NCBI RefSeq assembly: GCF_026343295.1
Contig: NZ_JAPELY010000001.1
Coordinates: 2,170,001 to 2,234,000 of the forward strand
Source of the DNA: Streptomyces sp. NBC_00083
Lineage (GTDB): Bacteria; Actinomycetota; Actinomycetes; Streptomycetales; Streptomycetaceae
Length of the DNA stretch: 64,000 bases
Direction: 5' to 3'
Shown here: positions 1-64,000 of the stretch, one piece after another
How positions within the stretch are numbered: the stretch's first letter is position 1
Layout: each line of letters starts with the position of its first letter
The notes under the pieces: model-generated
Seen by the model: the letters and a program-made list of their open reading frames with translations, nothing else
Told to the model about the DNA's origin: nothing
Databases searched by the model: none
Position numbers and translations under genes: made by a program

Positions 1-10
1 CTAATCGCGC
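1..10 (-). tRNA. tRNA-Val(GAC), 5' end only (cut by window edge)
   Basis: The first ten bases, read on the minus strand, are identical to the first ten bases of the two complete tRNA-Val genes that follow. The 119-base period of the array is also kept. The rest of this copy lies outside the window. Confidence 0.75.
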
Positions 11-57
11 GGGAACGGCCCCAAACCTTACAGGGCCGGTTACTTCGTGGTACTGCG

Positions 58-129
58 TGCGCGATACTGGGATTGAACCAGTGACCTCTTCCGTGTCAGG
101 GAAGCGCTCTCCCGCTGAGCTAATCGCGC
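58..129 (-). tRNA. tRNA-Val(GAC), copy 1
   Basis: On the minus strand the 72-nt sequence folds as a cloverleaf. The acceptor stem GCGCGAT pairs with ATCGCGC and the discriminator is A. The anticodon stem CTTCC/GGAAG encloses loop CTGACAC with anticodon GAC, and the T-arm is normal. CCA is not encoded. It reads the Val codon GUC. Confidence 0.95.
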
Positions 130-176
130 GGGAACGGCCCCAAACCCTACGGGACCGGTTACTTCGTGTTACTGCG

Positions 177-248
177 TGCGCGATACTGGGATTGAACCAG
201 TGACCTCTTCCGTGTCAGGGAAGCGCTCTCCCGCTGAGCTAATCGCGC
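177..248 (-). tRNA. tRNA-Val(GAC), copy 2
   Basis: The gene is identical in sequence to the copy at 58-129, with anticodon GAC and no encoded CCA. It is the second full unit of a 119-base tandem array. The spacer differs from the neighbouring spacer at only a few bases. It is probably co-transcribed with the Cys and Gly genes from the right. Confidence 0.95.
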
Positions 249-252
249 TTGG

Positions 253-323
253 AGGTGGAGACGGGATTTGAACCCGTGTAGACGGCTTTGCAGGCCGTTG
301 CCTCGCCTCTCGGCCACTCCACC
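253..323 (-). tRNA. tRNA-Cys(GCA)
   Basis: On the minus strand the acceptor stem GGTGGAG pairs with CTCCACC and is followed by discriminator T, the usual U73 of tRNA-Cys. The anticodon loop CTGCAAA carries GCA. The gene lies four bases from the tRNA-Val array and about 40 bases from tRNA-Gly. Confidence 0.95.
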
Positions 324-362
324 AGGAGTGCATATGAGGGTTCGGGAAGATCCCCCACATCG

Positions 363-435
363 AGCGGACGACGAGATTCGAACTCGCGACCCTCACCTTG
401 GCAAGGTGATGCTCTACCAACTGAGCCACGTCCGC
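363..435 (-). tRNA. tRNA-Gly(GCC)
   Basis: On the minus strand the acceptor stem GCGGACG pairs with CGTCCGC. The anticodon stem TCACC/GGTGA encloses loop TTGCCAA with anticodon GCC, and the discriminator is T. It is the first gene of the Gly-Cys-Val cluster in transcription order. Confidence 0.95.
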
Positions 436-477
436 TTGTCGTTTCCGTTGCGCTTGCGCGTCCCGGCGACGTGTTGA

Positions 478-506
478 ACTCTAGCGGATTCCCGGGCCAG
501 TACAAA
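478..506 (-). promoter_or_regulatory. Candidate promoter of the tRNA-Gly-Cys-Val cluster
   Basis: On the minus strand a -10-like TAGAGT (478-483) lies about 40 bases upstream of tRNA-Gly. A -35-like TTTTGT (501-506) lies 17 bases further up. This is a motif match only. The 190-base gap from 436 to 625 holds nothing else recognisable. Confidence 0.35.
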
Positions 507-625
507 AACGCGTTTGTGCAGCGTGCTGCGTTACGCCTGGTCCGGACCGCCGCCGGGGTACGGCCGGAGTTCGCCCCCAGGTCACTCAGAGGCACCCCAC
601 CTGCACCGGCCCTAGACTCACAAGC

Positions 626-1681
626 GTGCACGACCTCGCTCCTCTGGCCCGCTTCGGCCGCCTCGTCGCCTCGGACCTGCGTGATGTCACCAGCGACCCC
701 GAGGCCCTCGACTCCGCCGGCTTCTGGGCCGTCTCCGCCGACTTCGAGGGCCGGCTCGTCTGCGCCCGCTTCGCGGACGTCCGCAACCGGCCCGTCCCCG
801 AGCCCCTGCCCGGCGCCTGGCGCGGGCCCGCCGCCGACGACTGGGCGTCGTCCCTCGACCGCGCCGCGTACACGGCGGGGGTGCGCCGCATCCGCGAGCA
901 CATCGCCGCCGGCGAGGTCTACCAGGCCAACCTCTGCCGCGTCCTGAGCGCGCCGCTGCCCGACCCGGCCGCGGCCGACGTCGACGCGCTCACCGCGCTG
1001 CTCGCCCGCGGCAACCCCGCCCCCTATGCCGGAACGATTCGGCTGCCCGCCCACGGCGTCGAGATCGCGACCGCCTCGCCCGAGCTGTTCCTGCGGCGCA
1101 CCGGACGCGTCGTCGAGTCCGGCCCCATCAAGGGCACCGGCAGGACCGCGGCGGACCTCCTGGAGAAGGACCACGCCGAGAACGTGATGATCGTGGACCT
1201 CGTCCGCAACGACATCGGACGCGTCTGCGCCACCGGCACGGTGAGCGTGCCCGAGCTGTGCGCCGTCGAGGAGCACCCCGGCCTCGTCCACCTCGTCTCC
1301 ACCGTCCGCGGCGAACTGCGCGAGGGCGCCGGCTGGCGCGAGCTGCTCGCCGCCACCTTCCCGCCCGGCTCCGTGACCGGGGCGCCCAAGTCCAGCGCGC
1401 TGCGGATCATCGACGCGCTGGAGACCGCGCCCCGCGGCCCCTACTGCGGAGGCATCGGCTGGGTCGACGCCGACCGCGGCACCGCCGAGCTCGCCGTGGG
1501 CATCCGTACGTTCTGGATCGACCGGCCGCAGGGCGTGCTGCGGTTCGGCACCGGGGCCGGCATCACCTGGGGCTCCGACCCCGAGGGCGAATGGCGGGAG
1601 ACCGAGCTGAAGGCGGAGCGCCTGCTCGCGATAGCGTCGGGCGACCGGGCCCACAGCGGGCACAGTGGAAGGACCGCGTAA
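626..1681 (+). CDS. pabB: Aminodeoxychorismate synthase component I (chorismate-binding)
   Basis: The product (351 aa) converts chorismate to 4-amino-4-deoxychorismate in p-aminobenzoate/folate synthesis, using ammonia from a PabA-type glutaminase not in this window. The chorismate-binding domain fills the protein: GEVYQANLCR, the motif PIKGT (Lys is typical of PabB, whereas anthranilate synthase has PIAGT), DLVRNDIGR, GSVTGAPK and GGIGW. It is shorter at the N-terminus than enteric PabB. The start is GTG with no clear Shine-Dalgarno, so it could shift slightly. It abuts pabC with no gap, so the pair is one unit. Confidence 0.88.
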   Translation: MHDLAPLARFGRLVASDLRDVTSDPEALDSAGFWAVSADFEGRLVCARFADVRNRPVPEPLPGAWRGPAADDWASSLDRAAYTAGVRRIREHIAAGEVYQANLCRVLSAPLPDPAAADVDALTALLARGNPAPYAGTIRLPAHGVEIATASPELFLRRTGRVVESGPIKGTGRTAADLLEKDHAENVMIVDLVRNDIGRVCATGTVSVPELCAVEEHPGLVHLVSTVRGELREGAGWRELLAATFPPGSVTGAPKSSALRIIDALETAPRGPYCGGIGWVDADRGTAELAVGIRTFWIDRPQGVLRFGTGAGITWGSDPEGEWRETELKAERLLAIASGDRAHSGHSGRTA

Positions 1682-2503
1682 ATGCAGATCTGGGTCAACG
1701 GCGCCCTGCGGGACGCCGGCGCCGCGCAGGTGTCCGTCCTCGACCACGGGCTCACCGTGGGCGACGGCGTCTTCGAGACGGTGAAGGCGACCGGCGGGCG
1801 GCTCTTCGCGCTCACCCGCCATCTGGACCGGCTGACCCGCTCCGCCCGCGGGCTCGGCCTGCCCGACCCCGATCTCGACGAAGTGCGGCGCGCCTGTACG
1901 GCCGTCCTCGACGCCAACCCGGTGCCGCTCGGCCGGCTGCGGATCACCTACACCGGCGGACTCTCGCCGCTCGGCTCCGACCGGGGCGACAACGGGCCGA
2001 CCCTGGTCGTCGCGCTCGGCGAGACCGCGCGCCGCCCCGACACCACCGCGGTGATCACGGTGCCGTGGACGCGCAACGAGCACAGCGCGGTGACCGGCCT
2101 GAAAACCACCTCGTACGCCGAGAACGTCATCGCCCTCGCCAGGGCGCACGCGGCGGGTGCGTCCGAGGCCCTCTTCGCCAACACGGCGGGACAGCTCTGC
2201 GAGGGGACCGGCTCCAACGTCTTCGTCGTCGTCGACGGCCACCTGCACACCCCGCCGCTCGCCTCCGGCTGCCTCGGCGGCATCACCCGCGCGCTGGCCG
2301 TCGAGTGGACCGGCGCGCAGGAGAGCGAGCTGCCGCTCGACGTCCTGGAGCGCGCCGAGGAGATCTTCCTGACCTCCACGCTGCGCGACGTGCAGGCCGT
2401 ACACCGCGTCGACGGGCGGCAGTTGAGCGCCGCGCCGGGCCCGGTCACGGCGAAGGCCATGCGGATCTTCGACGAGCGGGCCGGATCGGACCTGGATCCG
2501 TGA
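1682..2503 (+). CDS. pabC: Aminodeoxychorismate lyase (PLP fold type IV)
   Basis: The product (273 aa) is a class IV aminotransferase-fold enzyme. It is expected to release pyruvate from aminodeoxychorismate, giving p-aminobenzoate. Visible features are the N-terminal VNG and DHG.TVGDGVFET segments, the PLP lysine K141 in GLKTTSY, and EGTGSNVF near residue 174. The ATG directly follows the pabB stop codon, and this pairing with PabB favours the lyase over a branched-chain or D-amino-acid aminotransferase of the same fold. Confidence 0.87.
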   Translation: MQIWVNGALRDAGAAQVSVLDHGLTVGDGVFETVKATGGRLFALTRHLDRLTRSARGLGLPDPDLDEVRRACTAVLDANPVPLGRLRITYTGGLSPLGSDRGDNGPTLVVALGETARRPDTTAVITVPWTRNEHSAVTGLKTTSYAENVIALARAHAAGASEALFANTAGQLCEGTGSNVFVVVDGHLHTPPLASGCLGGITRALAVEWTGAQESELPLDVLERAEEIFLTSTLRDVQAVHRVDGRQLSAAPGPVTAKAMRIFDERAGSDLDP

Positions 2504-2567
2504 CCGAGGCCGATCCGGGCCCGTAAAGCACGTGACGAGCGCCGCCCGGCCCGGTACAACGGCCTTG

Positions 2568-3401
2568 ATGACCACCACCATTCGGCCGACCGGGCCGCTC
2601 CAGCAGGGCGCCGACGGCGCCAAGTCGCGCACGTACGACGTGTGTGTGAACAGCCGACGCGTCGGACGGATCAAGATCACCACGGACTCCCGGTTCGGCG
2701 CCGGCACGGGCCGGATCGAGGAGCTGCACATCGACCCGGCCGACCGGGGCCGTGGCCGTGGCACCGTGGCCGCGCTCGCCGCCGAGGAGGTGCTGCGCGG
2801 CTGGGGCTGCGGCCGGATCCGCTTCACCGCCGCGGCCGGGGCCGACGCGGCCCTGCGCATGGCGGCGTCCCTCGGCTATGTGGAACGCAGCCGGAACATG
2901 GTCAAGCAACTCCCGCACATCACCCCGGAGTTGCCCCCGCAGACGGCCGGGCGGCACATGGACGCCGCCGAGTTCGAGCGGTGGCGCTCCGCGGCCGTCG
3001 AGGGGTACGCGCAGAGCTGGATCGAGCGGGGCGTGCCCGAGGCGCGGGCGCTGGCCGAGTCCGAGGAGGAGCACCGCGCCCTGCTGCCCGACGGCGCCGC
3101 CACCGCCGGGACGCATCTGATGGTGCTGGAGGAGCGGGGGAGCGAGGTGGGCACCGTGTGGGTGGCCCGCGCGCCCGCGCCCGAGGCGGGGGCGTACGTC
3201 TATGACGTGCACGTCATGGAGGAACACCGGGGCCGGGGCCACGGCCGCTCCCTGATGCTCCTCGCGGAGCGGGCGGCGCTCGCCGACGGCCTGGACACGA
3301 TGGGCCTGCACGTCTTCACGGGCAACACCCCGGCGCTGCGGCTCTACGAGTCGCTCGGCTACCGCGCCACCCGCCACCACCTGAACAAGGACCTGCTCTG
3401 A
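2568..3401 (+). CDS. Tandem GNAT-domain N-acetyltransferase
   Basis: The product (277 aa from the ATG at 2568) carries two GNAT-like halves. The N-terminal one has EELHIDPADRGRGRG (acetyl-CoA pyrophosphate loop) and ends in SLGYVERSRNM. The C-terminal one has YDVHVMEEHRGRGHGRSLM and NTPALRLYESLGY, the classic GNAT end. The substrate is unknown. A GTG at 2532 in frame would add 12 residues, but the ATG leads directly into the conserved part. It is convergent with the next gene. Confidence 0.8.
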   Translation: MTTTIRPTGPLQQGADGAKSRTYDVCVNSRRVGRIKITTDSRFGAGTGRIEELHIDPADRGRGRGTVAALAAEEVLRGWGCGRIRFTAAAGADAALRMAASLGYVERSRNMVKQLPHITPELPPQTAGRHMDAAEFERWRSAAVEGYAQSWIERGVPEARALAESEEEHRALLPDGAATAGTHLMVLEERGSEVGTVWVARAPAPEAGAYVYDVHVMEEHRGRGHGRSLMLLAERAALADGLDTMGLHVFTGNTPALRLYESLGYRATRHHLNKDLL

Positions 3402-3446
3402 CGCCGCGTCCCGACGGGCCGCCGTCTCCGTCCCGCCCGCTCCGCC

Positions 3447-3965
3447 CTACTGCGCGAGCAGCCGGTCCACGAGCTCCTCGATGCGCTCGCGCAGCCCGTC
3501 CTGGCTCTTGCCGCCGTCGAGGCGCTCGTCGCCGATGACGTACGTCGGCGTGCCCGTCACGCCGATCGCCTTGCCCTCGGCCTGATCCGCGTCGACGATC
3601 AGCATGTGCCGCCCGTCGATGAGGGCGGTGTCGAACTCGTCGGCGTCCAGGCCGAGTTCGGCCGCCGTCCGTACCAGCACGGACTCGCCCTCCGCGGCGA
3701 GGGCCCCGGTGCGGGCGAGCACGGCCTCCACGTACGGCCAGCCCCTGCCCTGCTCGAAGGCCTCCTCGGCGGCCTGCGCCGCGGCGAAGGCGTGCTTGTG
3801 CTTCTCCAGCGGGAAGTGCCGCAGCCGGATGGAGAGACGGTCGCCGTAGCGGGCGCGCAGGGCCCGGATGTCGTCGAGTGCGGTGGCGCAGTCGGGGCAC
3901 TGCAGCTCGCACCACACGTCGAGGACGGCGGGGGCTGCGGTGCCGGAGGAGGTGGGGTCGCTCAT
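3447..3965 (-). CDS. DsbA-like thioredoxin-fold oxidoreductase
   Basis: The product (172 aa) has a thioredoxin fold with active site CPDC (residues 23-26), preceded by C19, and a cis-proline loop TGTPTYV near residue 140. The helical insertion between them is typical of DsbA/2-hydroxychromene isomerase-like proteins. No signal peptide is visible, so it is probably cytoplasmic, unlike true DsbA. It likely catalyses thiol-disulfide exchange on an unknown partner. The ATG start at 3965 begins the conserved domain, although the frame stays open further upstream. Confidence 0.82.
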   Translation of the reverse strand: MSDPTSSGTAAPAVLDVWCELQCPDCATALDDIRALRARYGDRLSIRLRHFPLEKHKHAFAAAQAAEEAFEQGRGWPYVEAVLARTGALAAEGESVLVRTAAELGLDADEFDTALIDGRHMLIVDADQAEGKAIGVTGTPTYVIGDERLDGGKSQDGLRERIEELVDRLLAQ

Positions 3966-4106
3966 GGGGCCAGTCTCCCAGCAACCGGGACCTGGGGAGG
4001 ATCCCGCCCCGGAGATCTCCCTGAGGTCGCGGCCGGGCGTGGCCTCCCGGACGGGTTCCGGTGCAGGATGGAAGGAGCCACACCCGCCCACGTCTGGAGG
4101 AACCGG

Positions 4107-4556
4107 ATGCTTGCCGAGACCGTCTGCTCCGCCGTTTCCGCGGCAGGACTGGGCATCGCCGCCGTCACGGCGTACCGCAAGCGCTTCCTCGCGGCGACGC
4201 GCATCGCCGCCTACGCGCTGGTCCCGGTCGGCCTCGTCATGACGGGCGTCGTGCAGTGGGTGTCCGGCATCGTCTTCAAGCCCAGTGTGTGGCTCGGTTT
4301 CGGGCTGCTCGGCATCGCCTGGCTGCTCTTCCTGACCACCCGGGCCGTGGAGCGGCGCGGCGGCGGCACCCGCAAGGAGCGCAAGGCCGCGGCGGCGGCC
4401 GGCCGGAGCGACGCGGTGGCCCCGGCGGCGTCCGCCCCCTCGCTCGGCGCGGGCCGCGCCACGGCGGCCGGGCCCGCGGCGAAGCCGCAGGGCAGGCCCG
4501 CCGCGAGCGAGGACTTCAGCGACATCGAGGCCATCTTGAAGAAGCACGGCATCTGA
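4107..4556 (+). CDS. Conserved small membrane protein, unknown function
   Basis: The product (149 aa) has three probable membrane segments in its first 80 residues (about 3-20, 33-52 and 60-76). A basic, Ala/Gly-rich cytoplasmic tail follows, ending in DFSDIEAILKKHGI. GGAGG at 4096-4100 lies at good distance from the ATG. I do not recognise a functional family. The charged C-terminal peptide after a disordered linker suggests a docking segment, which is inference only. Confidence 0.72.
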   Translation: MLAETVCSAVSAAGLGIAAVTAYRKRFLAATRIAAYALVPVGLVMTGVVQWVSGIVFKPSVWLGFGLLGIAWLLFLTTRAVERRGGGTRKERKAAAAAGRSDAVAPAASAPSLGAGRATAAGPAAKPQGRPAASEDFSDIEAILKKHGI

Positions 4557-4719
4557 GGTCCCGCCCCGGCCGGGGAGCCGGTCCGCGAGGCCGCCGCGCG
4601 CGGGCGCCCGAGCCCCGCTCGGCCCGTTTTCGTACGCCCTGCAAGATCGGGTGAACTCCCGCTCATTATGGATGGGTTGGTATATCCATGCGGCGGGGCT
4701 GCGTCATCATCGCCCCGAG

Positions 4720-4893
4720 ATGCTGGACACTTCCCAGGGCCCCGTCCCTGCACCGACCGACGAGCCGAGCGCGCCCGATCCCCAGGCCCGGGGCTGCCTC
4801 TTCGCGCTCTCCCAGCCGCCCCTGATGATCTTCCTGGGGGTGATCGGCTCACTGCTCCTCATGGCCGCCCTGCACGATCTGTTCCTGCTCTGA
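4720..4893 (+). CDS. Small single-pass membrane protein
   Basis: The product (57 aa) has a Pro/Glu/Asp-rich N-terminus and one hydrophobic segment near the end (PPLMIFLGVIGSLLLMAAL). No function can be named. The start is uncertain: the frame is open back to a GTG at 4651 and an ATG at 4672, and no clear Shine-Dalgarno precedes any of them. A 6-base inverted repeat (ATGGAT/ATCCAT, 4668-4689) sits just upstream. Confidence 0.5.
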   Translation: MLDTSQGPVPAPTDEPSAPDPQARGCLFALSQPPLMIFLGVIGSLLLMAALHDLFLL

Positions 4894-4929
4894 GGGGCTC
4901 CCGGCTCCCAGGCCCCGGCCGGCCGGAGG

Positions 4930-5487
4930 TCAGCCGGCCGCTTCCTTGCGCCGGGCCCGGTAGGCGGCGACGTGCAGTCGGTTCCCGCAGGTGCGGCTCG
5001 AGCAGTAGCGCCGGGAGCGGTTGCGCGAGAAGTCCACGAACGCCCGGCCGCAGTCCGGCGCCTCGCACCGGCGCAGCCGCTCCAGCTCGCCGGTGACGAT
5101 GAAGAAGGCGAGGGCCATGCCGCCGTCGGCCGCCAGGTGGTCGGCGACCGAGGCGCCGGGCGCGAAGTAGTGCACGTGCCAGTCGTAGCCGTCGTGGTCG
5201 GTCAGCTGCGGGGTGGTGCCCGCGGCCGCGACCAGCTGGTTGACGAGTGCGGCTGCGGCGCGGGCGTCGGGCGCCGCGAAGATCTCCGCGAACCTGCCGC
5301 GTACGCCGTGGACGCCCAGCAGGTCACCGGGGGAGAGCCGCTCGACCCCGCTGATGTCGTGGTCCTGGACGAAGCCGTACAGCGCGTCCACGTCGGCGAG
5401 CAGGTCGGTCGCCTCGCTCTCCGGCGCGGTGTTCACCAGATCGACCACCATGTCGAGGGCGATCCGGGTGTCGTGAGGGATCAGCAC
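4930..5487 (-). CDS. CGNR zinc-finger protein, putative transcription regulator
   Basis: The product (185 aa) has an N-terminal ABATE-like helical domain (about residues 1-125) and a C-terminal CGNR zinc finger. The finger shows RRCEAPDCGRAF, RRYCSSRTCGNR and then the basic tail AAYRARRKEAAG; four Cys can bind Zn. The family is thought to act in stress-response regulation through DNA binding, but targets are unknown. The start is GTG with GGGAGCGA upstream. It lies downstream of ssgB and is separated from it by a strong hairpin. Confidence 0.85.
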   Translation of the reverse strand: MLIPHDTRIALDMVVDLVNTAPESEATDLLADVDALYGFVQDHDISGVERLSPGDLLGVHGVRGRFAEIFAAPDARAAAALVNQLVAAAGTTPQLTDHDGYDWHVHYFAPGASVADHLAADGGMALAFFIVTGELERLRRCEAPDCGRAFVDFSRNRSRRYCSSRTCGNRLHVAAYRARRKEAAG

Positions 5488-5560
5488 GATTCGCTCCCTG
5501 GCCTGCGGCGGGCGGCGCCCGTCGGATGCTGGCCGACTCTAGCGGCTCGTGCTGTACGCG

Positions 5561-5607
5561 CATCGGCGCCGTCCCCCACGACGGCTTCGTGGGGGACGGC
5601 GCCGATG
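5561..5607 (-). terminator. Hairpin terminator downstream of ssgB
   Basis: A perfect 20-bp inverted repeat (5561-5580 with 5588-5607) encloses a 7-base loop. It lies between the ssgB stop and the start of the CGNR gene on the same strand. No U-tract is obvious, as is usual in Streptomyces. Confidence 0.85.
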
Positions 5608-5681
5608 GGTGCCGCTCCTTGGGTGTCCGCGCGGCGCCGTCGCCCCGAGTCGGACGGCGCCGTGCGGCTCTCTGCCTGGCC

Positions 5682-6098
5682 TCAGTTGTTCTCGGCCAGG
5701 ATGTGCGAGAGTTCCGTGTCGAGATCGAAGTGACGATGCTCGGTGCCGGGCGGAACCGCGGCGTCGGTCCGCTTCAGGAACGACTCCAGGGCCCGCGCCG
5801 GGGCTTCGAGAAGGGCTTCTCCTTCCGGCGAGCTCAGGGCGATACAGACGACACCCTGACCGTGACTGCGTGACGGCCAGACTCTGACGTCGCCGGTTCC
5901 GGTGGGCCGGTGCAGGCCCTCGGCGAGGAGATCGCGAGCGAAGACCCACTCGACGGTTTCCTCGGCTCCGGTGTGGAAGGTGGCGTGCACGGCATAGGGA
6001 TCGGCCGTGTCATACCGCAGGCCCGCGGGTACAGGCAGTGAGGACTCGCTCGACACAACGAGGCGCAGGTGCAGCTCGCAGCTGACCGTGGTGTTCAT
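5682..6098 (-). CDS. ssgB: Sporulation cell-division protein SsgB (SALP family)
   Basis: The product (138 aa) matches the SsgA-like family from MNTTVSCELHLRLVVSSES to the acidic end. In Streptomyces SsgB positions FtsZ at future septum sites during aerial-hypha sporulation, together with SsgA. Length agrees with the known protein (about 137 aa). The ATG at 6098 is chosen because the conserved protein starts there, although the frame opens 22 codons earlier. It is monocistronic: a strong hairpin follows, and a divergent gene lies upstream. Confidence 0.95.
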   Translation of the reverse strand: MNTTVSCELHLRLVVSSESSLPVPAGLRYDTADPYAVHATFHTGAEETVEWVFARDLLAEGLHRPTGTGDVRVWPSRSHGQGVVCIALSSPEGEALLEAPARALESFLKRTDAAVPPGTEHRHFDLDTELSHILAENN

Positions 6099-6180
6099 AA
6101 GCGCCAGGGCCTTTCGCTCAGTGTGCGCTCGGGGATTCGCACGTCGGCGAAATCGACATGCCACCTACGGTGCCGTTGTA

Positions 6181-6207
6181 AACCCCTCTGACCGTTTTGG
6201 AGGGGTT
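6181..6207. promoter_or_regulatory. Inverted repeat in the ssgB / membrane-gene divergent region
   Basis: AACCCCTC (6181-6188) and GAGGGGTT (6200-6207) form an 8-bp inverted repeat with an 11-base spacer, about 85-110 bases upstream of the ssgB start. It looks like a dimeric regulator site in the 199-base divergent region. The binding protein is unknown. Confidence 0.4.
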
Positions 6208-6297
6208 CACGTAGCTCGTACGGCGGACTATTACTTTGGGTGATAGGTCCATTTCGGTGAACCCGTTTCGGGACGCCGGTCCGGTACGTTGGGGTCC

Positions 6298-6699
6298 ATG
6301 GATACGGGGAGTGACGAGCGGGGCGGGGCGGCGCTCGGATCGCGCGCGCCGGCGTTCATCAAGGCGTCGAGACCGCTCCACCTGAGCTGGCAGGTCGGTG
6401 TCTTCGTGGTCGGCCTCGCGGTCGTGGCGGGCGGCGTGGTCATGCTGCCGCTGCCGGGCCCCGGCTGGCTGGTGATCTTCGGCGGCATGGCGATCTGGGC
6501 GACCGAGTTCGTCTGGGCCCAGCTGGTGCTCCGCTGGACCAGGCGCAAGGTCACCGAGGCCACGCGGAAGGCGCTCGACCCCAAGGTGCGGCGGCGCAAC
6601 ATCATGCTCACCACGGCCGGCCTGATCATCGTCGGCGCGCTCGTGGGGAGCTACCTCTGGACGTTCGGTTTCGTCCCGCCGTGGAAGATCGACCACTGA
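6298..6699 (+). CDS. TIGR02611/PGPGW-type small membrane protein
   Basis: The product (133 aa) contains two hydrophobic segments (about 32-55 and 105-125). Between the first and an amphipathic stretch lies the signature LPLPGPGWLVIFGGMAIWATEF, typical of the PGPGW transmembrane family. The function is unknown. The ATG at 6298 is preferred to an in-frame TTG three codons earlier. It is divergent from ssgB and followed by tRNA-Val. Confidence 0.8.
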   Translation: MDTGSDERGGAALGSRAPAFIKASRPLHLSWQVGVFVVGLAVVAGGVVMLPLPGPGWLVIFGGMAIWATEFVWAQLVLRWTRRKVTEATRKALDPKVRRRNIMLTTAGLIIVGALVGSYLWTFGFVPPWKIDH

Positions 6700-6764
6700 C
6701 CGCTCGCGGTCGAAGTGCGTGGTCAGAGGCCCCGCTGACATGCGGTAATGTTTGCGGTGCGTCC

Positions 6765-6836
6765 GGGCGATTAGCTCAGTGGGAGAGCGCTTCGTTCACA
6801 CCGAAGAGGTCACTGGTTCGAACCCAGTATCGCCCA
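6765..6836 (+). tRNA. tRNA-Val(CAC), copy 1
   Basis: The 72-nt cloverleaf has acceptor GGGCGAT/ATCGCCC, anticodon stem CTTCG/CGAAG and loop TTCACAC with anticodon CAC. The discriminator is A and CCA is not encoded. It is identical to the gene at 7535-7606. A TAATGT hexamer at 6746-6751 may be its -10 box. Confidence 0.95.
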
Positions 6837-6843
6837 CCCGGAC

Positions 6844-6882
6844 CGAAGGCCCCGAAGATCATCTCGATCTCCGGGGCCTTCG
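6844..6882 (+). terminator. Hairpin terminator after tRNA-Val(CAC)
   Basis: CGAAGGCCCCG (6844-6854) pairs with CGGGGCCTTCG (6872-6882) eight bases after the tRNA. The right arm runs directly into the 14-bp repeat array, whose unit begins inside the arm. Confidence 0.75.
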
Positions 6883-6974
6883 TCGTACCGCCTTCGTCGT
6901 ACCGCCTTCGTCGTACCGCCTTCGTCGTACCGCCTTCGTCGTACCGCCTTCGTCGTACCGCCTTCGTCGTACCG
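6877..6974 (+). repeat. 14-bp tandem repeat, seven units
   Basis: The 14-base unit CCTTCGTCGTACCG occurs seven times head to tail without change, then decays at 6975. The first copy starts within the terminator arm of tRNA-Val(CAC). There are no spacers between units, so it is a minisatellite and not CRISPR. Confidence 0.95.
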
Positions 6975-7048
6975 CCTCCGGCGCCCCGCGCACACCCCGG
7001 GCGCAAGGCCCCTGCACGCCGCTCTGCGGCCCCGCGCAGACTGGGGGC

Positions 7049-7495
7049 ATGAACTGGTGCCACTACCGCTTCCGCACCGCCTGGCAGCTCCCTGCGGAGC
7101 CCGAAGCGGTCTACGCCGTCCTGGAGCGCGCCGAGGAATACCCGCGCTGGTGGCCCCAGGTCCGCGAGGTGACCCCGCTCGACGCGCACACCGCCACCGC
7201 CCGCTTCCGCTCCGTCATCCCCTACGACCTCCGCGTCACCGCCCACGAGACCCGGCGCGACCCCGAGGCCCTCGTCCTGGAGGCCGCCCTCAGCGGCGAT
7301 CTCGAAGGCCGGGCCCGCTGGACACTCCTCGCGCACCACGGCGGCACCCGCGCCCTCTACGAGCAGGAGGTCGAGGTCCGCAAGCCCCTGATGCGCCGCC
7401 TCGCCGTCCCCGGCCGCCCGCTGTTCCGCGCCAACCACGCCCTGATGATGCGCTCCGGACAGCGCGGACTCCGCCGTCGCCTGGAGGTGGTTTGA
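7049..7495 (+). CDS. SRPBCC/START-like lipid-binding-fold protein
   Basis: The product (148 aa) looks like the polyketide cyclase/dehydrase (SRPBCC) fold. It shows the opening W.L....EAVYAVLERAEEYPRWWPQVREV, a beta-sheet core, and a long C-terminal helix ending in GLRRRLE. Such proteins bind hydrophobic ligands in a deep cavity; here the ligand is unknown. It stands alone between two identical tRNA-Val genes. Its stop codon overlaps the -35 box proposed for the second tRNA. Confidence 0.78.
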   Translation: MNWCHYRFRTAWQLPAEPEAVYAVLERAEEYPRWWPQVREVTPLDAHTATARFRSVIPYDLRVTAHETRRDPEALVLEAALSGDLEGRARWTLLAHHGGTRALYEQEVEVRKPLMRRLAVPGRPLFRANHALMMRSGQRGLRRRLEVV

Positions 7496-7521
7496 AAGCA
7501 GGGCCGCAAGGCCTGTATGGT
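7492..7521 (+). promoter_or_regulatory. Candidate promoter of tRNA-Val(CAC) copy 2
   Basis: TTGAAA (7492-7497) and TATGGT (7516-7521) are spaced by 18 bases, and the -10 ends 13 bases before the tRNA. The -35 overlaps the stop codon of the upstream gene. This is a match by eye to the vegetative sigma consensus. Confidence 0.5.
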
Positions 7522-7534
7522 TCAGTCCGTTCCC

Positions 7535-7606
7535 GGGCGATTAGCTCAGTGGGAGAGCGCTTCGTTCACACCGAAGAGGTCACTGGTTCGAACCCAGTAT
7601 CGCCCA
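7535..7606 (+). tRNA. tRNA-Val(CAC), copy 2
   Basis: It is identical over 72 nt to the gene at 6765-6836, with anticodon CAC in loop TTCACAC and no encoded CCA. It has its own promoter-like hexamers and its own terminator, so it is a separate transcription unit. Confidence 0.95.
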
Positions 7607-7612
7607 CCGGGA

Positions 7613-7643
7613 AAGGCCGGTCCGTCCCAGACGGACCGGCCTT
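7613..7643 (+). terminator. Hairpin terminator after tRNA-Val(CAC) copy 2
   Basis: A perfect 13-bp stem (7613-7625 with 7631-7643) and 5-base loop is followed by TCTTGCTG. It sits between the tRNA and the convergent exonuclease gene and could serve both strands. Confidence 0.88.
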
Positions 7644-7679
7644 CTTGCTGTCCGGCGCCCGCCGAGAACCCGCCAACGC

Positions 7680-8405
7680 TCAAGCCGCCGCCGGGAGTTC
7701 GGGCCGCAACGGCCACGCCGTGTCCACCAGCTCCGGAGTGCCCTGCTTGCTGAACCACGCCTGCAGACCCCGCGCCTGCGCCGCGTGCCACGTCGTCTGC
7801 AACGCGTGCAACTCCGTCGGCGTCAGCCGCTCCAGACGTCCCGCGAACCTGCGCCCCACCGCCCGCACCACCTCCAGGGCCGCCAGCGCGTCGGCCGCCG
7901 CGTCATGCGCGCCCTCCAGCGTCACGCCGTAGTGCTCACACAGATCGGTCAGCGTGCGGCGCCCCTTGCGATAGCGGTCCAGATGCTTGTCCAGGACCCG
8001 GGGATCGAGCACCCGCAACGGATTGCGGCCCAGATAGTGACCGAGGGAGGCCGCCCGATGGCGCCTCAACTCCCGGTCCAGCATGGTCAGATCGAACGGC
8101 GCGTTCATGATGACCAGCGGCCGCCCCGCCGAACACTGCTCGGCGAGCGCCTTCGCGACCTCCTCCATCACCGGAGCCGGCCAACGCCCGTGCAGCTGAA
8201 GGTGCTCGTCCGTCAGGCCGTGCACCTCCGTCGCACCCGCCGGGACGGGTATCCCCGGGTTGATCAGCCAGCGCGTCACCCGCGGCCGCGCCCCCGGCCC
8301 GTCCTGCACCACCAGGGCCGCCGAAACTATCCGGTCCCCTTCGACGTCCACCCCGGTCGTCTCCGTGTCGAACGCCGCCAGGGGACCCTCGAACCAGCAC
8401 GTCAT
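7680..8405 (-). CDS. DnaQ-like DEDDh 3'-5' exonuclease
   Basis: The product (241 aa) has the exonuclease motifs in order: Exo I FDTETTG (residues 12-18), HGLTDE near 64, NAPFD (Exo II, near 100) and HDAAADA (Exo IIIe, near 167). These give the four acidic metal ligands and the general-base His. It resembles DNA polymerase III epsilon, but the about 65-residue C-terminal extension is not the polymerase-binding tail I know. It may act in repair or RNA/DNA trimming. It is divergent from the DUF4365 pair, with 190 bases between. Confidence 0.88.
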   Translation of the reverse strand: MTCWFEGPLAAFDTETTGVDVEGDRIVSAALVVQDGPGARPRVTRWLINPGIPVPAGATEVHGLTDEHLQLHGRWPAPVMEEVAKALAEQCSAGRPLVIMNAPFDLTMLDRELRRHRAASLGHYLGRNPLRVLDPRVLDKHLDRYRKGRRTLTDLCEHYGVTLEGAHDAAADALAALEVVRAVGRRFAGRLERLTPTELHALQTTWHAAQARGLQAWFSKQGTPELVDTAWPLRPELPAAA

Positions 8406-8595
8406 GTCTACTCAACTCCTCGCGCACTACCGGCAGATGGCGTGCATCCCCTGCCCGATTGCGTGATACCCGTGCTGTTTGCGACATACGCCGTTTGCGG
8501 GCGGCGGAGTACGGAGACAACACAGGTGACGGAACGCGCTGTTGACGGCCCGTCACGGAAAAGGTTCGGCACAGCCCGGAAGGCATACGACAGCC

Positions 8596-9174
8596 ATGGC
8601 GCTCGCGCAGCCCGATCCGGCCGCGCCCGGGTACGGTCTGCTGCCCGAGGGGATCGCACCGCTGCGCGGCTCGCTCGCCACCACCGCCTGCATGGAGACC
8701 CTCCAGGTGGGCTACCTGCACGCGGTGGCCGCCGCCGCGGGGTGCTCGCTGTCGCAGCCCTTCCCGGACAACGGAATCGACTGGCACCTCAGCCACAGCG
8801 CCGCCGGCCACACCGTCGACGACGAAGTGACCATCAAGGTGCAGCTCAAGTGCACGTACCAGATACCGCCGCACCCGCCGGGCGGGGCCTTCTCCTTCAC
8901 GCTCGACAACGACCACCTGGTGAAGCTGGCCCGCACACCCGTCTCGGTGCACAAGATCCTGGTGGTCATGGTGGCGCCGAGGAACCGGGAGGAATGGCTT
9001 CAGGCGGGCCACGACCGGCTCGCGCTGCGGCACTGCTGCTACTGGACCAACCTGGCCGGACACCCGGTGACCGGCCGGCGCAGAACCACGGTGCGAATAC
9101 CGACCTCGCGGATCTTCGACGACCGCGCGCTCTGCGAGATCATGACGCGGGTCGGGGTGGGAGGGAGGCCCTGA
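8596..9174 (+). CDS. DUF4365 protein, PD-(D/E)XK nuclease-like
   Basis: The product (192 aa) matches the DUF4365 pattern. It has an N-terminal helix with E34, then NGIDWHLS with D62 and VQLKCTY with Q83 and K85. D-x(n)-QxK is the core of the PD-(D/E)XK nuclease fold, so metal-dependent nucleic-acid cleavage is a fair inference. A central beta-strand block ILVVMVAP and a Cys pair HCCYW follow. The ATG is preferred over an in-frame TTG at 8542 because GGAAGG precedes it. Its stop overlaps the next start (TGATG), which implies coupled translation. Confidence 0.75.
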   Translation: MALAQPDPAAPGYGLLPEGIAPLRGSLATTACMETLQVGYLHAVAAAAGCSLSQPFPDNGIDWHLSHSAAGHTVDDEVTIKVQLKCTYQIPPHPPGGAFSFTLDNDHLVKLARTPVSVHKILVVMVAPRNREEWLQAGHDRLALRHCCYWTNLAGHPVTGRRRTTVRIPTSRIFDDRALCEIMTRVGVGGRP

Positions 9175-10367
9175 TGCGCTGGTTGGACGAAGAGCCCGGC
9201 GGAACGCCACCGGTTCCCGGCCAGGTCGACCCCGCGGTGCTCGGGGCGCTGCTCAGCCGGCACGGCTGGCGCAGGCGCGGCGGAGCGGCCGGGCACTACA
9301 CCCGCTGGACACCCCCCGGAGCCACCGGCTCCGGCACCAGCCTGCTCGTCCCCGAAAGCAGGGCCTACCCCGACAGCGACGACCTCCTGGGCGAGGCGCT
9401 CACCGCCCTCGCCCGCAGCGCCGCGCCCTCCGCCCGCGAGGTCCTCGTCTCGCTCGCCGTACCCAGCGACGAGGTCCGCTGGTGGCGCGAGGTGCCCGAA
9501 GGCCCCGCAGGCACCGCCTCCTGGAACGAACAGGAACACCTGCGCCGCGCCGCCCACCGCATGCTGCTCGCCGGCGCCCTCGCCGTACGCGGCTCCGCCG
9601 GCCACCACGGCGCGCGCCACCGCAGTCAGGCCCTCGCCTCCCTCGAAGGCGTCCTGGTCGAACCCGCGACCGGCGCGGGCCTCACCGCCTTCGTGCCCGC
9701 GGCCTCCGCCCGGCCCGCCGTCGTCCGCCTGTACGCCGCGCTCAACGCCGTACGCGACGCCGTCGACTACCAGCGCACCACCGGCGGCATGGAGGCCTTC
9801 GACGCCGCCGTACGCGCGGGCGTCAGCCGAGAACTCACCGAGTCCCTCGTCGCGCTGGTGCGAGGCAGCGAGGGCGTGCGGGTCGCCCTCGCCTGGGCAC
9901 CCGCCGCCGGGGTCCCCGAAGGCTGCGCGGCCCGCCCCGAACCCGTCGACTTCTCACCCGGCGACCTGCCCGCCCTGCGTGCCGCCGGCGCCCGCTACCT
10001 CGGCGGCGAACCGTCCGTACCGGTGCGGATCACCGGCGCCGTGGTGCGCCTTCGCCGCCCCGCCCCCCGCGGACCCGGCGTCGTACGGCTCCGCGTGCTG
10101 GCCGGGGCGGAGGTCGACCACGTGCGCATGGAGCTGGACGAGGAGGCGTACCGCATCGCGGGCCACGCGCACCTGGTCGGGCTGCCGATCCGCGTCGTGG
10201 GGCGCCTGGAGAGCCGTGGCGGGTTCCGCCGGCTCTTCGACGCACGCGAGGTGACCCCCGTCCAGGTCGACGACGCCGAACGGGACCGGCTCATGAAGTC
10301 GCTCCAGGAGAACCTCGACTTCTTCGAGGAGGCCTGCGGCGCGGAACCCGGTCCCGCCGACGCGTGA
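9174..10367 (+). CDS. Unknown protein coupled to DUF4365
   Basis: The product (397 aa) is not recognised. Residues 1-60 contain a short GWRRRGGAAGHYTRW segment and the middle (about 95-240) is predicted helical. Residues about 285-370 are rich in alternating strands (VPVRITGAVVRLRR, VRLRVLAG, LPIRVVGRLESR), which suggests an OB-like or small beta-barrel domain. The tail NLDFFEEACG is acidic. The start codon overlaps the stop of the DUF4365 gene by one base, so the two proteins are likely made together and may form a complex. No transmembrane segment or ATP-binding loop is visible. Confidence 0.7.
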   Translation: MRWLDEEPGGTPPVPGQVDPAVLGALLSRHGWRRRGGAAGHYTRWTPPGATGSGTSLLVPESRAYPDSDDLLGEALTALARSAAPSAREVLVSLAVPSDEVRWWREVPEGPAGTASWNEQEHLRRAAHRMLLAGALAVRGSAGHHGARHRSQALASLEGVLVEPATGAGLTAFVPAASARPAVVRLYAALNAVRDAVDYQRTTGGMEAFDAAVRAGVSRELTESLVALVRGSEGVRVALAWAPAAGVPEGCAARPEPVDFSPGDLPALRAAGARYLGGEPSVPVRITGAVVRLRRPAPRGPGVVRLRVLAGAEVDHVRMELDEEAYRIAGHAHLVGLPIRVVGRLESRGGFRRLFDAREVTPVQVDDAERDRLMKSLQENLDFFEEACGAEPGPADA

Positions 10368-10466
10368 GCGCCCCGATATCCGTTTCGCGAGGCACCCCAC
10401 CGGCTCGGTAGGATCGTCTCGCGTACGCGACACGCGCTGCGCGCCCCCTACGGCAGGAGAAGTCCG

Positions 10467-12443
10467 GTGTCAGACGTCCGTGTGATCATCCAACGCGATT
10501 CCGAGCGGGAAGAGCGCGTGGTGACGACGGGCACTACGGCGGCCGAGCTCTTCGCCGGTGAGCGCACCATCGTCGCGGCCCGCGTCGCCGGCGACCTCAA
10601 GGACCTGGCGTACGAGGTGAAGGACGGCGAGGAGGTCGAGCCCGTCGAGATCTCCTCCGAGGACGGCCTCAACATCCTGCGCCACTCCACCGCGCACGTC
10701 ATGGCCCAGGCGGTGCAGGAGCTGTTCCCCGACGCGAAGCTCGGCATCGGCCCGCCGGTCCGGGACGGTTTCTACTACGACTTCGACGTCGAGAAGCCGT
10801 TCACGCCCGAGGACCTCAAGGCCATCGAGAAGAAGATGCAGGAGATCCAGAAGCGCGGCCAGCGCTTCTCGCGCCGCGTCGTCACCGATGAGGCCGCGCG
10901 CGAGGAGCTCGCGGACGAGCCGTACAAGCTGGAGCTCATCGGCATCAAGGGCTCGGCGTCCACCGACGACGGCGCGAACGTGGAGGTGGGCGGCGGCGAG
11001 CTGACCATCTACGACAACCTCGACGCCAAGACCGGCGACCTGTGCTGGAAGGACCTCTGCCGCGGTCCCCACCTGCCGACCACCCGCAACATCCCCGCGT
11101 TCAAGCTGATGCGCAACGCCGCCGCCTACTGGCGCGGCAGCGAGAAGAACCCGATGCTCCAGCGCATCTACGGCACCGCCTGGCCCTCCAAGGACGAGCT
11201 GAAGGCGCACCTGGAGTTCCTCGCCGAGGCCGAGAAGCGCGACCACCGCAAGCTCGGCAACGAGCTCGACCTGTTCTCCATCCCGGAGCAGATCGGCTCC
11301 GGCCTCGCCGTCTTCCACCCCAAGGGCGGCATCATCCGCCGGGTCATGGAGGACTACTCGCGCCGCCGGCACGAGGAGGAGGGGTACGAGTTCGTCTACA
11401 CCCCGCACGCCACCAAGGGGAAGCTCTTCGAGACCTCGGGCCACCTGGACTGGTACGCCGACGGCATGTACCCGCCCATGCAGCTCGACGAGGGCGTGGA
11501 CTACTACCTCAAGCCCATGAACTGCCCGATGCACAACCTGATCTTCGACGCGCGCGGGCGCTCCTACCGTGAACTCCCGCTGCGGCTCTTCGAGTTCGGC
11601 ACGGTGTACCGGTACGAGAAGTCGGGCGTGGTGCACGGTCTGACCCGCGCGCGGGGCTTCACCCAGGACGACGCGCACATCTACTGCACCAAGGAGCAGA
11701 TGGCCGACGAGCTCGACCGGACGCTCACCTTCGTCCTGAACCTGCTCCGCGACTACGGTCTGAACGACTTCTACCTGGAGCTGTCGACCAAGGACCCGGA
11801 GAAGTTCGTCGGCTCGGACGAGATCTGGGAAGAGGCCACCGACACCCTGCGCAAGGTCGCCGAGAAGCAGGGCCTCGACCTGGTCGCCGACCCGGGCGGC
11901 GCGGCGTTCTACGGCCCGAAGATCTCGGTGCAGGCGCGCGACGCGATCGGCCGCACCTGGCAGATGTCGACCGTGCAGCTCGACTTCAACCTGCCGGAGC
12001 GGTTCGACCTGGAGTACACCGGCCCCGACGGCACCAAGCAGCGTCCGGTGATGATCCACCGCGCGCTGTTCGGCTCCATCGAGCGCTTCTTCGCGGTGCT
12101 CCTGGAGCACTACGCGGGCGCCTTCCCGGCGTGGCTGGCCCCCGTCCAGGCGGTCGGCATCCCGATCGGGGACGCGCACGTGGAGTACCTCCAGGACTTC
12201 GCCCGCCAGGCCAAGGCCAAGGGGCTGCGCGTCGACGTGGACGCGTCCTCGGACCGGATGCAGAAGAAGATCCGCAACCAGCAGAAGCAGAAGGTCCCGT
12301 TCATGATCATCGCGGGTGACGAGGACATGGCCGCGGGCGCCGTCTCCTTCCGCTACCGCGACGGTTCCCAGGAGAACGGTGTTCCGGTGGCCGAGGCCAT
12401 CGCGAAGATCGAGAAGGTCGTGGCGGAGCGGACCCAGGTCTGA
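10467..12443 (+). CDS. thrS: Threonyl-tRNA synthetase
   Basis: The product (658 aa) charges tRNA-Thr. Domain order is: N-terminal TGS domain (about 1-65), editing domain with the [11 protein letters not shown] zinc/His motif (about 70-225), class II catalytic core with MNCPMHN (zinc-binding Cys) and [18 protein letters not shown] (motif 2), and a C-terminal anticodon-binding domain from about 550. Length matches the family. The start is GTG with GGCAGGAGA upstream. The 99-base upstream gap shows no T-box specifier or antiterminator core. Confidence 0.98.
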
Positions 12444-12458
12444 CCGCCGCCGTACGCC

Positions 12459-12495
12459 GAGGGGCCCCGGGAAGCACGCCTTCCCGGGGCCCCTC
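12459..12495 (+). terminator. Hairpin terminator after thrS
   Basis: A perfect 16-bp inverted repeat (12459-12474 with 12480-12495) with loop CACGC lies 15 bases after the thrS stop. Confidence 0.88.
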
Positions 12496-12546
12496 GCGCG
12501 TACGGGCACCGGCCACCCGGGCGACGCCCCGCCGCGCCGAAGTCAT

Positions 12547-13104
12547 ATGCTTCCCATCATGACGAGTGAGCCGGAGCAGCAGATCGGAGTGGGTGTCCAG
12601 GACGCGTTCCAGCGCCTGTGGACGCCTCACCGGATGGCGTACATCCAGGGCGAGAACAAGCCGACGGGACCGGAGTCCGGCGACGGGTGTCCGTTCTGCT
12701 CGATTCCGGCGAAGTCGGACGAGGACGGGCTGGTCATCAAGCGGGGCGAGCACGTGTACGCCGTGCTGAACCTCTACCCGTACAACGGCGGGCACCTCAT
12801 GGTCGTGCCCTACCGCCACGTCGCCGACTACACCGAGCTGGACGCGTCCGAGACCGCGGAGCTGGCCGAGCTCACCAAGCGGTCGATGACCGCGCTGCGT
12901 GCGGCCTCCGGGGCGCACGGGTTCAACATCGGGATGAACCAGGGCTCCGTGGCCGGGGCCGGGATCGCCGCCCATCTGCACCAGCACATCGTGCCGCGCT
13001 GGGGTGGCGACACCAACTTCATGCCGGTCGTCGGCCACACCCGGGTGCTGCCCCAACTCCTCGCGGACACGCGGCAGATGCTGGCCGACGCCTGGCCGTC
13101 CTAG
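12547..13104 (+). CDS. HIT-family nucleotide hydrolase/phosphorylase
   Basis: The product (185 aa) has the histidine triad HLHQHIVPRW near residue 141, the partner block NLYPYNGGHLMVVPYRHV, and a CPFC zinc pair near 48. This resembles the actinobacterial Ap4A phosphorylase/HIT branch that hydrolyses dinucleoside polyphosphates, so nucleotide hydrolysis is likely but the substrate is open. The ATG at 12547 is used; a second ATG at 12559 is equally possible. It is convergent with the following membrane gene. Confidence 0.85.
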   Translation: MLPIMTSEPEQQIGVGVQDAFQRLWTPHRMAYIQGENKPTGPESGDGCPFCSIPAKSDEDGLVIKRGEHVYAVLNLYPYNGGHLMVVPYRHVADYTELDASETAELAELTKRSMTALRAASGAHGFNIGMNQGSVAGAGIAAHLHQHIVPRWGGDTNFMPVVGHTRVLPQLLADTRQMLADAWPS

Positions 13105-13130
13105 GCGCCCGAGGCGTCCTGGGCGGCTGC

Positions 13131-14804
13131 TCAGGCGTCGTACAGATCGGCCTTCCTCGGGGCCGGGTCCTGGACCAGGCCGCTGAGGATCGCGGAGCGG
13201 TTGGTGAAGCGCTCGGTGTTCACTCCGTGCTCGTCGAGCACCTTCATGGCCGCGGAGTGGACCACGCGCAGGACCGGTGTAGCCGCGCGCATCGCGTCGT
13301 CGGCCATGAAGCGGTGGCGCCAGGGCCGGTCGGCCCAGGCGTGCCGCAGGCCGAACGGCTCGGGCAGCGCTATGCGCCCGCCCAGGTGGTCGAGGACCGG
13401 CGGGAACCAGGTCAGCGGGGCGCGGGCGGCGAGGCGCACCACTTCGGCGGCGTCGACGAGGGGGAGCTGGACCGTCTTCTTCTCCCAGAACTTGAAGGCC
13501 TTGTCGACCTCCTTGGTCTTGGGGGCGGGCTTGGTGGTGAACAGGGGGTGCACCGGGCCGAGTGCGTGCCCGGTGACCTCGATGCGCAGGGTCTCGTGCA
13601 GGACGGTGACGGTGACCATCATGGTGATGACCAACTGGCCGTCCCAGAGCGTGAACTGGATGCCGAGGTAGTGGCGGTTCCCGCTGGAGAACTGCTGCTC
13701 GTTGCAGATGCGCTGTATCTCGTGCTGGCGCACCTGGAAGTTGTCGATGTCCTGGCCGCTGGGCCGGGACACCTCCTTGGCGCCTTCGCCGATCGGTGAG
13801 ACGACCCAGTTCTTGATGGACGGGGTGGGGAAGCCGCCGGTGTGCAGGGGGCCGCGTTCCAGGAGCTGGAGGCGGTCCTGGATGGCGCGTATGACGTCCC
13901 AGCTGCGGAAGCCGTGGATTTCCTTGCCGGGTTCCTTCGGTTCGAGCTCTTCGGCGAGCTGCCAGCTGCCCCAGCGGGTGCCCATGCCGAGTATGCCCTT
14001 GGGGCCGGCGTAGAAGACGACGTTGGACTGGTCCTCGGCGGCCAGTTTGACCAGGGACTGGCGGAGTTGTTCGGCGGAGCCGGCCGCCGCGCTCTTGGGT
14101 ACGGCCTCGGGGATCCGGGCTCCTATGCCGCCGCCGCCGAGCAGGCTGTCCCAGCGGGAGCGCAGGTCGCGTGCGGTCTTCTCGCAGATGGTCTTGGCCC
14201 AGAACCAGCCGATGACGGGGGCGACCATCATGGCGCGCAGGTAGAGGCCGAGGATGCCGTGGAAGGGGAGCTTGATCAGGAAGAGGACGGCGAGGCCCGC
14301 GGCGGCCACGAGCAGGATGGTGCCGAGGGCGCCGGCGCGCCGGTCCTTGGCTCCGGCCAGGGTGCGGCGGAGCTGGAAGACGCCGAGCCAGAGGAGCATG
14401 CCGGGCAGGAAGAGGAGCCCGAACACGGCCATGACGAGGGTGAGTTTGCTGTCGCGTTCCTTGCGGATGCGGATCGAGGCGAGGCAGTGCTCGACGATGG
14501 TGCCGGGTTCGGTGCCGAAGGACTGGATGAGGCCCTTGCGGGTGGCGCCGAGCATTCTGGACTGGACGGCGCGGGCGAAGGCCTCGCCGAGGTTGGGTTC
14601 GAGGAGGGACAGTTTGCCCTTGGTCACCTCGGACTCGTGCCATTCGTTGTTGGCCTTGAGGATGTCCTGGACCGGGCTGTCCCGGTATGCGGCCGAGGCG
14701 AGCGCCTGGGTCGCCGCCGTCTGGCCGGCTGAGCCCTGGAGCGGCACCTGTGGCCTGGGCAAGAAGTCGAAGAATGGCTCTTCCGTCGTCACTGCCGCCC
14801 CCAT
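13131..14804 (-). CDS. Conserved membrane protein, unknown function
   Basis: The product (557 aa) has a polar N-terminal region (about 1-115). Hydrophobic segments follow near 118-138, 152-176 and 180-205. A large soluble C-terminal part contains repeated RSWDVIRAIQDRLQLLERGPL- and FTLWDGQLVITMMVTVTVLHETLRIEV-type blocks. I do not recognise a family, but it reads as a well-kept gene. Its 3' end is convergent with the HIT gene. It is downstream of the EF-G-like gene but separated from it by a hairpin. Confidence 0.72.
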   Translation of the reverse strand: MGAAVTTEEPFFDFLPRPQVPLQGSAGQTAATQALASAAYRDSPVQDILKANNEWHESEVTKGKLSLLEPNLGEAFARAVQSRMLGATRKGLIQSFGTEPGTIVEHCLASIRIRKERDSKLTLVMAVFGLLFLPGMLLWLGVFQLRRTLAGAKDRRAGALGTILLVAAAGLAVLFLIKLPFHGILGLYLRAMMVAPVIGWFWAKTICEKTARDLRSRWDSLLGGGGIGARIPEAVPKSAAAGSAEQLRQSLVKLAAEDQSNVVFYAGPKGILGMGTRWGSWQLAEELEPKEPGKEIHGFRSWDVIRAIQDRLQLLERGPLHTGGFPTPSIKNWVVSPIGEGAKEVSRPSGQDIDNFQVRQHEIQRICNEQQFSSGNRHYLGIQFTLWDGQLVITMMVTVTVLHETLRIEVTGHALGPVHPLFTTKPAPKTKEVDKAFKFWEKKTVQLPLVDAAEVVRLAARAPLTWFPPVLDHLGGRIALPEPFGLRHAWADRPWRHRFMADDAMRAATPVLRVVHSAAMKVLDEHGVNTERFTNRSAILSGLVQDPAPRKADLYDA

Positions 14805-14918
14805 CGCCGCTCGCTGTCGCTCTGCGGCCTGTTCCCGACCACCGCACCCCGTACACCATTTGATCTGGGACCCCAGCGTATCGGGGTCGTGGCCCCCTCG
14901 TCAGGGGACGTCGGAATG

Positions 14919-14949
14919 CCGCCCACCGCGGCTGTGCCGTGGTGGGCGG
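14919..14949 (-). terminator. Hairpin after the EF-G-like gene
   Basis: CCGCCCACCGCGGC (14919-14932) pairs with GCCGTGGTGGGCGG (14936-14949), with one G-T wobble and a short loop. It lies 20 bases past the EF-G-like stop codon on the minus strand. Confidence 0.7.
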
Positions 14950-14968
14950 TTTCCTGAGGCTATGTCAA

Positions 14969-17167
14969 TTATCGTCCGCCTTCCGGCTGTTCACGCATTT
15001 TGTCGGCGAGCTGGGGCGGCATCGGCTCGTGCCGCGCGTACCTGCGGCTGAACTGTCCCGTGCCGTGCGAGAGGGACCTGAGGTCGAGGGCGTACCGGCC
15101 GATCTCGATCTCGGGGATCTCGGCCCGGACCAGGGTGCGTCCGGGGCCGGCCTGTTCGGTGCCGACGACGCGCCCGCGGCGCCCGGACAGGTCGCTCATG
15201 ACCGGGCCCACGTAGTCGTCGGCGACCATGACCCGGACTTCGGCGACGGGCTCGAGCAGCTGGATCCGGGCCTCCGCGGCGGCCTCGCGCAGGGCGAGGG
15301 CGCCCGCGGTCTGGAACGCGGCGTCGGAGGAGTCGACCGAGTGGGCCTTGCCGTCGAGGAGGGTGATGCGGACGTCGACCAGGGGGTGGCCCGCGGCCAC
15401 GCCCTTCGCGGCCTGGGACCGTACGCCCTTCTCGACGGAGGGGATGAACTGGCGGGGGACGGAGCCGCCGACCACCTTGTCCACGAATTCGACGCCGCTG
15501 CCCGGCGGCAGGGGCTCGACGTCGATCTCGCAGATCGCGAACTGTCCGTGGCCGCCGGACTGTTTGACGTGCCGGCCGCGCCCGGTGGACCGTGCGCCGA
15601 ACGTCTCGCGCAGGGACACCTTGTGCGGGACGACGTCGACCTGCACGCCGTACCTGCTGCGCAGCCGTTCGAGGGCGACGTCGCGGTGGGCCTCGCCCAG
15701 GCACCACAGCACCAACTGGTGGGTGTGCGGGTTCTGTTCGAGCCGCATGGTGGGGTCTTCGGCCACGAGGCGCGCGAGGCCCTGGGAGAGCTTGTCCTCG
15801 TCGGCCTTGCTGTGGGCCTCGATCGCCAGCGGGAGCAGCGGGTCGGGCATGTCCCAGGGCGTCATGAGGAGCGGATCGTCCTTGGCGGACAGGGTGTCGC
15901 CCGTCTCGGCCCTGGACAGTTTCGCCACGCACGCGAGGTCGCCCGCGACGCACCGGGTGAGGGCGCGCTGCTGTTTGCCGAAGGGGGAGGAGAGGGCGCC
16001 GATGCGCTCGTCGACGTCGTGGTCCTCGTGGCCGCGTTCGGTCATGCCGTGGCCGGAGACGTGGACGGTCTCGTCGGGGCGCAGGGTGCCGGAGAAGACG
16101 CGGACCAGGCTGATCCGGCCGACGTAGGGGTCGGAGGAGGTCTTGATCACCTCGGCGACGAGGGGGCCGTCGGCGGCGCACGCCGGGGTGGGGCGCGGTG
16201 TGCCCTCGGGGGTGGTGAGGTCGGGCGCCGCGCGCTCCAGGGGGGAGGGGAAGCCGCCGGTGATCAGTTCGAGGAGTTCCACGGTGCCGAGGCCGTGCCG
16301 GGCGCCGTCAGCGGCGGGCGCGGCGGCGAGCACGGGGTGGAAGGTCCCGCGCGCTACGGCCCGCTCCAGGTCGGCGACGAGGGTCTTGACGTCGATGTCC
16401 TCGCCGCCGAGGTAGCGGTCCATGAGGGTCTCGTCCTCGCTCTCGGCGATGATTCCCTCGATGAGCCGGTTGCGGGCCTGCTCGATGAGGGGGAGCTGCC
16501 CCGCGTCGGGGCCGGTCTCCTTGCGCTCGCCGGACGCGTAGTCGTAGACCCGCTGGGAGAGCAGTCCGACGAGACCGGTCACCGGGGCGTGGCCGTCGGG
16601 ACCGGGTGCGCCGTGGACGGGCAGGTAGAGCGGCAGGACGGCGTCGGGGTCGTCACCGCCGAACGTGCCGGCGCAGATCTCGGTCATGGCGTCGAAGTCG
16701 GCTCGGGCGGCCTCGAGGTGGGTGACGACGATGGCCCGCGGCATCCGGACGGCCGCGCACTCCTCCCAGAGCATGCGGGTCGAGCCGTCCATGCCGTCGG
16801 CGGCGGAGACGACGAAGAGGGCCGCGTCCGCGGCGCGCAGACCGGCCCTGAGCTCCCCGACGAAGTCGGCGTATCCGGGGGTGTCCAACAGGTTGATCTT
16901 GAAGCCGTCCCAGGCGAGCGGGACGAGCGAGAGCTGTACGGAGCGTTCCTGGCGGTGCTCGATCTCGTCGTAGTCGGAGACGGTGGCGCCGTCCTCGACC
17001 CGGCCCGCGCGGTTGACGGCCCCTGCCGCCAGCGCGAGCGCCTCCACCAAGGTGGTCTTCCCGGATCCGCTGTGGCCGACCAGCACCACGTTCCGTACGG
17101 ATGCGGGGTGGTCGGCCGTCGGGGCCCTGCCGGCGGCCCCGGGGTGTGCGTGTGCCTTGTCGCCCAT
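14969..17167 (-). CDS. Elongation factor G-like GTPase (EF-G2 type)
   Basis: The product (732 aa) has the EF-G domain order: GTPase domain, beta-barrel domain II (VAEVIKTSSDPYVGRISLVRVFSG), domains III/V and domain IV with GGSVPRQFIPSVEKGV. The P-loop GHSGSGKTT (31-39) is intact. Other GTPase motifs deviate: switch I reads RSVQLS instead of RGITI, G3 reads DTPGY instead of DTPGH (catalytic His lost), and G4 reads THLEAA instead of NKxD. It is therefore unlikely to be a normal translocase. The ATG at 17167 has GGAGGAA upstream. Confidence 0.9.
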   Translation of the reverse strand: MGDKAHAHPGAAGRAPTADHPASVRNVVLVGHSGSGKTTLVEALALAAGAVNRAGRVEDGATVSDYDEIEHRQERSVQLSLVPLAWDGFKINLLDTPGYADFVGELRAGLRAADAALFVVSAADGMDGSTRMLWEECAAVRMPRAIVVTHLEAARADFDAMTEICAGTFGGDDPDAVLPLYLPVHGAPGPDGHAPVTGLVGLLSQRVYDYASGERKETGPDAGQLPLIEQARNRLIEGIIAESEDETLMDRYLGGEDIDVKTLVADLERAVARGTFHPVLAAAPAADGARHGLGTVELLELITGGFPSPLERAAPDLTTPEGTPRPTPACAADGPLVAEVIKTSSDPYVGRISLVRVFSGTLRPDETVHVSGHGMTERGHEDHDVDERIGALSSPFGKQQRALTRCVAGDLACVAKLSRAETGDTLSAKDDPLLMTPWDMPDPLLPLAIEAHSKADEDKLSQGLARLVAEDPTMRLEQNPHTHQLVLWCLGEAHRDVALERLRSRYGVQVDVVPHKVSLRETFGARSTGRGRHVKQSGGHGQFAICEIDVEPLPPGSGVEFVDKVVGGSVPRQFIPSVEKGVRSQAAKGVAAGHPLVDVRITLLDGKAHSVDSSDAAFQTAGALALREAAAEARIQLLEPVAEVRVMVADDYVGPVMSDLSGRRGRVVGTEQAGPGRTLVRAEIPEIEIGRYALDLRSLSHGTGQFSRRYARHEPMPPQLADKMREQPEGGR

Positions 17168-17442
17168 GTCCGTTCCTCCCGGTTTCGTGCGCGGTGAGGT
17201 GGTGAGAGGGCGCGGACACGCGGACTCCGCGTGCGGAGGCGGCATCAGCGACGCCCGCGGTCATTCGAGCTTTGCACTCCGGTCACGGCGCGTCCATACG
17301 TCGTACGTGTCCTCACCTCCCACGGTGGCCCTCCGGCCGCCCCCGCGGGTGGCCCGGCGGTGCGGCCCGCCAGTCGTGGCTACGATGGGTCGGCCGGTGG
17401 CCAGCAGGGGCCGCGCGGCCACACCGACCCCTCGGGAAGGCC

Positions 17443-18108
17443 ATGCTGAACAAGTACGCGCGTGCATTCTTCACGCGTGTCCTCACGCCGTTCGCCGCAT
17501 TTCTGCTCCGCCGAGGAGTCAGCCCCGACGCGGTGACCCTCATCGGTACGGCCGGAGTGATGGCGGGTGCGCTGGTCTTCTTCCCCCGTGGAGAGTTCTT
17601 CTGGGGCACGATCGTCATCACCCTGTTCGTCTTCTCCGACCTGGTCGACGGCAACATGGCGCGCCAGGCCGGGATCTCCAGCCGCTGGGGCGCGTTCCTC
17701 GACTCGACGCTCGACCGGGTCGCCGACGGCGCGATCTTCGGCGGCTTCGCGCTCTGGTACGCGGGGCGGGGCGACGACAACGTGCTGTGCGCGGTGGCCA
17801 TCTTCTGCCTGGCCAGCGGCCAGGTGGTGTCGTACACCAAGGCGCGCGGCGAGGCGATCGGCCTGCCGGTCGCCGTCAACGGGCTGGTCGAGCGTGCCGA
17901 GCGCCTCGTCATCTCGCTGGTCGCGGCGGGCCTCGCGGGGCTGCACGACTTCGGGGTGCCCGGCATCCAGGTGCTGCTTCCCGTCGCGCTGTGGATCGTC
18001 GCCGTGGGCAGCCTGATCACGCTGATCCAGCGCGTCGTGACCGTCCGCCGGGAGTCCGCCGAGGCCGACGCGGCCGCGGCGCGGGCGGCCGGTGAGGCGG
18101 GCGCATGA
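17443..18108 (+). CDS. pgsA: CDP-alcohol phosphatidyltransferase (phosphatidylinositol phosphate synthase)
   Basis: The product (221 aa) is an integral membrane enzyme with the CDP-alcohol phosphotransferase signature DLVDGNMARQ...RWGAFLDSTLDRVAD (about 66-96), which supplies the metal-binding Asp residues, and about six membrane segments. Its place at the head of a patA-pimA operon indicates synthesis of the phosphatidylinositol (phosphate) anchor rather than phosphatidylglycerol phosphate. GGGAAGG precedes the ATG. The last four bases overlap the next start (ATGA). Confidence 0.88.
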   Translation: MLNKYARAFFTRVLTPFAAFLLRRGVSPDAVTLIGTAGVMAGALVFFPRGEFFWGTIVITLFVFSDLVDGNMARQAGISSRWGAFLDSTLDRVADGAIFGGFALWYAGRGDDNVLCAVAIFCLASGQVVSYTKARGEAIGLPVAVNGLVERAERLVISLVAAGLAGLHDFGVPGIQVLLPVALWIVAVGSLITLIQRVVTVRRESAEADAAAARAAGEAGA

Positions 18109-19001
18109 AGGACCGACTGACCGACGCGCTCTACGGACTGGGCTGGGCGGCCGTCAAGAAGCTGCCCGAACCCGCCGCGACCCGGCTCGGCCGGAGCATC
18201 GCCGACCAGGTGTGGAAGCGGCGCGGCAAGAGCGTGCTGCGGCTCGAGTCCAACCTGGCGCGGGTCGTCCCCGACGCCTCCGCGGCCCGGCTCGCCGAGC
18301 TCTCCCGGGCCGGGATGCGCTCGTACATGCGGTACTGGATGGAGTCGTTCCGGCTGCCGTCGTGGAGCCGGGACCGGATGGCGAGCGGCTTCGTGCCGGA
18401 GGACGTCCACCACCTCGTGGACGGCATCGCCGCGGGGCGCGGAGTGGTCGTGGCGCTGCCGCACATGGGCAACTACGACCTCGCGGGCGCCTGGGTCACC
18501 AGCAAGCTGGACATCCCGTTCACCACGGTCGCCGAGCGGCTCAAGCCGGAGACGCTGTACGACCGGTTCGTCGCCTACCGCGAGAGCCTCGGCATGGAGG
18601 TGCTGCCGCACACCGGCGGCTCCGCCTTCGGCACTCTGGCCCGGCGGCTGCGCGCGGGCGGCCTCGTCTGCCTGGTCGCCGACCGCGACCTGTCGGCCTC
18701 CGGGGTGGAGGTGAAGTTCTTCGGCGAGACGACCCGGATGCCCGCGGGGCCCGCCCTGCTCGCCCAGCAGACCGGCGCGCTCCTCCTGCCGGTGACGCTC
18801 TGGTACGACGACTCGCCGATCATGAAGGGGCGGGTGCATCCGCCGGTCGAGGTGCCGGAGACAGGCGACCGGGCCTCCAGGACGTCCTCCATGACACAGG
18901 CGCTGGCAGACGCCTTCGCCACCGGAATCGCCGACCACCCCGAGGACTGGCACATGCTGCAACGCCTGTGGCTCGCGGACCTGGAGGAGCGCCGAACGTG
19001 A
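18105..19001 (+). CDS. patA: Phosphatidylinositol mannoside acyltransferase
   Basis: The product (298 aa) belongs to the LpxL/HtrB-like acyltransferases. The HX4D catalytic motif HMGNYD lies near residue 122, and VADRDLSASGVEVKFFG forms the second conserved block. It is expected to acylate the 2-linked mannose of PIM at the inner face of the membrane. It overlaps pgsA by 4 bases and pimA by 4 bases (GTGA), so the three proteins are translationally coupled. Confidence 0.87.
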   Translation: MKDRLTDALYGLGWAAVKKLPEPAATRLGRSIADQVWKRRGKSVLRLESNLARVVPDASAARLAELSRAGMRSYMRYWMESFRLPSWSRDRMASGFVPEDVHHLVDGIAAGRGVVVALPHMGNYDLAGAWVTSKLDIPFTTVAERLKPETLYDRFVAYRESLGMEVLPHTGGSAFGTLARRLRAGGLVCLVADRDLSASGVEVKFFGETTRMPAGPALLAQQTGALLLPVTLWYDDSPIMKGRVHPPVEVPETGDRASRTSSMTQALADAFATGIADHPEDWHMLQRLWLADLEERRT

Positions 19002-20158
19002 AGATCGGCATCGTCTGCCCGTACTCGTGGGACGTCCCGGGCGGCGTCCAGTTCCACATCCGTGACCTGGCGGAGCACCTCATCCGCCTCGGCCACGAGG
19101 TGTCGGTGCTGGCCCCCGCCGACGACGAGACCCCGCTGCCGCCGTACGTCGTGTCGGCGGGCCGGGCCGTTCCCGTGCCGTACAACGGCTCGGTCGCACG
19201 GCTCAACTTCGGGTTCCTGTCCGCGGCGCGCGTCCGGCGCTGGCTGCACGACGGAACGTTCGACGTGATCCACATCCACGAGCCGGCCTCGCCCTCGCTC
19301 GGCCTGCTCTCCTGCTGGGCCGCGCAGGGCCCCATCGTGGCGACGTTCCACACCTCCAACCCCCGCTCCCGGGCCATGATCGCGGCGTATCCGATCCTGC
19401 AGCCCGCCCTGGAGAAGATCAGCGCGCGCATCGCGGTCAGCGAGTACGCGCGCCGCACCCTGGTGGAGCACCTGGGCGGCGACGCGGTGGTGATCCCCAA
19501 CGGCGTCGACGTCGACTTCTTCGCGAAGGCGGAGCCGAACAAGGAGTGGCAGGGCCAGACCCTCGGCTTCATCGGCCGCATCGACGAGCCCCGCAAGGGC
19601 CTGCCGGTCCTCATGAAGGCGCTGCCGCGCATCTTCGCCGAGCGTCCGGAGGCCCGGCTCCTCGTCGCGGGCCGCGGCGACGAGGAGGAGGCCGTCGCGT
19701 CGCTTCCGCCCGAGCTGCGCTCCCGGGTCGAGTTCCTCGGCATGGTCAGCGACGAGGACAAGGCGCGGCTGCTGCGCAGCGTGGACGTGTACGTGGCGCC
19801 CAACACGGGCGGCGAGAGCTTCGGGATCATCCTCGTCGAGGCCCTCTCGGCGGGCGCGGCGGTCCTCGCGAGCGACCTGGACGCCTTCGCGCAGGTCCTC
19901 GACCAGGGCGCGGCGGGCGACCTCTTCACCAACGAGGACGCCGACGCGCTGGCCTCGGCCGCGGTGCGCCTCCTCGCCGACCCCGAGCGCCGTGCGGGCC
20001 TGAGCGAACGCGGCTCGGCCCATGTCCGGCGCTTCGACTGGGCGACGGTCGGCGCGGACATCCTCGCGGTGTACGAGACGGTGACGCACGGCGCGGCGGC
20101 GGTCGCGGCGGACGAACGCCCCGGCTTCCGCGCGAGGTTCGGCCTGGCCCGCGACTGA
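18998..20158 (+). CDS. pimA: Phosphatidylinositol alpha-mannosyltransferase
   Basis: The product (386 aa) is a GT4/GT-B glycosyltransferase. The N-terminal Rossmann part opens with WDVPGGVQFHIRDLAEHL. The C-terminal part has GFIGRIDEPRKGL and the GDP-mannose-binding E-x7-E block GGESFGIILVEALS. Together with the two preceding genes it is expected to transfer the first mannose from GDP-Man to phosphatidylinositol. The start is GTG inside the patA stop. No hairpin terminator follows; a repeat-rich gap does. Confidence 0.9.
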   Translation: MKIGIVCPYSWDVPGGVQFHIRDLAEHLIRLGHEVSVLAPADDETPLPPYVVSAGRAVPVPYNGSVARLNFGFLSAARVRRWLHDGTFDVIHIHEPASPSLGLLSCWAAQGPIVATFHTSNPRSRAMIAAYPILQPALEKISARIAVSEYARRTLVEHLGGDAVVIPNGVDVDFFAKAEPNKEWQGQTLGFIGRIDEPRKGLPVLMKALPRIFAERPEARLLVAGRGDEEEAVASLPPELRSRVEFLGMVSDEDKARLLRSVDVYVAPNTGGESFGIILVEALSAGAAVLASDLDAFAQVLDQGAAGDLFTNEDADALASAAVRLLADPERRAGLSERGSAHVRRFDWATVGADILAVYETVTHGAAAVAADERPGFRARFGLARD

Positions 20159-20837
20159 GCCCTGGTCGCTCCGCGGCGCCGAGGTGGGCGCGGTGCCGGA
20201 TGCCCTACGTCTTTAGGGGCGCGGGGCTGTGCCGATTACGCGGCTCCGCCGCGGTGGGCGCGGGCGGCGGGCTGCGGCTCCGGGTGCCCTACGTCTTTAG
20301 GGGCGCGGGGAACTGCGGCGGGACGCGGGCACGGTCTGCAGACGAAAGCGGGGTTCCTGGGGCTCCGCCCCAGACCCCGTTCGCGCCTTGAGGGCGCTCG
20401 TCCTCAACCGCCGGACGGGCTGAGGTGGCCTGGATTGGGCACCCTGCCGTGGTCCAACCCCGCCAGGGGCGCGGGGCTGTGACACGTGCGCGGCTGCGCC
20501 GCGGTGGGTGCGGTGTCGGGTGCCCTCCTAGGGGCGCGGGGAACTGCGCGAGACGCGGGCACGGTCTGCAGTCGAAGGCGGGGTTGCTGGGGCTCCGCCC
20601 CAGACCCCGTTCGCGCCTTGAGGGCGCTCGTCCTCAATCGCCGGACGGGCTGAGGTGGCCTGGATTGGGCACCCTGCCGTGGTCCAACCCCGCCAGGGGC
20701 ACGGGACCAGGACACGTGCGCGGCTCCGCCGCGGTGGGCGCGCCGGACGGGCTGAGGCGGCCTGGATTGGGCACCCTGGGGGTGGGCCCGGCCGCACTGG
20801 ACGCCCGCCGAGGCGCCGCCCGGTAGCCTTGCCGCCC
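20159..20837. repeat. Gene-free region built of dispersed intergenic repeat units
   Basis: This 679-base stretch carries no convincing gene. Two long units repeat with a 230-base period (for example GCACGGTCTGCAG at 20330 and 20560), and a third partial copy follows near 20690-20780. Sub-modules are AGGGGCGCGGGG, CTGGGGCTCCGCCCCAG (a small hairpin, 20357-20373), CGCCTTGAGGGCGCTCGTCC and GCCGGACGGGCTGAGG. The same modules recur, often inverted, near 33.3, 38.0 and 55.5 kb. Confidence 0.85.
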
Positions 20838-21383
20838 GTGACCGTAACCCTCATCTGGATCGTCGTCGCCCTCGTCGCGATCGGCCTCTACCTCAGCTGG
20901 ACCGCCGGCCGGCTCGACCGGCTGCACGCCCGCATCGACGCGGCCCGCGCCGCCCTCGACGCGCAACTGCTGCGCCGCGCATCGGTCACCCAGGAACTGG
21001 CCACCAGCGGTGTCCTCGACCCGGCCGCCTCCATCGTGCTCTACGAGGCCGCCCACGCCGCGCGCCAGGCGGAGGAGGAGCACCGGGAGGTCGCCGAGAG
21101 CGAGCTCAGCCAGGCGCTGCGGGCCGTCTTCGGGGAGCCCGCACAGGTCGAGGCGGTACGGGAGGCGCCCGGCGGCGTGGAGGCCGCCGAGGAGCTGGCC
21201 CAGGCGGTGCGCAGGGTCCCGATGGCGCGGCGCTTCCACAACGACGCGGTGCGGGCGGCGCGGGCGCTGCGCAGGCACCGGACGGTGCGCTGGCTGCGCC
21301 TCGCGGGCCACGCGCCGTTCCCCCTCGCCTTCGAGATGGACGACGAGCCGCCGACCGCGCTGGCCGACCGGCCGGGGAGCTGA
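20838..21383 (+). CDS. LemA-like membrane-anchored protein
   Basis: The product (181 aa) has an N-terminal membrane anchor (VTVTLIWIVVALVAIGLYL), then mostly helical coiled-coil-like sequence. The end RFHNDAVRAARALR...PFPLAFEMDD resembles the LemA family C-terminus. Its function is unknown. The GTG start at 20838 puts the hydrophobic segment at the N-terminus; no strong Shine-Dalgarno is seen. It precedes pdxS on the same strand. Confidence 0.65.
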   Translation: MTVTLIWIVVALVAIGLYLSWTAGRLDRLHARIDAARAALDAQLLRRASVTQELATSGVLDPAASIVLYEAAHAARQAEEEHREVAESELSQALRAVFGEPAQVEAVREAPGGVEAAEELAQAVRRVPMARRFHNDAVRAARALRRHRTVRWLRLAGHAPFPLAFEMDDEPPTALADRPGS

Positions 21384-21503
21384 CCGCGGGCCACGCGGTG
21401 CCAAAACGATCCACCGGCTGAGCATTGGCCCTTGATGCGGACCGGGCGGGCGGGGTTCTCTCAGGTCAGCAGAATCCCTTTCGTCGCTCAGTGAGGTCGC
21501 TCC

Positions 21504-22424
21504 GTGTCCAGCACCCCTTCCAGCACCCCCAACGCCGACACCCCCGCCGTCGGCACCGCACGCGTCAAGCGCGGCATGGCCGAGCAGCTCAAGGGCGGCG
21601 TGATCATGGACGTGGTCAACGCCGAGCAGGCGAAGATCGCCGAGGACGCGGGCGCCGTCGCGGTCATGGCCCTGGAGCGGGTTCCCGCCGACATCCGCAA
21701 GGACGGCGGCGTGGCCCGGATGTCCGACCCGAACATGATCGAGGAGATCATCGGCGCGGTCTCCATCCCGGTGATGGCCAAGTCCCGCATCGGTCACTTC
21801 GTCGAGGCCCAGGTCCTGCAGTCCCTCGGCGTCGACTACATCGACGAGTCCGAGGTCCTCACCCCGGCCGACGAGGTCAACCACAGCGACAAGTTCGCCT
21901 TCACGACCCCGTTCGTGTGCGGCGCCACCAACCTGGGCGAGGCCCTGCGCCGCATCGCCGAGGGCGCGGCCATGATCCGCTCCAAGGGCGAGGCCGGCAC
22001 CGGCAACGTCGTCGAGGCCGTACGACACCTGCGCCAGATCAAGAACGAGATCGCCAAGCTGCGCGGCTTCGACAACAACGAGCTGTACGCCGCGGCCAAG
22101 GAGCTGCGCGCCCCGTACGAGCTGGTCAAGGAAGTCTCCGAGCTCGGCAAGCTGCCCGTCGTGCTGTTCTCCGCCGGTGGCGTCGCCACCCCCGCCGACG
22201 CCGCGCTGATGCGCCAGCTCGGCGCCGAGGGCGTCTTCGTCGGCTCCGGCATCTTCAAGTCGGGCGACCCGGCCAAGCGCGCCGCCGCCATCGTGAAGGC
22301 CACCACCTTCTACGACGACCCGAAGATCATCGCGGACGCCTCCCGCAACCTGGGCGAGGCCATGGTCGGCATCAACTGCGACACGCTGCCCGAGACCGAG
22401 CGCTACGCCAACCGCGGCTGGTAA
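21504..22424 (+). CDS. pdxS: Pyridoxal 5'-phosphate synthase subunit PdxS
   Basis: The product (306 aa) is the TIM-barrel synthase subunit. It builds PLP from ribose 5-phosphate, glyceraldehyde 3-phosphate and ammonia delivered by PdxT. Highly conserved blocks are [31 protein letters not shown], the second lysine region [17 protein letters not shown] and [22 protein letters not shown] start with GAGGT upstream. Six bases separate it from pdxT, as expected for a complex made from one mRNA. Confidence 0.97.
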
Positions 22425-22430
22425 CCACTC

Positions 22431-23015
22431 ATGACCACCCCTGTCATCGGTGTCCTGGCGCTCCAGGGCGACGTACGGGAGCACCTCATCGCCCTGGCCG
22501 CGGCGGACGCCGTGGCCAGGCCGGTCCGGCGCCCCGAAGAACTCGCCGAGGTCGACGGTCTCGTCATTCCCGGCGGCGAGTCCACCACCATCTCCAAGCT
22601 GGCCGCGCTCTTCGGCATGCTGGAGCCGCTGCGCGAGCGGATCGCCGCGGGCCTGCCCGTCTACGGCACCTGCGCCGGCCTGATCATGCTCGCCGACAAG
22701 ATCCTCGACCCGCGCTCGGGCCAGGAGACGTTCGGCGGCATCGAGATGATCGTCCGCCGCAACGCCTTCGGCCGCCAGAACGAGTCGTTCGAGGCGACCG
22801 TCGAGGTTTCGGGCGTGGGCCCCGTAGAAGGCGTGTTCATCCGCGCGCCCTGGGTCGAGTCGGTCGGCGCCCGCGCCGAGGTGCTCGCCGAGCACGGCGG
22901 CCACATCGTCGCCGTGCGCCAGGGAAACGCGCTGGCGACCTCGTTCCACCCCGAGCTCACCGGCGACCACCGCATGCACGCGCTCTTCGTGGACATGGTG
23001 CGCGCCGCCGCGTGA
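22431..23015 (+). CDS. pdxT: Pyridoxal 5'-phosphate synthase glutaminase PdxT
   Basis: The product (194 aa) is a class I glutamine amidotransferase feeding ammonia to PdxS. The catalytic Cys is in [10 protein letters not shown], the Glu/Ser loop is [11 protein letters not shown], and the His-Glu pair is in SFHPEL near the C-terminus. Length matches the family. It directly follows pdxS. Confidence 0.97.
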
Positions 23016-23129
23016 AAGACGCCCGCTCCGGCTTCCCGCCCCGCGCGGGGGCCGGGCGACGGGCGGGCCGGGTCCCGGTAGGATCTCTGCCGAACGACGC
23101 AGAATGGGTTACGCGAAGGAGACAGGCAG

Positions 23130-23882
23130 ATGTCCGGCCACTCTAAATGGGCTACGACGAAGCACAAGAAGGCCGTGATCGATGCCAAGCGCGGCAAGCT
23201 CTTCGCGAAGCTGATCAAGAACATCGAGGTCGCGGCCCGCACCGGGGGCGCCGACATCGACGGCAACCCGACCCTCTTCGACGCCGTACAGAAGGCCAAG
23301 AAGCAGTCGGTGCCCAACAAGAACATCGACTCCGCGCTCAAGCGCGGTGCCGGTCTCGAGGCGGGCGGTGCCGACTACGAGACGATCATGTACGAGGGTT
23401 ACGGCCCGAACGGTGTCGCGGTGCTCATCGAGTGCCTCACCGACAACCGCAACCGTGCCGCCTCCGACGTACGTGTCGCGATGACCCGCAACGGCGGCAA
23501 CATGGCCGACCCGGGTTCCGTCTCGTACCTCTTCAACCGCAAGGGCGTCATCGTCCTGCCCAAGGCCGAGCTCTCCGAGGACGACGTCCTGGACGCGGTC
23601 CTGGAAGCGGGTGCGGAGGAAGTCAACGACCTCGGTGAGTCCTTCGAGATCATCTCCGAGGCGACCGACCTGGTCGCGGTCCGTACCGCGCTCCAGGAGG
23701 CCGGTATCGACTACGACTCGGCCGACTCCAACTTCGTCCCGACCATGCAGGTCGAGCTGGACGAAGAGGGCGCGCGGAAGATCTTCAAGCTGATCGACGC
23801 GCTGGAGGACAGCGACGACGTGCAGAACGTCTTCGCCAACTTCGACGTCTCCGACGAGGTCATGGAGAAGGTCGACGCGTAG
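23130..23882 (+). CDS. yebC: YebC/PmpR family transcription or translation regulator
   Basis: The product (250 aa) starts with the invariant [28 protein letters not shown]. It carries the three-domain YebC fold with [22 protein letters not shown] in the middle. Family members bind DNA or assist translation, and they often sit beside ruvC as here. AAGGAGA precedes the ATG. A strong hairpin ends the unit before ruvC. Confidence 0.95.
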
Positions 23883-23904
23883 GACCGCGCGGGCTGAGTG
23901 TTTT

Positions 23905-23940
23905 CGGCGGGCCGATGGGACACGTCCCATCGGCCCGCCG
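23905..23940 (+). terminator. Hairpin terminator between yebC and ruvC
   Basis: A perfect 16-bp stem (23905-23920 with 23925-23940) with loop CACG begins 22 bases after the yebC stop. Confidence 0.88.
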
Positions 23941-24007
23941 CCGTTGTCAGTGGCAGCGGATAGCCTGGCGGCAAGTCAAAGATCACCGAGGGACCGAGGG
24001 GGAGGCC

Positions 24008-24538
24008 GTGCGCGTACTCGGGGTGGACCCCGGACTCACGCGGTGTGGTGTGGGCGTCGTCGAGGGCACAGCGGGCCGGCCGCTCACCATGCTGGGCGTC
24101 GGCGTCGTACGCACGCCCCCGGACGCCGAGTTGGGCCACCGCCTGGTCGCCATCGAGCGCGGCATCGAGGAGTGGCTCGATGCCCACCGGCCCGAATTCG
24201 TCGCCGTGGAGCGGGTGTTCAGCCAGCACAACGTGCGTACGGTCATGGGCACCGCCCAGGCCAGCGCGGTCGCCATGCTCTGCGCGTCGCGGCGCGGAAT
24301 CCCCGTCGCCCTGCACACCCCCAGCGAGGTCAAGGCCGCCGTCACCGGCAGCGGCCGCGCCGACAAGGCTCAGGTCGGCGCCATGGTGACCCGGCTGCTC
24401 CGGCTCGACGCCCCGCCCAAACCGGCCGACGCCGCCGACGCGCTCGCGCTCGCCATCTGCCACATCTGGCGCGCCCCGGCCATCAACAGACTCCAGCAGG
24501 CCCACGCCCAGCACTCCGTCCGGAAGGTCACCCGATGA
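24008..24538 (+). CDS. ruvC: Holliday junction endonuclease RuvC
   Basis: The product (176 aa) resolves Holliday junctions made by RecA and moved by RuvAB. Acidic active-site residues are visible: D in [13 protein letters not shown] in [10 protein letters not shown], and the [12 protein letters not shown] block near the end. The GTG start at 24008 has GGGGGAGG close upstream and begins the conserved fold. The stop overlaps the ruvA ATG (ATGA). Confidence 0.97.
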
Positions 24539-25140
24539 TCGCCTTCGTCAGCGGCCCGGTCGCCGCCCTCGCACCCGACACCGCGGTGGTCGAGGTCGGC
24601 GGCATCGGCATGGCCCTCCAGTGCACGCCCAACACGCTGGCCGAGCTGCGCGTCGGACAGCACACCAAGCTCGCCACCTCCCTCGTCGTCCGGGAGGACT
24701 CGCTGACCCTGTACGGATTCGCCGACGACGACGAGAAGCAGGTCTTCGAGCTGCTCCAGACCGCCAACGGCGTCGGCCCCCGGCTCGCCCAGGCCGTCCT
24801 CTCCGTGCACACACCGGACGCGCTGCGCCGCGCCTTCGCCACCGGCGACGAGAAGGCGCTCACCGCCGTGCCCGGCATCGGCAAGAAGGGCGCGCAGAAG
24901 CTGCTCATCGAGCTGAAGGACCGGCTCGGCGCGCCCGTCGGCAGCGCTCCGGCCGTCGGCGCCCCGGTCACCTCGGGCTGGCGCGACCAGCTGCACGCGG
25001 CCCTCATCGGTCTCGGGTACGCGACGCGCGAGGCCGACGAGGCGGTCGCCGCGGTGGCGCCGCAGGCCGAGGCCGCGCAATCGCCGAACATCGGGGCCCT
25101 GCTCAAGGCCGCTCTGCAGACCCTCAACCGGGCCCGCTGA
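24535..25140 (+). CDS. ruvA: Holliday junction branch-migration protein RuvA
   Basis: The product (201 aa) has the N-terminal OB domain ([23 protein letters not shown]). Two helix-hairpin-helix motifs follow ([21 protein letters not shown] and [21 protein letters not shown]), and a C-terminal UBA-like RuvB-contact domain ends the protein. It tetramerises on four-way junctions. It overlaps ruvC by four bases; ruvB follows after 104 bases. Confidence 0.97.
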
Positions 25141-25244
25141 GCGGAGGCGGCACGCCGCGCCCCGAACCCGGCCCGCGCGCCCCGCCGACCGGACCCCGCA
25201 CGCCCCCGCACCACCCACCGCGACCACGATCCGAGGCACACCGC

Positions 25245-26345
25245 ATGAACTGGGAAGACAGCTCCGACACGGCGGATCTGTCGGCGACCGCCGATGGCCA
25301 CGGCGACCGCCTGGTCGGGGCCGACGCCGACGGCGAGGACACCGCGGTCGAGGCGGCGCTGCGCCCCAAGGACCTGGAGGAGTTCGTCGGCCAGGAGAAG
25401 GTCCGCGAACAGCTCGACCTGGTCCTGCGCGCGGCCCGCGCCCGCGGCGCCACCGCCGACCACGTCCTGCTCTCCGGCGCCCCCGGCCTCGGCAAGACCA
25501 CCCTCTCCATGATCATCGCGGCCGAGATGGGCGCCCCCATCCGCATCACCAGCGGCCCCGCCATCCAGCACGCGGGCGACCTCGCCGCGATCCTCTCCTC
25601 CCTCCAGGAGGGCGAGGTCCTCTTCCTGGACGAGATCCACCGGATGTCGCGGCCGGCCGAGGAGATGCTCTACATGGCGATGGAGGACTTCCGGGTCGAC
25701 GTCATCGTCGGCAAGGGCCCCGGCGCGACCGCCATCCCGCTGGAGCTGCCGCCCTTCACCCTCGTCGGCGCCACCACACGGGCCGGCCTGCTGCCGCCCC
25801 CGCTGCGCGACCGCTTCGGCTTCACCGGCCACATGGAGTTCTACGAGCCCTCCGAGCTGGAGCGCGTCATCCACCGCTCGGCCCGGCTGCTCGACGTGGA
25901 GATCGACACCGCGGGCGCCGCCGAGATCGCCGGCCGCTCCCGCGGCACCCCCCGCATCGCCAACCGCCTCCTGCGCCGGGTCCGCGACTACGCCCAGGTC
26001 AAGGCCGACGGCGTCATCACCCCTGAGATCGCCTCGGCCGCGCTCGGGGTGTACGAGGTCGACGCCCGCGGTCTCGACCGCCTCGACCGGGCGGTGCTCC
26101 AGGCCCTCCTGAAGCTGTTCGGCGGCGGCCCCGTGGGCCTGTCCACCCTGGCCGTCGCGGTGGGGGAGGAGCGCGAGACCGTGGAGGAAGTGGCCGAGCC
26201 CTTCCTGGTGCGCGAGGGCCTGCTCGCCCGCACCCCGCGCGGCCGGGTGGCCACCCCCGCGGCCTGGGCCCACCTCGGTCTCGTACCGCCGCAGCAGGGC
26301 GGCGGCCCCGCAGGAAGCGGACAACAGGGGCTCTTCAGGGCGTGA
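25245..26345 (+). CDS. ruvB: Holliday junction helicase RuvB
   Basis: The product (366 aa) is an AAA+ motor. Walker A is [12 protein letters not shown], Walker B is VLFLDEIHR, sensor 1 is LVGATTRAG, the arginine finger is in LRDRFGF, and the winged-helix C-terminus contains [16 protein letters not shown]. Compared with many RuvBs it has about 30 extra acidic N-terminal residues. The ATG at 25245 follows a weak GAGGC. Confidence 0.97.
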
Positions 26346-26508
26346 CGGCGCGCAGGGTCGCACGTGGAGGAACCCCGGTGGGATGCTGGGCGTTGTTCCA
26401 TCTGTGCGGACTCGCTTAGACTCCGCCGATGCCGCCCTTCCAGGCCGGCGTACCCACCCCCAGATCAGGCCGCGCTCCGCGTGTGTCATGCGAAGGAAGT
26501 TCCGTCCC

Positions 26509-26997
26509 GTGAGCCCTATCACCCTCCTCCCCTTGGTTTTGCTTATCGGGGCCATGTTCCTGATGACCCGGTCGACCAAGAAGAAGCAGCAGGCCGCCGC
26601 GGCCATGCGTGACGAGATGCAGCCCGGCACCGGTATCCGCACCATCGGCGGCATGTACGCCACCGTCAAGGAGATCGGTGACGAGACGGTCCTCCTGGAG
26701 GTGGCGCCCGGCGTCCACGCCGTCTACGCCAAGAACGCCGTCGGCGCTGTCCTCAGCGACGCGGAGTACAACCGCATCGTCCACGGCGACACCGAGGAAG
26801 AGCTTCCCGCGGTGCCGGACGACGCGTCGTCGCTGACCGCGGCCACCGAAGCCGCCGAGGCCGACGCGGCGGCCGCCGATGAGGCGAAGATCGACCTGGG
26901 CAAGAAGGACGGGGCTGCCGAGGCGAAGGACGCCGACGCCGCAACGCCCGAGGACGGCAAGGACGGCAAGGCCGACGGCGGGGCCGAAGCGAAGTAG
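26509..26997 (+). CDS. yajC: Sec translocon accessory protein YajC
   Basis: The product (162 aa) has one N-terminal membrane segment (ITLLPLVLLIGAMFLMT), then the basic RSTKKKQQ and the conserved cytoplasmic domain MQPGTGIRTIGGMYATVKEI. The C-terminal third is an unusually long Ala/Asp/Lys tail of low complexity. GTG start with GAAGGAAG upstream. Its position before secDF fits the SecDF-YajC complex. Confidence 0.93.
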   Translation: MSPITLLPLVLLIGAMFLMTRSTKKKQQAAAAMRDEMQPGTGIRTIGGMYATVKEIGDETVLLEVAPGVHAVYAKNAVGAVLSDAEYNRIVHGDTEEELPAVPDDASSLTAATEAAEADAAAADEAKIDLGKKDGAAEAKDADAATPEDGKDGKADGGAEAK

Positions 26998-27141
26998 TCA
27001 CGCACCGGGACCGCACGGCGCCCGACCGGCGCGCGCGGTCCCTGGAGCGGGCCGACTTCCACGGGGGACGTCCCCACACCACTTCGTGGCCGTCCGCGCG
27101 CACACCCGGCGCCGGGCGGTTGGACAGGGAGAAACGACAAG

Positions 27142-28908
27142 GTGGCAGCACCGAACAAGGGCCGAAGGCCGGCGGCGGGGGGTCAGAGCAAGCCGGGCCG
27201 TGCCCTGGCCTTCATCCTCATCGCCATGGTCGCGCTCACCGGTGGGATGTTCCTTTCCCACACCACCACTCCGAGGCTGGGAATCGACCTCGCGGGCGGT
27301 ACGAGCATCACGCTCAAGGCGAAGGCCGAGCCCGGCCAGGAGTCGGCGATCAACAAGAAGAACATGGACACCGCGGTTTCGATCATGAACCGCCGTGTCA
27401 ATGGTCTTGGTGTCAGCGAGGCCGAGGTTCAGACCCAGGGCAGCGACAACATCATTGTCAACATCCCCAAGGGTACGAACTCCGAGCAGGCCCGCCAGCA
27501 GGTCGGCCAGACCGCCAAGCTGTACTTCCGGCCGGTCCTGACCGCCCAGGCGACCGCGGCACCCACGCCGAGCGCCTCCCCGAGCGCCCCGGGCAAGGCC
27601 ACCCCCTCGGGCGCCCCGAGCGCCTCCGGCAAGCCCACGCCGACCGCCTCCGCCAAGGGCACGCCCAACGCGGGCAAGGCGAGCGCGAGCACCAAGCCGC
27701 AGGGCCGCGCCCTGACCGACGCGCTCAAGGCCTCCGGTTCGCCCACGCCGGGCGCGAGCAAGTCCGGCACCCCCGCGCCCGACCCGTCCGCCTCCGGTGA
27801 CGCGGCGGCCGCGGCCAAGCTCCAGGCCCAGTTCGCGGCGCTGGACTGCTCCACCAAGGAAGCCCGCTCCAAGGCCGGCGAGGGCGCCAAGCCCACCGAT
27901 CCGACCGTGGCCTGCGACAAGGACGGCCAGGAGAAGTTCATCCTGGGCCCGGCCGAGGTCGACGGCACCGACGTCTCCAAGTCCCAGGCCGTGATCAACC
28001 AGAACGGTCAGTGGATCGTCCAGATGGACTTCACGAGCGGCGGCTCGAAGAAGTTCGCGGCGATCACCGGGAAGCTCTCGCAGCAGCAGTACCCGAACAA
28101 CCGCTTCGCGATCACGCTGGACAACCAGGTCGTCTCGGCCCCGACCGTGAGCTCCACGCTCAGCGGCTCCGCCGAGATCTCCGGCAGCTTCAACCAGTCG
28201 TCCGCCCAGGACCTGGCCAACGTGCTCTCCTACGGCGCGCTGCCGCTCTCCTTCCAGGAGCAGAGCGTCACCACCGTGACCGCCGCCCTCGGCGCCGACC
28301 AGCTGCACGCCGGTCTGATCGCCGGTGCCATCGGCCTCGCGCTGGTCATCATCTACCTGGTGGCCTACTACCGCGGCCTCGCCGCGATCGCCATCCTCAG
28401 CCTCGTCGTCTCGGCGATCCTGACGTACGCGATCATGACGCTGCTCGGCCCCGCCATCAGCTTCGCGCTGAACCTGCCCGCGGTCTGCGGCGCCATCGTC
28501 GCCATCGGCATCACCGCGGACTCGTTCATCGTGTACTTCGAGCGCATCCGTGACGAGATCCGCGAGGGCCGCACCCTGCGTCCCGCCGTGGAGCGGGCCT
28601 GGCCGCGCGCCCGGCGCACCATCCTGGTCTCCGACTTCGTGTCGTTCCTGGCCGCCGCGGTGCTGTTCGTCGTGACGGTCGGCAAGGTCCAGGGCTTCGC
28701 GTTCACGCTGGGTCTGACCACCCTGCTCGACGTCGTCGTCGTCTTCCTGTTCACCAAGCCGGTGATGACGCTCCTGGCCCGCCGCAAGTTCTTCGCCAGC
28801 GGTCACCCGTGGTCCGGCCTCGACCCCAAGCGGCTCGGCGCCAAGCCCCCGCTGCGCCGGGCCCGTCGCACCACCTCCGCCCCCGTCGACAACCCGAAGG
28901 AGGCGTGA
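27142..28908 (+). CDS. secD: Protein translocase subunit SecD
   Basis: The product (588 aa) is an RND-family subunit that uses proton motive force to finish protein export. An N-terminal membrane segment (21-39) leads to the LGIDLAGGTSITLKA motif and the large extracytoplasmic P1 domain. Five membrane segments follow from about residue 390, with the GITADSFIVYFERIRDEI block. Residues about 137-226 are a Pro/Ser/Thr/Gly/Lys/Ala insertion inside P1, absent from short SecDs. GTG start. One base separates it from secF. Confidence 0.95.
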   Translation: MAAPNKGRRPAAGGQSKPGRALAFILIAMVALTGGMFLSHTTTPRLGIDLAGGTSITLKAKAEPGQESAINKKNMDTAVSIMNRRVNGLGVSEAEVQTQGSDNIIVNIPKGTNSEQARQQVGQTAKLYFRPVLTAQATAAPTPSASPSAPGKATPSGAPSASGKPTPTASAKGTPNAGKASASTKPQGRALTDALKASGSPTPGASKSGTPAPDPSASGDAAAAAKLQAQFAALDCSTKEARSKAGEGAKPTDPTVACDKDGQEKFILGPAEVDGTDVSKSQAVINQNGQWIVQMDFTSGGSKKFAAITGKLSQQQYPNNRFAITLDNQVVSAPTVSSTLSGSAEISGSFNQSSAQDLANVLSYGALPLSFQEQSVTTVTAALGADQLHAGLIAGAIGLALVIIYLVAYYRGLAAIAILSLVVSAILTYAIMTLLGPAISFALNLPAVCGAIVAIGITADSFIVYFERIRDEIREGRTLRPAVERAWPRARRTILVSDFVSFLAAAVLFVVTVGKVQGFAFTLGLTTLLDVVVVFLFTKPVMTLLARRKFFASGHPWSGLDPKRLGAKPPLRRARRTTSAPVDNPKEA

Positions 28909-28909
28909 G

Positions 28910-30007
28910 ATGTCGAAGCTCGGCACTCTCGGCGCCAGGCTGTACCGCGGTGAGGTCGGTTACGACTTCGTCGGCAAGCGGAAGATCTGGTACGGCATCT
29001 CGATCCTGATCACCATCACGGCCATCGTGGGCCTGGCGGTGCGGGGCCTGACGATGGGCATCGAGTTCGAGGGCGGCGCGGTCTTCACCACGCCCAAGAC
29101 CTCGATGTCCGCCACACAGGCGGAGCGGGCGGCCGAATCGGCCTCCGGCCACGACGCGATCGCCCAGAAGCTCGGCGACAACACGATCCGCATCACCATC
29201 GGCGGCGTCGACACCGCCAAGTCCGACCAGATCAAGACGGAGCTCGCGAAGGACCTCAAGGTCGACGCGAACACCATCAACGCCGACCTGGTGGGCCCGA
29301 GTTGGGGCAAGACGATCGCCAACAAGGCCTGGACGGGCCTGATCGTCTTCATGATCCTCGTCGTGATCTACCTGGCCATCGCCTTCGAATGGCGCATGGC
29401 CGTCGCCGCCCTGGTCGCCCTGATCCACGACCTCACCATCACGGTCGGCATCTACGCCCTGGTCGGCTTCGAGGTCACCCCGGGCACGGTGATCGGTCTG
29501 CTCACGATCCTCGGTTACTCCCTCTACGACACCGTCGTCGTCTTCGACGGACTCAAGGAGGGCCAGAAGGGGATCACCAAGCAGACCCGGCTCACGTACA
29601 GCGAGATGGCGAACAAGAGCCTCAACGGCACGCTGGTCCGCTCCATCAACACCACGGTCGTGGCGCTGCTCCCGGTCGCAGGCCTGCTGTTCATCGGTGG
29701 CGGCGTCCTGGGCGCCGGCATGCTGAACGACATCTCGCTCTCGCTGTTCGTCGGCCTCGCGGCCGGTGCGTACTCCTCGATCTTCATCGCCACTCCGCTG
29801 GTCGCCGACCTGAAGGAGACCATGCCGGAGATGAAGGCCCTCAAGAAGCGGGTGCTCGCCAAGCGCGCGGCGGCCGCCGCCAAGGGCGAGACCGAGGAGC
29901 CGCAGGACGCCTCGCCGCTCGACGAGGACGACGACGCCGAGACCGCCGGCGCGGTCGTCGGCCAGCGCCGCCAGCCGAGCCGCAACAACCGGGGGAAGCG
30001 CCGATGA
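28910..30007 (+). CDS. secF: Protein translocase subunit SecF
   Basis: The product (365 aa) is the partner of SecD with six membrane segments. Conserved blocks are GIEFEGGAVF in the short periplasmic domain and LTILGYSLYDTVVVFDGLKE. The C-terminal about 60 residues form a charged cytoplasmic tail. GAGG (in GGAGGCGTGAG) precedes the ATG. Its stop overlaps the apt start by four bases. Confidence 0.95.
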   Translation: MSKLGTLGARLYRGEVGYDFVGKRKIWYGISILITITAIVGLAVRGLTMGIEFEGGAVFTTPKTSMSATQAERAAESASGHDAIAQKLGDNTIRITIGGVDTAKSDQIKTELAKDLKVDANTINADLVGPSWGKTIANKAWTGLIVFMILVVIYLAIAFEWRMAVAALVALIHDLTITVGIYALVGFEVTPGTVIGLLTILGYSLYDTVVVFDGLKEGQKGITKQTRLTYSEMANKSLNGTLVRSINTTVVALLPVAGLLFIGGGVLGAGMLNDISLSLFVGLAAGAYSSIFIATPLVADLKETMPEMKALKKRVLAKRAAAAAKGETEEPQDASPLDEDDDAETAGAVVGQRRQPSRNNRGKRR

Positions 30008-30555
30008 CCAGCGTCTCCACCGAGACCGCGGGGCTGCTGCTCAGCCGCATCCGTGACGTGCCGGACTATCCGAAGCCCGGTGTGATGTTCAAGGACATCA
30101 CGCCGCTGCTCGCGGACCCGGAGGCGTTCACGGCCCTCACCGACGCGCTCGCCGCACTGTGCGTACGGCACGGCGCGACGAAGATCGTCGGCCTGGAGGC
30201 GCGCGGCTTCATCCTGGCGGCCCCCGTCTCGGTCCGCGCCGGGATCGGCTTCATCCCCGTACGCAAGGCGGGCAAGCTCCCCGGAGCCACCCTCAAGCAG
30301 GCGTACGAGCTGGAGTACGGCACCGCGGAGATCGAGGTGCACGCCGAGGACCTCAGCGCGGGCGACCGCGTCCTGGTCATCGACGACGTGCTCGCCACCG
30401 GCGGCACCGCCGAGGCCTCGATCGAGCTGATCCGCAGGGCCGGTGCCGAGATCGCCGGCGTCGCGGTCCTGATGGAGCTGGGCTTCCTCAGCGGCCGGCA
30501 GCGCCTGGAGGCCGTCCTGGACGGCGCCCCGCTGGACGCCCTGATCACCGTCTGA
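30004..30555 (+). CDS. apt: Adenine phosphoribosyltransferase
   Basis: The product (183 aa) salvages adenine to AMP with PRPP. The PRPP-binding loop [16 protein letters not shown] lies near residue 125, [15 protein letters not shown] is the hood/purine site, and [16 protein letters not shown] is the family N-terminal block. It is coupled to secF (ATGA), an export-metabolism linkage common in actinobacteria. A hairpin follows, so rel probably has its own promoter. Confidence 0.96.
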
Positions 30556-30576
30556 GCAAGCCGCACGGCACCACGG

Positions 30577-30607
30577 AGGCGGGCCCGGAGGAATCCGGCG
30601 CCCGCCT
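30577..30607 (+). terminator. Hairpin terminator after apt
   Basis: AGGCGGGC-CCGG (30577-30588) pairs with CCGG-GCCCGCCT (30595-30607), with one bulged C and a 6-base loop. It begins 21 bases after the apt stop. Confidence 0.72.
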
Positions 30608-30751
30608 TCGGTGTTCCTCCCAGGTACACCGTCCCGCCCGGCCGGGGGAGAGCGCGGGCCCGTGGCTCGATACCATGTACTTCCGGGCCTGACCGGGGGA
30701 CCCGGACCCTCCCCCAGACTCCGTCCGGGGGGACCCGCACGAGGAGCGCTC

Positions 30752-33247
<2,496 letters not shown>

Positions 33248-33513
33248 CGGCCGGCCCGCCGGGTGTCAGCTGAGGCCACCTCAGCCCGTCCGGCGTTCGA
33301 GGACGAGCGCCCTCAAGGCGCGAACGGGGTCTGGGGCGGAGCCCCAGGACACCCCGGTTTCGGCTGCGGGCCGTGCGGGGCTGGTCGCGCAGTTCCCCGC
33401 GCCCCTGGCGGGGTCGGTGTTGGGCTGGGTGGCCGGTCAAGGCAACCTCAGCCCGTCCGGCGATTGAGGACGAGCGCCCTCAAGGCGTGAACGGGGTCTG
33501 GGGCGGAGCCCCG
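33248..33513. repeat. Dispersed repeat units (inverted relative to 20.2-20.8 kb)
   Basis: The rel/DUF349 gap contains no gene. Two copies of the CCTCAGCCCGTCCGGCG...GGGGCGGAGCCCC module lie at about 33279-33346 and 33445-33512 (spacing 167). Between them at 33371-33414 sits the module CTGGTCGCGCAGTTCCCCGC. They are inverted versions of the modules near 20.3-20.7 kb. Confidence 0.85.
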
Positions 33514-33515
33514 GT

Positions 33516-33559
33516 ATGGGGAGGCCCCCGGAGCCAGAAGGTTCCGGGGGCCTCCCCAT
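33516..33559. terminator. Bidirectional hairpin between rel and the DUF349 gene
   Basis: A perfect 17-bp inverted repeat (33516-33532 with 33543-33559) with a 10-base loop lies in the convergent gap. It is placed to end transcription from both sides. Confidence 0.85.
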
Positions 33560-33573
33560 GGGTGGGGGCGGGG

Positions 33574-34803
33574 TCAGCCGCCGAACTCCTCCAGCCCCTT
33601 CAGGGCCTGGTCGAGGAGGGCCTGGCGGCCTTCCAGCTCGCGGGACAGCTTGTCCGCCTTGCTGTCGTTGCCCGCCGCACGCGCCGCGTCGATCTGCCGG
33701 TGCAGCTTGTCGACGGCGTCCTGGAGCTGGCCCGTGAGGCCGGCCGCGCGGGCCCGCGCCTCCGGGTTCGTACGGCGCCACTCGGCCTCCTCGGCCTCCT
33801 GGATCGCCCGCTCCACGGCGTGCATCCGGCCCTCGACCTTGGGACGCGCGTCCCGCGGCACGTGGCCGATGGCCTCCCAGCGCTCGTTGACCGAGCGGAA
33901 CGCGGCGCGAGCCGCCTTCAGATCGGTCACCGGGAGGATCTTCTCGGCCTCGACGGCCAGCTCCTCCTTGAGCTTCAGGTTCTCGGTCTGCTCGGCGTCC
34001 CGCTCGGCGAACACCTCGCTGCGCGCCGCGAAGAAGACGTCCTGCGCCCCGCGGAAGCGGTTCCACAGCTCGTCCTCGGCCTCGCGCTGCGCGCGCCCCG
34101 CCGCCTTCCAGTCCGCCATCAGATCGCGGTAGCGCGCCGCGGTCGTGGCCCAGTCCGTGGACCCGGAGAGCGCCTCGGCCTCGACGACCAGCTTCTCCTT
34201 GACCTTGCGGGCGTCCTCGCGCTGCGCGTCGAGCGACGCGAAGTGCGCCTTGCGCCGCTTGGAGAACGCCGAGCGCGCGTGCGAGAAGCGGTGCCACAGC
34301 TCGTCGTCGGACTTGCGGTCGAGGCGCGGCAGCCCCTTCCACGTGTCCACGAGGGCCCGCAGCCGCTCGCCCGCCGAGCGCCACTGCTCGCTCTGCGCGA
34401 GCTCTTCCGCCTCGGCGACCAGCGCCTCCTTGGCGTGCTTGGCCTCGTCGGTCTGCTTGGCCTTCTGGACCTTGCGCTCCTCGCGCCGCGACTCGACGGT
34501 CGCTACGAGCTTGTCGAGGCGCCCCCGCAACGCGTCGAGGTCACCGACCGCGTGATGCTCGTCCACCTGCGTACGCAGATGACCGATGGCGGTCTGCGCG
34601 TCCTTCGCCGACAGGTCGGTGGTCCTCACCCGTCGTTCGAGGAGGCCGATCTCGACAACCAGGCCCTCGTACTTGCGCTCGAAGTAGGCCAGCGCCTCCT
34701 CCGGAGAGCCCGCCTGCCACGATCCGACGACCACTTCGCCCTCGGCTGTACGCACATACACGGTGCCCGTCTCGTCGACGCGGCCCCACGGGTCGCTGCT
34801 CAC
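33574..34803 (-). CDS. DUF349 coiled-coil protein
   Basis: The product (409 aa) consists of repeated DUF349 helical units of about 75 residues, recognised by WK.....R..DDELW.RF..A (for example WKGLPRLDRKSDDELWHRF and WKAAGRAQREAEDELWNRF). The C-terminal helix is charged. No catalytic motif is seen. Family function is unsettled. The GTG at 34803 is preferred because GGAGGAGG sits four bases upstream and VSSDPWGRVDETG begins the conserved part. Confidence 0.85.
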   Translation of the reverse strand: MSSDPWGRVDETGTVYVRTAEGEVVVGSWQAGSPEEALAYFERKYEGLVVEIGLLERRVRTTDLSAKDAQTAIGHLRTQVDEHHAVGDLDALRGRLDKLVATVESRREERKVQKAKQTDEAKHAKEALVAEAEELAQSEQWRSAGERLRALVDTWKGLPRLDRKSDDELWHRFSHARSAFSKRRKAHFASLDAQREDARKVKEKLVVEAEALSGSTDWATTAARYRDLMADWKAAGRAQREAEDELWNRFRGAQDVFFAARSEVFAERDAEQTENLKLKEELAVEAEKILPVTDLKAARAAFRSVNERWEAIGHVPRDARPKVEGRMHAVERAIQEAEEAEWRRTNPEARARAAGLTGQLQDAVDKLHRQIDAARAAGNDSKADKLSRELEGRQALLDQALKGLEEFGG

Positions 34804-35007
34804 AGCGCCTCCTCCACATGATGCCTGCGCGGGGGGTTCCTCCCCCGGGGCATCGTCCACAGTTTCCCGGCGGGCCTCGCCCGCCCTCCACAGCGCGGTA
34901 CGAGCCCGCGCTGCACAACGCCAATCTAGGCGACCGGCCGCCCGGCTGTCCGCACTCAGCGCGGCCGAATTCAGCGCTTCACGCTCGGTGCCGGGCGCCC
35001 GGCGGCG

Positions 35008-35790
35008 TCACTCTTTGGTGACGGCGGCCTTCTGGACGGTGACGGCCTTCTTGGGCGCACCGTCGCCCGCTCCGCCCTCGACGCCCTCCTTGGCGACGTC
35101 CTGGACGGCCTTGAGGCCGGCCGCGTCGATCGTGCCGAACGGCGTGTACGTCGGCGGCAGTTTGCTGTCCTTGTAGACCAGGAAGAACTGGCTGCCGCCG
35201 GTGTGGGCCTGGCCGGTATTGGCCATCGCGACGGTGCCCGCCGGATAGGTCACCGTGCCGTCGGCGCCCGCCTTGCCGAGGCCGGTCAGGTTCTCGTCCG
35301 GGATCGTGTAGCCGGGGCCGCCCGCGCCGGTGCCCTCCGGGTCGCCGCACTGGAGCACGAAGATGCCCTGCGTGGTCAGCCGGTGGCACTTGGTGTTGTT
35401 GAAGAAGCCCTTGTCGGCGAGGTACTTGAACGAGTTCACCGTGTGCGGGGTCTTGGCCGCGTCCATCGCGAACGTGATGTCGCCCGCGCTGGTCTTCAGC
35501 GCCATGTCGTACTTGGCCTTGGTGTCCACGGCCATCTTCGGCTCGGGCGTGGAGCTGGCCGACGGCGACGGGCTGTTCGAGGGGGCCGCGCTGTCCGACT
35601 TCTTCTTGCCGTCGCCGGAGAACGCGCCCGTCGCGAAGGCCACGCCGCCCGCCGCCACGACCACCGCGAGGGTGGCCGCGATGACCGTGTTGCGGCGCCT
35701 TGCCTTGCGCCGGGCCGTCTCCCGGCGCTGCTGCTGCCGCTCGAACTTCTCGCGCGCGAGCTGGCGCCGACGCTGTTCGCTGCTGACCAC
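35008..35790 (-). CDS. Membrane-anchored cyclophilin-type peptidyl-prolyl isomerase
   Basis: The product (260 aa) has a very basic cytoplasmic N-terminus (RRRQLAREKFERQQQRR...), one membrane segment (about 35-54) and a Ser/Pro linker. An extracytoplasmic cyclophilin domain then begins near 90, with FKYLADKGFFNNTKCHRLTTQGIFVLQCGDPEGTG and TGGSQFFLVYKDS. It likely assists folding of exported proteins. GTG start at 35790. It is transcribed towards the DUF349 gene, with a 204-base gap. Confidence 0.92.
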   Translation of the reverse strand: MVSSEQRRRQLAREKFERQQQRRETARRKARRRNTVIAATLAVVVAAGGVAFATGAFSGDGKKKSDSAAPSNSPSPSASSTPEPKMAVDTKAKYDMALKTSAGDITFAMDAAKTPHTVNSFKYLADKGFFNNTKCHRLTTQGIFVLQCGDPEGTGAGGPGYTIPDENLTGLGKAGADGTVTYPAGTVAMANTGQAHTGGSQFFLVYKDSKLPPTYTPFGTIDAAGLKAVQDVAKEGVEGGAGDGAPKKAVTVQKAAVTKE

Positions 35791-35954
35791 CGGTCGTCTC
35801 CTTGTGCGGTCTCATGGGGTGCGGGTACGTGCGTACGAGCTGACTGTGCCCCGTACCGTATATGGGTTCGCTGTGACGGGAGCAGCGCCGGTAGGCTCTG
35901 AGCTGCCGTAATCACCCGCCGCACCACCCGCGGCGCGAGAAATCGAGGACGATC

Positions 35955-36665
35955 GTGCTGATTGCCGGGTTCCCCGCCGGGGCCTGGGGGACCAACTGCT
36001 ACCTGGTCGCCCCCGCCGCAGGCGAGGAATGCGTGATCATCGACCCCGGCCACCAGGCCACCCGGGGCGTCGAGGAAACGCTGAAGAAGCATCGGCTCAA
36101 GCCCGTCGCCGTCGTCCTCACCCACGGCCACATCGACCACTGCGCCTCGGTCGTCCCGGTCTGCGGGGCCCACGACGTACCCGCCTGGATCCACCCCGAC
36201 GACCGCTACATGATGAGCGACCCGGAGAAGGCCCTCGGCCGTGCCTTCGGCGCCCAGCTCATGGGCGAGCTCACCGTGGGCGAGCCGGACGACGTCAAGG
36301 AGCTCACCGACGGCGCCAGGCTGGCGCTCGCGGGCATGGAGCTCACCGTGTCGCACGCGCCCGGCCATACCAAGGGGTCGGTGACGTTCGGGCTGCCCGA
36401 GGCGGAGGACATCCCTCCGATCCTGTTCTCGGGCGACCTGCTCTTCGCCGGCTCCGTCGGACGCACCGACCTGCCCGGCGGCAGCCACGCCGAGCTCCTC
36501 GAGTCGCTGGGCCGTGTGTGCCTGCCGCTCGACGACTCGACCGTGGTGCTGTCCGGCCACGGCTCCCAGACGACCATCGGCCAGGAGCGCGCCACCAACC
36601 CGTATCTGCGGCAGGTGGCCGCCGGCCAGGGAGAGGGCATCGCCTCTCCCCGACGAGGAATGTGA
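35955..36665 (+). CDS. Metallo-beta-lactamase-fold hydrolase (glyoxalase II-like)
   Basis: The product (236 aa) has the metal signature THGHIDH (HGHIDH, 57-62), [11 protein letters not shown] (third His) and [19 protein letters not shown], which matches the glyoxalase II/YcbL subgroup. It probably hydrolyses a thioester or related ester with zinc or iron, but the substrate is not known. The GTG start begins the fold. Only 14 bases separate it from hisS, so the two are co-transcribed. Confidence 0.88.
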
Positions 36666-36679
36666 CGAGAAGTCTTCCC

Positions 36680-37942
36680 ATGAGCACCTTCCAGGCCCCC
36701 AAGGGCACCTACGACCTGCTCCCGCCCGACTCGGCGACGTTCCTCGCCGTGCGCGAGGCGATCGCGGCGCCGCTGAAGAACTCCGGCTACGGCTACATCG
36801 AGACCCCCGGCTTCGAGAACGTCGACCTGTTCGCGCGAGGTGTCGGCGAGTCCACCGACATCGTCTCGAAGGAGATGTACGCCTTCGAGACCAAGGGCGG
36901 CGACCGGCTCGCGCTGCGCCCCGAGGGCACGGCCTCCGTGCTGCGCGCGGCCCTGGAGGCCAACCTGCACAAGGCGGGCAACCTCCCCGTCAAGCTCTGG
37001 TACTCGGGCTCGTACTACCGCTACGAGCGCCCGCAGAAGGGCCGCTACAGGCACTTCTCGCAGGTCGGTGCCGAGGCCATCGGCGCGGAGGACCCGGCGC
37101 TCGACGCCGAGATGATCATCCTGGCGGACCAGGCGTACCGCTCGCTCGGCCTGCGCGACTTCCGCATCCTGCTGAACTCGCTCGGCGACAAGGAGTGCCG
37201 CCCCGTCTACCGGGAGGCGCTCCAGACGTTCCTGCGCGGACTCGACCTCGACGCGGAGACGATCCGCCGCGCCGAGATCAACCCGCTGCGGGTCCTCGAC
37301 GACAAGCGCCCCGACGTGCAGAAGCAGCTCGTCGGCGCGCCGGTGCTGCGCGACTACCTGTGCGACGCGTGCAAGGCGTACCACGAGGAGGTGCGCGCGC
37401 TGGTCACGGCGGAGGGCGTCGCCTTCGAGGACGACGAGAAGCTGGTGCGCGGCCTGGACTACTACACCCGCACGACCTTCGAGTTCGTCCACGACGGCCT
37501 GGGCTCGCAGTCCGCGGTCGGCGGCGGCGGGCGCTACGACGGTCTCTCCGAGATGATCGGCGGCCCCGCGCTGCCGTCGGTGGGCTGGGCGCTCGGCGTG
37601 GACCGTACGGTCCTGGCCCTGGAGGCCGAGGGCGTCACCCTCGACATCCCCTCCGCCACCAGCGTGTTCGCGGTGCCGCTGGGCGAGGAGGCGCGGCGCG
37701 TGCTCTTCACCAAGGTGACGGAGCTGCGCCGGGCGGGCATCTCGGCCGACTTCAGCTTCGGCGGCAAGGGCCTGAAGGGCGCGATGAAGAACGCGAACCG
37801 CTCGGGCGCGCGCTTCACCCTGGTCGCCGGCGAGCGCGACCTCGCCGAGGGCGTGGTCCAGCTGAAGGACATGGAATCGGGCGAGCAGGGCCCGGTGCCG
37901 CTGGACGGCGTCCTGGACGCGGTCCGCCAGCGCCTGGCCTGA
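36680..37942 (+). CDS. hisS: Histidyl-tRNA synthetase
   Basis: The product (420 aa) is a class II synthetase. Visible features are motif 1 near residues 30-60, motif 2 ([23 protein letters not shown]), the histidine-specific [13 protein letters not shown], motif 3 (GGRYDGL and GWALGVDR) and the C-terminal anticodon-binding domain. Length is normal. The ATG starts the conserved [15 protein letters not shown]. Confidence 0.97.
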
Positions 37943-37954
37943 CGGCCGAGCGCC

Positions 37955-37984
37955 GCGCGGGGAGGCTCGCACAGCTCCCCGCGC
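37955..37984 (+). terminator. Hairpin terminator after hisS
   Basis: GCGCGGGGAG (37955-37964) pairs with CTCCCCGCGC (37975-37984) across a 10-base loop, 12 bases after the hisS stop. Confidence 0.7.
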
Positions 37985-38263
37985 CGCCGGTCTTCGGCCG
38001 GGTGCGGACCGTGCGTGGCTGGTCGCGCAGTTGCCCGCGCCCCCTGGCGGCGTCGATGCCGACATCGCCGTACCGCGTGCGAAGTCCGCGTACGTCAACC
38101 GCCAGTCCTGTCATGGCGAAGAGCGTCCCGCGCCGTCCTCGCTTCAGGGACCCTCGTGCGGACTTCCTTATGTCCATCGAACGGTGGACAGGGCGCCCCG
38201 TGCGGCAGAATGAGGCGGCGGCAGCACAGGACGACCACGATGACGGGATGACGGACCGGCGCT
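37985..38263. repeat. Intergenic region with one repeat fragment
   Basis: The hisS-VKOR gap has no gene. At 38009-38050 lies a degenerate copy of the GCTGGTCGCGCAGTT-CCCGCGCC module also seen at 33371-33414. The remainder (38051-38263) presumably holds the VKOR promoter, but no clear hexamers were found. Confidence 0.6.
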
Positions 38264-38902
38264 ATGACCACAACACTTGACGACGTCTCCTCCGACTCCG
38301 GCCACCGGGAGGTGAGCAGCGAGGGGGCGATCGGCGGCAGCCGTGCCTTCGCCTGGCTGCTCGTGATCACCGGCGCCGCCGGTGTGCTGGCGGCCTGGGT
38401 GATCACGCTCGACAAGTTCAAGCTCCTGGAGAACCCGAACTTCGTACCGGGGTGCAGCCTCAACCCGGTCGTGTCCTGCGGCAACATCATGAAGAGCGAC
38501 CAGGCGGCGGCCTTCGGGTTCCCGAACCCGATGCTGGGCCTGGTCACGTACGGCATCGTGGTCTGCGTCGGCATGAGCATCCTGGCGGGCGGCCGGTTCC
38601 GCCGCTGGTACTGGCTGACCCTCAACGCGGGCACCCTCTTCGGCGTCTGCTTCGTCAGCTGGCTCCAGTTCGAGTCGCTGTACCGGATCAACTCGCTCTG
38701 CCTGTGGTGCTGCCTGGCGTGGGTCGCCACGATCCTGATGTTCTGGTACGTGACCTCGTTCAACCTCCGCAAGGGCCTGCTGCCCGCGCCGCGTTGGGCG
38801 AAGAACTTCCTCGCGGAGTTCACCTGGGTCCTTCCGGTGCTGCACATCGGGATCATCGGCATGCTGATCCTCACCCGCTGGTGGGACTTCTGGACCAGCT
38901 GA
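38264..38902 (+). CDS. Vitamin K epoxide reductase (VKOR) family protein
   Basis: The product (212 aa) is a polytopic membrane protein. Its quinone-site CLWC (146-149) lies in a helix, and the loop cysteines C64 and C72 (GCSLNPVVSCG) shuttle electrons. In actinobacteria VKOR replaces DsbB, re-oxidising exported DsbA-like proteins. No thioredoxin domain is fused here. ATG start; the gene appears monocistronic. Confidence 0.92.
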   Translation: MTTTLDDVSSDSGHREVSSEGAIGGSRAFAWLLVITGAAGVLAAWVITLDKFKLLENPNFVPGCSLNPVVSCGNIMKSDQAAAFGFPNPMLGLVTYGIVVCVGMSILAGGRFRRWYWLTLNAGTLFGVCFVSWLQFESLYRINSLCLWCCLAWVATILMFWYVTSFNLRKGLLPAPRWAKNFLAEFTWVLPVLHIGIIGMLILTRWWDFWTS

Positions 38903-38980
38903 CCGCCGCCGGCCGGGCGGGGCGGCCGCCGTCGGCGCAGCCCGGCGGCGTTGTCAGTGGTGTGCCATAGGCTCGTGGAC

Positions 38981-40336
38981 GTGGAACCCGATCTCTTCAC
39001 CGCAGCCGCAGAGGACCGCCAGGAGAAAGACCCGGCGGGCAGCCCCCTGGCCGTACGGATGCGCCCGCGCGTCCTGGACGAGGTGGTCGGCCAGCAGCAC
39101 CTCCTGAAGCAGGGCTCGCCGCTGCGGCGGCTGGTGGGGGAGGGCGCGGGCGGCCCGGCCGGTCCGTCCTCGGTGATCCTGTGGGGCCCGCCGGGCACGG
39201 GCAAGACGACGCTCGCGTACGTGGTGTCCAAGGCCACCAACAAGCGGTTCGTGGAGCTCTCGGCGATCACCGCCGGGGTCAAGGAGGTCCGCGCGGTCAT
39301 CGACGGCGCGCGCCGGGCCATCGGCGGCTTCGGCAAGGAGACCGTCCTCTTCCTCGACGAGATCCACCGCTTCTCCAAGGCCCAGCAGGATTCCCTGCTC
39401 CCGGCGGTCGAGAACCGCTGGGTCACCCTGATCGCGGCGACCACGGAGAATCCGTACTTCTCGGTGATCTCCCCCCTGCTCTCCCGCTCCCTGCTGCTCA
39501 CGCTCGAACCGCTCACCGACGACGACCTGCGGGCCCTGATCCAGCGGGCCCTCGTCGAGGAGCGGGGCCTGGGCTCCGCGGTCACCCTGCCGTCGGACGC
39601 CGAGGCACACCTGCTGCGCATCGCGGGCGGCGACGCGCGCCGGGCGCTGACCGCGCTGGAGGCGGCGGCCGGTTCGGCCCTCGCCAAGTCGGAGCAGGAG
39701 ATCACGCTCCAGACGGTCGAGGAGACCGTCGACCGGGCGGCCGTCACCTACGACAAGGGCGGCGACCAGCACTACGACGTGGCGAGCGCGCTGATCAAGT
39801 CGATCCGCGGCTCCGACGTCGACGCGGCGCTGCACTATCTGGCCCGGATGATCGAAGCCGGAGAGGATCCCCGCTTCATCGCGCGCCGCCTGATCATCTC
39901 CGCGAGCGAGGACATCGGCCTGGCCGATCCGACGGCGCTGCCCACCGCCGTCGCGGCGGCCCAGGCGGTGGCGCTCATCGGCTTCCCCGAGGCCGCCCTG
40001 ACCCTGAGCCACGCCACGATCGCGCTGGCCCTCGCCCCGAAGTCCAACTCGGCGACCACGGCGATCGCCGCCGCGATGGAGGACGTGCGCAAGGGCCTCG
40101 CCGGCCCCGTCCCGCCCCATCTGCGGGACGGCCACTACAAGGGCGCGGCCAAGCTGGGGCACGCCCAGGGGTACGTGTATCCGCACGACGTGCCGGGCGC
40201 CATCGCCCCCCAGCAGTACGCCCCGGACGCGGTGGCGGACCGGCGCTACTACGAGCCGACGCGCTACGGAGCCGAGGCGCGGTACGCGGACGTGGTGGAG
40301 AAGGTGCGGGAGCGGCTCGGCCGGGGCGGCGAGTAG
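38981..40336 (+). CDS. rarA: Replication-associated recombination AAA ATPase RarA (MgsA)
   Basis: The product (451 aa) is an AAA+ clamp-loader-like ATPase acting at stalled forks. Walker A is [13 protein letters not shown], Walker B is [10 protein letters not shown], followed by [20 protein letters not shown] and the MgsA tetramerisation domain ([26 protein letters not shown]). The GTG at 38981 ([18 protein letters not shown]) starts the conserved protein, although the frame is open earlier. Confidence 0.93.
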
Positions 40337-40343
40337 CGCGGCC

Positions 40344-41198
40344 TCAGGTGGCCGCCGCCTCGAAGAGGCGGTGCAGGGCGCGGCGCAGCGCCGTGATGTC
40401 GTCCACCGGCTCGGGGAAGTCGAAGCGCGCGTCGAAGGTGTGGCCGTCGCTCCGGCCGAACCGCACCCGCAGTCCGAACCGGTCCAGCGCCAGCGGTGTG
40501 GCGCGTGCCACGCCTTCGCGCTCCACGAGCCCGCACAGCAGCCCGACCCGCTCGGCGTGGGCGGCGGCGAGGTGCTGGAGCAGCTCGGTCTCGTGCCGTA
40601 CCAGCGGATCGGGTGCGGCCGCGGCGAACTCCTCGGCGTCCACGGCGCTCGCGCCCCACAGGTCGTCCACGTAGGCGTCGCCCACTTCGAGGCGCAGCAT
40701 CACCCGGCCTGGGGCCGCCCGGCCGGGCACCAGGGTCAGCCAGCCGGAGACCCAGGCGCGGCCCCGGATACGGTGGGGGACGGAGACCGGAGCCACATCC
40801 GTGATCTCCAGGACCGCTCGCACCTCGTCGTCCTGCGCGTGCGTGGCGGCCCGCACGGCCGGGGAATCGGCGGGGAAGACGAGGAAGACGTCACCGTCGG
40901 GACCGACGCTGCGGACATCGGCCACGAGCTGCTCCGGACGGGGTGCCGTGAGGCCCGGTACGAGGAGCACCGCCGAGCAGGTACTCTGTACGAGAGTTCG
41001 TGTGCGCTCGGCTGCTGACGGCATCCGTGCGATTTCAAGTCCGCTGGGACGCGGCTGACCACGATCTGATCGGACCTCCGTCACGTGACCGGCCCCGTGC
41101 TTCGACTGGGGGCTGGTGGAGTCGGCCCCTCCCGCGGGAGCAGGGTCGCCCTTCTTCGTGTTGTCCGTGATGTGACTGGTGTTCCCCGGACGCGACAT
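40344..41198 (-). CDS. DUF2470 (HugZ-like) protein under an iron box
   Basis: The product (284 aa) has a split-barrel FMN/heme-binding-like domain (about 60-190) and a C-terminal DUF2470 domain (PLVRHETELLQHLAAAHAERV ... LALDRFGLRVRF, about 195-280), the pair found in HugZ-type heme-utilisation proteins. The ATG at 41198 has AAGGAGAT at ideal distance, so a 58-residue polar extension precedes the conserved MPSAAERTR. An internal ATG at 41024 has no such site. An iron box lies 15 bases upstream, so iron-repressed expression is likely. Heme binding is inference. Confidence 0.82.
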   Translation of the reverse strand: MSRPGNTSHITDNTKKGDPAPAGGADSTSPQSKHGAGHVTEVRSDRGQPRPSGLEIARMPSAAERTRTLVQSTCSAVLLVPGLTAPRPEQLVADVRSVGPDGDVFLVFPADSPAVRAATHAQDDEVRAVLEITDVAPVSVPHRIRGRAWVSGWLTLVPGRAAPGRVMLRLEVGDAYVDDLWGASAVDAEEFAAAAPDPLVRHETELLQHLAAAHAERVGLLCGLVEREGVARATPLALDRFGLRVRFGRSDGHTFDARFDFPEPVDDITALRRALHRLFEAAAT

Positions 41199-41212
41199 GC
41201 GATCTCCTTGAG

Positions 41213-41231
41213 TAAGGTGAGCCTAACCTAA
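41213..41231. promoter_or_regulatory. Iron box (DmdR/DtxR-type operator)
   Basis: The 19-base palindrome TAAGGTGAGCCTAACCTAA reads TTAGGTTAGGCTCACCTTA on the minus strand. As I recall the Streptomyces iron-box consensus (TTAGGTTAGGCTCACCTAA), 18 of 19 bases match. It sits in the 57-base gap between the divergent HugZ-like gene and rpsD. Confidence 0.85.
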
Positions 41232-41255
41232 CCCAACCATGGAGGTTTGGAGAAC

Positions 41256-41870
41256 GTGCCTAACCAGTCGCGTCCCAAGGTCAAGAAGTCTCGTGCGCTC
41301 GGCATCGCGCTGACGCCGAAGGCCGTCAAGTACTTCGAGGCCCGCCCCTACCCGCCGGGCGAGCACGGCCGTGGCCGCAAGCAGAACTCGGACTACAAGG
41401 TCCGTCTGCTCGAGAAGCAGCGTCTGCGCGCCCAGTACGACATCAGCGAGCGCCAGATGGCGCGTGCCTACGACCGCGCCAAGAAGGCCGAAGGCAAGAC
41501 GGGCGAGGCGCTGGTCGTCGAGCTCGAGCGCCGCCTCGACGCGCTGGTCCTGCGTTCGGGCATCGCCCGCACCATCTACCAGGCCCGCCAGATGGTCGTG
41601 CACGGTCACATCCAGGTCAACGGTGGCAAGGTCGACAAGCCGTCGTTCCGCGTCCGTCCCGACGACGTCGTGACGGTCCGCGAGCGCAGCCGCGAGAAGG
41701 TCCCCTTCCAGGTCGCCCGCGAGGGTGGCTACGCCGGCGAGGGCGAGACCCCGCGCTACCTCCAGGTGAACCTGAAGGCCCTGGCCTTCCGCCTGGACCG
41801 CGACCCGAACCGCAAGGAAATCCCGGTCATCTGCGACGAGCAGCTCGTCGTCGAGTACTACGCCCGCTGA
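41256..41870 (+). CDS. rpsD: 30S ribosomal protein S4
   Basis: The product (204 aa) is the primary 16S rRNA-binding protein S4. The N-terminal domain lacks the Zn-binding Cys cluster (zinc-independent form), and the S4 RNA-binding domain [20 protein letters not shown]...[13 protein letters not shown] is intact. The GTG at 41256 ([16 protein letters not shown]) matches the usual start and follows GGAG. It stands alone, not in an alpha-operon as in E. coli. Its upstream gap is shared with an iron box. Confidence 0.97.
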
Positions 41871-41891
41871 TCACGGCGTAATACCGGAGCC

Positions 41892-44063
41892 TCAGCGCTT
41901 CAGCCCGCCGTCCCCCCGCTCCACTCGGAGCGGGAGGCGGCGGGCTTCCGCGTGTCCGGGCCCCTCGTGCTCGTGCGGCTGGGTGTCCTGACGGGGCGTC
42001 AACTCCCGTGCCCCCTCGGCCTCCCGGCCGCCGCCGAGCGCCCGTGCCACCGCCGCGTCCGCCTCGATTCCGGCACCCCGCCGCCGGTGCTCCTCGTACG
42101 CCGCGTCGCCGAGCCGCTCCCTCGTACGCTCCTCGCACAGCACGTGCGCCGCGTAGAAATAGGCCGAGCCGAACAGCGGCAGACCCACCGACGGCCAGAT
42201 CCGCTCGGCCGCGCCCTGGAGCACCGCCGCCTCCGCCGGATCCCCGGTGTCCACGGCCACGAGCGCCAGCATCTCCAGGCTGAGCACCGAACCCACCAGA
42301 TCGTGGAAGGCGTGGTTGACGGCGAGCGTCTCCCGCAGCAGCCGGCGCGCCCCCGCCGGATCGCCGCCGACCCAGGCCGCGTACCCGAGGACGTACTGCG
42401 CATAGGCGCGCGCCCAGCGCTCCCCGTGGTCGTCGCACACCTCGACGACCTGCTCGCAGACGGCGACGGCCTCGTCGAGACGGCCCCGGAAACCCACGGC
42501 CATCGCCAGCTCGACCTGGCCCATCAGCACATTGCTGTTGAGCTCCCCGACCTCCTCGTACCCGGCGAGCGCGGCACGCAGCAGCTCCTCGGCGCGCGGC
42601 ATGTCGTCGGTGACCAGGGCCAGACAGCCCGAGCGGTGCACGGCGTACGCCGCCGCCACCCGGTCGCCCCGCAGCTCCGCCTCCTCGCGGCACTCCTGCA
42701 ACGCGGCGATCGCCGCCACCGCGTCGCCCTGGAGCACCGCCACATAGCCGAGCACCCACAGCGCCTTCAGCCGTGAACTGTCGTGCTCGCCCTCGGCGTC
42801 CAGGACCTGCCCGAGCCAGTGCCGCCCCTCCGCGAGCCGCCCGCAGCCGACCCAGCAGAACCACAGCGTGCCCGCCAGGTACTGGGCCAGGTGCGCGTCC
42901 TCGGGCGAGGTGAGCGAGAACTCCATCGAGGCCCGCAGATTGGGCAGTTCGCTCTCCACCCGCGTCGCCACCTCGGCCTGGCGGGGGCTGAACCAGTCCA
43001 GCTCGCACCAGGTGGCGAGCCCCAGGTACCAGTCGCGATGGCGCCGGTGCACACGCTCCGCGTCCCCGGTCTCGGCCAGCCACTCGGCGCCGTACTCGCG
43101 GACCGTGTCGAGCAGGCGGTAGCGGACGCCCGCCGCGCCGTCCTCACGCGTCACGAGCGACTGGTCGATCAGCTCGCCGAGGACGTCGAGCACCTCCTCC
43201 TGCGGCAGGTCGGAGCCGACGCAGATGTACTCGACCGCCTCCAGATCGAAGGTGCCCGCGAACACCGAGAGCCGCGCCCACAGCAGCCGCTGCGCCGCCG
43301 TGCACAGTTCATGGCTCCAGCCGATGGTCGTGCGCAGCGTCTGATGGCGGGGGAGCGCGCCCCGCCCGCCGCCGGTGAGCAGCCGGAACCGGTCGTCGAG
43401 CCGGCGCAGGAGCTGTTCCACCGAGAGCGTGCCGAGCCGCCCCGCCGCCAGTTCGAGCGCGAGCGGAATCCCGTCGAGCCGGCGGCACAGCTCGGCGGCA
43501 GCGGTCTCGTGGCCCTGGACCGTCCGCTCCCCGGCCGAGGCGGCCCGCGCGCGCTCGGCGAACAGCGCCAGCGCGTCCGCCTCGTCCATCGGCGGCAGCG
43601 AGAAGACCTGCTCGCCCTCGATCCGCAGCGGCAGCCGCCCGGTGGCGAGCACCCGAAGCCCCGGGCAGCCCCGCATCAGCTCCCGTACGAGGTCGGCGCA
43701 GGCGTCCACCAGCTGCTCGAACCCGTCGACGACCAGCAGAAGTTCACGCTCCGCGAGATGGTCGAGCAGCAGCCGGCGCGGGGCGCGCGCCGTGTGGTCG
43801 GTCAGGCCGAGCGCATCGACGACCGCGTGGTCGAGCAGCCCGGGATCGTTCAGACAGGACAGCTCGACCAGCCGGACCCCATCGCAGTACCGTTCCTGCG
43901 CTGCCTCGCGTGCCGCGGCCCGCAGCGCGAGCCGCGTCTTGCCGACCCCGCCGACGCCGGTCACGGTGACCATGCGCGCATCGCGGAGCAGACGGTCGAG
44001 CCGGGCCAGATCTCGGTCTCGCCCGACGAAACGGTTCAACTCTGCGGGCAAATGGGAGCGCAT
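41892..44063 (-). CDS. STAND/NB-ARC ATPase with TPR-like repeats, no DNA-binding domain
   Basis: The product (723 aa) resembles AfsR/LuxR-associated ATPases. It has a P-loop TGVGGVGKTRLA (35-46), Walker B LLLVVDGFEQL (108-118), ATGRLPL, and DGIPLALELAAGRL (197-210). A winged helix follows near 260-330 (LSVFAGTFDLEAVEYICV) and TPR-like helices run from about 350 to 650. No SARP, LuxR or other effector is fused. Near residue 687 ELTPRQ resembles the first bases of a LuxR HTH, but the sequence then diverges into a 30-residue tail encoded partly by the rpsD terminator hairpin. ATG at 44063. Confidence 0.83.
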   Translation of the reverse strand: MRSHLPAELNRFVGRDRDLARLDRLLRDARMVTVTGVGGVGKTRLALRAAAREAAQERYCDGVRLVELSCLNDPGLLDHAVVDALGLTDHTARAPRRLLLDHLAERELLLVVDGFEQLVDACADLVRELMRGCPGLRVLATGRLPLRIEGEQVFSLPPMDEADALALFAERARAASAGERTVQGHETAAAELCRRLDGIPLALELAAGRLGTLSVEQLLRRLDDRFRLLTGGGRGALPRHQTLRTTIGWSHELCTAAQRLLWARLSVFAGTFDLEAVEYICVGSDLPQEEVLDVLGELIDQSLVTREDGAAGVRYRLLDTVREYGAEWLAETGDAERVHRRHRDWYLGLATWCELDWFSPRQAEVATRVESELPNLRASMEFSLTSPEDAHLAQYLAGTLWFCWVGCGRLAEGRHWLGQVLDAEGEHDSSRLKALWVLGYVAVLQGDAVAAIAALQECREEAELRGDRVAAAYAVHRSGCLALVTDDMPRAEELLRAALAGYEEVGELNSNVLMGQVELAMAVGFRGRLDEAVAVCEQVVEVCDDHGERWARAYAQYVLGYAAWVGGDPAGARRLLRETLAVNHAFHDLVGSVLSLEMLALVAVDTGDPAEAAVLQGAAERIWPSVGLPLFGSAYFYAAHVLCEERTRERLGDAAYEEHRRRGAGIEADAAVARALGGGREAEGARELTPRQDTQPHEHEGPGHAEARRLPLRVERGDGGLKR
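41902..41946. terminator. Large hairpin between rpsD and the STAND gene 3' end
   Basis: AGCCCGCCG (41902-41910) pairs with CGGCGGGCT (41938-41946), with a further inner stem CCCGCTCC/GGAGCGGG. It starts 31 bases after the rpsD stop. It is also inside the reading frame of the convergent ATPase gene, coding for its last residues. Confidence 0.75.
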
Positions 44064-44221
44064 GGAACACGCAGCGTACTCAAGGGTATGCACTGCGTAC
44101 AATCGGCTTGCGTAACTCCGCTTGTGGCGGCCCGGGATGCGGTACGGGAAGCGATCCCCGGCGCGATAGGCTCACAGGACGACTTTTTTCGAGTTCCGAC
44201 GGGTTGCGGGGAGCGGTGCAA

Positions 44222-44662
44222 GTGTCCGGTGGTGAGGTGGCCGGGATCCTGGTGGCCGTCTTCTGGGCGATCCTGGTGTCCTTCCTCGCGGTCGTGCTCG
44301 TGAGGCTGGCCCAGACGCTGAAGGCGACGACCAGACTGGTCGCGGACGTGACCGACCAGGCGATCCCCCTGCTCGCGGACGCCTCCACCGCGGTGCGCTC
44401 CGCCCAGACACAGCTGGCCCGGGTCGACGCCATCGCCTCGGACGTCCAGGAGGTCACCTCCAACGCGTCCGCGCTCTCCACCACCGTCGCCTCCACCTTC
44501 GGCGGCCCGCTGGTGAAGGTGGCCGCCTTCGGCTACGGAGTGCGCCGCGCGATCGGACGCAAGGGCGCCGCACCCGCCGACGAGCCGGCTCGGGCGAGCC
44601 GGCGGACCGTGATCGTCGGGCGGACCGTGCCGTCCGCGCGGCGCTCCAAGCGAAAGGGCTGA
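44222..44662 (+). CDS. DUF948 membrane protein
   Basis: The product (146 aa) begins with a membrane segment (GILVAVFWAILVSFLAVVLV). A helical stretch follows with regular polar heptads (TTRLVADVTDQAIPLLADAS..., QLARVDAIASDVQEVTSNAS) and then a basic tail. The pattern matches DUF948 and resembles methyl-accepting-like coiled coils. Function unknown. The GTG at 44222 follows GGGGAG and puts SGGEVAG at the N-terminus. It is co-transcribed with the next gene and alaS. Confidence 0.82.
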   Translation: MSGGEVAGILVAVFWAILVSFLAVVLVRLAQTLKATTRLVADVTDQAIPLLADASTAVRSAQTQLARVDAIASDVQEVTSNASALSTTVASTFGGPLVKVAAFGYGVRRAIGRKGAAPADEPARASRRTVIVGRTVPSARRSKRKG

Positions 44663-44669
44663 CGCTGCG

Positions 44670-45026
44670 ATGTTCCGCCGTACGTTCTGGTTCACCGCGG
44701 GCGCGGCCGCCGGAGTCTGGGCCACCACCAAGGTCAACCGCAAGCTGAGACAACTCACCCCCGAGAGCCTGGCCGCGCGCACCGCCGACAAGGCGGTCGA
44801 GGCCGGCCACCGGCTCAAGGACTTCGCCCTCGACATCAAGTCCGGCATGGCGCAGCGCGAGGCCGAACTCAACGACGTCCTGGGCATCGGCGAGAGCGAG
44901 GTGCGCGAACTCCCCGCGCAGCGCCGCCTCGTCGCCATCGAGACCGCACACGAGCGGTTCGGCAAGCAGCAGTACAGCAAAGAGCAGAACCCCAAGCATT
45001 CGTACGACCGGAATGAGGACCACTGA
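44670..45026 (+). CDS. DUF6167 small membrane-associated protein
   Basis: The product (118 aa) opens with [33 protein letters not shown], one hydrophobic stretch and a basic patch. A helical region with Lys/Glu follows, and the end is hydrophilic. It matches the DUF6167 family seen between DUF948 and alaS in actinobacteria. No function is known. Its stop overlaps the alaS ATG by one base, so it is translated from the alaS mRNA. Confidence 0.82.
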
Positions 45027-47695
45027 TGGAGTCGGCCGAGATTCGCCGCCGCTGGCTGAGCTTCTTCGAGGAGCGCGGCCACACCGTCGTCCCTTCGGCG
45101 TCGCTCATCGCGGACGACCCGACTCTGCTGCTCGTCAACGCGGGCATGGTCCCCTTCAAGCCCTACTTCCTGGGTGAGACCAAGCCGCCCGCCCCGCGCG
45201 CCACCAGCGTGCAGAAGTGCGTGCGCACGCCGGACATCGAAGAGGTCGGCAAGACCACCCGGCACGGCACGTTCTTCCAGATGTGCGGCAACTTCTCCTT
45301 CGGCGACTACTTCAAGGAAGGCGCCATCAAGTACGCCTGGGAGCTGCTCACCAGCTCCGTGGCGGACGGCGGCTACGGCCTGGAGCCGGAGAAGCTCTGG
45401 ATCACCGTCTACCTCGACGACGACGAGGCCGAGCGGATCTGGCATGAGGTCGTCGGGGTGCCGAAGGAGCGCATCCAGCGCCTGGGCAAGAAGGACAACT
45501 TCTGGTCCATGGGCGTGCCCGGACCGTGCGGGCCCTGCTCCGAGATCAACTACGACCGCGGCCCCGACTTCGGCGCCGAGGGCGGCCCGATCGTCAACGA
45601 CGAGCGGTACGTGGAGATCTGGAACCTGGTCTTCATGCAGTACGAGCGCGGCGCCGGCGAGGGCAAGGAGGACTTCCCGATCCTCGGCGACCTGCCCTCC
45701 CAGAACATCGACACCGGCCTGGGTCTCGAACGCCTCGCGATGATCCTGCAGGGCGTGCAGAACATGTACGAGACCGACACCCTGCGCGTCGTCATGGACA
45801 AGGCCACCGAGCTGACCGGTGTGCGCTACGGCGACCAGCACACCTCCGACGTGTCGATGCGTGTGGTCGCCGACCACATCCGTACGTCCGTGATGCTCAT
45901 CGGCGACGGTGTCACCCCCGGCAACGAGGGCCGCGGCTACGTGCTGCGCCGCATCATGCGCCGCGCCATCCGCAACATGCGCCTCATGGGCGCCACCGGT
46001 CCGGTCGTCCAGGACCTGATCGACGTCGTGATCAAGACGATGGGCCAGCAGTACCCGGAGCTCGTCACCGACCGCAAGCGCATCGAGACGGTCGCCCTCG
46101 CCGAAGAGGCCGCCTTCCTCAAGGCGCTGCGCGGCGGCACCAACATCCTGGACACCGCCATCACCGAGACCAAGGCCACCGGTGGCACGGTCCTCGCCGG
46201 CGACAAGGCGTTCCTGCTCCACGACACATGGGGCTTCCCGATCGACCTCACCCTGGAGATGGCTGCCGAGCAGGGCCTCTCCGTGGACGAGGACGGCTTC
46301 CGCCGCCTGATGAAGCAGCAGCGCGACCAGGCCAAGGCCGACGCCCGCGCGAAGAAGACCGGTCACGCCGACCTGTCCGCCTACCGCGAGGTGGCCGACG
46401 CCTCGGGCGCGACCGACTTCACCGGCTACACCTCCACCGAGAACGAGTCGACCATCGTCGGCCTGCTCGTCGACGGCGTGCCCTCGCCGGCCGCCACCGA
46501 GGGCGACGAGGTCGAGGTCGTCCTCGACCGCAGCCCCTTCTACGCCGAGGGCGGCGGTCAGCTCGCCGACCAGGGCCGCATCAAGCTCGACAGCGGCGCG
46601 GTCATCGAGGTCCGTGACGTGCAGAAGCCGGTCCCCGGCGTCCACGTCCACAAGGGCGTCGTGCAGGTCGGCGAGGTGACGGTCGGCGCGTCCGCGTACG
46701 CCGCCATCGACACCAAGCGCCGCCGCGCCATCGCCCGCGCCCACTCGGCGACCCACCTCACCCACCAGGCGCTGCGCGACGCGCTCGGCCCGACGGCCGC
46801 CCAGGCCGGCTCCGAGAACTCGCCGGGCCGCTTCCGCTTCGACTTCGGGTCGCCCGCCGCCGTCCCCGGCACGGTCCTCACCGACGTCGAGCAGAAGATC
46901 AACGAGGTCCTCGCCCGCGAGCTCGACGTTCAGGCCGAGGTCATGTCGATCGACGAGGCCAAGAAGCAGGGCGCCATCGCCGAGTTCGGCGAGAAGTACG
47001 GCGAGCGGGTCCGTGTCGTCACCATCGGCGACTTCTCCAAGGAGCTGTGCGGCGGCACCCACGTCCACAACACCGCCCAGCTCGGCCTGGTGAAGCTGCT
47101 CGGCGAGTCGTCGATCGGCTCGGGCGTGCGCCGCATCGAGGCGCTGGTCGGCGTCGACGCGTACAACTTCCTGGCGCGCGAACACACGGTCGTCGCCCAG
47201 CTCCAGGAGCTGGTCAAGGGCCGCTCCGAGGAACTGCCCGAGAAGATCTCCACCATGCTCGGCAAGCTGAAGGACGCCGAGAAGGAGATCGAGAAGTTCC
47301 GCGCGGAGAAGGTGCTCCAGGCCGCGGCCGGTCTCGTGGACTCCGCCAAGGACATCCACGGCACCGCGCTCGTCACCGGTCAGGTGCCGGACGGCACCTC
47401 CGCCGACGACCTGCGCAAGCTGGTCCTCGACGTGCGCGGCCGCATCGCGGGCGACCGCCCGGCCGTCGTCGCGCTGTTCGCCACGGCCAACGGCCGCCCG
47501 GTGACCGTCATCGCCACCAACGAGGCCGCCCGCGAGCGGGGTCTCAAGGCCGGCGAGCTGGTCCGCACGGCGGCCAAGACCCTCGGCGGCGGCGGTGGCG
47601 GCAAGCCGGACGTCGCCCAGGGCGGCGGCCAGAACCCGGACGCCATCGGCGACGCGATCGACGCCGTCGAGCGCCAGGTAGCCGAGACCGCCTGA
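45026..47695 (+). CDS. alaS: Alanyl-tRNA synthetase
   Basis: The product (889 aa) charges tRNA-Ala. Domains: class II catalytic core ([22 protein letters not shown]...), a tRNA-recognition helical domain, an editing domain with [16 protein letters not shown] and [15 protein letters not shown] (zinc ligands), and a C-terminal domain with a Gly-rich [15 protein letters not shown] hinge. The start overlaps the DUF6167 stop and the stop overlaps ruvX (TGATG). No separate leader exists, so transcription likely starts before DUF948. Confidence 0.98.
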
Positions 47696-48159
47696 TGCGC
47701 CGAGGACGCCGACTGGCGATCGATGTCGGTGACGCCCGGATCGGGGTCGCCTCGTGCGACCCCGACGGGGTGCTCGCCACGCCGGTGGAGACCGTGCCGG
47801 GACGTGACGTCCCGGCCGCCCACCGGCGGTTGCGGCAGCTGGTCGGGGAGTACGAACCGATCGAGGTGATCGTCGGACTGCCCCGCTCGCTCAATGGCGG
47901 CGAGGGCCCGGCGGCGGCCAAAGTGCGGCGCTTCGCCCAGGAGTTGGCGCGCGGCATCGCCCCGGTCGGGGTCCGGCTCGTCGACGAACGCATGACCACC
48001 GTCACCGCGACCCAGGGCCTGCGAGCCTCGGGCGTAAAAGCGAAAAAGGGCAGATCAGTCATCGACCAGGCCGCCGCGGTGATCATCCTCCAGAACGCGC
48101 TTGAGGCCGAACGGGTGTCAGACACGGCTCCCGGAGAAGGCGTCGAAGTGGTTATCTGA
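47695..48159 (+). CDS. ruvX: YqgF/RuvX family putative Holliday junction resolvase
   Basis: The product (154 aa) has the RNase H-fold YqgF motifs: [15 protein letters not shown] (first Asp), [28 protein letters not shown] (Glu) and a conserved D in [13 protein letters not shown]. The family acts in 16S rRNA maturation or junction resolution. The alaS-ruvX-mltG order is widely conserved. Confidence 0.92.
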
Positions 48160-48260
48160 TCGCGATACGGTAACGTTCCGGCCGATGCGGAGGCATTCGA
48201 ACAGTCGCCGCACAGCAAAAGAGGCGGACCGTCCGGATGCCTCGCGGCTCTAGGGGACCG

Positions 48261-50060
48261 ATGACTGAGTATGGCCGGGGCCAAGGCTCCGAACCGTGGC
48301 ACCCAGAGGACCCCCTCTACGGGGACCAGGGGTGGGGAGCGCAGCAGGCTGCCTCCGGTCAGGCTCTGTACGCCGGCCAGGACGAGCAGTACCAGCAACA
48401 GCCTCAGCAGCCGTACTACCCGCAGCAGACGCAGGACCCGTACGGGCAGCAGCAGTACGCCCAGGCGCAGCAGCAGCAACAACAGCAGCAGTACGCCCAG
48501 GCGCAGCAGCAGCAACAACAGCAGCAGTACGCCGAGGCGCAGCAGCAGCAGTACCAACAGGGCTACGCCGAGCAGCTCCATCAGGGCTACCCGCAGCAGC
48601 AGTATCCGGACCAGTACGCCGCCCAGCCCCAGCAGCCCCAGCAGTTCAGCGGTGGCTGGGACACCACGGGCGAGCAGGCCGCCATGCCGTACGCGGGCCA
48701 GCAGCCCGACCCGTACCACAACGGCTACGCCGGCGAGGGCCACGACCCGTACGGGACGCCCGAGGCGTATCCGCCGCCGCAGCCTCCCGGCCAGCGCCAG
48801 GCGCCCGTCGTGCCCGAGGTGCCCGAGCAGGGCCACGAGTGGGACGCCGAGCCGCAGGAGGAGCGCCACCCGTTCTTCACCGGCGTTGACGACAGCGAAC
48901 GCGGCGACGACGACCCGGCCGAAACCCGCGGGGCCGACGGCGGCGGTGGTGGGCGCGAGCGGCGCAGCAAGACCAAGAAGAAGGGCAAGAGCGGACGCGC
49001 CTGCCTGGTCCTCGCGGTCATCTTCGCGATCGGGGCCGGCGGCGTCGGCTACGTGGGCTACGACTTCTACCAGAAGAAGTTCGGCGCGGCGCCCGACTAC
49101 GTGGGCGAGGGCAGCGGCGACACCGTCACCATCGAGGTCCCGGCCGGCGCGGGCGGCTCCGAGATCGGCTCGCTCCTCAAGCAGGCCGGTGTCGTCAAGA
49201 GCATCGACGCCTTCGTCCAGGCCCAGAACGACAACCCCAAGGGCAAGACGATCCAGGCCGGCGCCTACACGATGAAGAAGGGCATGTCGGCGGCGAACGC
49301 GATCCAGCTGATGCTCAATCCGGCCAGCCGCAACGCCCTCATCATTCCCGAAGGCAAACGCAACGCCTGGGTCTACGAGCAGATCGACAAGCGGCTCGGC
49401 GTGACCGCGGGCACGACCAAGGACGTCGCGGCCAAGAACGTCAACAGCATGGGTCTGCCGGACTGGGCCAAGGGCCACAAGGACGTCAAGGACCCGCTGG
49501 AAGGATTCCTCTACCCGGCGAGCTACCCCGTCGCCAAGGGCATGAAGCCCGAGGACGTGCTCAAGAAGATGGTCAACCGGGCCACCTCCGAGTACGGCAA
49601 GCAGGACCTGGCCGGCGAGGCCAAGAAGCTCAAGCTGGACGGTCCCTGGCAGCTCGTCACCGTGGCCAGCCTCGTGCAGGCCGAGGGCAAGACGCCCGAC
49701 GACTTCCGCAAGATGGCCGAGGTCGTCTACAACCGCCTCAAGCCGGACAACTTCCAGACCAACCAGAAGCTCCAGTTCGACTCGGCGTACAACTACCTCA
49801 CCAACCAGAGCAACATCAAAATCGGCCTTTCCGAGATCAACAGCAACCCCGACCCGTACAACACCTACAAGTGGCGGGGCCTGACACCCGGGCCGATCGG
49901 CAACCCCGGCAGCGAGGCGATGGCGGCGGCGCTGGATCCGACGAACGACGGCTGGCTGTACTTCGTCGCCACCGACGGCGTCCACAAGACCGAATTCGCC
50001 AAGACGCTGGCCGAGTTCAACAAGCTGAAGGAAGAGTTCAATGCCCAGTCCGGCCAGTGA
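48261..50060 (+). CDS. mltG: Endolytic murein transglycosylase MltG
   Basis: The product (599 aa) has a cytoplasmic Gln/Tyr/Pro-rich N-terminal region (1-235), one membrane segment (about 247-268), a LysM-like domain with IPEGKRNAWVYEQIDKRLG, and the YceG catalytic domain. The likely catalytic residue is E475 in SLVQAEGKTPDD, and YNTYKWRGLTPGPIGNPG is conserved. It is thought to cut nascent glycan strands. The N-terminal region contains three 12-residue repeats. The 3' end overlaps aroE by 20 bases. ATG at 48261 begins TEYGRGQGSEPW. Confidence 0.93.
   Translation: MTEYGRGQGSEPWHPEDPLYGDQGWGAQQAASGQALYAGQDEQYQQQPQQPYYPQQTQDPYGQQQYAQAQQQQQQQQYAQAQQQQQQQQYAEAQQQQYQQGYAEQLHQGYPQQQYPDQYAAQPQQPQQFSGGWDTTGEQAAMPYAGQQPDPYHNGYAGEGHDPYGTPEAYPPPQPPGQRQAPVVPEVPEQGHEWDAEPQEERHPFFTGVDDSERGDDDPAETRGADGGGGGRERRSKTKKKGKSGRACLVLAVIFAIGAGGVGYVGYDFYQKKFGAAPDYVGEGSGDTVTIEVPAGAGGSEIGSLLKQAGVVKSIDAFVQAQNDNPKGKTIQAGAYTMKKGMSAANAIQLMLNPASRNALIIPEGKRNAWVYEQIDKRLGVTAGTTKDVAAKNVNSMGLPDWAKGHKDVKDPLEGFLYPASYPVAKGMKPEDVLKKMVNRATSEYGKQDLAGEAKKLKLDGPWQLVTVASLVQAEGKTPDDFRKMAEVVYNRLKPDNFQTNQKLQFDSAYNYLTNQSNIKIGLSEINSNPDPYNTYKWRGLTPGPIGNPGSEAMAAALDPTNDGWLYFVATDGVHKTEFAKTLAEFNKLKEEFNAQSGQ
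48453..48560 (+). repeat. 36-bp in-frame tandem repeat in mltG
   Basis: Three consecutive units of 36 bases encode QYAQAQQQQQQQ-type 12-residue repeats (starts 48453, 48489, 48525). The first two are identical and the third has changes. It is a coding minisatellite in the cytoplasmic tail, likely variable in length between strains. Confidence 0.9.
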
Positions 50061-50883
50061 GGGCGCGCGGCGTGCCGCCGTCCTCGGGTCGCCCATCGCG
50101 CACTCGCTCTCCCCGGTCCTGCACCGGGCCGCGTATGCCGAACTCGGCCTCGACCACTGGTCGTACGACCGCTTCGAGGTGGACGAGGCCGGGCTCCCCG
50201 GCTTCGTCGCCGGGCTCGACGGGTCGTGGGCGGGGCTCTCGCTCACGATGCCGCTGAAGCGCGCGATCATCCCGCTGCTCGACGCGGTGAGCTCCACCGC
50301 GGCCTCGGTCGAGGCGGTCAACACCGTCGTCTTCACGGACGACGGCCGCCGCCTCGGCGACAACACCGACATCCCGGGCATGATCGCGGCCCTCGGGGAG
50401 CGCGGGGTGACCCGGGTCGACTCCGCGGCCGTCCTCGGCGCGGGCGCCACCGCGTCCTCGGCGCTCGCCGCCCTCGCCCGGATCTGCACCGGCCCCGTCA
50501 CCGCGTACGTACGCAGTGAGGAGCGGGCCGCGGAGATGCGCGGCTGGGGCCAACGGCTGGAAGTCGACGTCCGCACCGCCGACTGGTCGCGCGCGGCCGA
50601 CGCCTTCGATGCGCCGCTCGTCATCGCCACCACCCCGGCAGGGACCACCGACGCCCTCGCCCCCGCCGTTCCCGAGCGTGTCGGCACCCTTTTCGACGTG
50701 CTGTACGACCCCTGGCCCACCGCGCTCGCGGCCGCCTGGTCGGGACGCGGGGGAGCCGTCGTCGGCGGCCTCGACCTCCTCGTGCACCAGGCCGTGCTCC
50801 AGGTCGAGCAGATGACGGGCTGCGCCACGGCCCCCCTGGAGTCCATGCGCAAGGCGGGCGAAGCGGCCCTGGCCCACCGCTGA
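50041..50883 (+). CDS. aroE: Shikimate dehydrogenase
   Basis: The product (280 aa) reduces 3-dehydroshikimate with NADPH. Substrate residues are seen in GSPIAHSLSPVLHR, TMPLK (catalytic Lys) and NTDIPG (Asp). The nucleotide fold has GAGATASSALAAL, and GGLDLLVHQAVLQ closes the active site. The start lies 20 bases inside mltG with GAAGGAAG upstream, so it is coupled to mltG. It has no hairpin after it, but a 228-base gap precedes aroC. Confidence 0.94.
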   Translation: MPSPASEGARRAAVLGSPIAHSLSPVLHRAAYAELGLDHWSYDRFEVDEAGLPGFVAGLDGSWAGLSLTMPLKRAIIPLLDAVSSTAASVEAVNTVVFTDDGRRLGDNTDIPGMIAALGERGVTRVDSAAVLGAGATASSALAALARICTGPVTAYVRSEERAAEMRGWGQRLEVDVRTADWSRAADAFDAPLVIATTPAGTTDALAPAVPERVGTLFDVLYDPWPTALAAAWSGRGGAVVGGLDLLVHQAVLQVEQMTGCATAPLESMRKAGEAALAHR

Positions 50884-51111
50884 GGCGTCCCGGCGGACAG
50901 CACTTGGCCTGCCGGCGCGGGGCCGTCCCGTCGACGGCTCCGCAGCGACCGGCACAAACGGGCCCGCACCCGCACGTATCACCGTCCGCCTGCTGGACCG
51001 GGGCCCAGGCCACCTTCCGGGACGTGGGAGGATCAGGGGAGGCGGGCCAGGGCCGCGCACCCCGGTAACGCCGCCGTAGTACCAGGACGCGCGAGCTAAC
51101 GAGGAGCACCG

Positions 51112-54351
<3,240 letters not shown>

Positions 54352-54367
54352 CGGGCACTGCTGGAGC

Positions 54368-54399
54368 TCCCCGGCCGTTCACACTGTGGCGGCCGGGGA
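54368..54399 (+). terminator. Hairpin terminator after aroQ
   Basis: TCCCCGGCCG (54368-54377) pairs with CGGCCGGGGA (54390-54399) across a 12-base loop, 16 bases after the aroQ stop. Confidence 0.75.
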
Positions 54400-54482
54400 A
54401 GGTACGGTTCTGCACCGGGCCGCCGCACACCGACGGGCGCCCGACCAGCGCCAGTTGCCTGTACGAGACGGAGTGGCACCGG

Positions 54483-55406
54483 ATGCAGCACGCAGGGGGG
54501 GCTCCACTGCCGCCGCCCCACGCCCCGGGGCAGCCCCCGCACGACTGGGCCCAGGGGATCGAGCCGGAGAGCACGGCCCCGCTGAGGCCCACCGTGCCGC
54601 CGGCCGCGCCCGGCACCCCGCCCTACCAGCCGGGCCCACCGCCCGGGTCCGGGCCGGCCCACCGCCCGCCCGCACCGCCCGGCCCGGCCGCGCACCACCC
54701 CGGTACGCAGCAGCCGCCCGGCCAGGGCTGGCACGGGCCGGCTCCGCAGCACGCCTCGGTGCGGCCGCCGTCGCGCGACACCACCGGGCACGTGGCCCTG
54801 CCGCCCGGCGGCCCCGTTCCGATGCCGCAGGCACCCGAGGGCACCGGGGCGACCACGCTCGCCGTGCTGCTCATAGGCCCCGCCGGAGCGGGCAAGACCA
54901 CCGTGGCCCGCTACTGGGCGCAGCACCGCCGGGTGCCCACCGCGCACATCAGCCTCGACGACGTGCGCGAATGGGTGTGCTCGGGGTTCGCCGACCCCCA
55001 GTCGGGCTGGAACGACCACTCGGAGGCCCAGTACCGCCTGGCCCGCCGCACCTGCGGCTTCTCCGCGCGCAACTTCCTCGCCAACGGGATCTCCTGCATC
55101 CTCGACGACGCGGTCTTCCCCGACCGGCCGGTCGTGGGCCTCGGCGGCTGGAAGCGGCACGTGGGCCCCGGCCTGCTGCCCGTCGTGCTCCTGCCGGGCC
55201 TCGACGTGGTCCTGGAGCGCAACGCGGAGCGCAGCGGCAACCGCCGCCTCTCCGACGAGGAGGTCGCCGGGATCCACGGCCGCATGGCGGGCTGGTACGG
55301 CTCGGGCCTGCCGATCATCGACAACTCCCAGTACGACGTCCCCACCACGGCCCGCCTCCTGGACGACGTCCTGGCCCGAACCATCGCAAGCCCCCCGACC
55401 TGGTAA
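54483..55406 (+). CDS. Pro-rich P-loop kinase-like ATP-binding protein
   Basis: The product (307 aa) has a disordered Pro/Gly/His-rich N-terminal half (1-125). A P-loop kinase-type domain then begins IGPAGAGKTTVARYW (131-145) and continues with HISLDDVREWVCSG, CILDDAVFPDRPVVG and IIDNSQYDVPTTARLLDDVL. It resembles small AAA/zeta-toxin or nucleoside-kinase-like ATPases. The substrate is unknown, and no antitoxin partner is adjacent. The ATG at 54483 is used. Confidence 0.8.
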   Translation: MQHAGGAPLPPPHAPGQPPHDWAQGIEPESTAPLRPTVPPAAPGTPPYQPGPPPGSGPAHRPPAPPGPAAHHPGTQQPPGQGWHGPAPQHASVRPPSRDTTGHVALPPGGPVPMPQAPEGTGATTLAVLLIGPAGAGKTTVARYWAQHRRVPTAHISLDDVREWVCSGFADPQSGWNDHSEAQYRLARRTCGFSARNFLANGISCILDDAVFPDRPVVGLGGWKRHVGPGLLPVVLLPGLDVVLERNAERSGNRRLSDEEVAGIHGRMAGWYGSGLPIIDNSQYDVPTTARLLDDVLARTIASPPTW

Positions 55407-55717
55407 CCCTGCCCGATCCGCCTCGGGGGTGGGGTTGCATCCTGGGATGCCTGCCGTGACCGGCCCCGCACGGCCCGCGGTCGTTCACAGCCCGGCGCGC
55501 CCGGCGCGCCCGGCGAAACCGACCCCGCCCGTGCGGGTTCCGCCAGGGGCGCGGGGAACGGCGCGACCAGCCCCGTACGGCCCGTGGTCGAGGAAGCCGG
55601 GGTGCAGCCCCCGAGCCCGTCCGGCGATTGAGGGCAAGAACGGACCGACCACCGGGGCGGCCCCCGGTCGGACGCGCAGAACCAGCCAAATCCCCCCAAA
55701 CCCCATACGCTCGGGTC
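55407..55717. repeat. Gene-free gap with dispersed repeat fragments
   Basis: This 311-base gap carries modules of the intergenic repeat family: CCGCCAGGGGCGCGGGGAA followed by CGCGACCAGCCCCGTACGGCC (55540-55580), and CCCGTCCGGCGATTGAGG (55616-55633). Compared with 33.3 kb they run in the opposite orientation. The promoter of the following gene must lie in the last part, but none is clear. Confidence 0.8.
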
Positions 55718-56824
55718 ATGTCAGAGGTGTTCGCGGTGCGCCGCGGCTGGCTGCGGGACCGCTGCGCGGCCGCAGGCAGCGCCGCCGCCCTGGTCTCGCG
55801 CCCGGCCAACGTCCGCTACCTCGCCGGCGGTGCCCCGCCCGGCGCGGTGCTGCTGCTCGGGCCGGCCGAGGACGTCCTGCTGTGTCCGCGCACACCGTCC
55901 GGCGACCTCATCGAGGGCCACCTCGACGAGCAGCTCCGCCTCACCGTGCTGCCCGCGCCCGGCTCCGACCCGGCCGTGGCCGCGGCCGACCTCGCCCAGG
56001 CGAGCGGCGCCGACTCGCTCGCCGTGGAGGAGCACCACCTCTCCGTGGCCCGCCACCGCGCGCTCGGCTCGGTGGCGCCCCGGCTGCTCCTCGGCGATCT
56101 CGGGGGCGCCGTCGAACAGCGCCGCCTGGTCAAGGACGAGGAGGAGATCGCCTGTCTGCGGATCGCCGCCGAGATCGCCGACCAGGCCCTGGGCGAACTG
56201 CTGGAGTCGATCCTGGTCGGCCGCACCGAGCGCCACCTCGCCCTGGAGCTGGAGCGGCGCCTGGTCGACCACGGCGCCGACGGGCCCGCGTTCATGACAT
56301 CGGTCGGCACGGGCCCCAACTCCGGCCGCGCGGGCCACCGTCCGGCCGACCGCAGGGTCGAGGAGGGCGACTTCCTCTCGGTCTGCCTGGGCGCCACCTA
56401 CCGCGGATACCGCTGCGAGATCGGCCGCACCTTCGTGATCGGCACGACCCCCGCGGACTGGCAGATCGAGCTGTACGAGGCCGTTTTCGCAGCCCAGCGG
56501 GCCGGCCGGGAGGCACTGGTGCCGGGCGCGGAGTACCGCGCGGTGGACCGTGCGGCCCGCCAGGTACTGGACGCCGCCGGCCACGCCGACGCCTTCGGAC
56601 CACTCACCGGACACGGGGTCGGGATCGAAATCGACGAGGAGCCGCAGCTCGCACCTGGAGCCATGGGTAAACTGGACACTTGCGTGCCGGTCACCGTCGA
56701 ACCGGGGGTCCACCTCCCGGGCCGGGGCGGCGTCCGGATCGATGACACGCTCGTCGTACGCCCCGAGGCGGACGGCGGACCCGAGCTACTCACCATCACG
56801 ACCAAGGAGCTGCTAGCGCTCTAG
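55718..56824 (+). CDS. M24 (Xaa-Pro peptidase-fold) protein with altered metal ligands
   Basis: The product (368 aa) has an N-terminal creatinase-like domain (1-130) and a pita-bread M24 domain. Aligned by spacing to E. coli PepP, the five metal ligands D,D,H,E,E correspond to C223 (in SVCLGATY), E234 (CEIGRTF), H299 (GHGVGIEI), E328 (TVEPGVH) and D342 (RIDDT). The second active-site His becomes D306. The dinuclear metal site is therefore substituted, so peptidase activity is doubtful. The gene sits 77 bases upstream of efp. Confidence 0.85.
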
Positions 56825-56901
56825 CACGCGTACGCCCCCCGGTCCTCCGGGTACGTACCCTCGGTCGTCCACCAGCTTTCAGTCCAGGAGATTCCGCAAC
56901 C

Positions 56902-57468
56902 GTGGCTTCCACGAACGACCTCAAGAACGGCCTGGTGCTCAAGCTCGACGGAGGCCAGCTCTGGTCCGTCGTCGAGTTCCAGCACGTCAAGCCCGGCAAG
57001 GGCCCGGCCTTCGTGCGCACCAAGCTCAAGAACGTGCTCTCCGGCAAGGTGGTCGACAAGACCTTCAACGCCGGTGTGAAGGTCGAGACGGCCACCATTG
57101 ACCGCCGAGACATGCAGTTCTCGTACATGGACGGCGAGTACTTCGTCTTCATGGACATGAACACCTACGACCAGCTCATGGTCGACCGCAAGTCCGTCGG
57201 CGACGCCGCCAACTTCCTGATCGAGGGCTTCACCGCCTCGGTCGCCCAGCACGAGGGCGAGGTGCTCTACGTCGAGCTCCCGGCCGCCGTCGAGCTGGTC
57301 ATCGAGCACACCGACCCGGGCGTCCAGGGCGACCGCTCCACCGGCGGCACCAAGCCGGCCCGCCTGGAGACCGGTTACGAGATCGGCGTCCCGCTCTTCA
57401 TCACCACCGGTGAGAAGATCAAGGTCGACACCCGCACCGGCGACTACCTCGGCCGGGTGAACAGCTAA
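56902..57468 (+). CDS. efp: Translation elongation factor P
   Basis: The product (188 aa) rescues ribosomes stalled at polyproline. The KOW-like domain I with tip loop [15 protein letters not shown] (conserved Lys near 33) and two OB domains are intact, and the C-terminal motif [18 protein letters not shown] is typical. GTG start with AGGAG upstream. Two bases separate it from nusB. A modification enzyme for the tip Lys is not present in this window. Confidence 0.97.
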
Positions 57469-57470
57469 CC

Positions 57471-57899
57471 GTGGCTGCCCGGAACAAGGCCCGCAAGCGC
57501 GCCTTCCAGATCCTCTTCGAGGCCGACCAGCGCGGTGAGTCCGTGCAGACGGTCCTCGCGGACTGGGTGCGGCACTCGCGGTCCGACGACCGTCAGCCGC
57601 CGGTCGCCGAGTACACGATGCAGCTCGTCGAGGGGTACGCGGACCACGTGGACCGCATCGACGACCTGATCTCGACGTACGCGGTGGACTGGACGCTCGA
57701 CCGCATGCCGGTCGTCGACCGGAACATCCTGCGGCTCGGCACGTACGAGCTGGTCTGGGAGGACGAGACGCCCGACGCGGTCGTCATCGACGAGGCCGTC
57801 CAGCTGGCGAAGGAGTTCTCCACGGACGACTCGCCGGCCTTCGTGAACGGGATGCTCGCCCGCTTCAAGGACCTCAAGCCGAGCCTGCGCCGCGACTAG
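57471..57899 (+). CDS. nusB: Transcription antitermination factor NusB
   Basis: The product (142 aa) binds boxA RNA with S10 and acts in rRNA antitermination. It shows the all-helical NusB pattern: ARNKARKRAFQILFEADQRGE at the start, VDRNILRLGTYELVWEDETPDAVVIDEAVQLAKEFSTDDSPAFVNGMLARF at the end. GTG start. A strong terminator follows. Confidence 0.96.
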   Translation: MAARNKARKRAFQILFEADQRGESVQTVLADWVRHSRSDDRQPPVAEYTMQLVEGYADHVDRIDDLISTYAVDWTLDRMPVVDRNILRLGTYELVWEDETPDAVVIDEAVQLAKEFSTDDSPAFVNGMLARFKDLKPSLRRD

Positions 57900-57921
57900 C
57901 GTCCGGCGGAGACACGGCCCA

Positions 57922-57960
57922 CGAAGGGCCCGCGGCACACACCGTGCCGCGGGCCCTTCG
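57922..57960 (+). terminator. Hairpin terminator after nusB
   Basis: A 17-bp perfect stem (57922-57938 with 57944-57960) with a 5-base loop lies 22 bases past the nusB stop. Confidence 0.88.
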
Positions 57961-58002
57961 GCGTACCCGGGCCCGGCCCGGGGGAGCCGTGGGGGTGGAA
58001 AC

Positions 58003-58048
58003 GCCGTCGGGCCCGGTGGGAGCGAGTGCTCCCACCGGGCCCGACGGC
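58003..58048 (-). terminator. Hairpin terminator after bldD
   Basis: A 21-bp perfect stem (58003-58023 with 58028-58048) with a 4-base loop lies about 20 bases beyond the bldD stop on the minus strand. With the nusB hairpin it separates two convergent units. Confidence 0.88.
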
Positions 58049-58068
58049 ACGTTTCTGCTGAAGGGGCG

Positions 58069-58569
58069 TCAGCCCTCTTCGTGGGCGACCGCGCGGCGCG
58101 CGTCCGCGTCCAGGACGCCCCAGCTGATCAGCTGCTCGGTGAGGACCGAGGGCGACTGGTCGTAGATGACGGCAAGGGTGCGCAGGTCGTCCTGGCGGAT
58201 CGAGAGGACCTTGCCGTTGTAGTCACCGCGCTGCGACTGGATGGTGGCCGCGTAGCGCTGCAACGGGCCCGCCTTCTCCGGCGGCACGTGCGCGAGGCGC
58301 TCAAGGTCGAGGACAAGCTTCGGCGGCGGCTCGGCGGCCCCGCCCGGCGTGGTGCCCGGAAGCAGCTCCTGGACCGGAACGCCGTAGAAATCGGCCAGCT
58401 CGGCAAGGCGCTGTACGGTCACGGCGCGGTCGCCACGCTCGTACGAGCCGACCACGACGGCCTTCCAGCGGCCCTGGGACTTCTCCTCCACACCATGGAG
58501 GGAGAGGCCCTGCTGGGTGCGGATGGCGCGGAGCTTGGCCCCGAGCTGTTTTGCGTATTCGCTGGACAT
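58069..58569 (-). CDS. bldD: Developmental master repressor BldD
   Basis: The product (166 aa) has an N-terminal helix-turn-helix DNA-binding domain (about 5-70: SLHGVEEKSQGRWKAVVVGSYERGDRAV) and a C-terminal domain with the c-di-GMP signature RGD (114-116) and RQDD (125-128). In Streptomyces, BldD bound to c-di-GMP dimerises and represses sporulation genes. Length and motif positions match the known protein. The ATG at 58569 has GGGGAG just upstream. It is monocistronic, opposite to its neighbours. Confidence 0.97.
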   Translation of the reverse strand: MSSEYAKQLGAKLRAIRTQQGLSLHGVEEKSQGRWKAVVVGSYERGDRAVTVQRLAELADFYGVPVQELLPGTTPGGAAEPPPKLVLDLERLAHVPPEKAGPLQRYAATIQSQRGDYNGKVLSIRQDDLRTLAVIYDQSPSVLTEQLISWGVLDADARRAVAHEEG

Positions 58570-58615
58570 ATAGCTCCCCGGACGCTGTGACAACGTGCGG
58601 CTCCGCCGCGCGGCT

Positions 58616-58635
58616 GTAACTCACTGTGAGGTTAC
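58616..58635. promoter_or_regulatory. Candidate BldD autoregulatory operator
   Basis: The near-palindrome GTAACTCACTGTGAGGTTAC covers the bldD -10 box. Its inner TCAC/GTGA half-sites resemble those of the BldD consensus I recall (AGTGA-N-TCACC), although their order and spacing differ from it. BldD is known to repress its own gene. Confidence 0.55.
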
Positions 58636-58658
58636 GCAGCGTTACTTGGCCGCGTCAA
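58629..58658 (-). promoter_or_regulatory. bldD promoter
   Basis: On the minus strand TTGACG (plus 58653-58658) and TAACCT (plus 58629-58634) are spaced by 18 bases, a good vegetative sigma match. The -10 ends about 60 bases upstream of the bldD start, so there is a leader of about 50 bases. Confidence 0.7.
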
Positions 58659-58821
58659 GCCGAATGGTCCACACCCGGGCCCCGCAGGAGTGACACGGTC
58701 CGCGTGGGGCGCGGCCCCACAGGTCATGGCGATGGTCGGGGTGCTCTCACCCGTTCGAGTGAGGGCCCCGGTACCGGAGGCCTCACGGCCCCTGGTACGG
58801 TTGGTGACGCAATTCCGACGT

Positions 58822-58860
58822 CCTTTAAGGTCCGTCCCGTGAGGCGGAGAAGGAGGTCCG
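58822..58860 (+). promoter_or_regulatory. PyrR-binding element in the pyr leader
   Basis: The RNA reading TCCCGTGAGGCGGAGAAGG (58835-58853) matches the conserved PyrR-binding loop of pyr leaders (UCCnGnGAGGCnnnGAAGG-like). The Shine-Dalgarno AAGGAGG (58850-58856) overlaps its 3' side. PyrR bound to UMP would therefore block translation of pyrR and the operon. Confidence 0.75.
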
Positions 58861-58866
58861 TTTCAT

Positions 58867-59469
58867 ATGGACACGCAGCACCCGCACCACCCGCAGGATC
58901 AGACGCACCCCGATGCGGCGCGGCCCGTTCTCGAAGGCCCCGACATCGCCCGCGTCCTGACCCGTATCGCCCACGAGATCGTCGAACGCGCCAAGGGCGC
59001 CGACGACGTGGTTCTCCTCGGCATCCCGACCCGTGGCGTCTTCCTCGCCGAGCGGCTCGCCGTGAAGCTCGAAGGCATCACCGGACGCAAGACCCCGGTC
59101 GGCTCGCTCGACATCACCATGTACCGCGACGACCTGCGGATGAAGCCCGCCCGCGCGCTCGGCCGCACCGACATCCCCGGCGAGGGCATCGACGGCCGCC
59201 TGGTCGTCCTCGTCGACGACGTCCTCTTCTCCGGCCGCACCATCCGCGCCGCCCTCGACGCGCTCGGCGACCTCGGCCGCCCCCGCGCCGTGCAACTCGC
59301 GGTCCTCGTCGACCGGGGCCACCGCGAACTCCCGATCCGCGCCGACTACGTCGGCAAGAACCTCCCCACGTCGCTGCGGGAGACGGTCAAGGTCCAGCTC
59401 GCCGAGGAGGACGGCCGCGACGCCGTGCTGCTCGGCGTCAAGCAGACCGCTCCGGCCGGCGAGCAGTAG
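58867..59469 (+). CDS. pyrR: Bifunctional pyr operon regulator / uracil phosphoribosyltransferase PyrR
   Basis: The product (200 aa) has the phosphoribosyltransferase fold. The PRPP loop is [33 protein letters not shown] and [18 protein letters not shown] are the PyrR blocks that also contact RNA. The first about 20 residues are His/Pro-rich and not conserved. It should bind the leader described just upstream when UMP is high, lowering synthesis of the operon. The ATG has AAGGAGG at 10 bases. Confidence 0.96.
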
Positions 59470-59564
59470 CTCCCGACGCCCCCGTACGGCCCGCACCGGC
59501 CCGTACGGGCTGCTTCTGCGCGCCCGCACGCCCAAAACCTCCACCACACCTGGAGAACCCCCAG

Positions 59565-60548
59565 ATGATGCGCCACCTCATCTCGGCCGCCGACCTCACC
59601 CGCGACGACGCCGTCCTCATCCTCGACACCGCCGAGGAAATGGCCCGGGTCTCCGACCGGCCGATCAAGAAACTGCCCGCGCTGCGCGGCCGGACCATCT
59701 GCAACCTGTTCTTCGAGGACTCCACCCGCACCCGGATCTCCTTCGAAGCCGCCGAGAAGCGCCTGTCGGCCGACGTCATCAACTTCGCCGCCAAGGGATC
59801 CTCGGTCTCCAAGGGCGAGTCCCTGAAGGACACCGCGCAGACCCTGGAGGCGATGGGCGTCGACGCCGTCGTCATCCGGCACAGCGCCTCCGGCGCCCCC
59901 TACCGCCTGGCCACCTCCGGCTGGATCGACGCGCCCGTCATCAACGCCGGCGACGGCACCCACCAGCACCCCACCCAGGCGCTGCTCGACGCCTTCACCA
60001 TGCGCCGCCGCCTGGTCGGCAAGGACGCGCTCGGCCAGGACCTGGCCGGCAAGCGCGTCACGCTCGTCGGCGACGTGCTGCACAGCCGGGTCGCCCGCTC
60101 CAACGTCGACCTGCTGCACACCCTCGGCGCCGAGGTCACCCTGGTGGCCCCGCCCACCCTGCTCCCGGTCGGCGTCGAGCACTGGACCTGCGACGTGTCG
60201 TACGACCTCGACGCCGTGCTGCCGAAGTCCGACGCGGTGATGATGCTGCGTGTGCAGCGCGAACGCATGAACGCCGCCTTCTTCCCGACCGAGCGCGAGT
60301 ACTCACGGCGCTACGGGCTCGACGGCGAGCGCATGGCGAGGATGCCGGAGCACGGCATCGTGATGCACCCCGGGCCGATGGTGCGGGGCATGGAGATCAC
60401 CGCCGAGGTCGCCGACTCCGACCGCTGCACGGTCGTCGAGCAGGTCGCCAACGGCGTCCACACCCGTATGGCGGTCCTGTACCTGCTGCTCGGCGGCAAC
60501 GAGCCCGCCGTCAGCCACGCCCGTCCCACCGATGCGGAGAACAAGTAA
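59565..60548 (+). CDS. pyrB: Aspartate carbamoyltransferase catalytic subunit
   Basis: The product (327 aa) joins carbamoyl phosphate to aspartate. Motifs are [15 protein letters not shown] (carbamoyl phosphate), [12 protein letters not shown] and MLRVQRERM. No pyrI regulatory gene follows. Two ATGs occur in a row (59565, 59568); the first is used and GGAG lies upstream. Two bases separate it from pyrC. Confidence 0.97.
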
Positions 60549-60550
60549 CC

Positions 60551-61837
60551 ATGAGCAAGATCCTTATCCGTGGTGCGAAGGTCCTCGGCGGCGACGTCCA
60601 GGACGTCCTGATCGACGGCGAGACCATCGCCGCCGTCGGCACCGCTCTGGACGCGGGCGACGCGACCGTCGTCGACGCGACGGGCCAGATCCTGCTGCCC
60701 GGCCTCGTCGACCTCCACACCCACCTGCGCGAGCCCGGCCGCGAGGACTCCGAGACCGTCCTGACCGGCACCCGGGCCGCCGCGAGCGGCGGCTACACCG
60801 CGGTGTTCGCCATGGCCAACACCTTCCCCGTCGCCGACACCGCCGGCGTCGTCGAGCAGGTCTGGCGGCTCGGCAAGGAGTCCGGCTACTGCGACGTGCA
60901 GCCCATCGGCGCCGTCACCGTCGGCCTCGAAGGCAAGAAGCTCGCCGAGCTCGGCGCCATGCACGACTCCGCCGCCGGCGTCACCGTCTTCTCCGACGAC
61001 GGCAAGTGCGTCGACGACGCGGTGATCATGCGCCGCGCCCTGGAGTACGTGAAGGCCTTCGGCGGCGTCGTCGCCCAGCACGCCCAGGAGCCCCGCCTGA
61101 CCGAGGGCGCCCAGATGAACGAGGGCGTCGTCTCGGCCGAGCTCGGCCTCGGCGGCTGGCCCGCCGTCGCCGAGGAGTCGATCATCGCCCGCGACGTACT
61201 GCTCGCCGAGCACGTCGGCTCCCGCGTGCACATCTGCCACCTCTCCACGGCCGGCTCGGTCGAGATCGTCCGCTGGGCCAAGTCGCGCGGCATCGACGTA
61301 ACCGCCGAGGTCACCCCGCACCACCTCCTCCTCACCGACGAGCTGGTCCGCTCCTACAACCCGGTCTACAAGGTCAACCCGCCGCTGCGCACCGAGAAGG
61401 ACGTCATGGCGCTGCGCGAGGCGCTCGCCGACGGCACCATCGACATCGTCGCCACCGACCACGCCCCGCACCCGCACGAGGACAAGGACTGCGAGTGGGC
61501 CGCGGCCGCCATGGGCATGGTCGGCCTGGAGACCGCGCTCTCCGTCGTCCAGCACACGATGGTCGAGACCGGCCTGCTCGACTGGGCCGGCGTCGCCGAC
61601 CGGATGGCGCACAAGCCGGCCGAGATCGGGCAGGCGACCGGCCACGGCCGCCCCGTCTCGGCAGGCGAACCCGCCAACCTGACGCTGGTCGATCCGGCAT
61701 ACCGTGGTGAGGTGAACCCCGCGGGCTTCGCCTCGCGCAGCCGCAACACCCCCTACGAGGGCCGTGAGCTGCCCGGACGCGTCACCCACACCTTCCTGCG
61801 GGGCCGGGCAACGCTTGTGGACGGGAAGCTGGCGTGA
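60551..61837 (+). CDS. pyrC: Dihydroorotase (class I)
   Basis: The product (428 aa) cyclises carbamoyl aspartate. Metal ligands are in LVDLHTHLREPG (HxH) and ATDHAPH (Asp), with the conserved FSDDGKCVDDA and TPHHLLLTDE blocks. Length fits class I. Its stop overlaps the start of the following membrane gene by four bases. Confidence 0.97.
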   Translation: MSKILIRGAKVLGGDVQDVLIDGETIAAVGTALDAGDATVVDATGQILLPGLVDLHTHLREPGREDSETVLTGTRAAASGGYTAVFAMANTFPVADTAGVVEQVWRLGKESGYCDVQPIGAVTVGLEGKKLAELGAMHDSAAGVTVFSDDGKCVDDAVIMRRALEYVKAFGGVVAQHAQEPRLTEGAQMNEGVVSAELGLGGWPAVAEESIIARDVLLAEHVGSRVHICHLSTAGSVEIVRWAKSRGIDVTAEVTPHHLLLTDELVRSYNPVYKVNPPLRTEKDVMALREALADGTIDIVATDHAPHPHEDKDCEWAAAAMGMVGLETALSVVQHTMVETGLLDWAGVADRMAHKPAEIGQATGHGRPVSAGEPANLTLVDPAYRGEVNPAGFASRSRNTPYEGRELPGRVTHTFLRGRATLVDGKLA

Positions 61838-62472
61838 CGTACGCATCACTGATCAATCTGGCCGCCGAGGAGAAGTCCGCCGAGGTGACCAACTGGGGCG
61901 GACGCATCGGCTGGCTCGTCGGACTCGCGCTCTTCGTGGCGCTCGTCTACTGGCTGATGCGCCAGGGCTGGCAGTGGCGCCGCCGCCTCCAGTCCGACCT
62001 GCCCGCCCTGCCCTCCCGCCCGTCACCCGCCGCCGCCCTCAACGGAGGCGGCGAGCCGCCACTGCGTGGGATGCCCGAAACCCCGGGCGAGGCGAAACTG
62101 GAGCTGAGCGGCCGCTACCACGGCTCCACCACCGCCGGGCAGTGGCTCGACCGCATCGTGGCGCACGGCCTGGGCGTCCGCAGCAAGGCCGAGCTCACCC
62201 TGACGGACGCGGGTCTCGACGTCGTACGCCCCGGGGCGAACGACTTCTTCGTCCCGGCCGACCGGCTCCGCGAGGCCCGGCTCGACAAGGGCATCGCGGG
62301 CAAGGTCCTCACCGAGGGCGGCCTGCTGGTCGTCACCTGGAGCCACGGCGACCGGCTCATCGACTCCGGTTTCCGCTCCGACCGGGCCGAGGAGCACCAG
62401 GCCTGGGTCGAGGCCATCAACTCCATGACTTCTGAACCATCCACCACCACGACGGAAGGCGCCGCACGATGA
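61834..62472 (+). CDS. Membrane-anchored protein in the pyr operon, unknown function
   Basis: The product (212 aa) has one membrane segment ([17 protein letters not shown], near 26-42) and a Pro-rich linker. A soluble domain of about 120 residues follows with PH-like beta pattern ([40 protein letters not shown]). I cannot assign a function. It overlaps pyrC (GTGA) and carA (ATGA) by four bases each, so it is an integral part of the operon in this genome. Confidence 0.78.
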
Positions 62473-63629
62473 CGACCTCCACCCGGGGAATCGCCCCATC
62501 ACAAAAGGCGACTCCCGCCGTACTCGTCCTGGAGGACGGCCGTGTCTTCCGCGGCCGCGCCTACGGGGCCGTGGGGGAGACCTTCGGCGAGGCAGTGTTC
62601 TCCACCGGCATGACCGGCTACCAGGAGACCCTCACCGACCCGTCGTACCACCGCCAGGTCGTCGTGATGACCGCCCCGCACGTCGGCAACACCGGCGTCA
62701 ACGACGAGGACCCCGAGTCGCAGCGGATCTGGGTGGCCGGCTACGTCGTGCGCGACCCCGCCCGCATGCCGTCCAACTGGCGCTCGCGCCGCTCCCTCGA
62801 CGACGAGCTCGTCCAGCAGGGCGTCGTCGGGATCTCGGGCGTCGACACCCGCGCCCTCACCCGGCACCTGCGCGAGCGCGGCGCCATGCGCGTCGGCATC
62901 TTCTCCGGCGAGGCATGGGAGGGCGTCCGCGACGAGGCCCTGCTGGCCCGCGTCAAGGAGGCCCCGCAGATGCAGGGCGCCAACCTCTCCGCGGAGGTCG
63001 CCACCAAGGAGGCGTACGTCGTCCCCGCGATCGGTGAGAAGAAGTTCACCGTCGCCGCCGTGGACCTCGGCATCAAGGGCATGACGCCGCACCGGATGGC
63101 CGAGCGCGGCATCGAGGTCCACGTGCTGCCCGCGACCGCCACCGCCGACGACGTGTACGCCGTCGGCCCCGACGGCGTGTTCTTCTCCAACGGGCCGGGC
63201 GACCCGGCCACCGCCGACGGCCCCGTCGCCGTCATGCAGGCCGTCCTCGCCCGCAGGACGCCGCTGTTCGGCATCTGCTTCGGCAACCAGATCCTCGGCC
63301 GCGCGCTCGGCTTCGGCACCTACAAGCTGAAGTACGGCCACCGCGGCATCAACCAGCCGGTGCAGGACCGCACCACGGGCAAGGTCGAGGTCACCGCGCA
63401 CAACCACGGCTTCGCCGTCGACGCGCCGCTCGACAAGGTCTCCGAGACGCCCTACGGGCGCGCCGAGGTCTCCCACGTCTGTCTGAACGACCAGGTCGTC
63501 GAAGGCCTCCAGCTGCTCGACCAGCCGGCCTTCAGCGTCCAGTACCACCCCGAAGCCGCCGCGGGACCGCACGACGCCGCGTACCTCTTCGACCGCTTCG
63601 TAGAGCTCATGGAGGGCCAGCGTGCCTAA
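62469..63629 (+). CDS. carA: Carbamoyl phosphate synthase, small (glutaminase) subunit
   Basis: The product (386 aa) hydrolyses glutamine and passes ammonia to CarB. The N-terminal CPSase domain starts with [34 protein letters not shown]. The class I amidotransferase domain has the nucleophile Cys in [14 protein letters not shown] and the His-Glu pair in [16 protein letters not shown] overlaps the preceding gene; the stop lies inside carB. Confidence 0.97.
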
Positions 63630-64000
63630 GCGCTCAGACATCCAGTCCGTCCTGGTCATCGGCTCCGGGCCGATCGTCATCGGCCAGGCCGCGGAATTCG
63701 ACTACTCGGGCACCCAGGCCTGCCGCATCCTCAAGGCCGAGGGCCTGCGGGTCATCCTGGTCAACTCCAACCCGGCCACGATCATGACGGACCCGGAGAT
63801 CGCCGACGCCACGTACGTCGAGCCGATCACCCCCGAGTTCGTCGAGAAGATCATCGCCAAGGAGCGCCCCGATGCCCTCCTGCCCACCCTCGGCGGCCAG
63901 ACCGCGCTCAACACCGCGATCTCCATGCACGAGCAGGGCGTCCTGGAGAAGTACGGCGTCGAGCTGATCGGCGCCAACGTCGAGGCCATCAACAAGGGCG
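63622..64000 (+). CDS. carB: Carbamoyl phosphate synthase, large subunit (cut by window end)
   Basis: The 126 residues present begin [36 protein letters not shown], the unmistakable CarB N-terminus with its first ATP-grasp/pre-ATP-grasp domain, and continue with [20 protein letters not shown]. The GTG start overlaps carA by eight bases, so the two subunits are coupled. The rest of the gene is outside the window. Confidence 0.97.

What the first reader, a model, noticed from the sequence alone, without database searches (positions are those of the whole stretch)
8596..10367. Two-gene nuclease-like unit: DUF4365 protein plus an unrecognised 397-aa partner
Seen: a 192-aa protein with D62 and Q83-x-K85, the PD-(D/E)XK core arrangement, is followed by a 397-aa protein of no known family whose start overlaps its stop by one base. 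The partner's C-terminal part alternates strands like an OB/small beta-barrel. Divergent from the pair is a DEDDh exonuclease. Inference: the two proteins form a complex acting on nucleic acid, possibly with the exonuclease. Because it sits in core chromosome it may be a housekeeping repair device rather than phage defence. This is the best candidate for an undescribed system.
Basis: partly seen in the sequence, partly recalled or inferred. Interest (0 to 1): 0.72.

Follow-up and report, generated by a model that had tools for sequence, protein, structure and literature searches.

The report
Nuclease–OB protein pair fixed in Streptomyces
A predicted DNA-cutting enzyme and its predicted nucleic-acid-binding partner, a pair whose relatives sit on phages and plasmids and beside anti-phage genes, has settled at one fixed chromosomal spot in Streptomyces and close relatives, and the partner is sometimes kept under selection after the cutting enzyme is lost.

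Summary
A (8596-9174, 192 aa) carries the DUF4365 motif DxGxD…QxK (D58, D62, Q83, K85). B (9174-10367, 397 aa) overlaps A's stop by one base and ends in an OB fold. "No known family" is wrong: PADLOC-DB v2 lists both as candidate defence pair PDC-M02A/M02B (E 1.7e-90, 1.3e-174); a full-text search found no paper naming it. In the phage, plasmid and chromosomal loci that I opened for A, B follows directly. Accessory copies lie beside DISARM and GmrSD-type genes. The window's copy belongs to one clade, fixed between a DEDDh exonuclease and thrS in Streptomyces, Kitasatospora and Actinacidiphila. The exonuclease often stays when the pair is lost, so it is probably not a component. New here: B has a HicA-like N-domain (catalytic His not conserved), a central domain and an OB fold. 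B is kept under purifying selection in genomes that lost A; a second genus keeps an N-less, A-less B at its own locus. Best reading: a domesticated DREN-nuclease immune module in which B senses nucleic acid and gates A, with a further role of B without A. No activity was tested.

The parts
8596..9174 (+). gene A: DUF4365 (DREN-type) PD-(D/E)XK nuclease, 192 aa; PDC-M02A
   Evidence: PF14280 E 4.9e-21; PDLC04276 E 1.7e-90; fold, low-confidence model
8767..8781 (+). codons D58-N59-G60-I61-D62 (first half of the DxGxD...QxK motif)
   Evidence: 122/122 core rows; motif named in PMC11297309 (passages)
8842..8850 (+). codons Q83-L84-K85 (second half of the motif)
   Evidence: Q and K in 160 of 160 rows (122 core, 25 accessory, 13 phage/plasmid)
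9174..10367 (+). gene B: 397-aa partner, PDC-M02B; starts on the last base of A's stop
   Evidence: PDLC04317 E 1.3e-174; AlphaFold2 mean pLDDT 87.8
9207..9458 (+). B residues 12-95: N-domain, HicA/dsRBD-like alpha-beta-beta-beta-alpha, catalytic His not conserved
   Evidence: secondary structure; hhalign prob 66.6; 0 of 200 column shuffles as high
9465..10001 (+). B residues 98-276: central domain, fold not identified, absent from the short B of some plasmids
10008..10271 (+). B residues 279-366: OB fold
7680..8405 (-). neighbour, probably not a component: DEDDh exonuclease (PRK07942 family)
   Evidence: often stays when the pair is lost
10467..12443 (+). neighbour, not a component: thrS (threonyl-tRNA synthetase), right flank of the core locus
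   Evidence: the name thrS is recalled from the look of the sequence, no family search was made of it

Best explanation
A and B are a domesticated copy of a mobile anti-phage effector pair (PADLOC candidate PDC-M02). A is a DREN-type (DUF4365) PD-(D/E)XK nuclease that is probably silent alone. B is its sensor and scaffold: the OB fold binds single-stranded nucleic acid, and the HicA-like N-domain docks on A. When B meets its trigger (most likely phage-derived or damage-derived ssDNA, possibly RNA), it gathers A subunits into an active assembly that cuts nucleic acid without sequence preference and stops phage spread. The pair entered an ancestor of Streptomycetaceae once and was fixed between an exonuclease gene and thrS. 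B also has a function without A. Shown here by computation: family, fold, motif, operon coupling, single core clade, defence neighbourhood of accessory copies, selection on B without A. Inferred: complex, trigger, activation by assembly, phage defence by the core copy.
For: Both proteins match PDC-M02A/B over nearly their whole length. Motif DxGxD...QxK intact in 122/122 core rows; mutating three of its four residues one by one abolished toxicity of another DUF4365 protein (PMC11297309, passages); a DUF4365-APAZ/Argonaute complex degrades DNA non-specifically when activated (PMC10810196, passages), and the DREN domain alone is monomeric with undetectable activity, tetramers being active (PMC12205087, passages). 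Model of A matches SPARDA chains (Foldseek E 2.2e-4; Z 9.2) and Hjc resolvases (Z 9.5). B: OB fold, N-domain HicA-like. B-selected, best-scoring loci: A directly upstream in 58 of 58 non-window loci; A-selected: B next in 77 of 77 core loci with right flank (one of them, L097, interrupted) and in 15 of 15 phage/plasmid loci opened (14 by profile, L173 by eye). Accessory copies beside DrmA, DrmD, GmrSD-like genes, a type IIG enzyme in phage LE1, and at the end of a prophage record. Core copies form one clade, 28 of 28 rows.
Against: I found no phage, toxicity or binding experiment for any A-B pair (listings). The core copy lies among housekeeping genes, not in a defence island. A's model is weak (pLDDT 58.8). 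No A-B complex could be modelled. B's survival without A means defence by nuclease cannot be the whole story. 14 label changes for pair loss on the thrS tree show that the pair is dispensable. tblastn with B found nothing in the phage and plasmid collections and two viral-contig scans gave nothing; the phage and plasmid members were reached through A. The top VIA match of B's OB part is the metal-binding protein SilF (Z 9.9), so ssDNA binding does not follow from the fold. Control windows hold some PADLOC matches too, for instance a type I restriction enzyme.
Confidence: 0.5

Rival explanations
1. Toxin-antitoxin-like pair: A is a constitutively harmful nuclease, B its antitoxin and repressor; fixation came by addiction and defence is secondary.
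For: Overlapping genes; seven genomes keep an open B at the core locus with no A or only an A remnant, needing 4 label changes on the thrS tree. Three cyanobacterial plasmids carry the pair near an integrase, two of them also near a ParA gene. B's N-domain is HicA-like.
Against: The reverse, A intact with B broken, also occurs: L154 (frameshift), L097 (B in three pieces with a change of frame) and, in a poor assembly, L155; so 3-4 events stand against 2-3 and show no clear order of loss. B stays under selection after A is gone (pN/pS 0.156 and 0.316), which an antitoxin would not need. A studied DREN domain is silent alone (PMC12205087, passages).
Confidence: 0.17
2. Housekeeping DNA-repair device of Streptomycetaceae: B loads on ssDNA at forks or breaks and A trims structures, as a resolvase would.
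For: Fixed core position; A's structural neighbours include Holliday-junction resolvases (Z 9.5); B's OB part resembles SSB, RPA, PriB and RecO among others.
Against: Lost many times; the same pair on phages and plasmids and beside DISARM genes; DEDDh neighbour independent.
Confidence: 0.2
3. The core copy no longer defends: B was exapted as a stand-alone nucleic-acid-binding regulator, with A tolerated or used only as its accessory.
For: B under purifying selection in A-less Streptomyces and an N-less, A-less B' in genus g64.
Against: A is more conserved than B in the core clade (A 72-89%, B 45-77% identity to the window protein, leaving out the non-core row L063) and its catalytic motif never varies (122/122).
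Confidence: 0.1

Closest known systems
PDC-M02 (phage defence candidate, PADLOC-DB 2.0.0)
   Same: Both proteins match its HMMs over nearly their length, same order, adjacent.
   Different: A database candidate; a full-text search for its name found 0 papers. The window's copy is core-fixed and not in a defence island.
SPARDA (short pAgo with DUF4365-APAZ / DREN)
   Same: Same nuclease family and motif; best Foldseek matches of A.
   Different: No APAZ domain and no Argonaute; the partner is a HicA-like/OB protein.
DISARM
   Same: Accessory relatives lie beside drmA (L181, L188, divergent from A) or upstream of drmD on the same strand (L182, L184).
   Different: The window's copy is flanked by exo and thrS; that A and B are not among DISARM's named genes is recalled.
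DUF6575 protein of a PD system (Vassallo et al. 2022, PMC9519451)
   Same: A DUF6575 protein is B's second-best viral fold match, E 2.1e-5, over 399 columns; DUF6575 occurs in one of the 21 defence systems of that paper (passages).
   Different: No Pfam match of B or five relatives to DUF6575 (that the library holds this model was not checked); TM-score 0.25; which PD system it is could not be read.
HicA toxins
   Same: B's N-domain aligns with HicA by profile (prob 66.6; 0 of 200 shuffles as high).
   Different: The column of the window's H41 holds H in 4 of 65 rows; the N-domain is part of a larger protein; no HicB was looked for.
SSB / RPA / PriB / RecO OB folds
   Same: B 279-366.
   Different: Fused to two other domains; ssDNA binding untested; SilF, a metal-binding barrel, scores as high (Z 9.9); Z 8-10 is a common-fold level.

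Membership tests
PDC-M02 (PADLOC) | A matches PDC-M02A models | tested here: met
   PDLC04276 E 1.7e-90, residues 1-192 on 1-184/184
PDC-M02 (PADLOC) | B matches PDC-M02B models | tested here: met
   PDLC04317 E 1.3e-174, residues 10-389 on 7-394/396
PDC-M02 (PADLOC) | the two genes adjacent | tested here: met
PDC-M02 (PADLOC) | defends against phage | not testable with these tools
   candidate status only
DUF4365 / DREN nuclease | DUF4365 profile above its gathering score | tested here: met
   75.7 bits against 24.3
DUF4365 / DREN nuclease | motif DxGxD...QxK | tested here: met
   122 of 122 core rows
DUF4365 / DREN nuclease | PD-(D/E)XK fold | tested here: met
   model confidence low (pLDDT 58.8)
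DUF4365 / DREN nuclease | nuclease activity | not testable with these tools
   inferred from PMC10810196, PMC11297309 (passages)
SPARDA | APAZ domain fused to the nuclease | tested here: not met
   A is 192 aa with DUF4365 over 38-185 and no other domain over a Pfam cut-off
SPARDA | short Argonaute in the operon | tested here: not met
   partner B is HicA-like + central + OB; flanks are exo and thrS
DISARM | drm genes beside the pair | tested here: not met
   window-type copies: exo, thrS and HIT flanks in 74 of 80 loci, the other 6 being contig ends or the non-core L063
HicA (HicAB toxin-antitoxin) | catalytic His | tested here: not met
   H in 4 of 65 rows at the window's H41 column
HicA (HicAB toxin-antitoxin) | dsRBD-like fold of the N-domain | tested here: inconclusive
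   profile match (HicA side: six sequences) and secondary structure; domain not folded or searched alone
DUF6575 | Pfam DUF6575 profile | tested here: inconclusive
   no match of B or five relatives, but presence of the model in the library was not checked
DUF6575 | shared fold | tested here: inconclusive
   BFVD match E 2.1e-5, TM 0.25
Toxin-antitoxin pair | A toxic alone, neutralised by B | not testable with these tools
   no clear order of gene loss

The most novel reading that the evidence does not exclude
The partner, not the nuclease, is the lasting part. B's central + OB module is a stand-alone nucleic-acid sensor that actinobacteria have kept by itself on the chromosome in at least two lineages after shedding the nuclease together with the HicA-like domain that docks it. 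The pair fixed beside thrS in Streptomycetaceae would then be a domesticated immune sensor-effector with a second, cellular duty.
Probability: 0.4. Interest if true: 0.68.

Novelty: new variant of a known kind. Interest (0 to 1): 0.52.

Why it matters
Anti-phage systems usually come and go on islands (established view, recalled); this pair is vertically fixed at a single locus across a family of antibiotic producers, so its cost, trigger and duty can be studied by plain deletion in laboratory Streptomyces. It would show DREN nucleases working with a non-Argonaute partner, gives that partner a domain map with a testable docking domain, and raises the question why B is kept when the nuclease is gone.

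Tried and rejected
Exonuclease as third component: not supported. Phage or plasmid members by sequence search with B: tblastn found nothing, viral-contig scans with A2 and A3 found nothing; A found 25 plasmid and 4 phage records, of which I opened 13 plasmids (one unannotated, L173, read by eye) and 2 phage records, the other 2 phage records being near-copies by length and position. PDB sequence search with profiles of A and B gave only weak hits to unrelated proteins. S. coelicolor gene numbers recalled from memory led to 2 papers, seen as a listing only and not on A or B by title.

Withdrawn or dropped rows: one search made A look truncated in L153 and split in L151/L152; L153 has a run of N in the assembly, and in L151/L152 one open alignment spans A with extra codons, so they are not counted as A loss. 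L144 was dropped (contig ends inside B), L155 dropped (the HIT gene is frameshifted too: poor assembly). L097 was labelled AB in the thrS tree although its B is in three pieces (run after the tree); this weakens an earlier thought that A is regularly lost first, and I lowered the toxin-antitoxin rival from 0.20 to 0.17 for it. Weak second A matches without a B match in the 150 genomes (G012, G022, G085, G117, G119, G140, G148) were not opened.

Limits: the gene caller missed A in L182, L188, L191, L193 and B in L195, L197; adjacency there rests, and some called neighbours are spurious (L188:9530-10261 overlaps A on the other strand). For the neighbour scan 116 proteins were picked of 182 and 3 long ones dropped for the residue limit, so 113 went in; the control was 116 of 211 proteins from 20 windows of only 7 genomes. 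Both PADLOC tallies list only the first 25 families (of 150 and 49). B starts were chosen as the start codon nearest A's end, which favours overlaps. A third structure job (N-domain or central domain alone, or the complex) was not possible: 2 of 2 used. VIA-align rows for B cover little but its OB part.

Full report
What is there. A matches Pfam DUF4365 (E 4.9e-21), B matches no Pfam family at E 1 and no NCBIfam family above its cut-off. PADLOC-DB matches both over nearly their length: A to PDC-M02A (E 1.7e-90), B to PDC-M02B (E 1.3e-174). So the pair is a listed phage-defence candidate. A full-text search for PDC-M02 found 0 papers; a search for PDC-M0 or PDC-M1 found 7, seen as a listing only. 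Ten papers hold DUF4365 (listing; four of them read in passages). That the genome is a Streptomyces is inferred from its place among named Streptomyces loci; the genome itself is unnamed.

A is a DREN-type nuclease. In 122 of 122 core rows D58, G60, D62, Q83, K85 are identical; accessory rows keep Q83 and K85 in 25 of 25 and D62 in 23 of 25, phage/plasmid rows all three in 13 of 13. The AlphaFold2 model is weak (mean pLDDT 58.8) but its five Foldseek hits under 0.001 are all SPARDA chains (best E 2.2e-4), followed by more SPARDA chains, DpnI, Hjc and EcoRV; VIA-align gives Hjc Z 9.5 (rmsd 3.1, 121 aligned) and SPARDA Z 9.2 (rmsd 4.4, 144 aligned). Papers, read as passages only: DUF4365 is a RecB-like nuclease found with short Argonautes (PMC6299218); three of the four motif residues DxGxD...QxK, changed one by one, were needed for toxicity of another DUF4365 protein (PMC11297309); a DUF4365-APAZ/Argonaute complex degrades DNA non-specifically once activated (PMC10810196); the DREN domain alone is monomeric with undetectable activity and is activated by tetramerisation (PMC12205087).

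B has three parts. The model is good (mean pLDDT 87.8). Residues 279-366 are an OB fold: Foldseek ranks RPA and SSB chains first (best E 5.2e-4), VIA-align ranks the metal-binding SilF first (Z 9.9), then SSB, PriB, RecO and RPA (Z 8-9). Residues 12-95 align by profile with HicA toxins (hhalign probability 66.6, score 25.6); 0 of 200 column-shuffled alignments scored as high, the best of the decoys from other parts of A and B scored 18.6, and the reversed alignment 5.8. The HicA profile was built from only six sequences. The column of the window's H41 holds H in 4 of 65 rows, while W32 is W in 65 of 65, so a HicA-like but non-catalytic domain is likely. The middle part, 98-276, is unidentified. 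The whole of B also matches a protein of Leptospira phage LE1 (BFVD, E 1.4e-16, TM 0.45) and, weakly, a DUF6575 protein (E 2.1e-5, TM 0.25).

The unit is real and wide. In 58 of 58 B-selected, best-scoring non-window loci A lies directly upstream on the same strand. A genome-contig scan selected on A kept the best 80 of 507 relatives, 79 of them Streptomycetaceae (75 Streptomyces, 2 Kitasatospora, 2 Actinacidiphila by record title) and one MAG; among the 79, B follows in 77 of 77 with right flank (interrupted in L097), the exonuclease precedes in 78 of 78 with left flank, thrS follows in 77 of 77; in 72 of 76 the reading frames overlap by 1 or 4 bases, starts being chosen nearest A's end. Outside: Leptospira phage LE1 (beside a type IIG restriction enzyme), a Mycobacterium abscessus prophage, and plasmids of Alphaproteobacteria, Caballeronia, a clostridial species, Paenarthrobacter, Streptomyces and cyanobacteria: B follows A in 15 of 15 loci opened, 14 by profile and one by eye. 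Five of these have a short B made of the N-domain and, in four of them, a detectable OB part, without the middle.

Defence company. Of 113 neighbours of 20 accessory actinobacterial copies, 6 match each of the GmrSD-like models Orf5, HEC-06 and SspE, 4 match DrmD and 4 DrmA models (for L182 and L184 the same protein matches both), 150 PADLOC families in all at E 1e-10. Of 116 proteins from 20 control windows of 7 of the same genomes no family matched more than 3, 49 families in all, none of those names among the 25 listed, though a type I restriction enzyme and mad genes are. GmrSD-like gene, A, B and a DrmD-type helicase follow each other on one strand in L182 and L184 (named by PADLOC) and in L185 (by Pfam domains); DrmA stands divergent beside A in L181 and L188. 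None of 37 accessory or non-core loci holds exo, thrS or HIT.

The core copy. In 150 genomes of the genus 128 match B and 122 match A; some are accessory or remnants only (B: G044, G145 accessory, G149 remnants, G032 a contig-end piece; A: G032, G044, G145 accessory, G047, G105, G131 remnants). In a class-wide sample 41 of 296 genomes in 12 of 114 genera match one PDC-M02B model. On a B tree of 63 rows the 28 core rows are one side of a branch (support 100), next to three Streptomyces accessory copies and the MAG-type copies. One entry before the split of Kitasatospora and Streptomyces fits.

Loss. Of 20 genomes without a B match that I searched for thrS (two further ones were not listed), 18 have it; the exonuclease remains within 1.5 kb of thrS in 10 of these 18 (one of them, L229, keeps a B remnant; one, L220, an A remnant), so the exonuclease is a bystander. 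On a thrS tree of 112 rows 'none' needs 14 changes and 'B only' 4. B-only genomes: L143, L145-L150. L145-L148 lack A and B's N-domain; L143, L149, L150 keep the N-domain, and L149/L150 keep a stub of A. The B tree puts L145-L147 in one clade, so 3 origins may do instead of 4. None of the seven has a DUF4365 profile match at E 0.1 (the same profile finds A in the window's genome). The reverse state also exists: A intact with B frameshifted in L154, B in three pieces in L097, and L155 in a poor assembly. So there is no clear order of loss.

B is kept without A. In the close A-less pairs pN/pS of B is 0.156 (L146/L148, Fisher p 9e-15) and 0.316 (L149/L150, p 4e-7); the wider pairs L145/L146 and L145/L147 give 0.543 and 0.621. 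Frame control: of the six frames B's own has the lowest value and no stop in both close pairs (0.156 and 0.306; the other frames 0.254 to 2.9 and 0.396 to 3.6). The region of the A stub in L149/L150 is at 85% DNA identity in 12 alignment blocks against 94% for B; its open frame gave pN/pS 1.08, a weak figure because the frames differ. In a second genus (g64) five genomes of the class sample carry a B-like gene, B', without N-domain and without A in the 6-9.5 kb fetched; the same flanking genes (lactate-racemase-like, acyltransferase, short-chain dehydrogenase) recur around it in L242, L244 and L246 and in part in L243 and L245, with B' turned round in L243 and L244 relative to L242 and L246. 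pN/pS is 0.304, 0.545 and 0.491 in three pairs, again lowest in B's frame for the two pairs tested (0.301, 0.543). A long antisense open frame was called over B' in L242; homology to B (E 1e-50) and the frame control speak against it. Three of these genomes also hold a full pair elsewhere.

Mechanism. Among 65 aligned B rows with N-domain, 63 have A; of 12 A-less B genes 9 lack the N-domain. The middle can be missing when A is present. That points to the N-domain as A's dock and to middle + OB as a unit that can work alone. With what is known of DREN domains, B most likely holds A silent and gathers it into an active form on binding its nucleic-acid trigger. This is inference; no binding, cutting or phage result exists here.

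Verdict. It is a core-fixed, domesticated variant of a catalogued defence candidate for which I found no test, with a new and testable twist: selection on B without A.

Noticed in passing
6765-6838 and 7535-7608: Two tRNA-Val (CAC) genes 700 bases apart; the second ends 71 bases from the exonuclease gene next to the pair. tRNA genes are common integration sites, a possible clue to how the pair arrived.
   Followed up: no
6876-6977: A perfect tandem array, 7.3 copies of the 14-mer GCCTTCGTCGTACC, between the two tRNA-Val genes.
   Followed up: no
L242-L246 (genus g64): An N-less, A-less relative of B on the chromosome near acyltransferase and short-chain dehydrogenase genes, under purifying selection and turned round between two pairs of genomes.
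   Followed up: partly
L165, L169, L171, L175, L177: Short B proteins (175-185 aa) on cyanobacterial and Azospirillum plasmids: N-domain plus (in four) an OB part, without the middle domain; an integrase is near in L165, L171, L177, a ParA gene in L165 and L171.
   Followed up: partly
L182, L185 (also L183, L184): Streptomyces accessory pairs stand beside a GmrSD-like gene that also carries an O6-methylguanine-methyltransferase-type DNA-binding domain (seen in L182 and L185).
   Followed up: no
L154 (G101) B near codon 159; L097 B between codons 192 and 209: B is broken while A is intact; real or a sequencing error unknown.
   Followed up: partly
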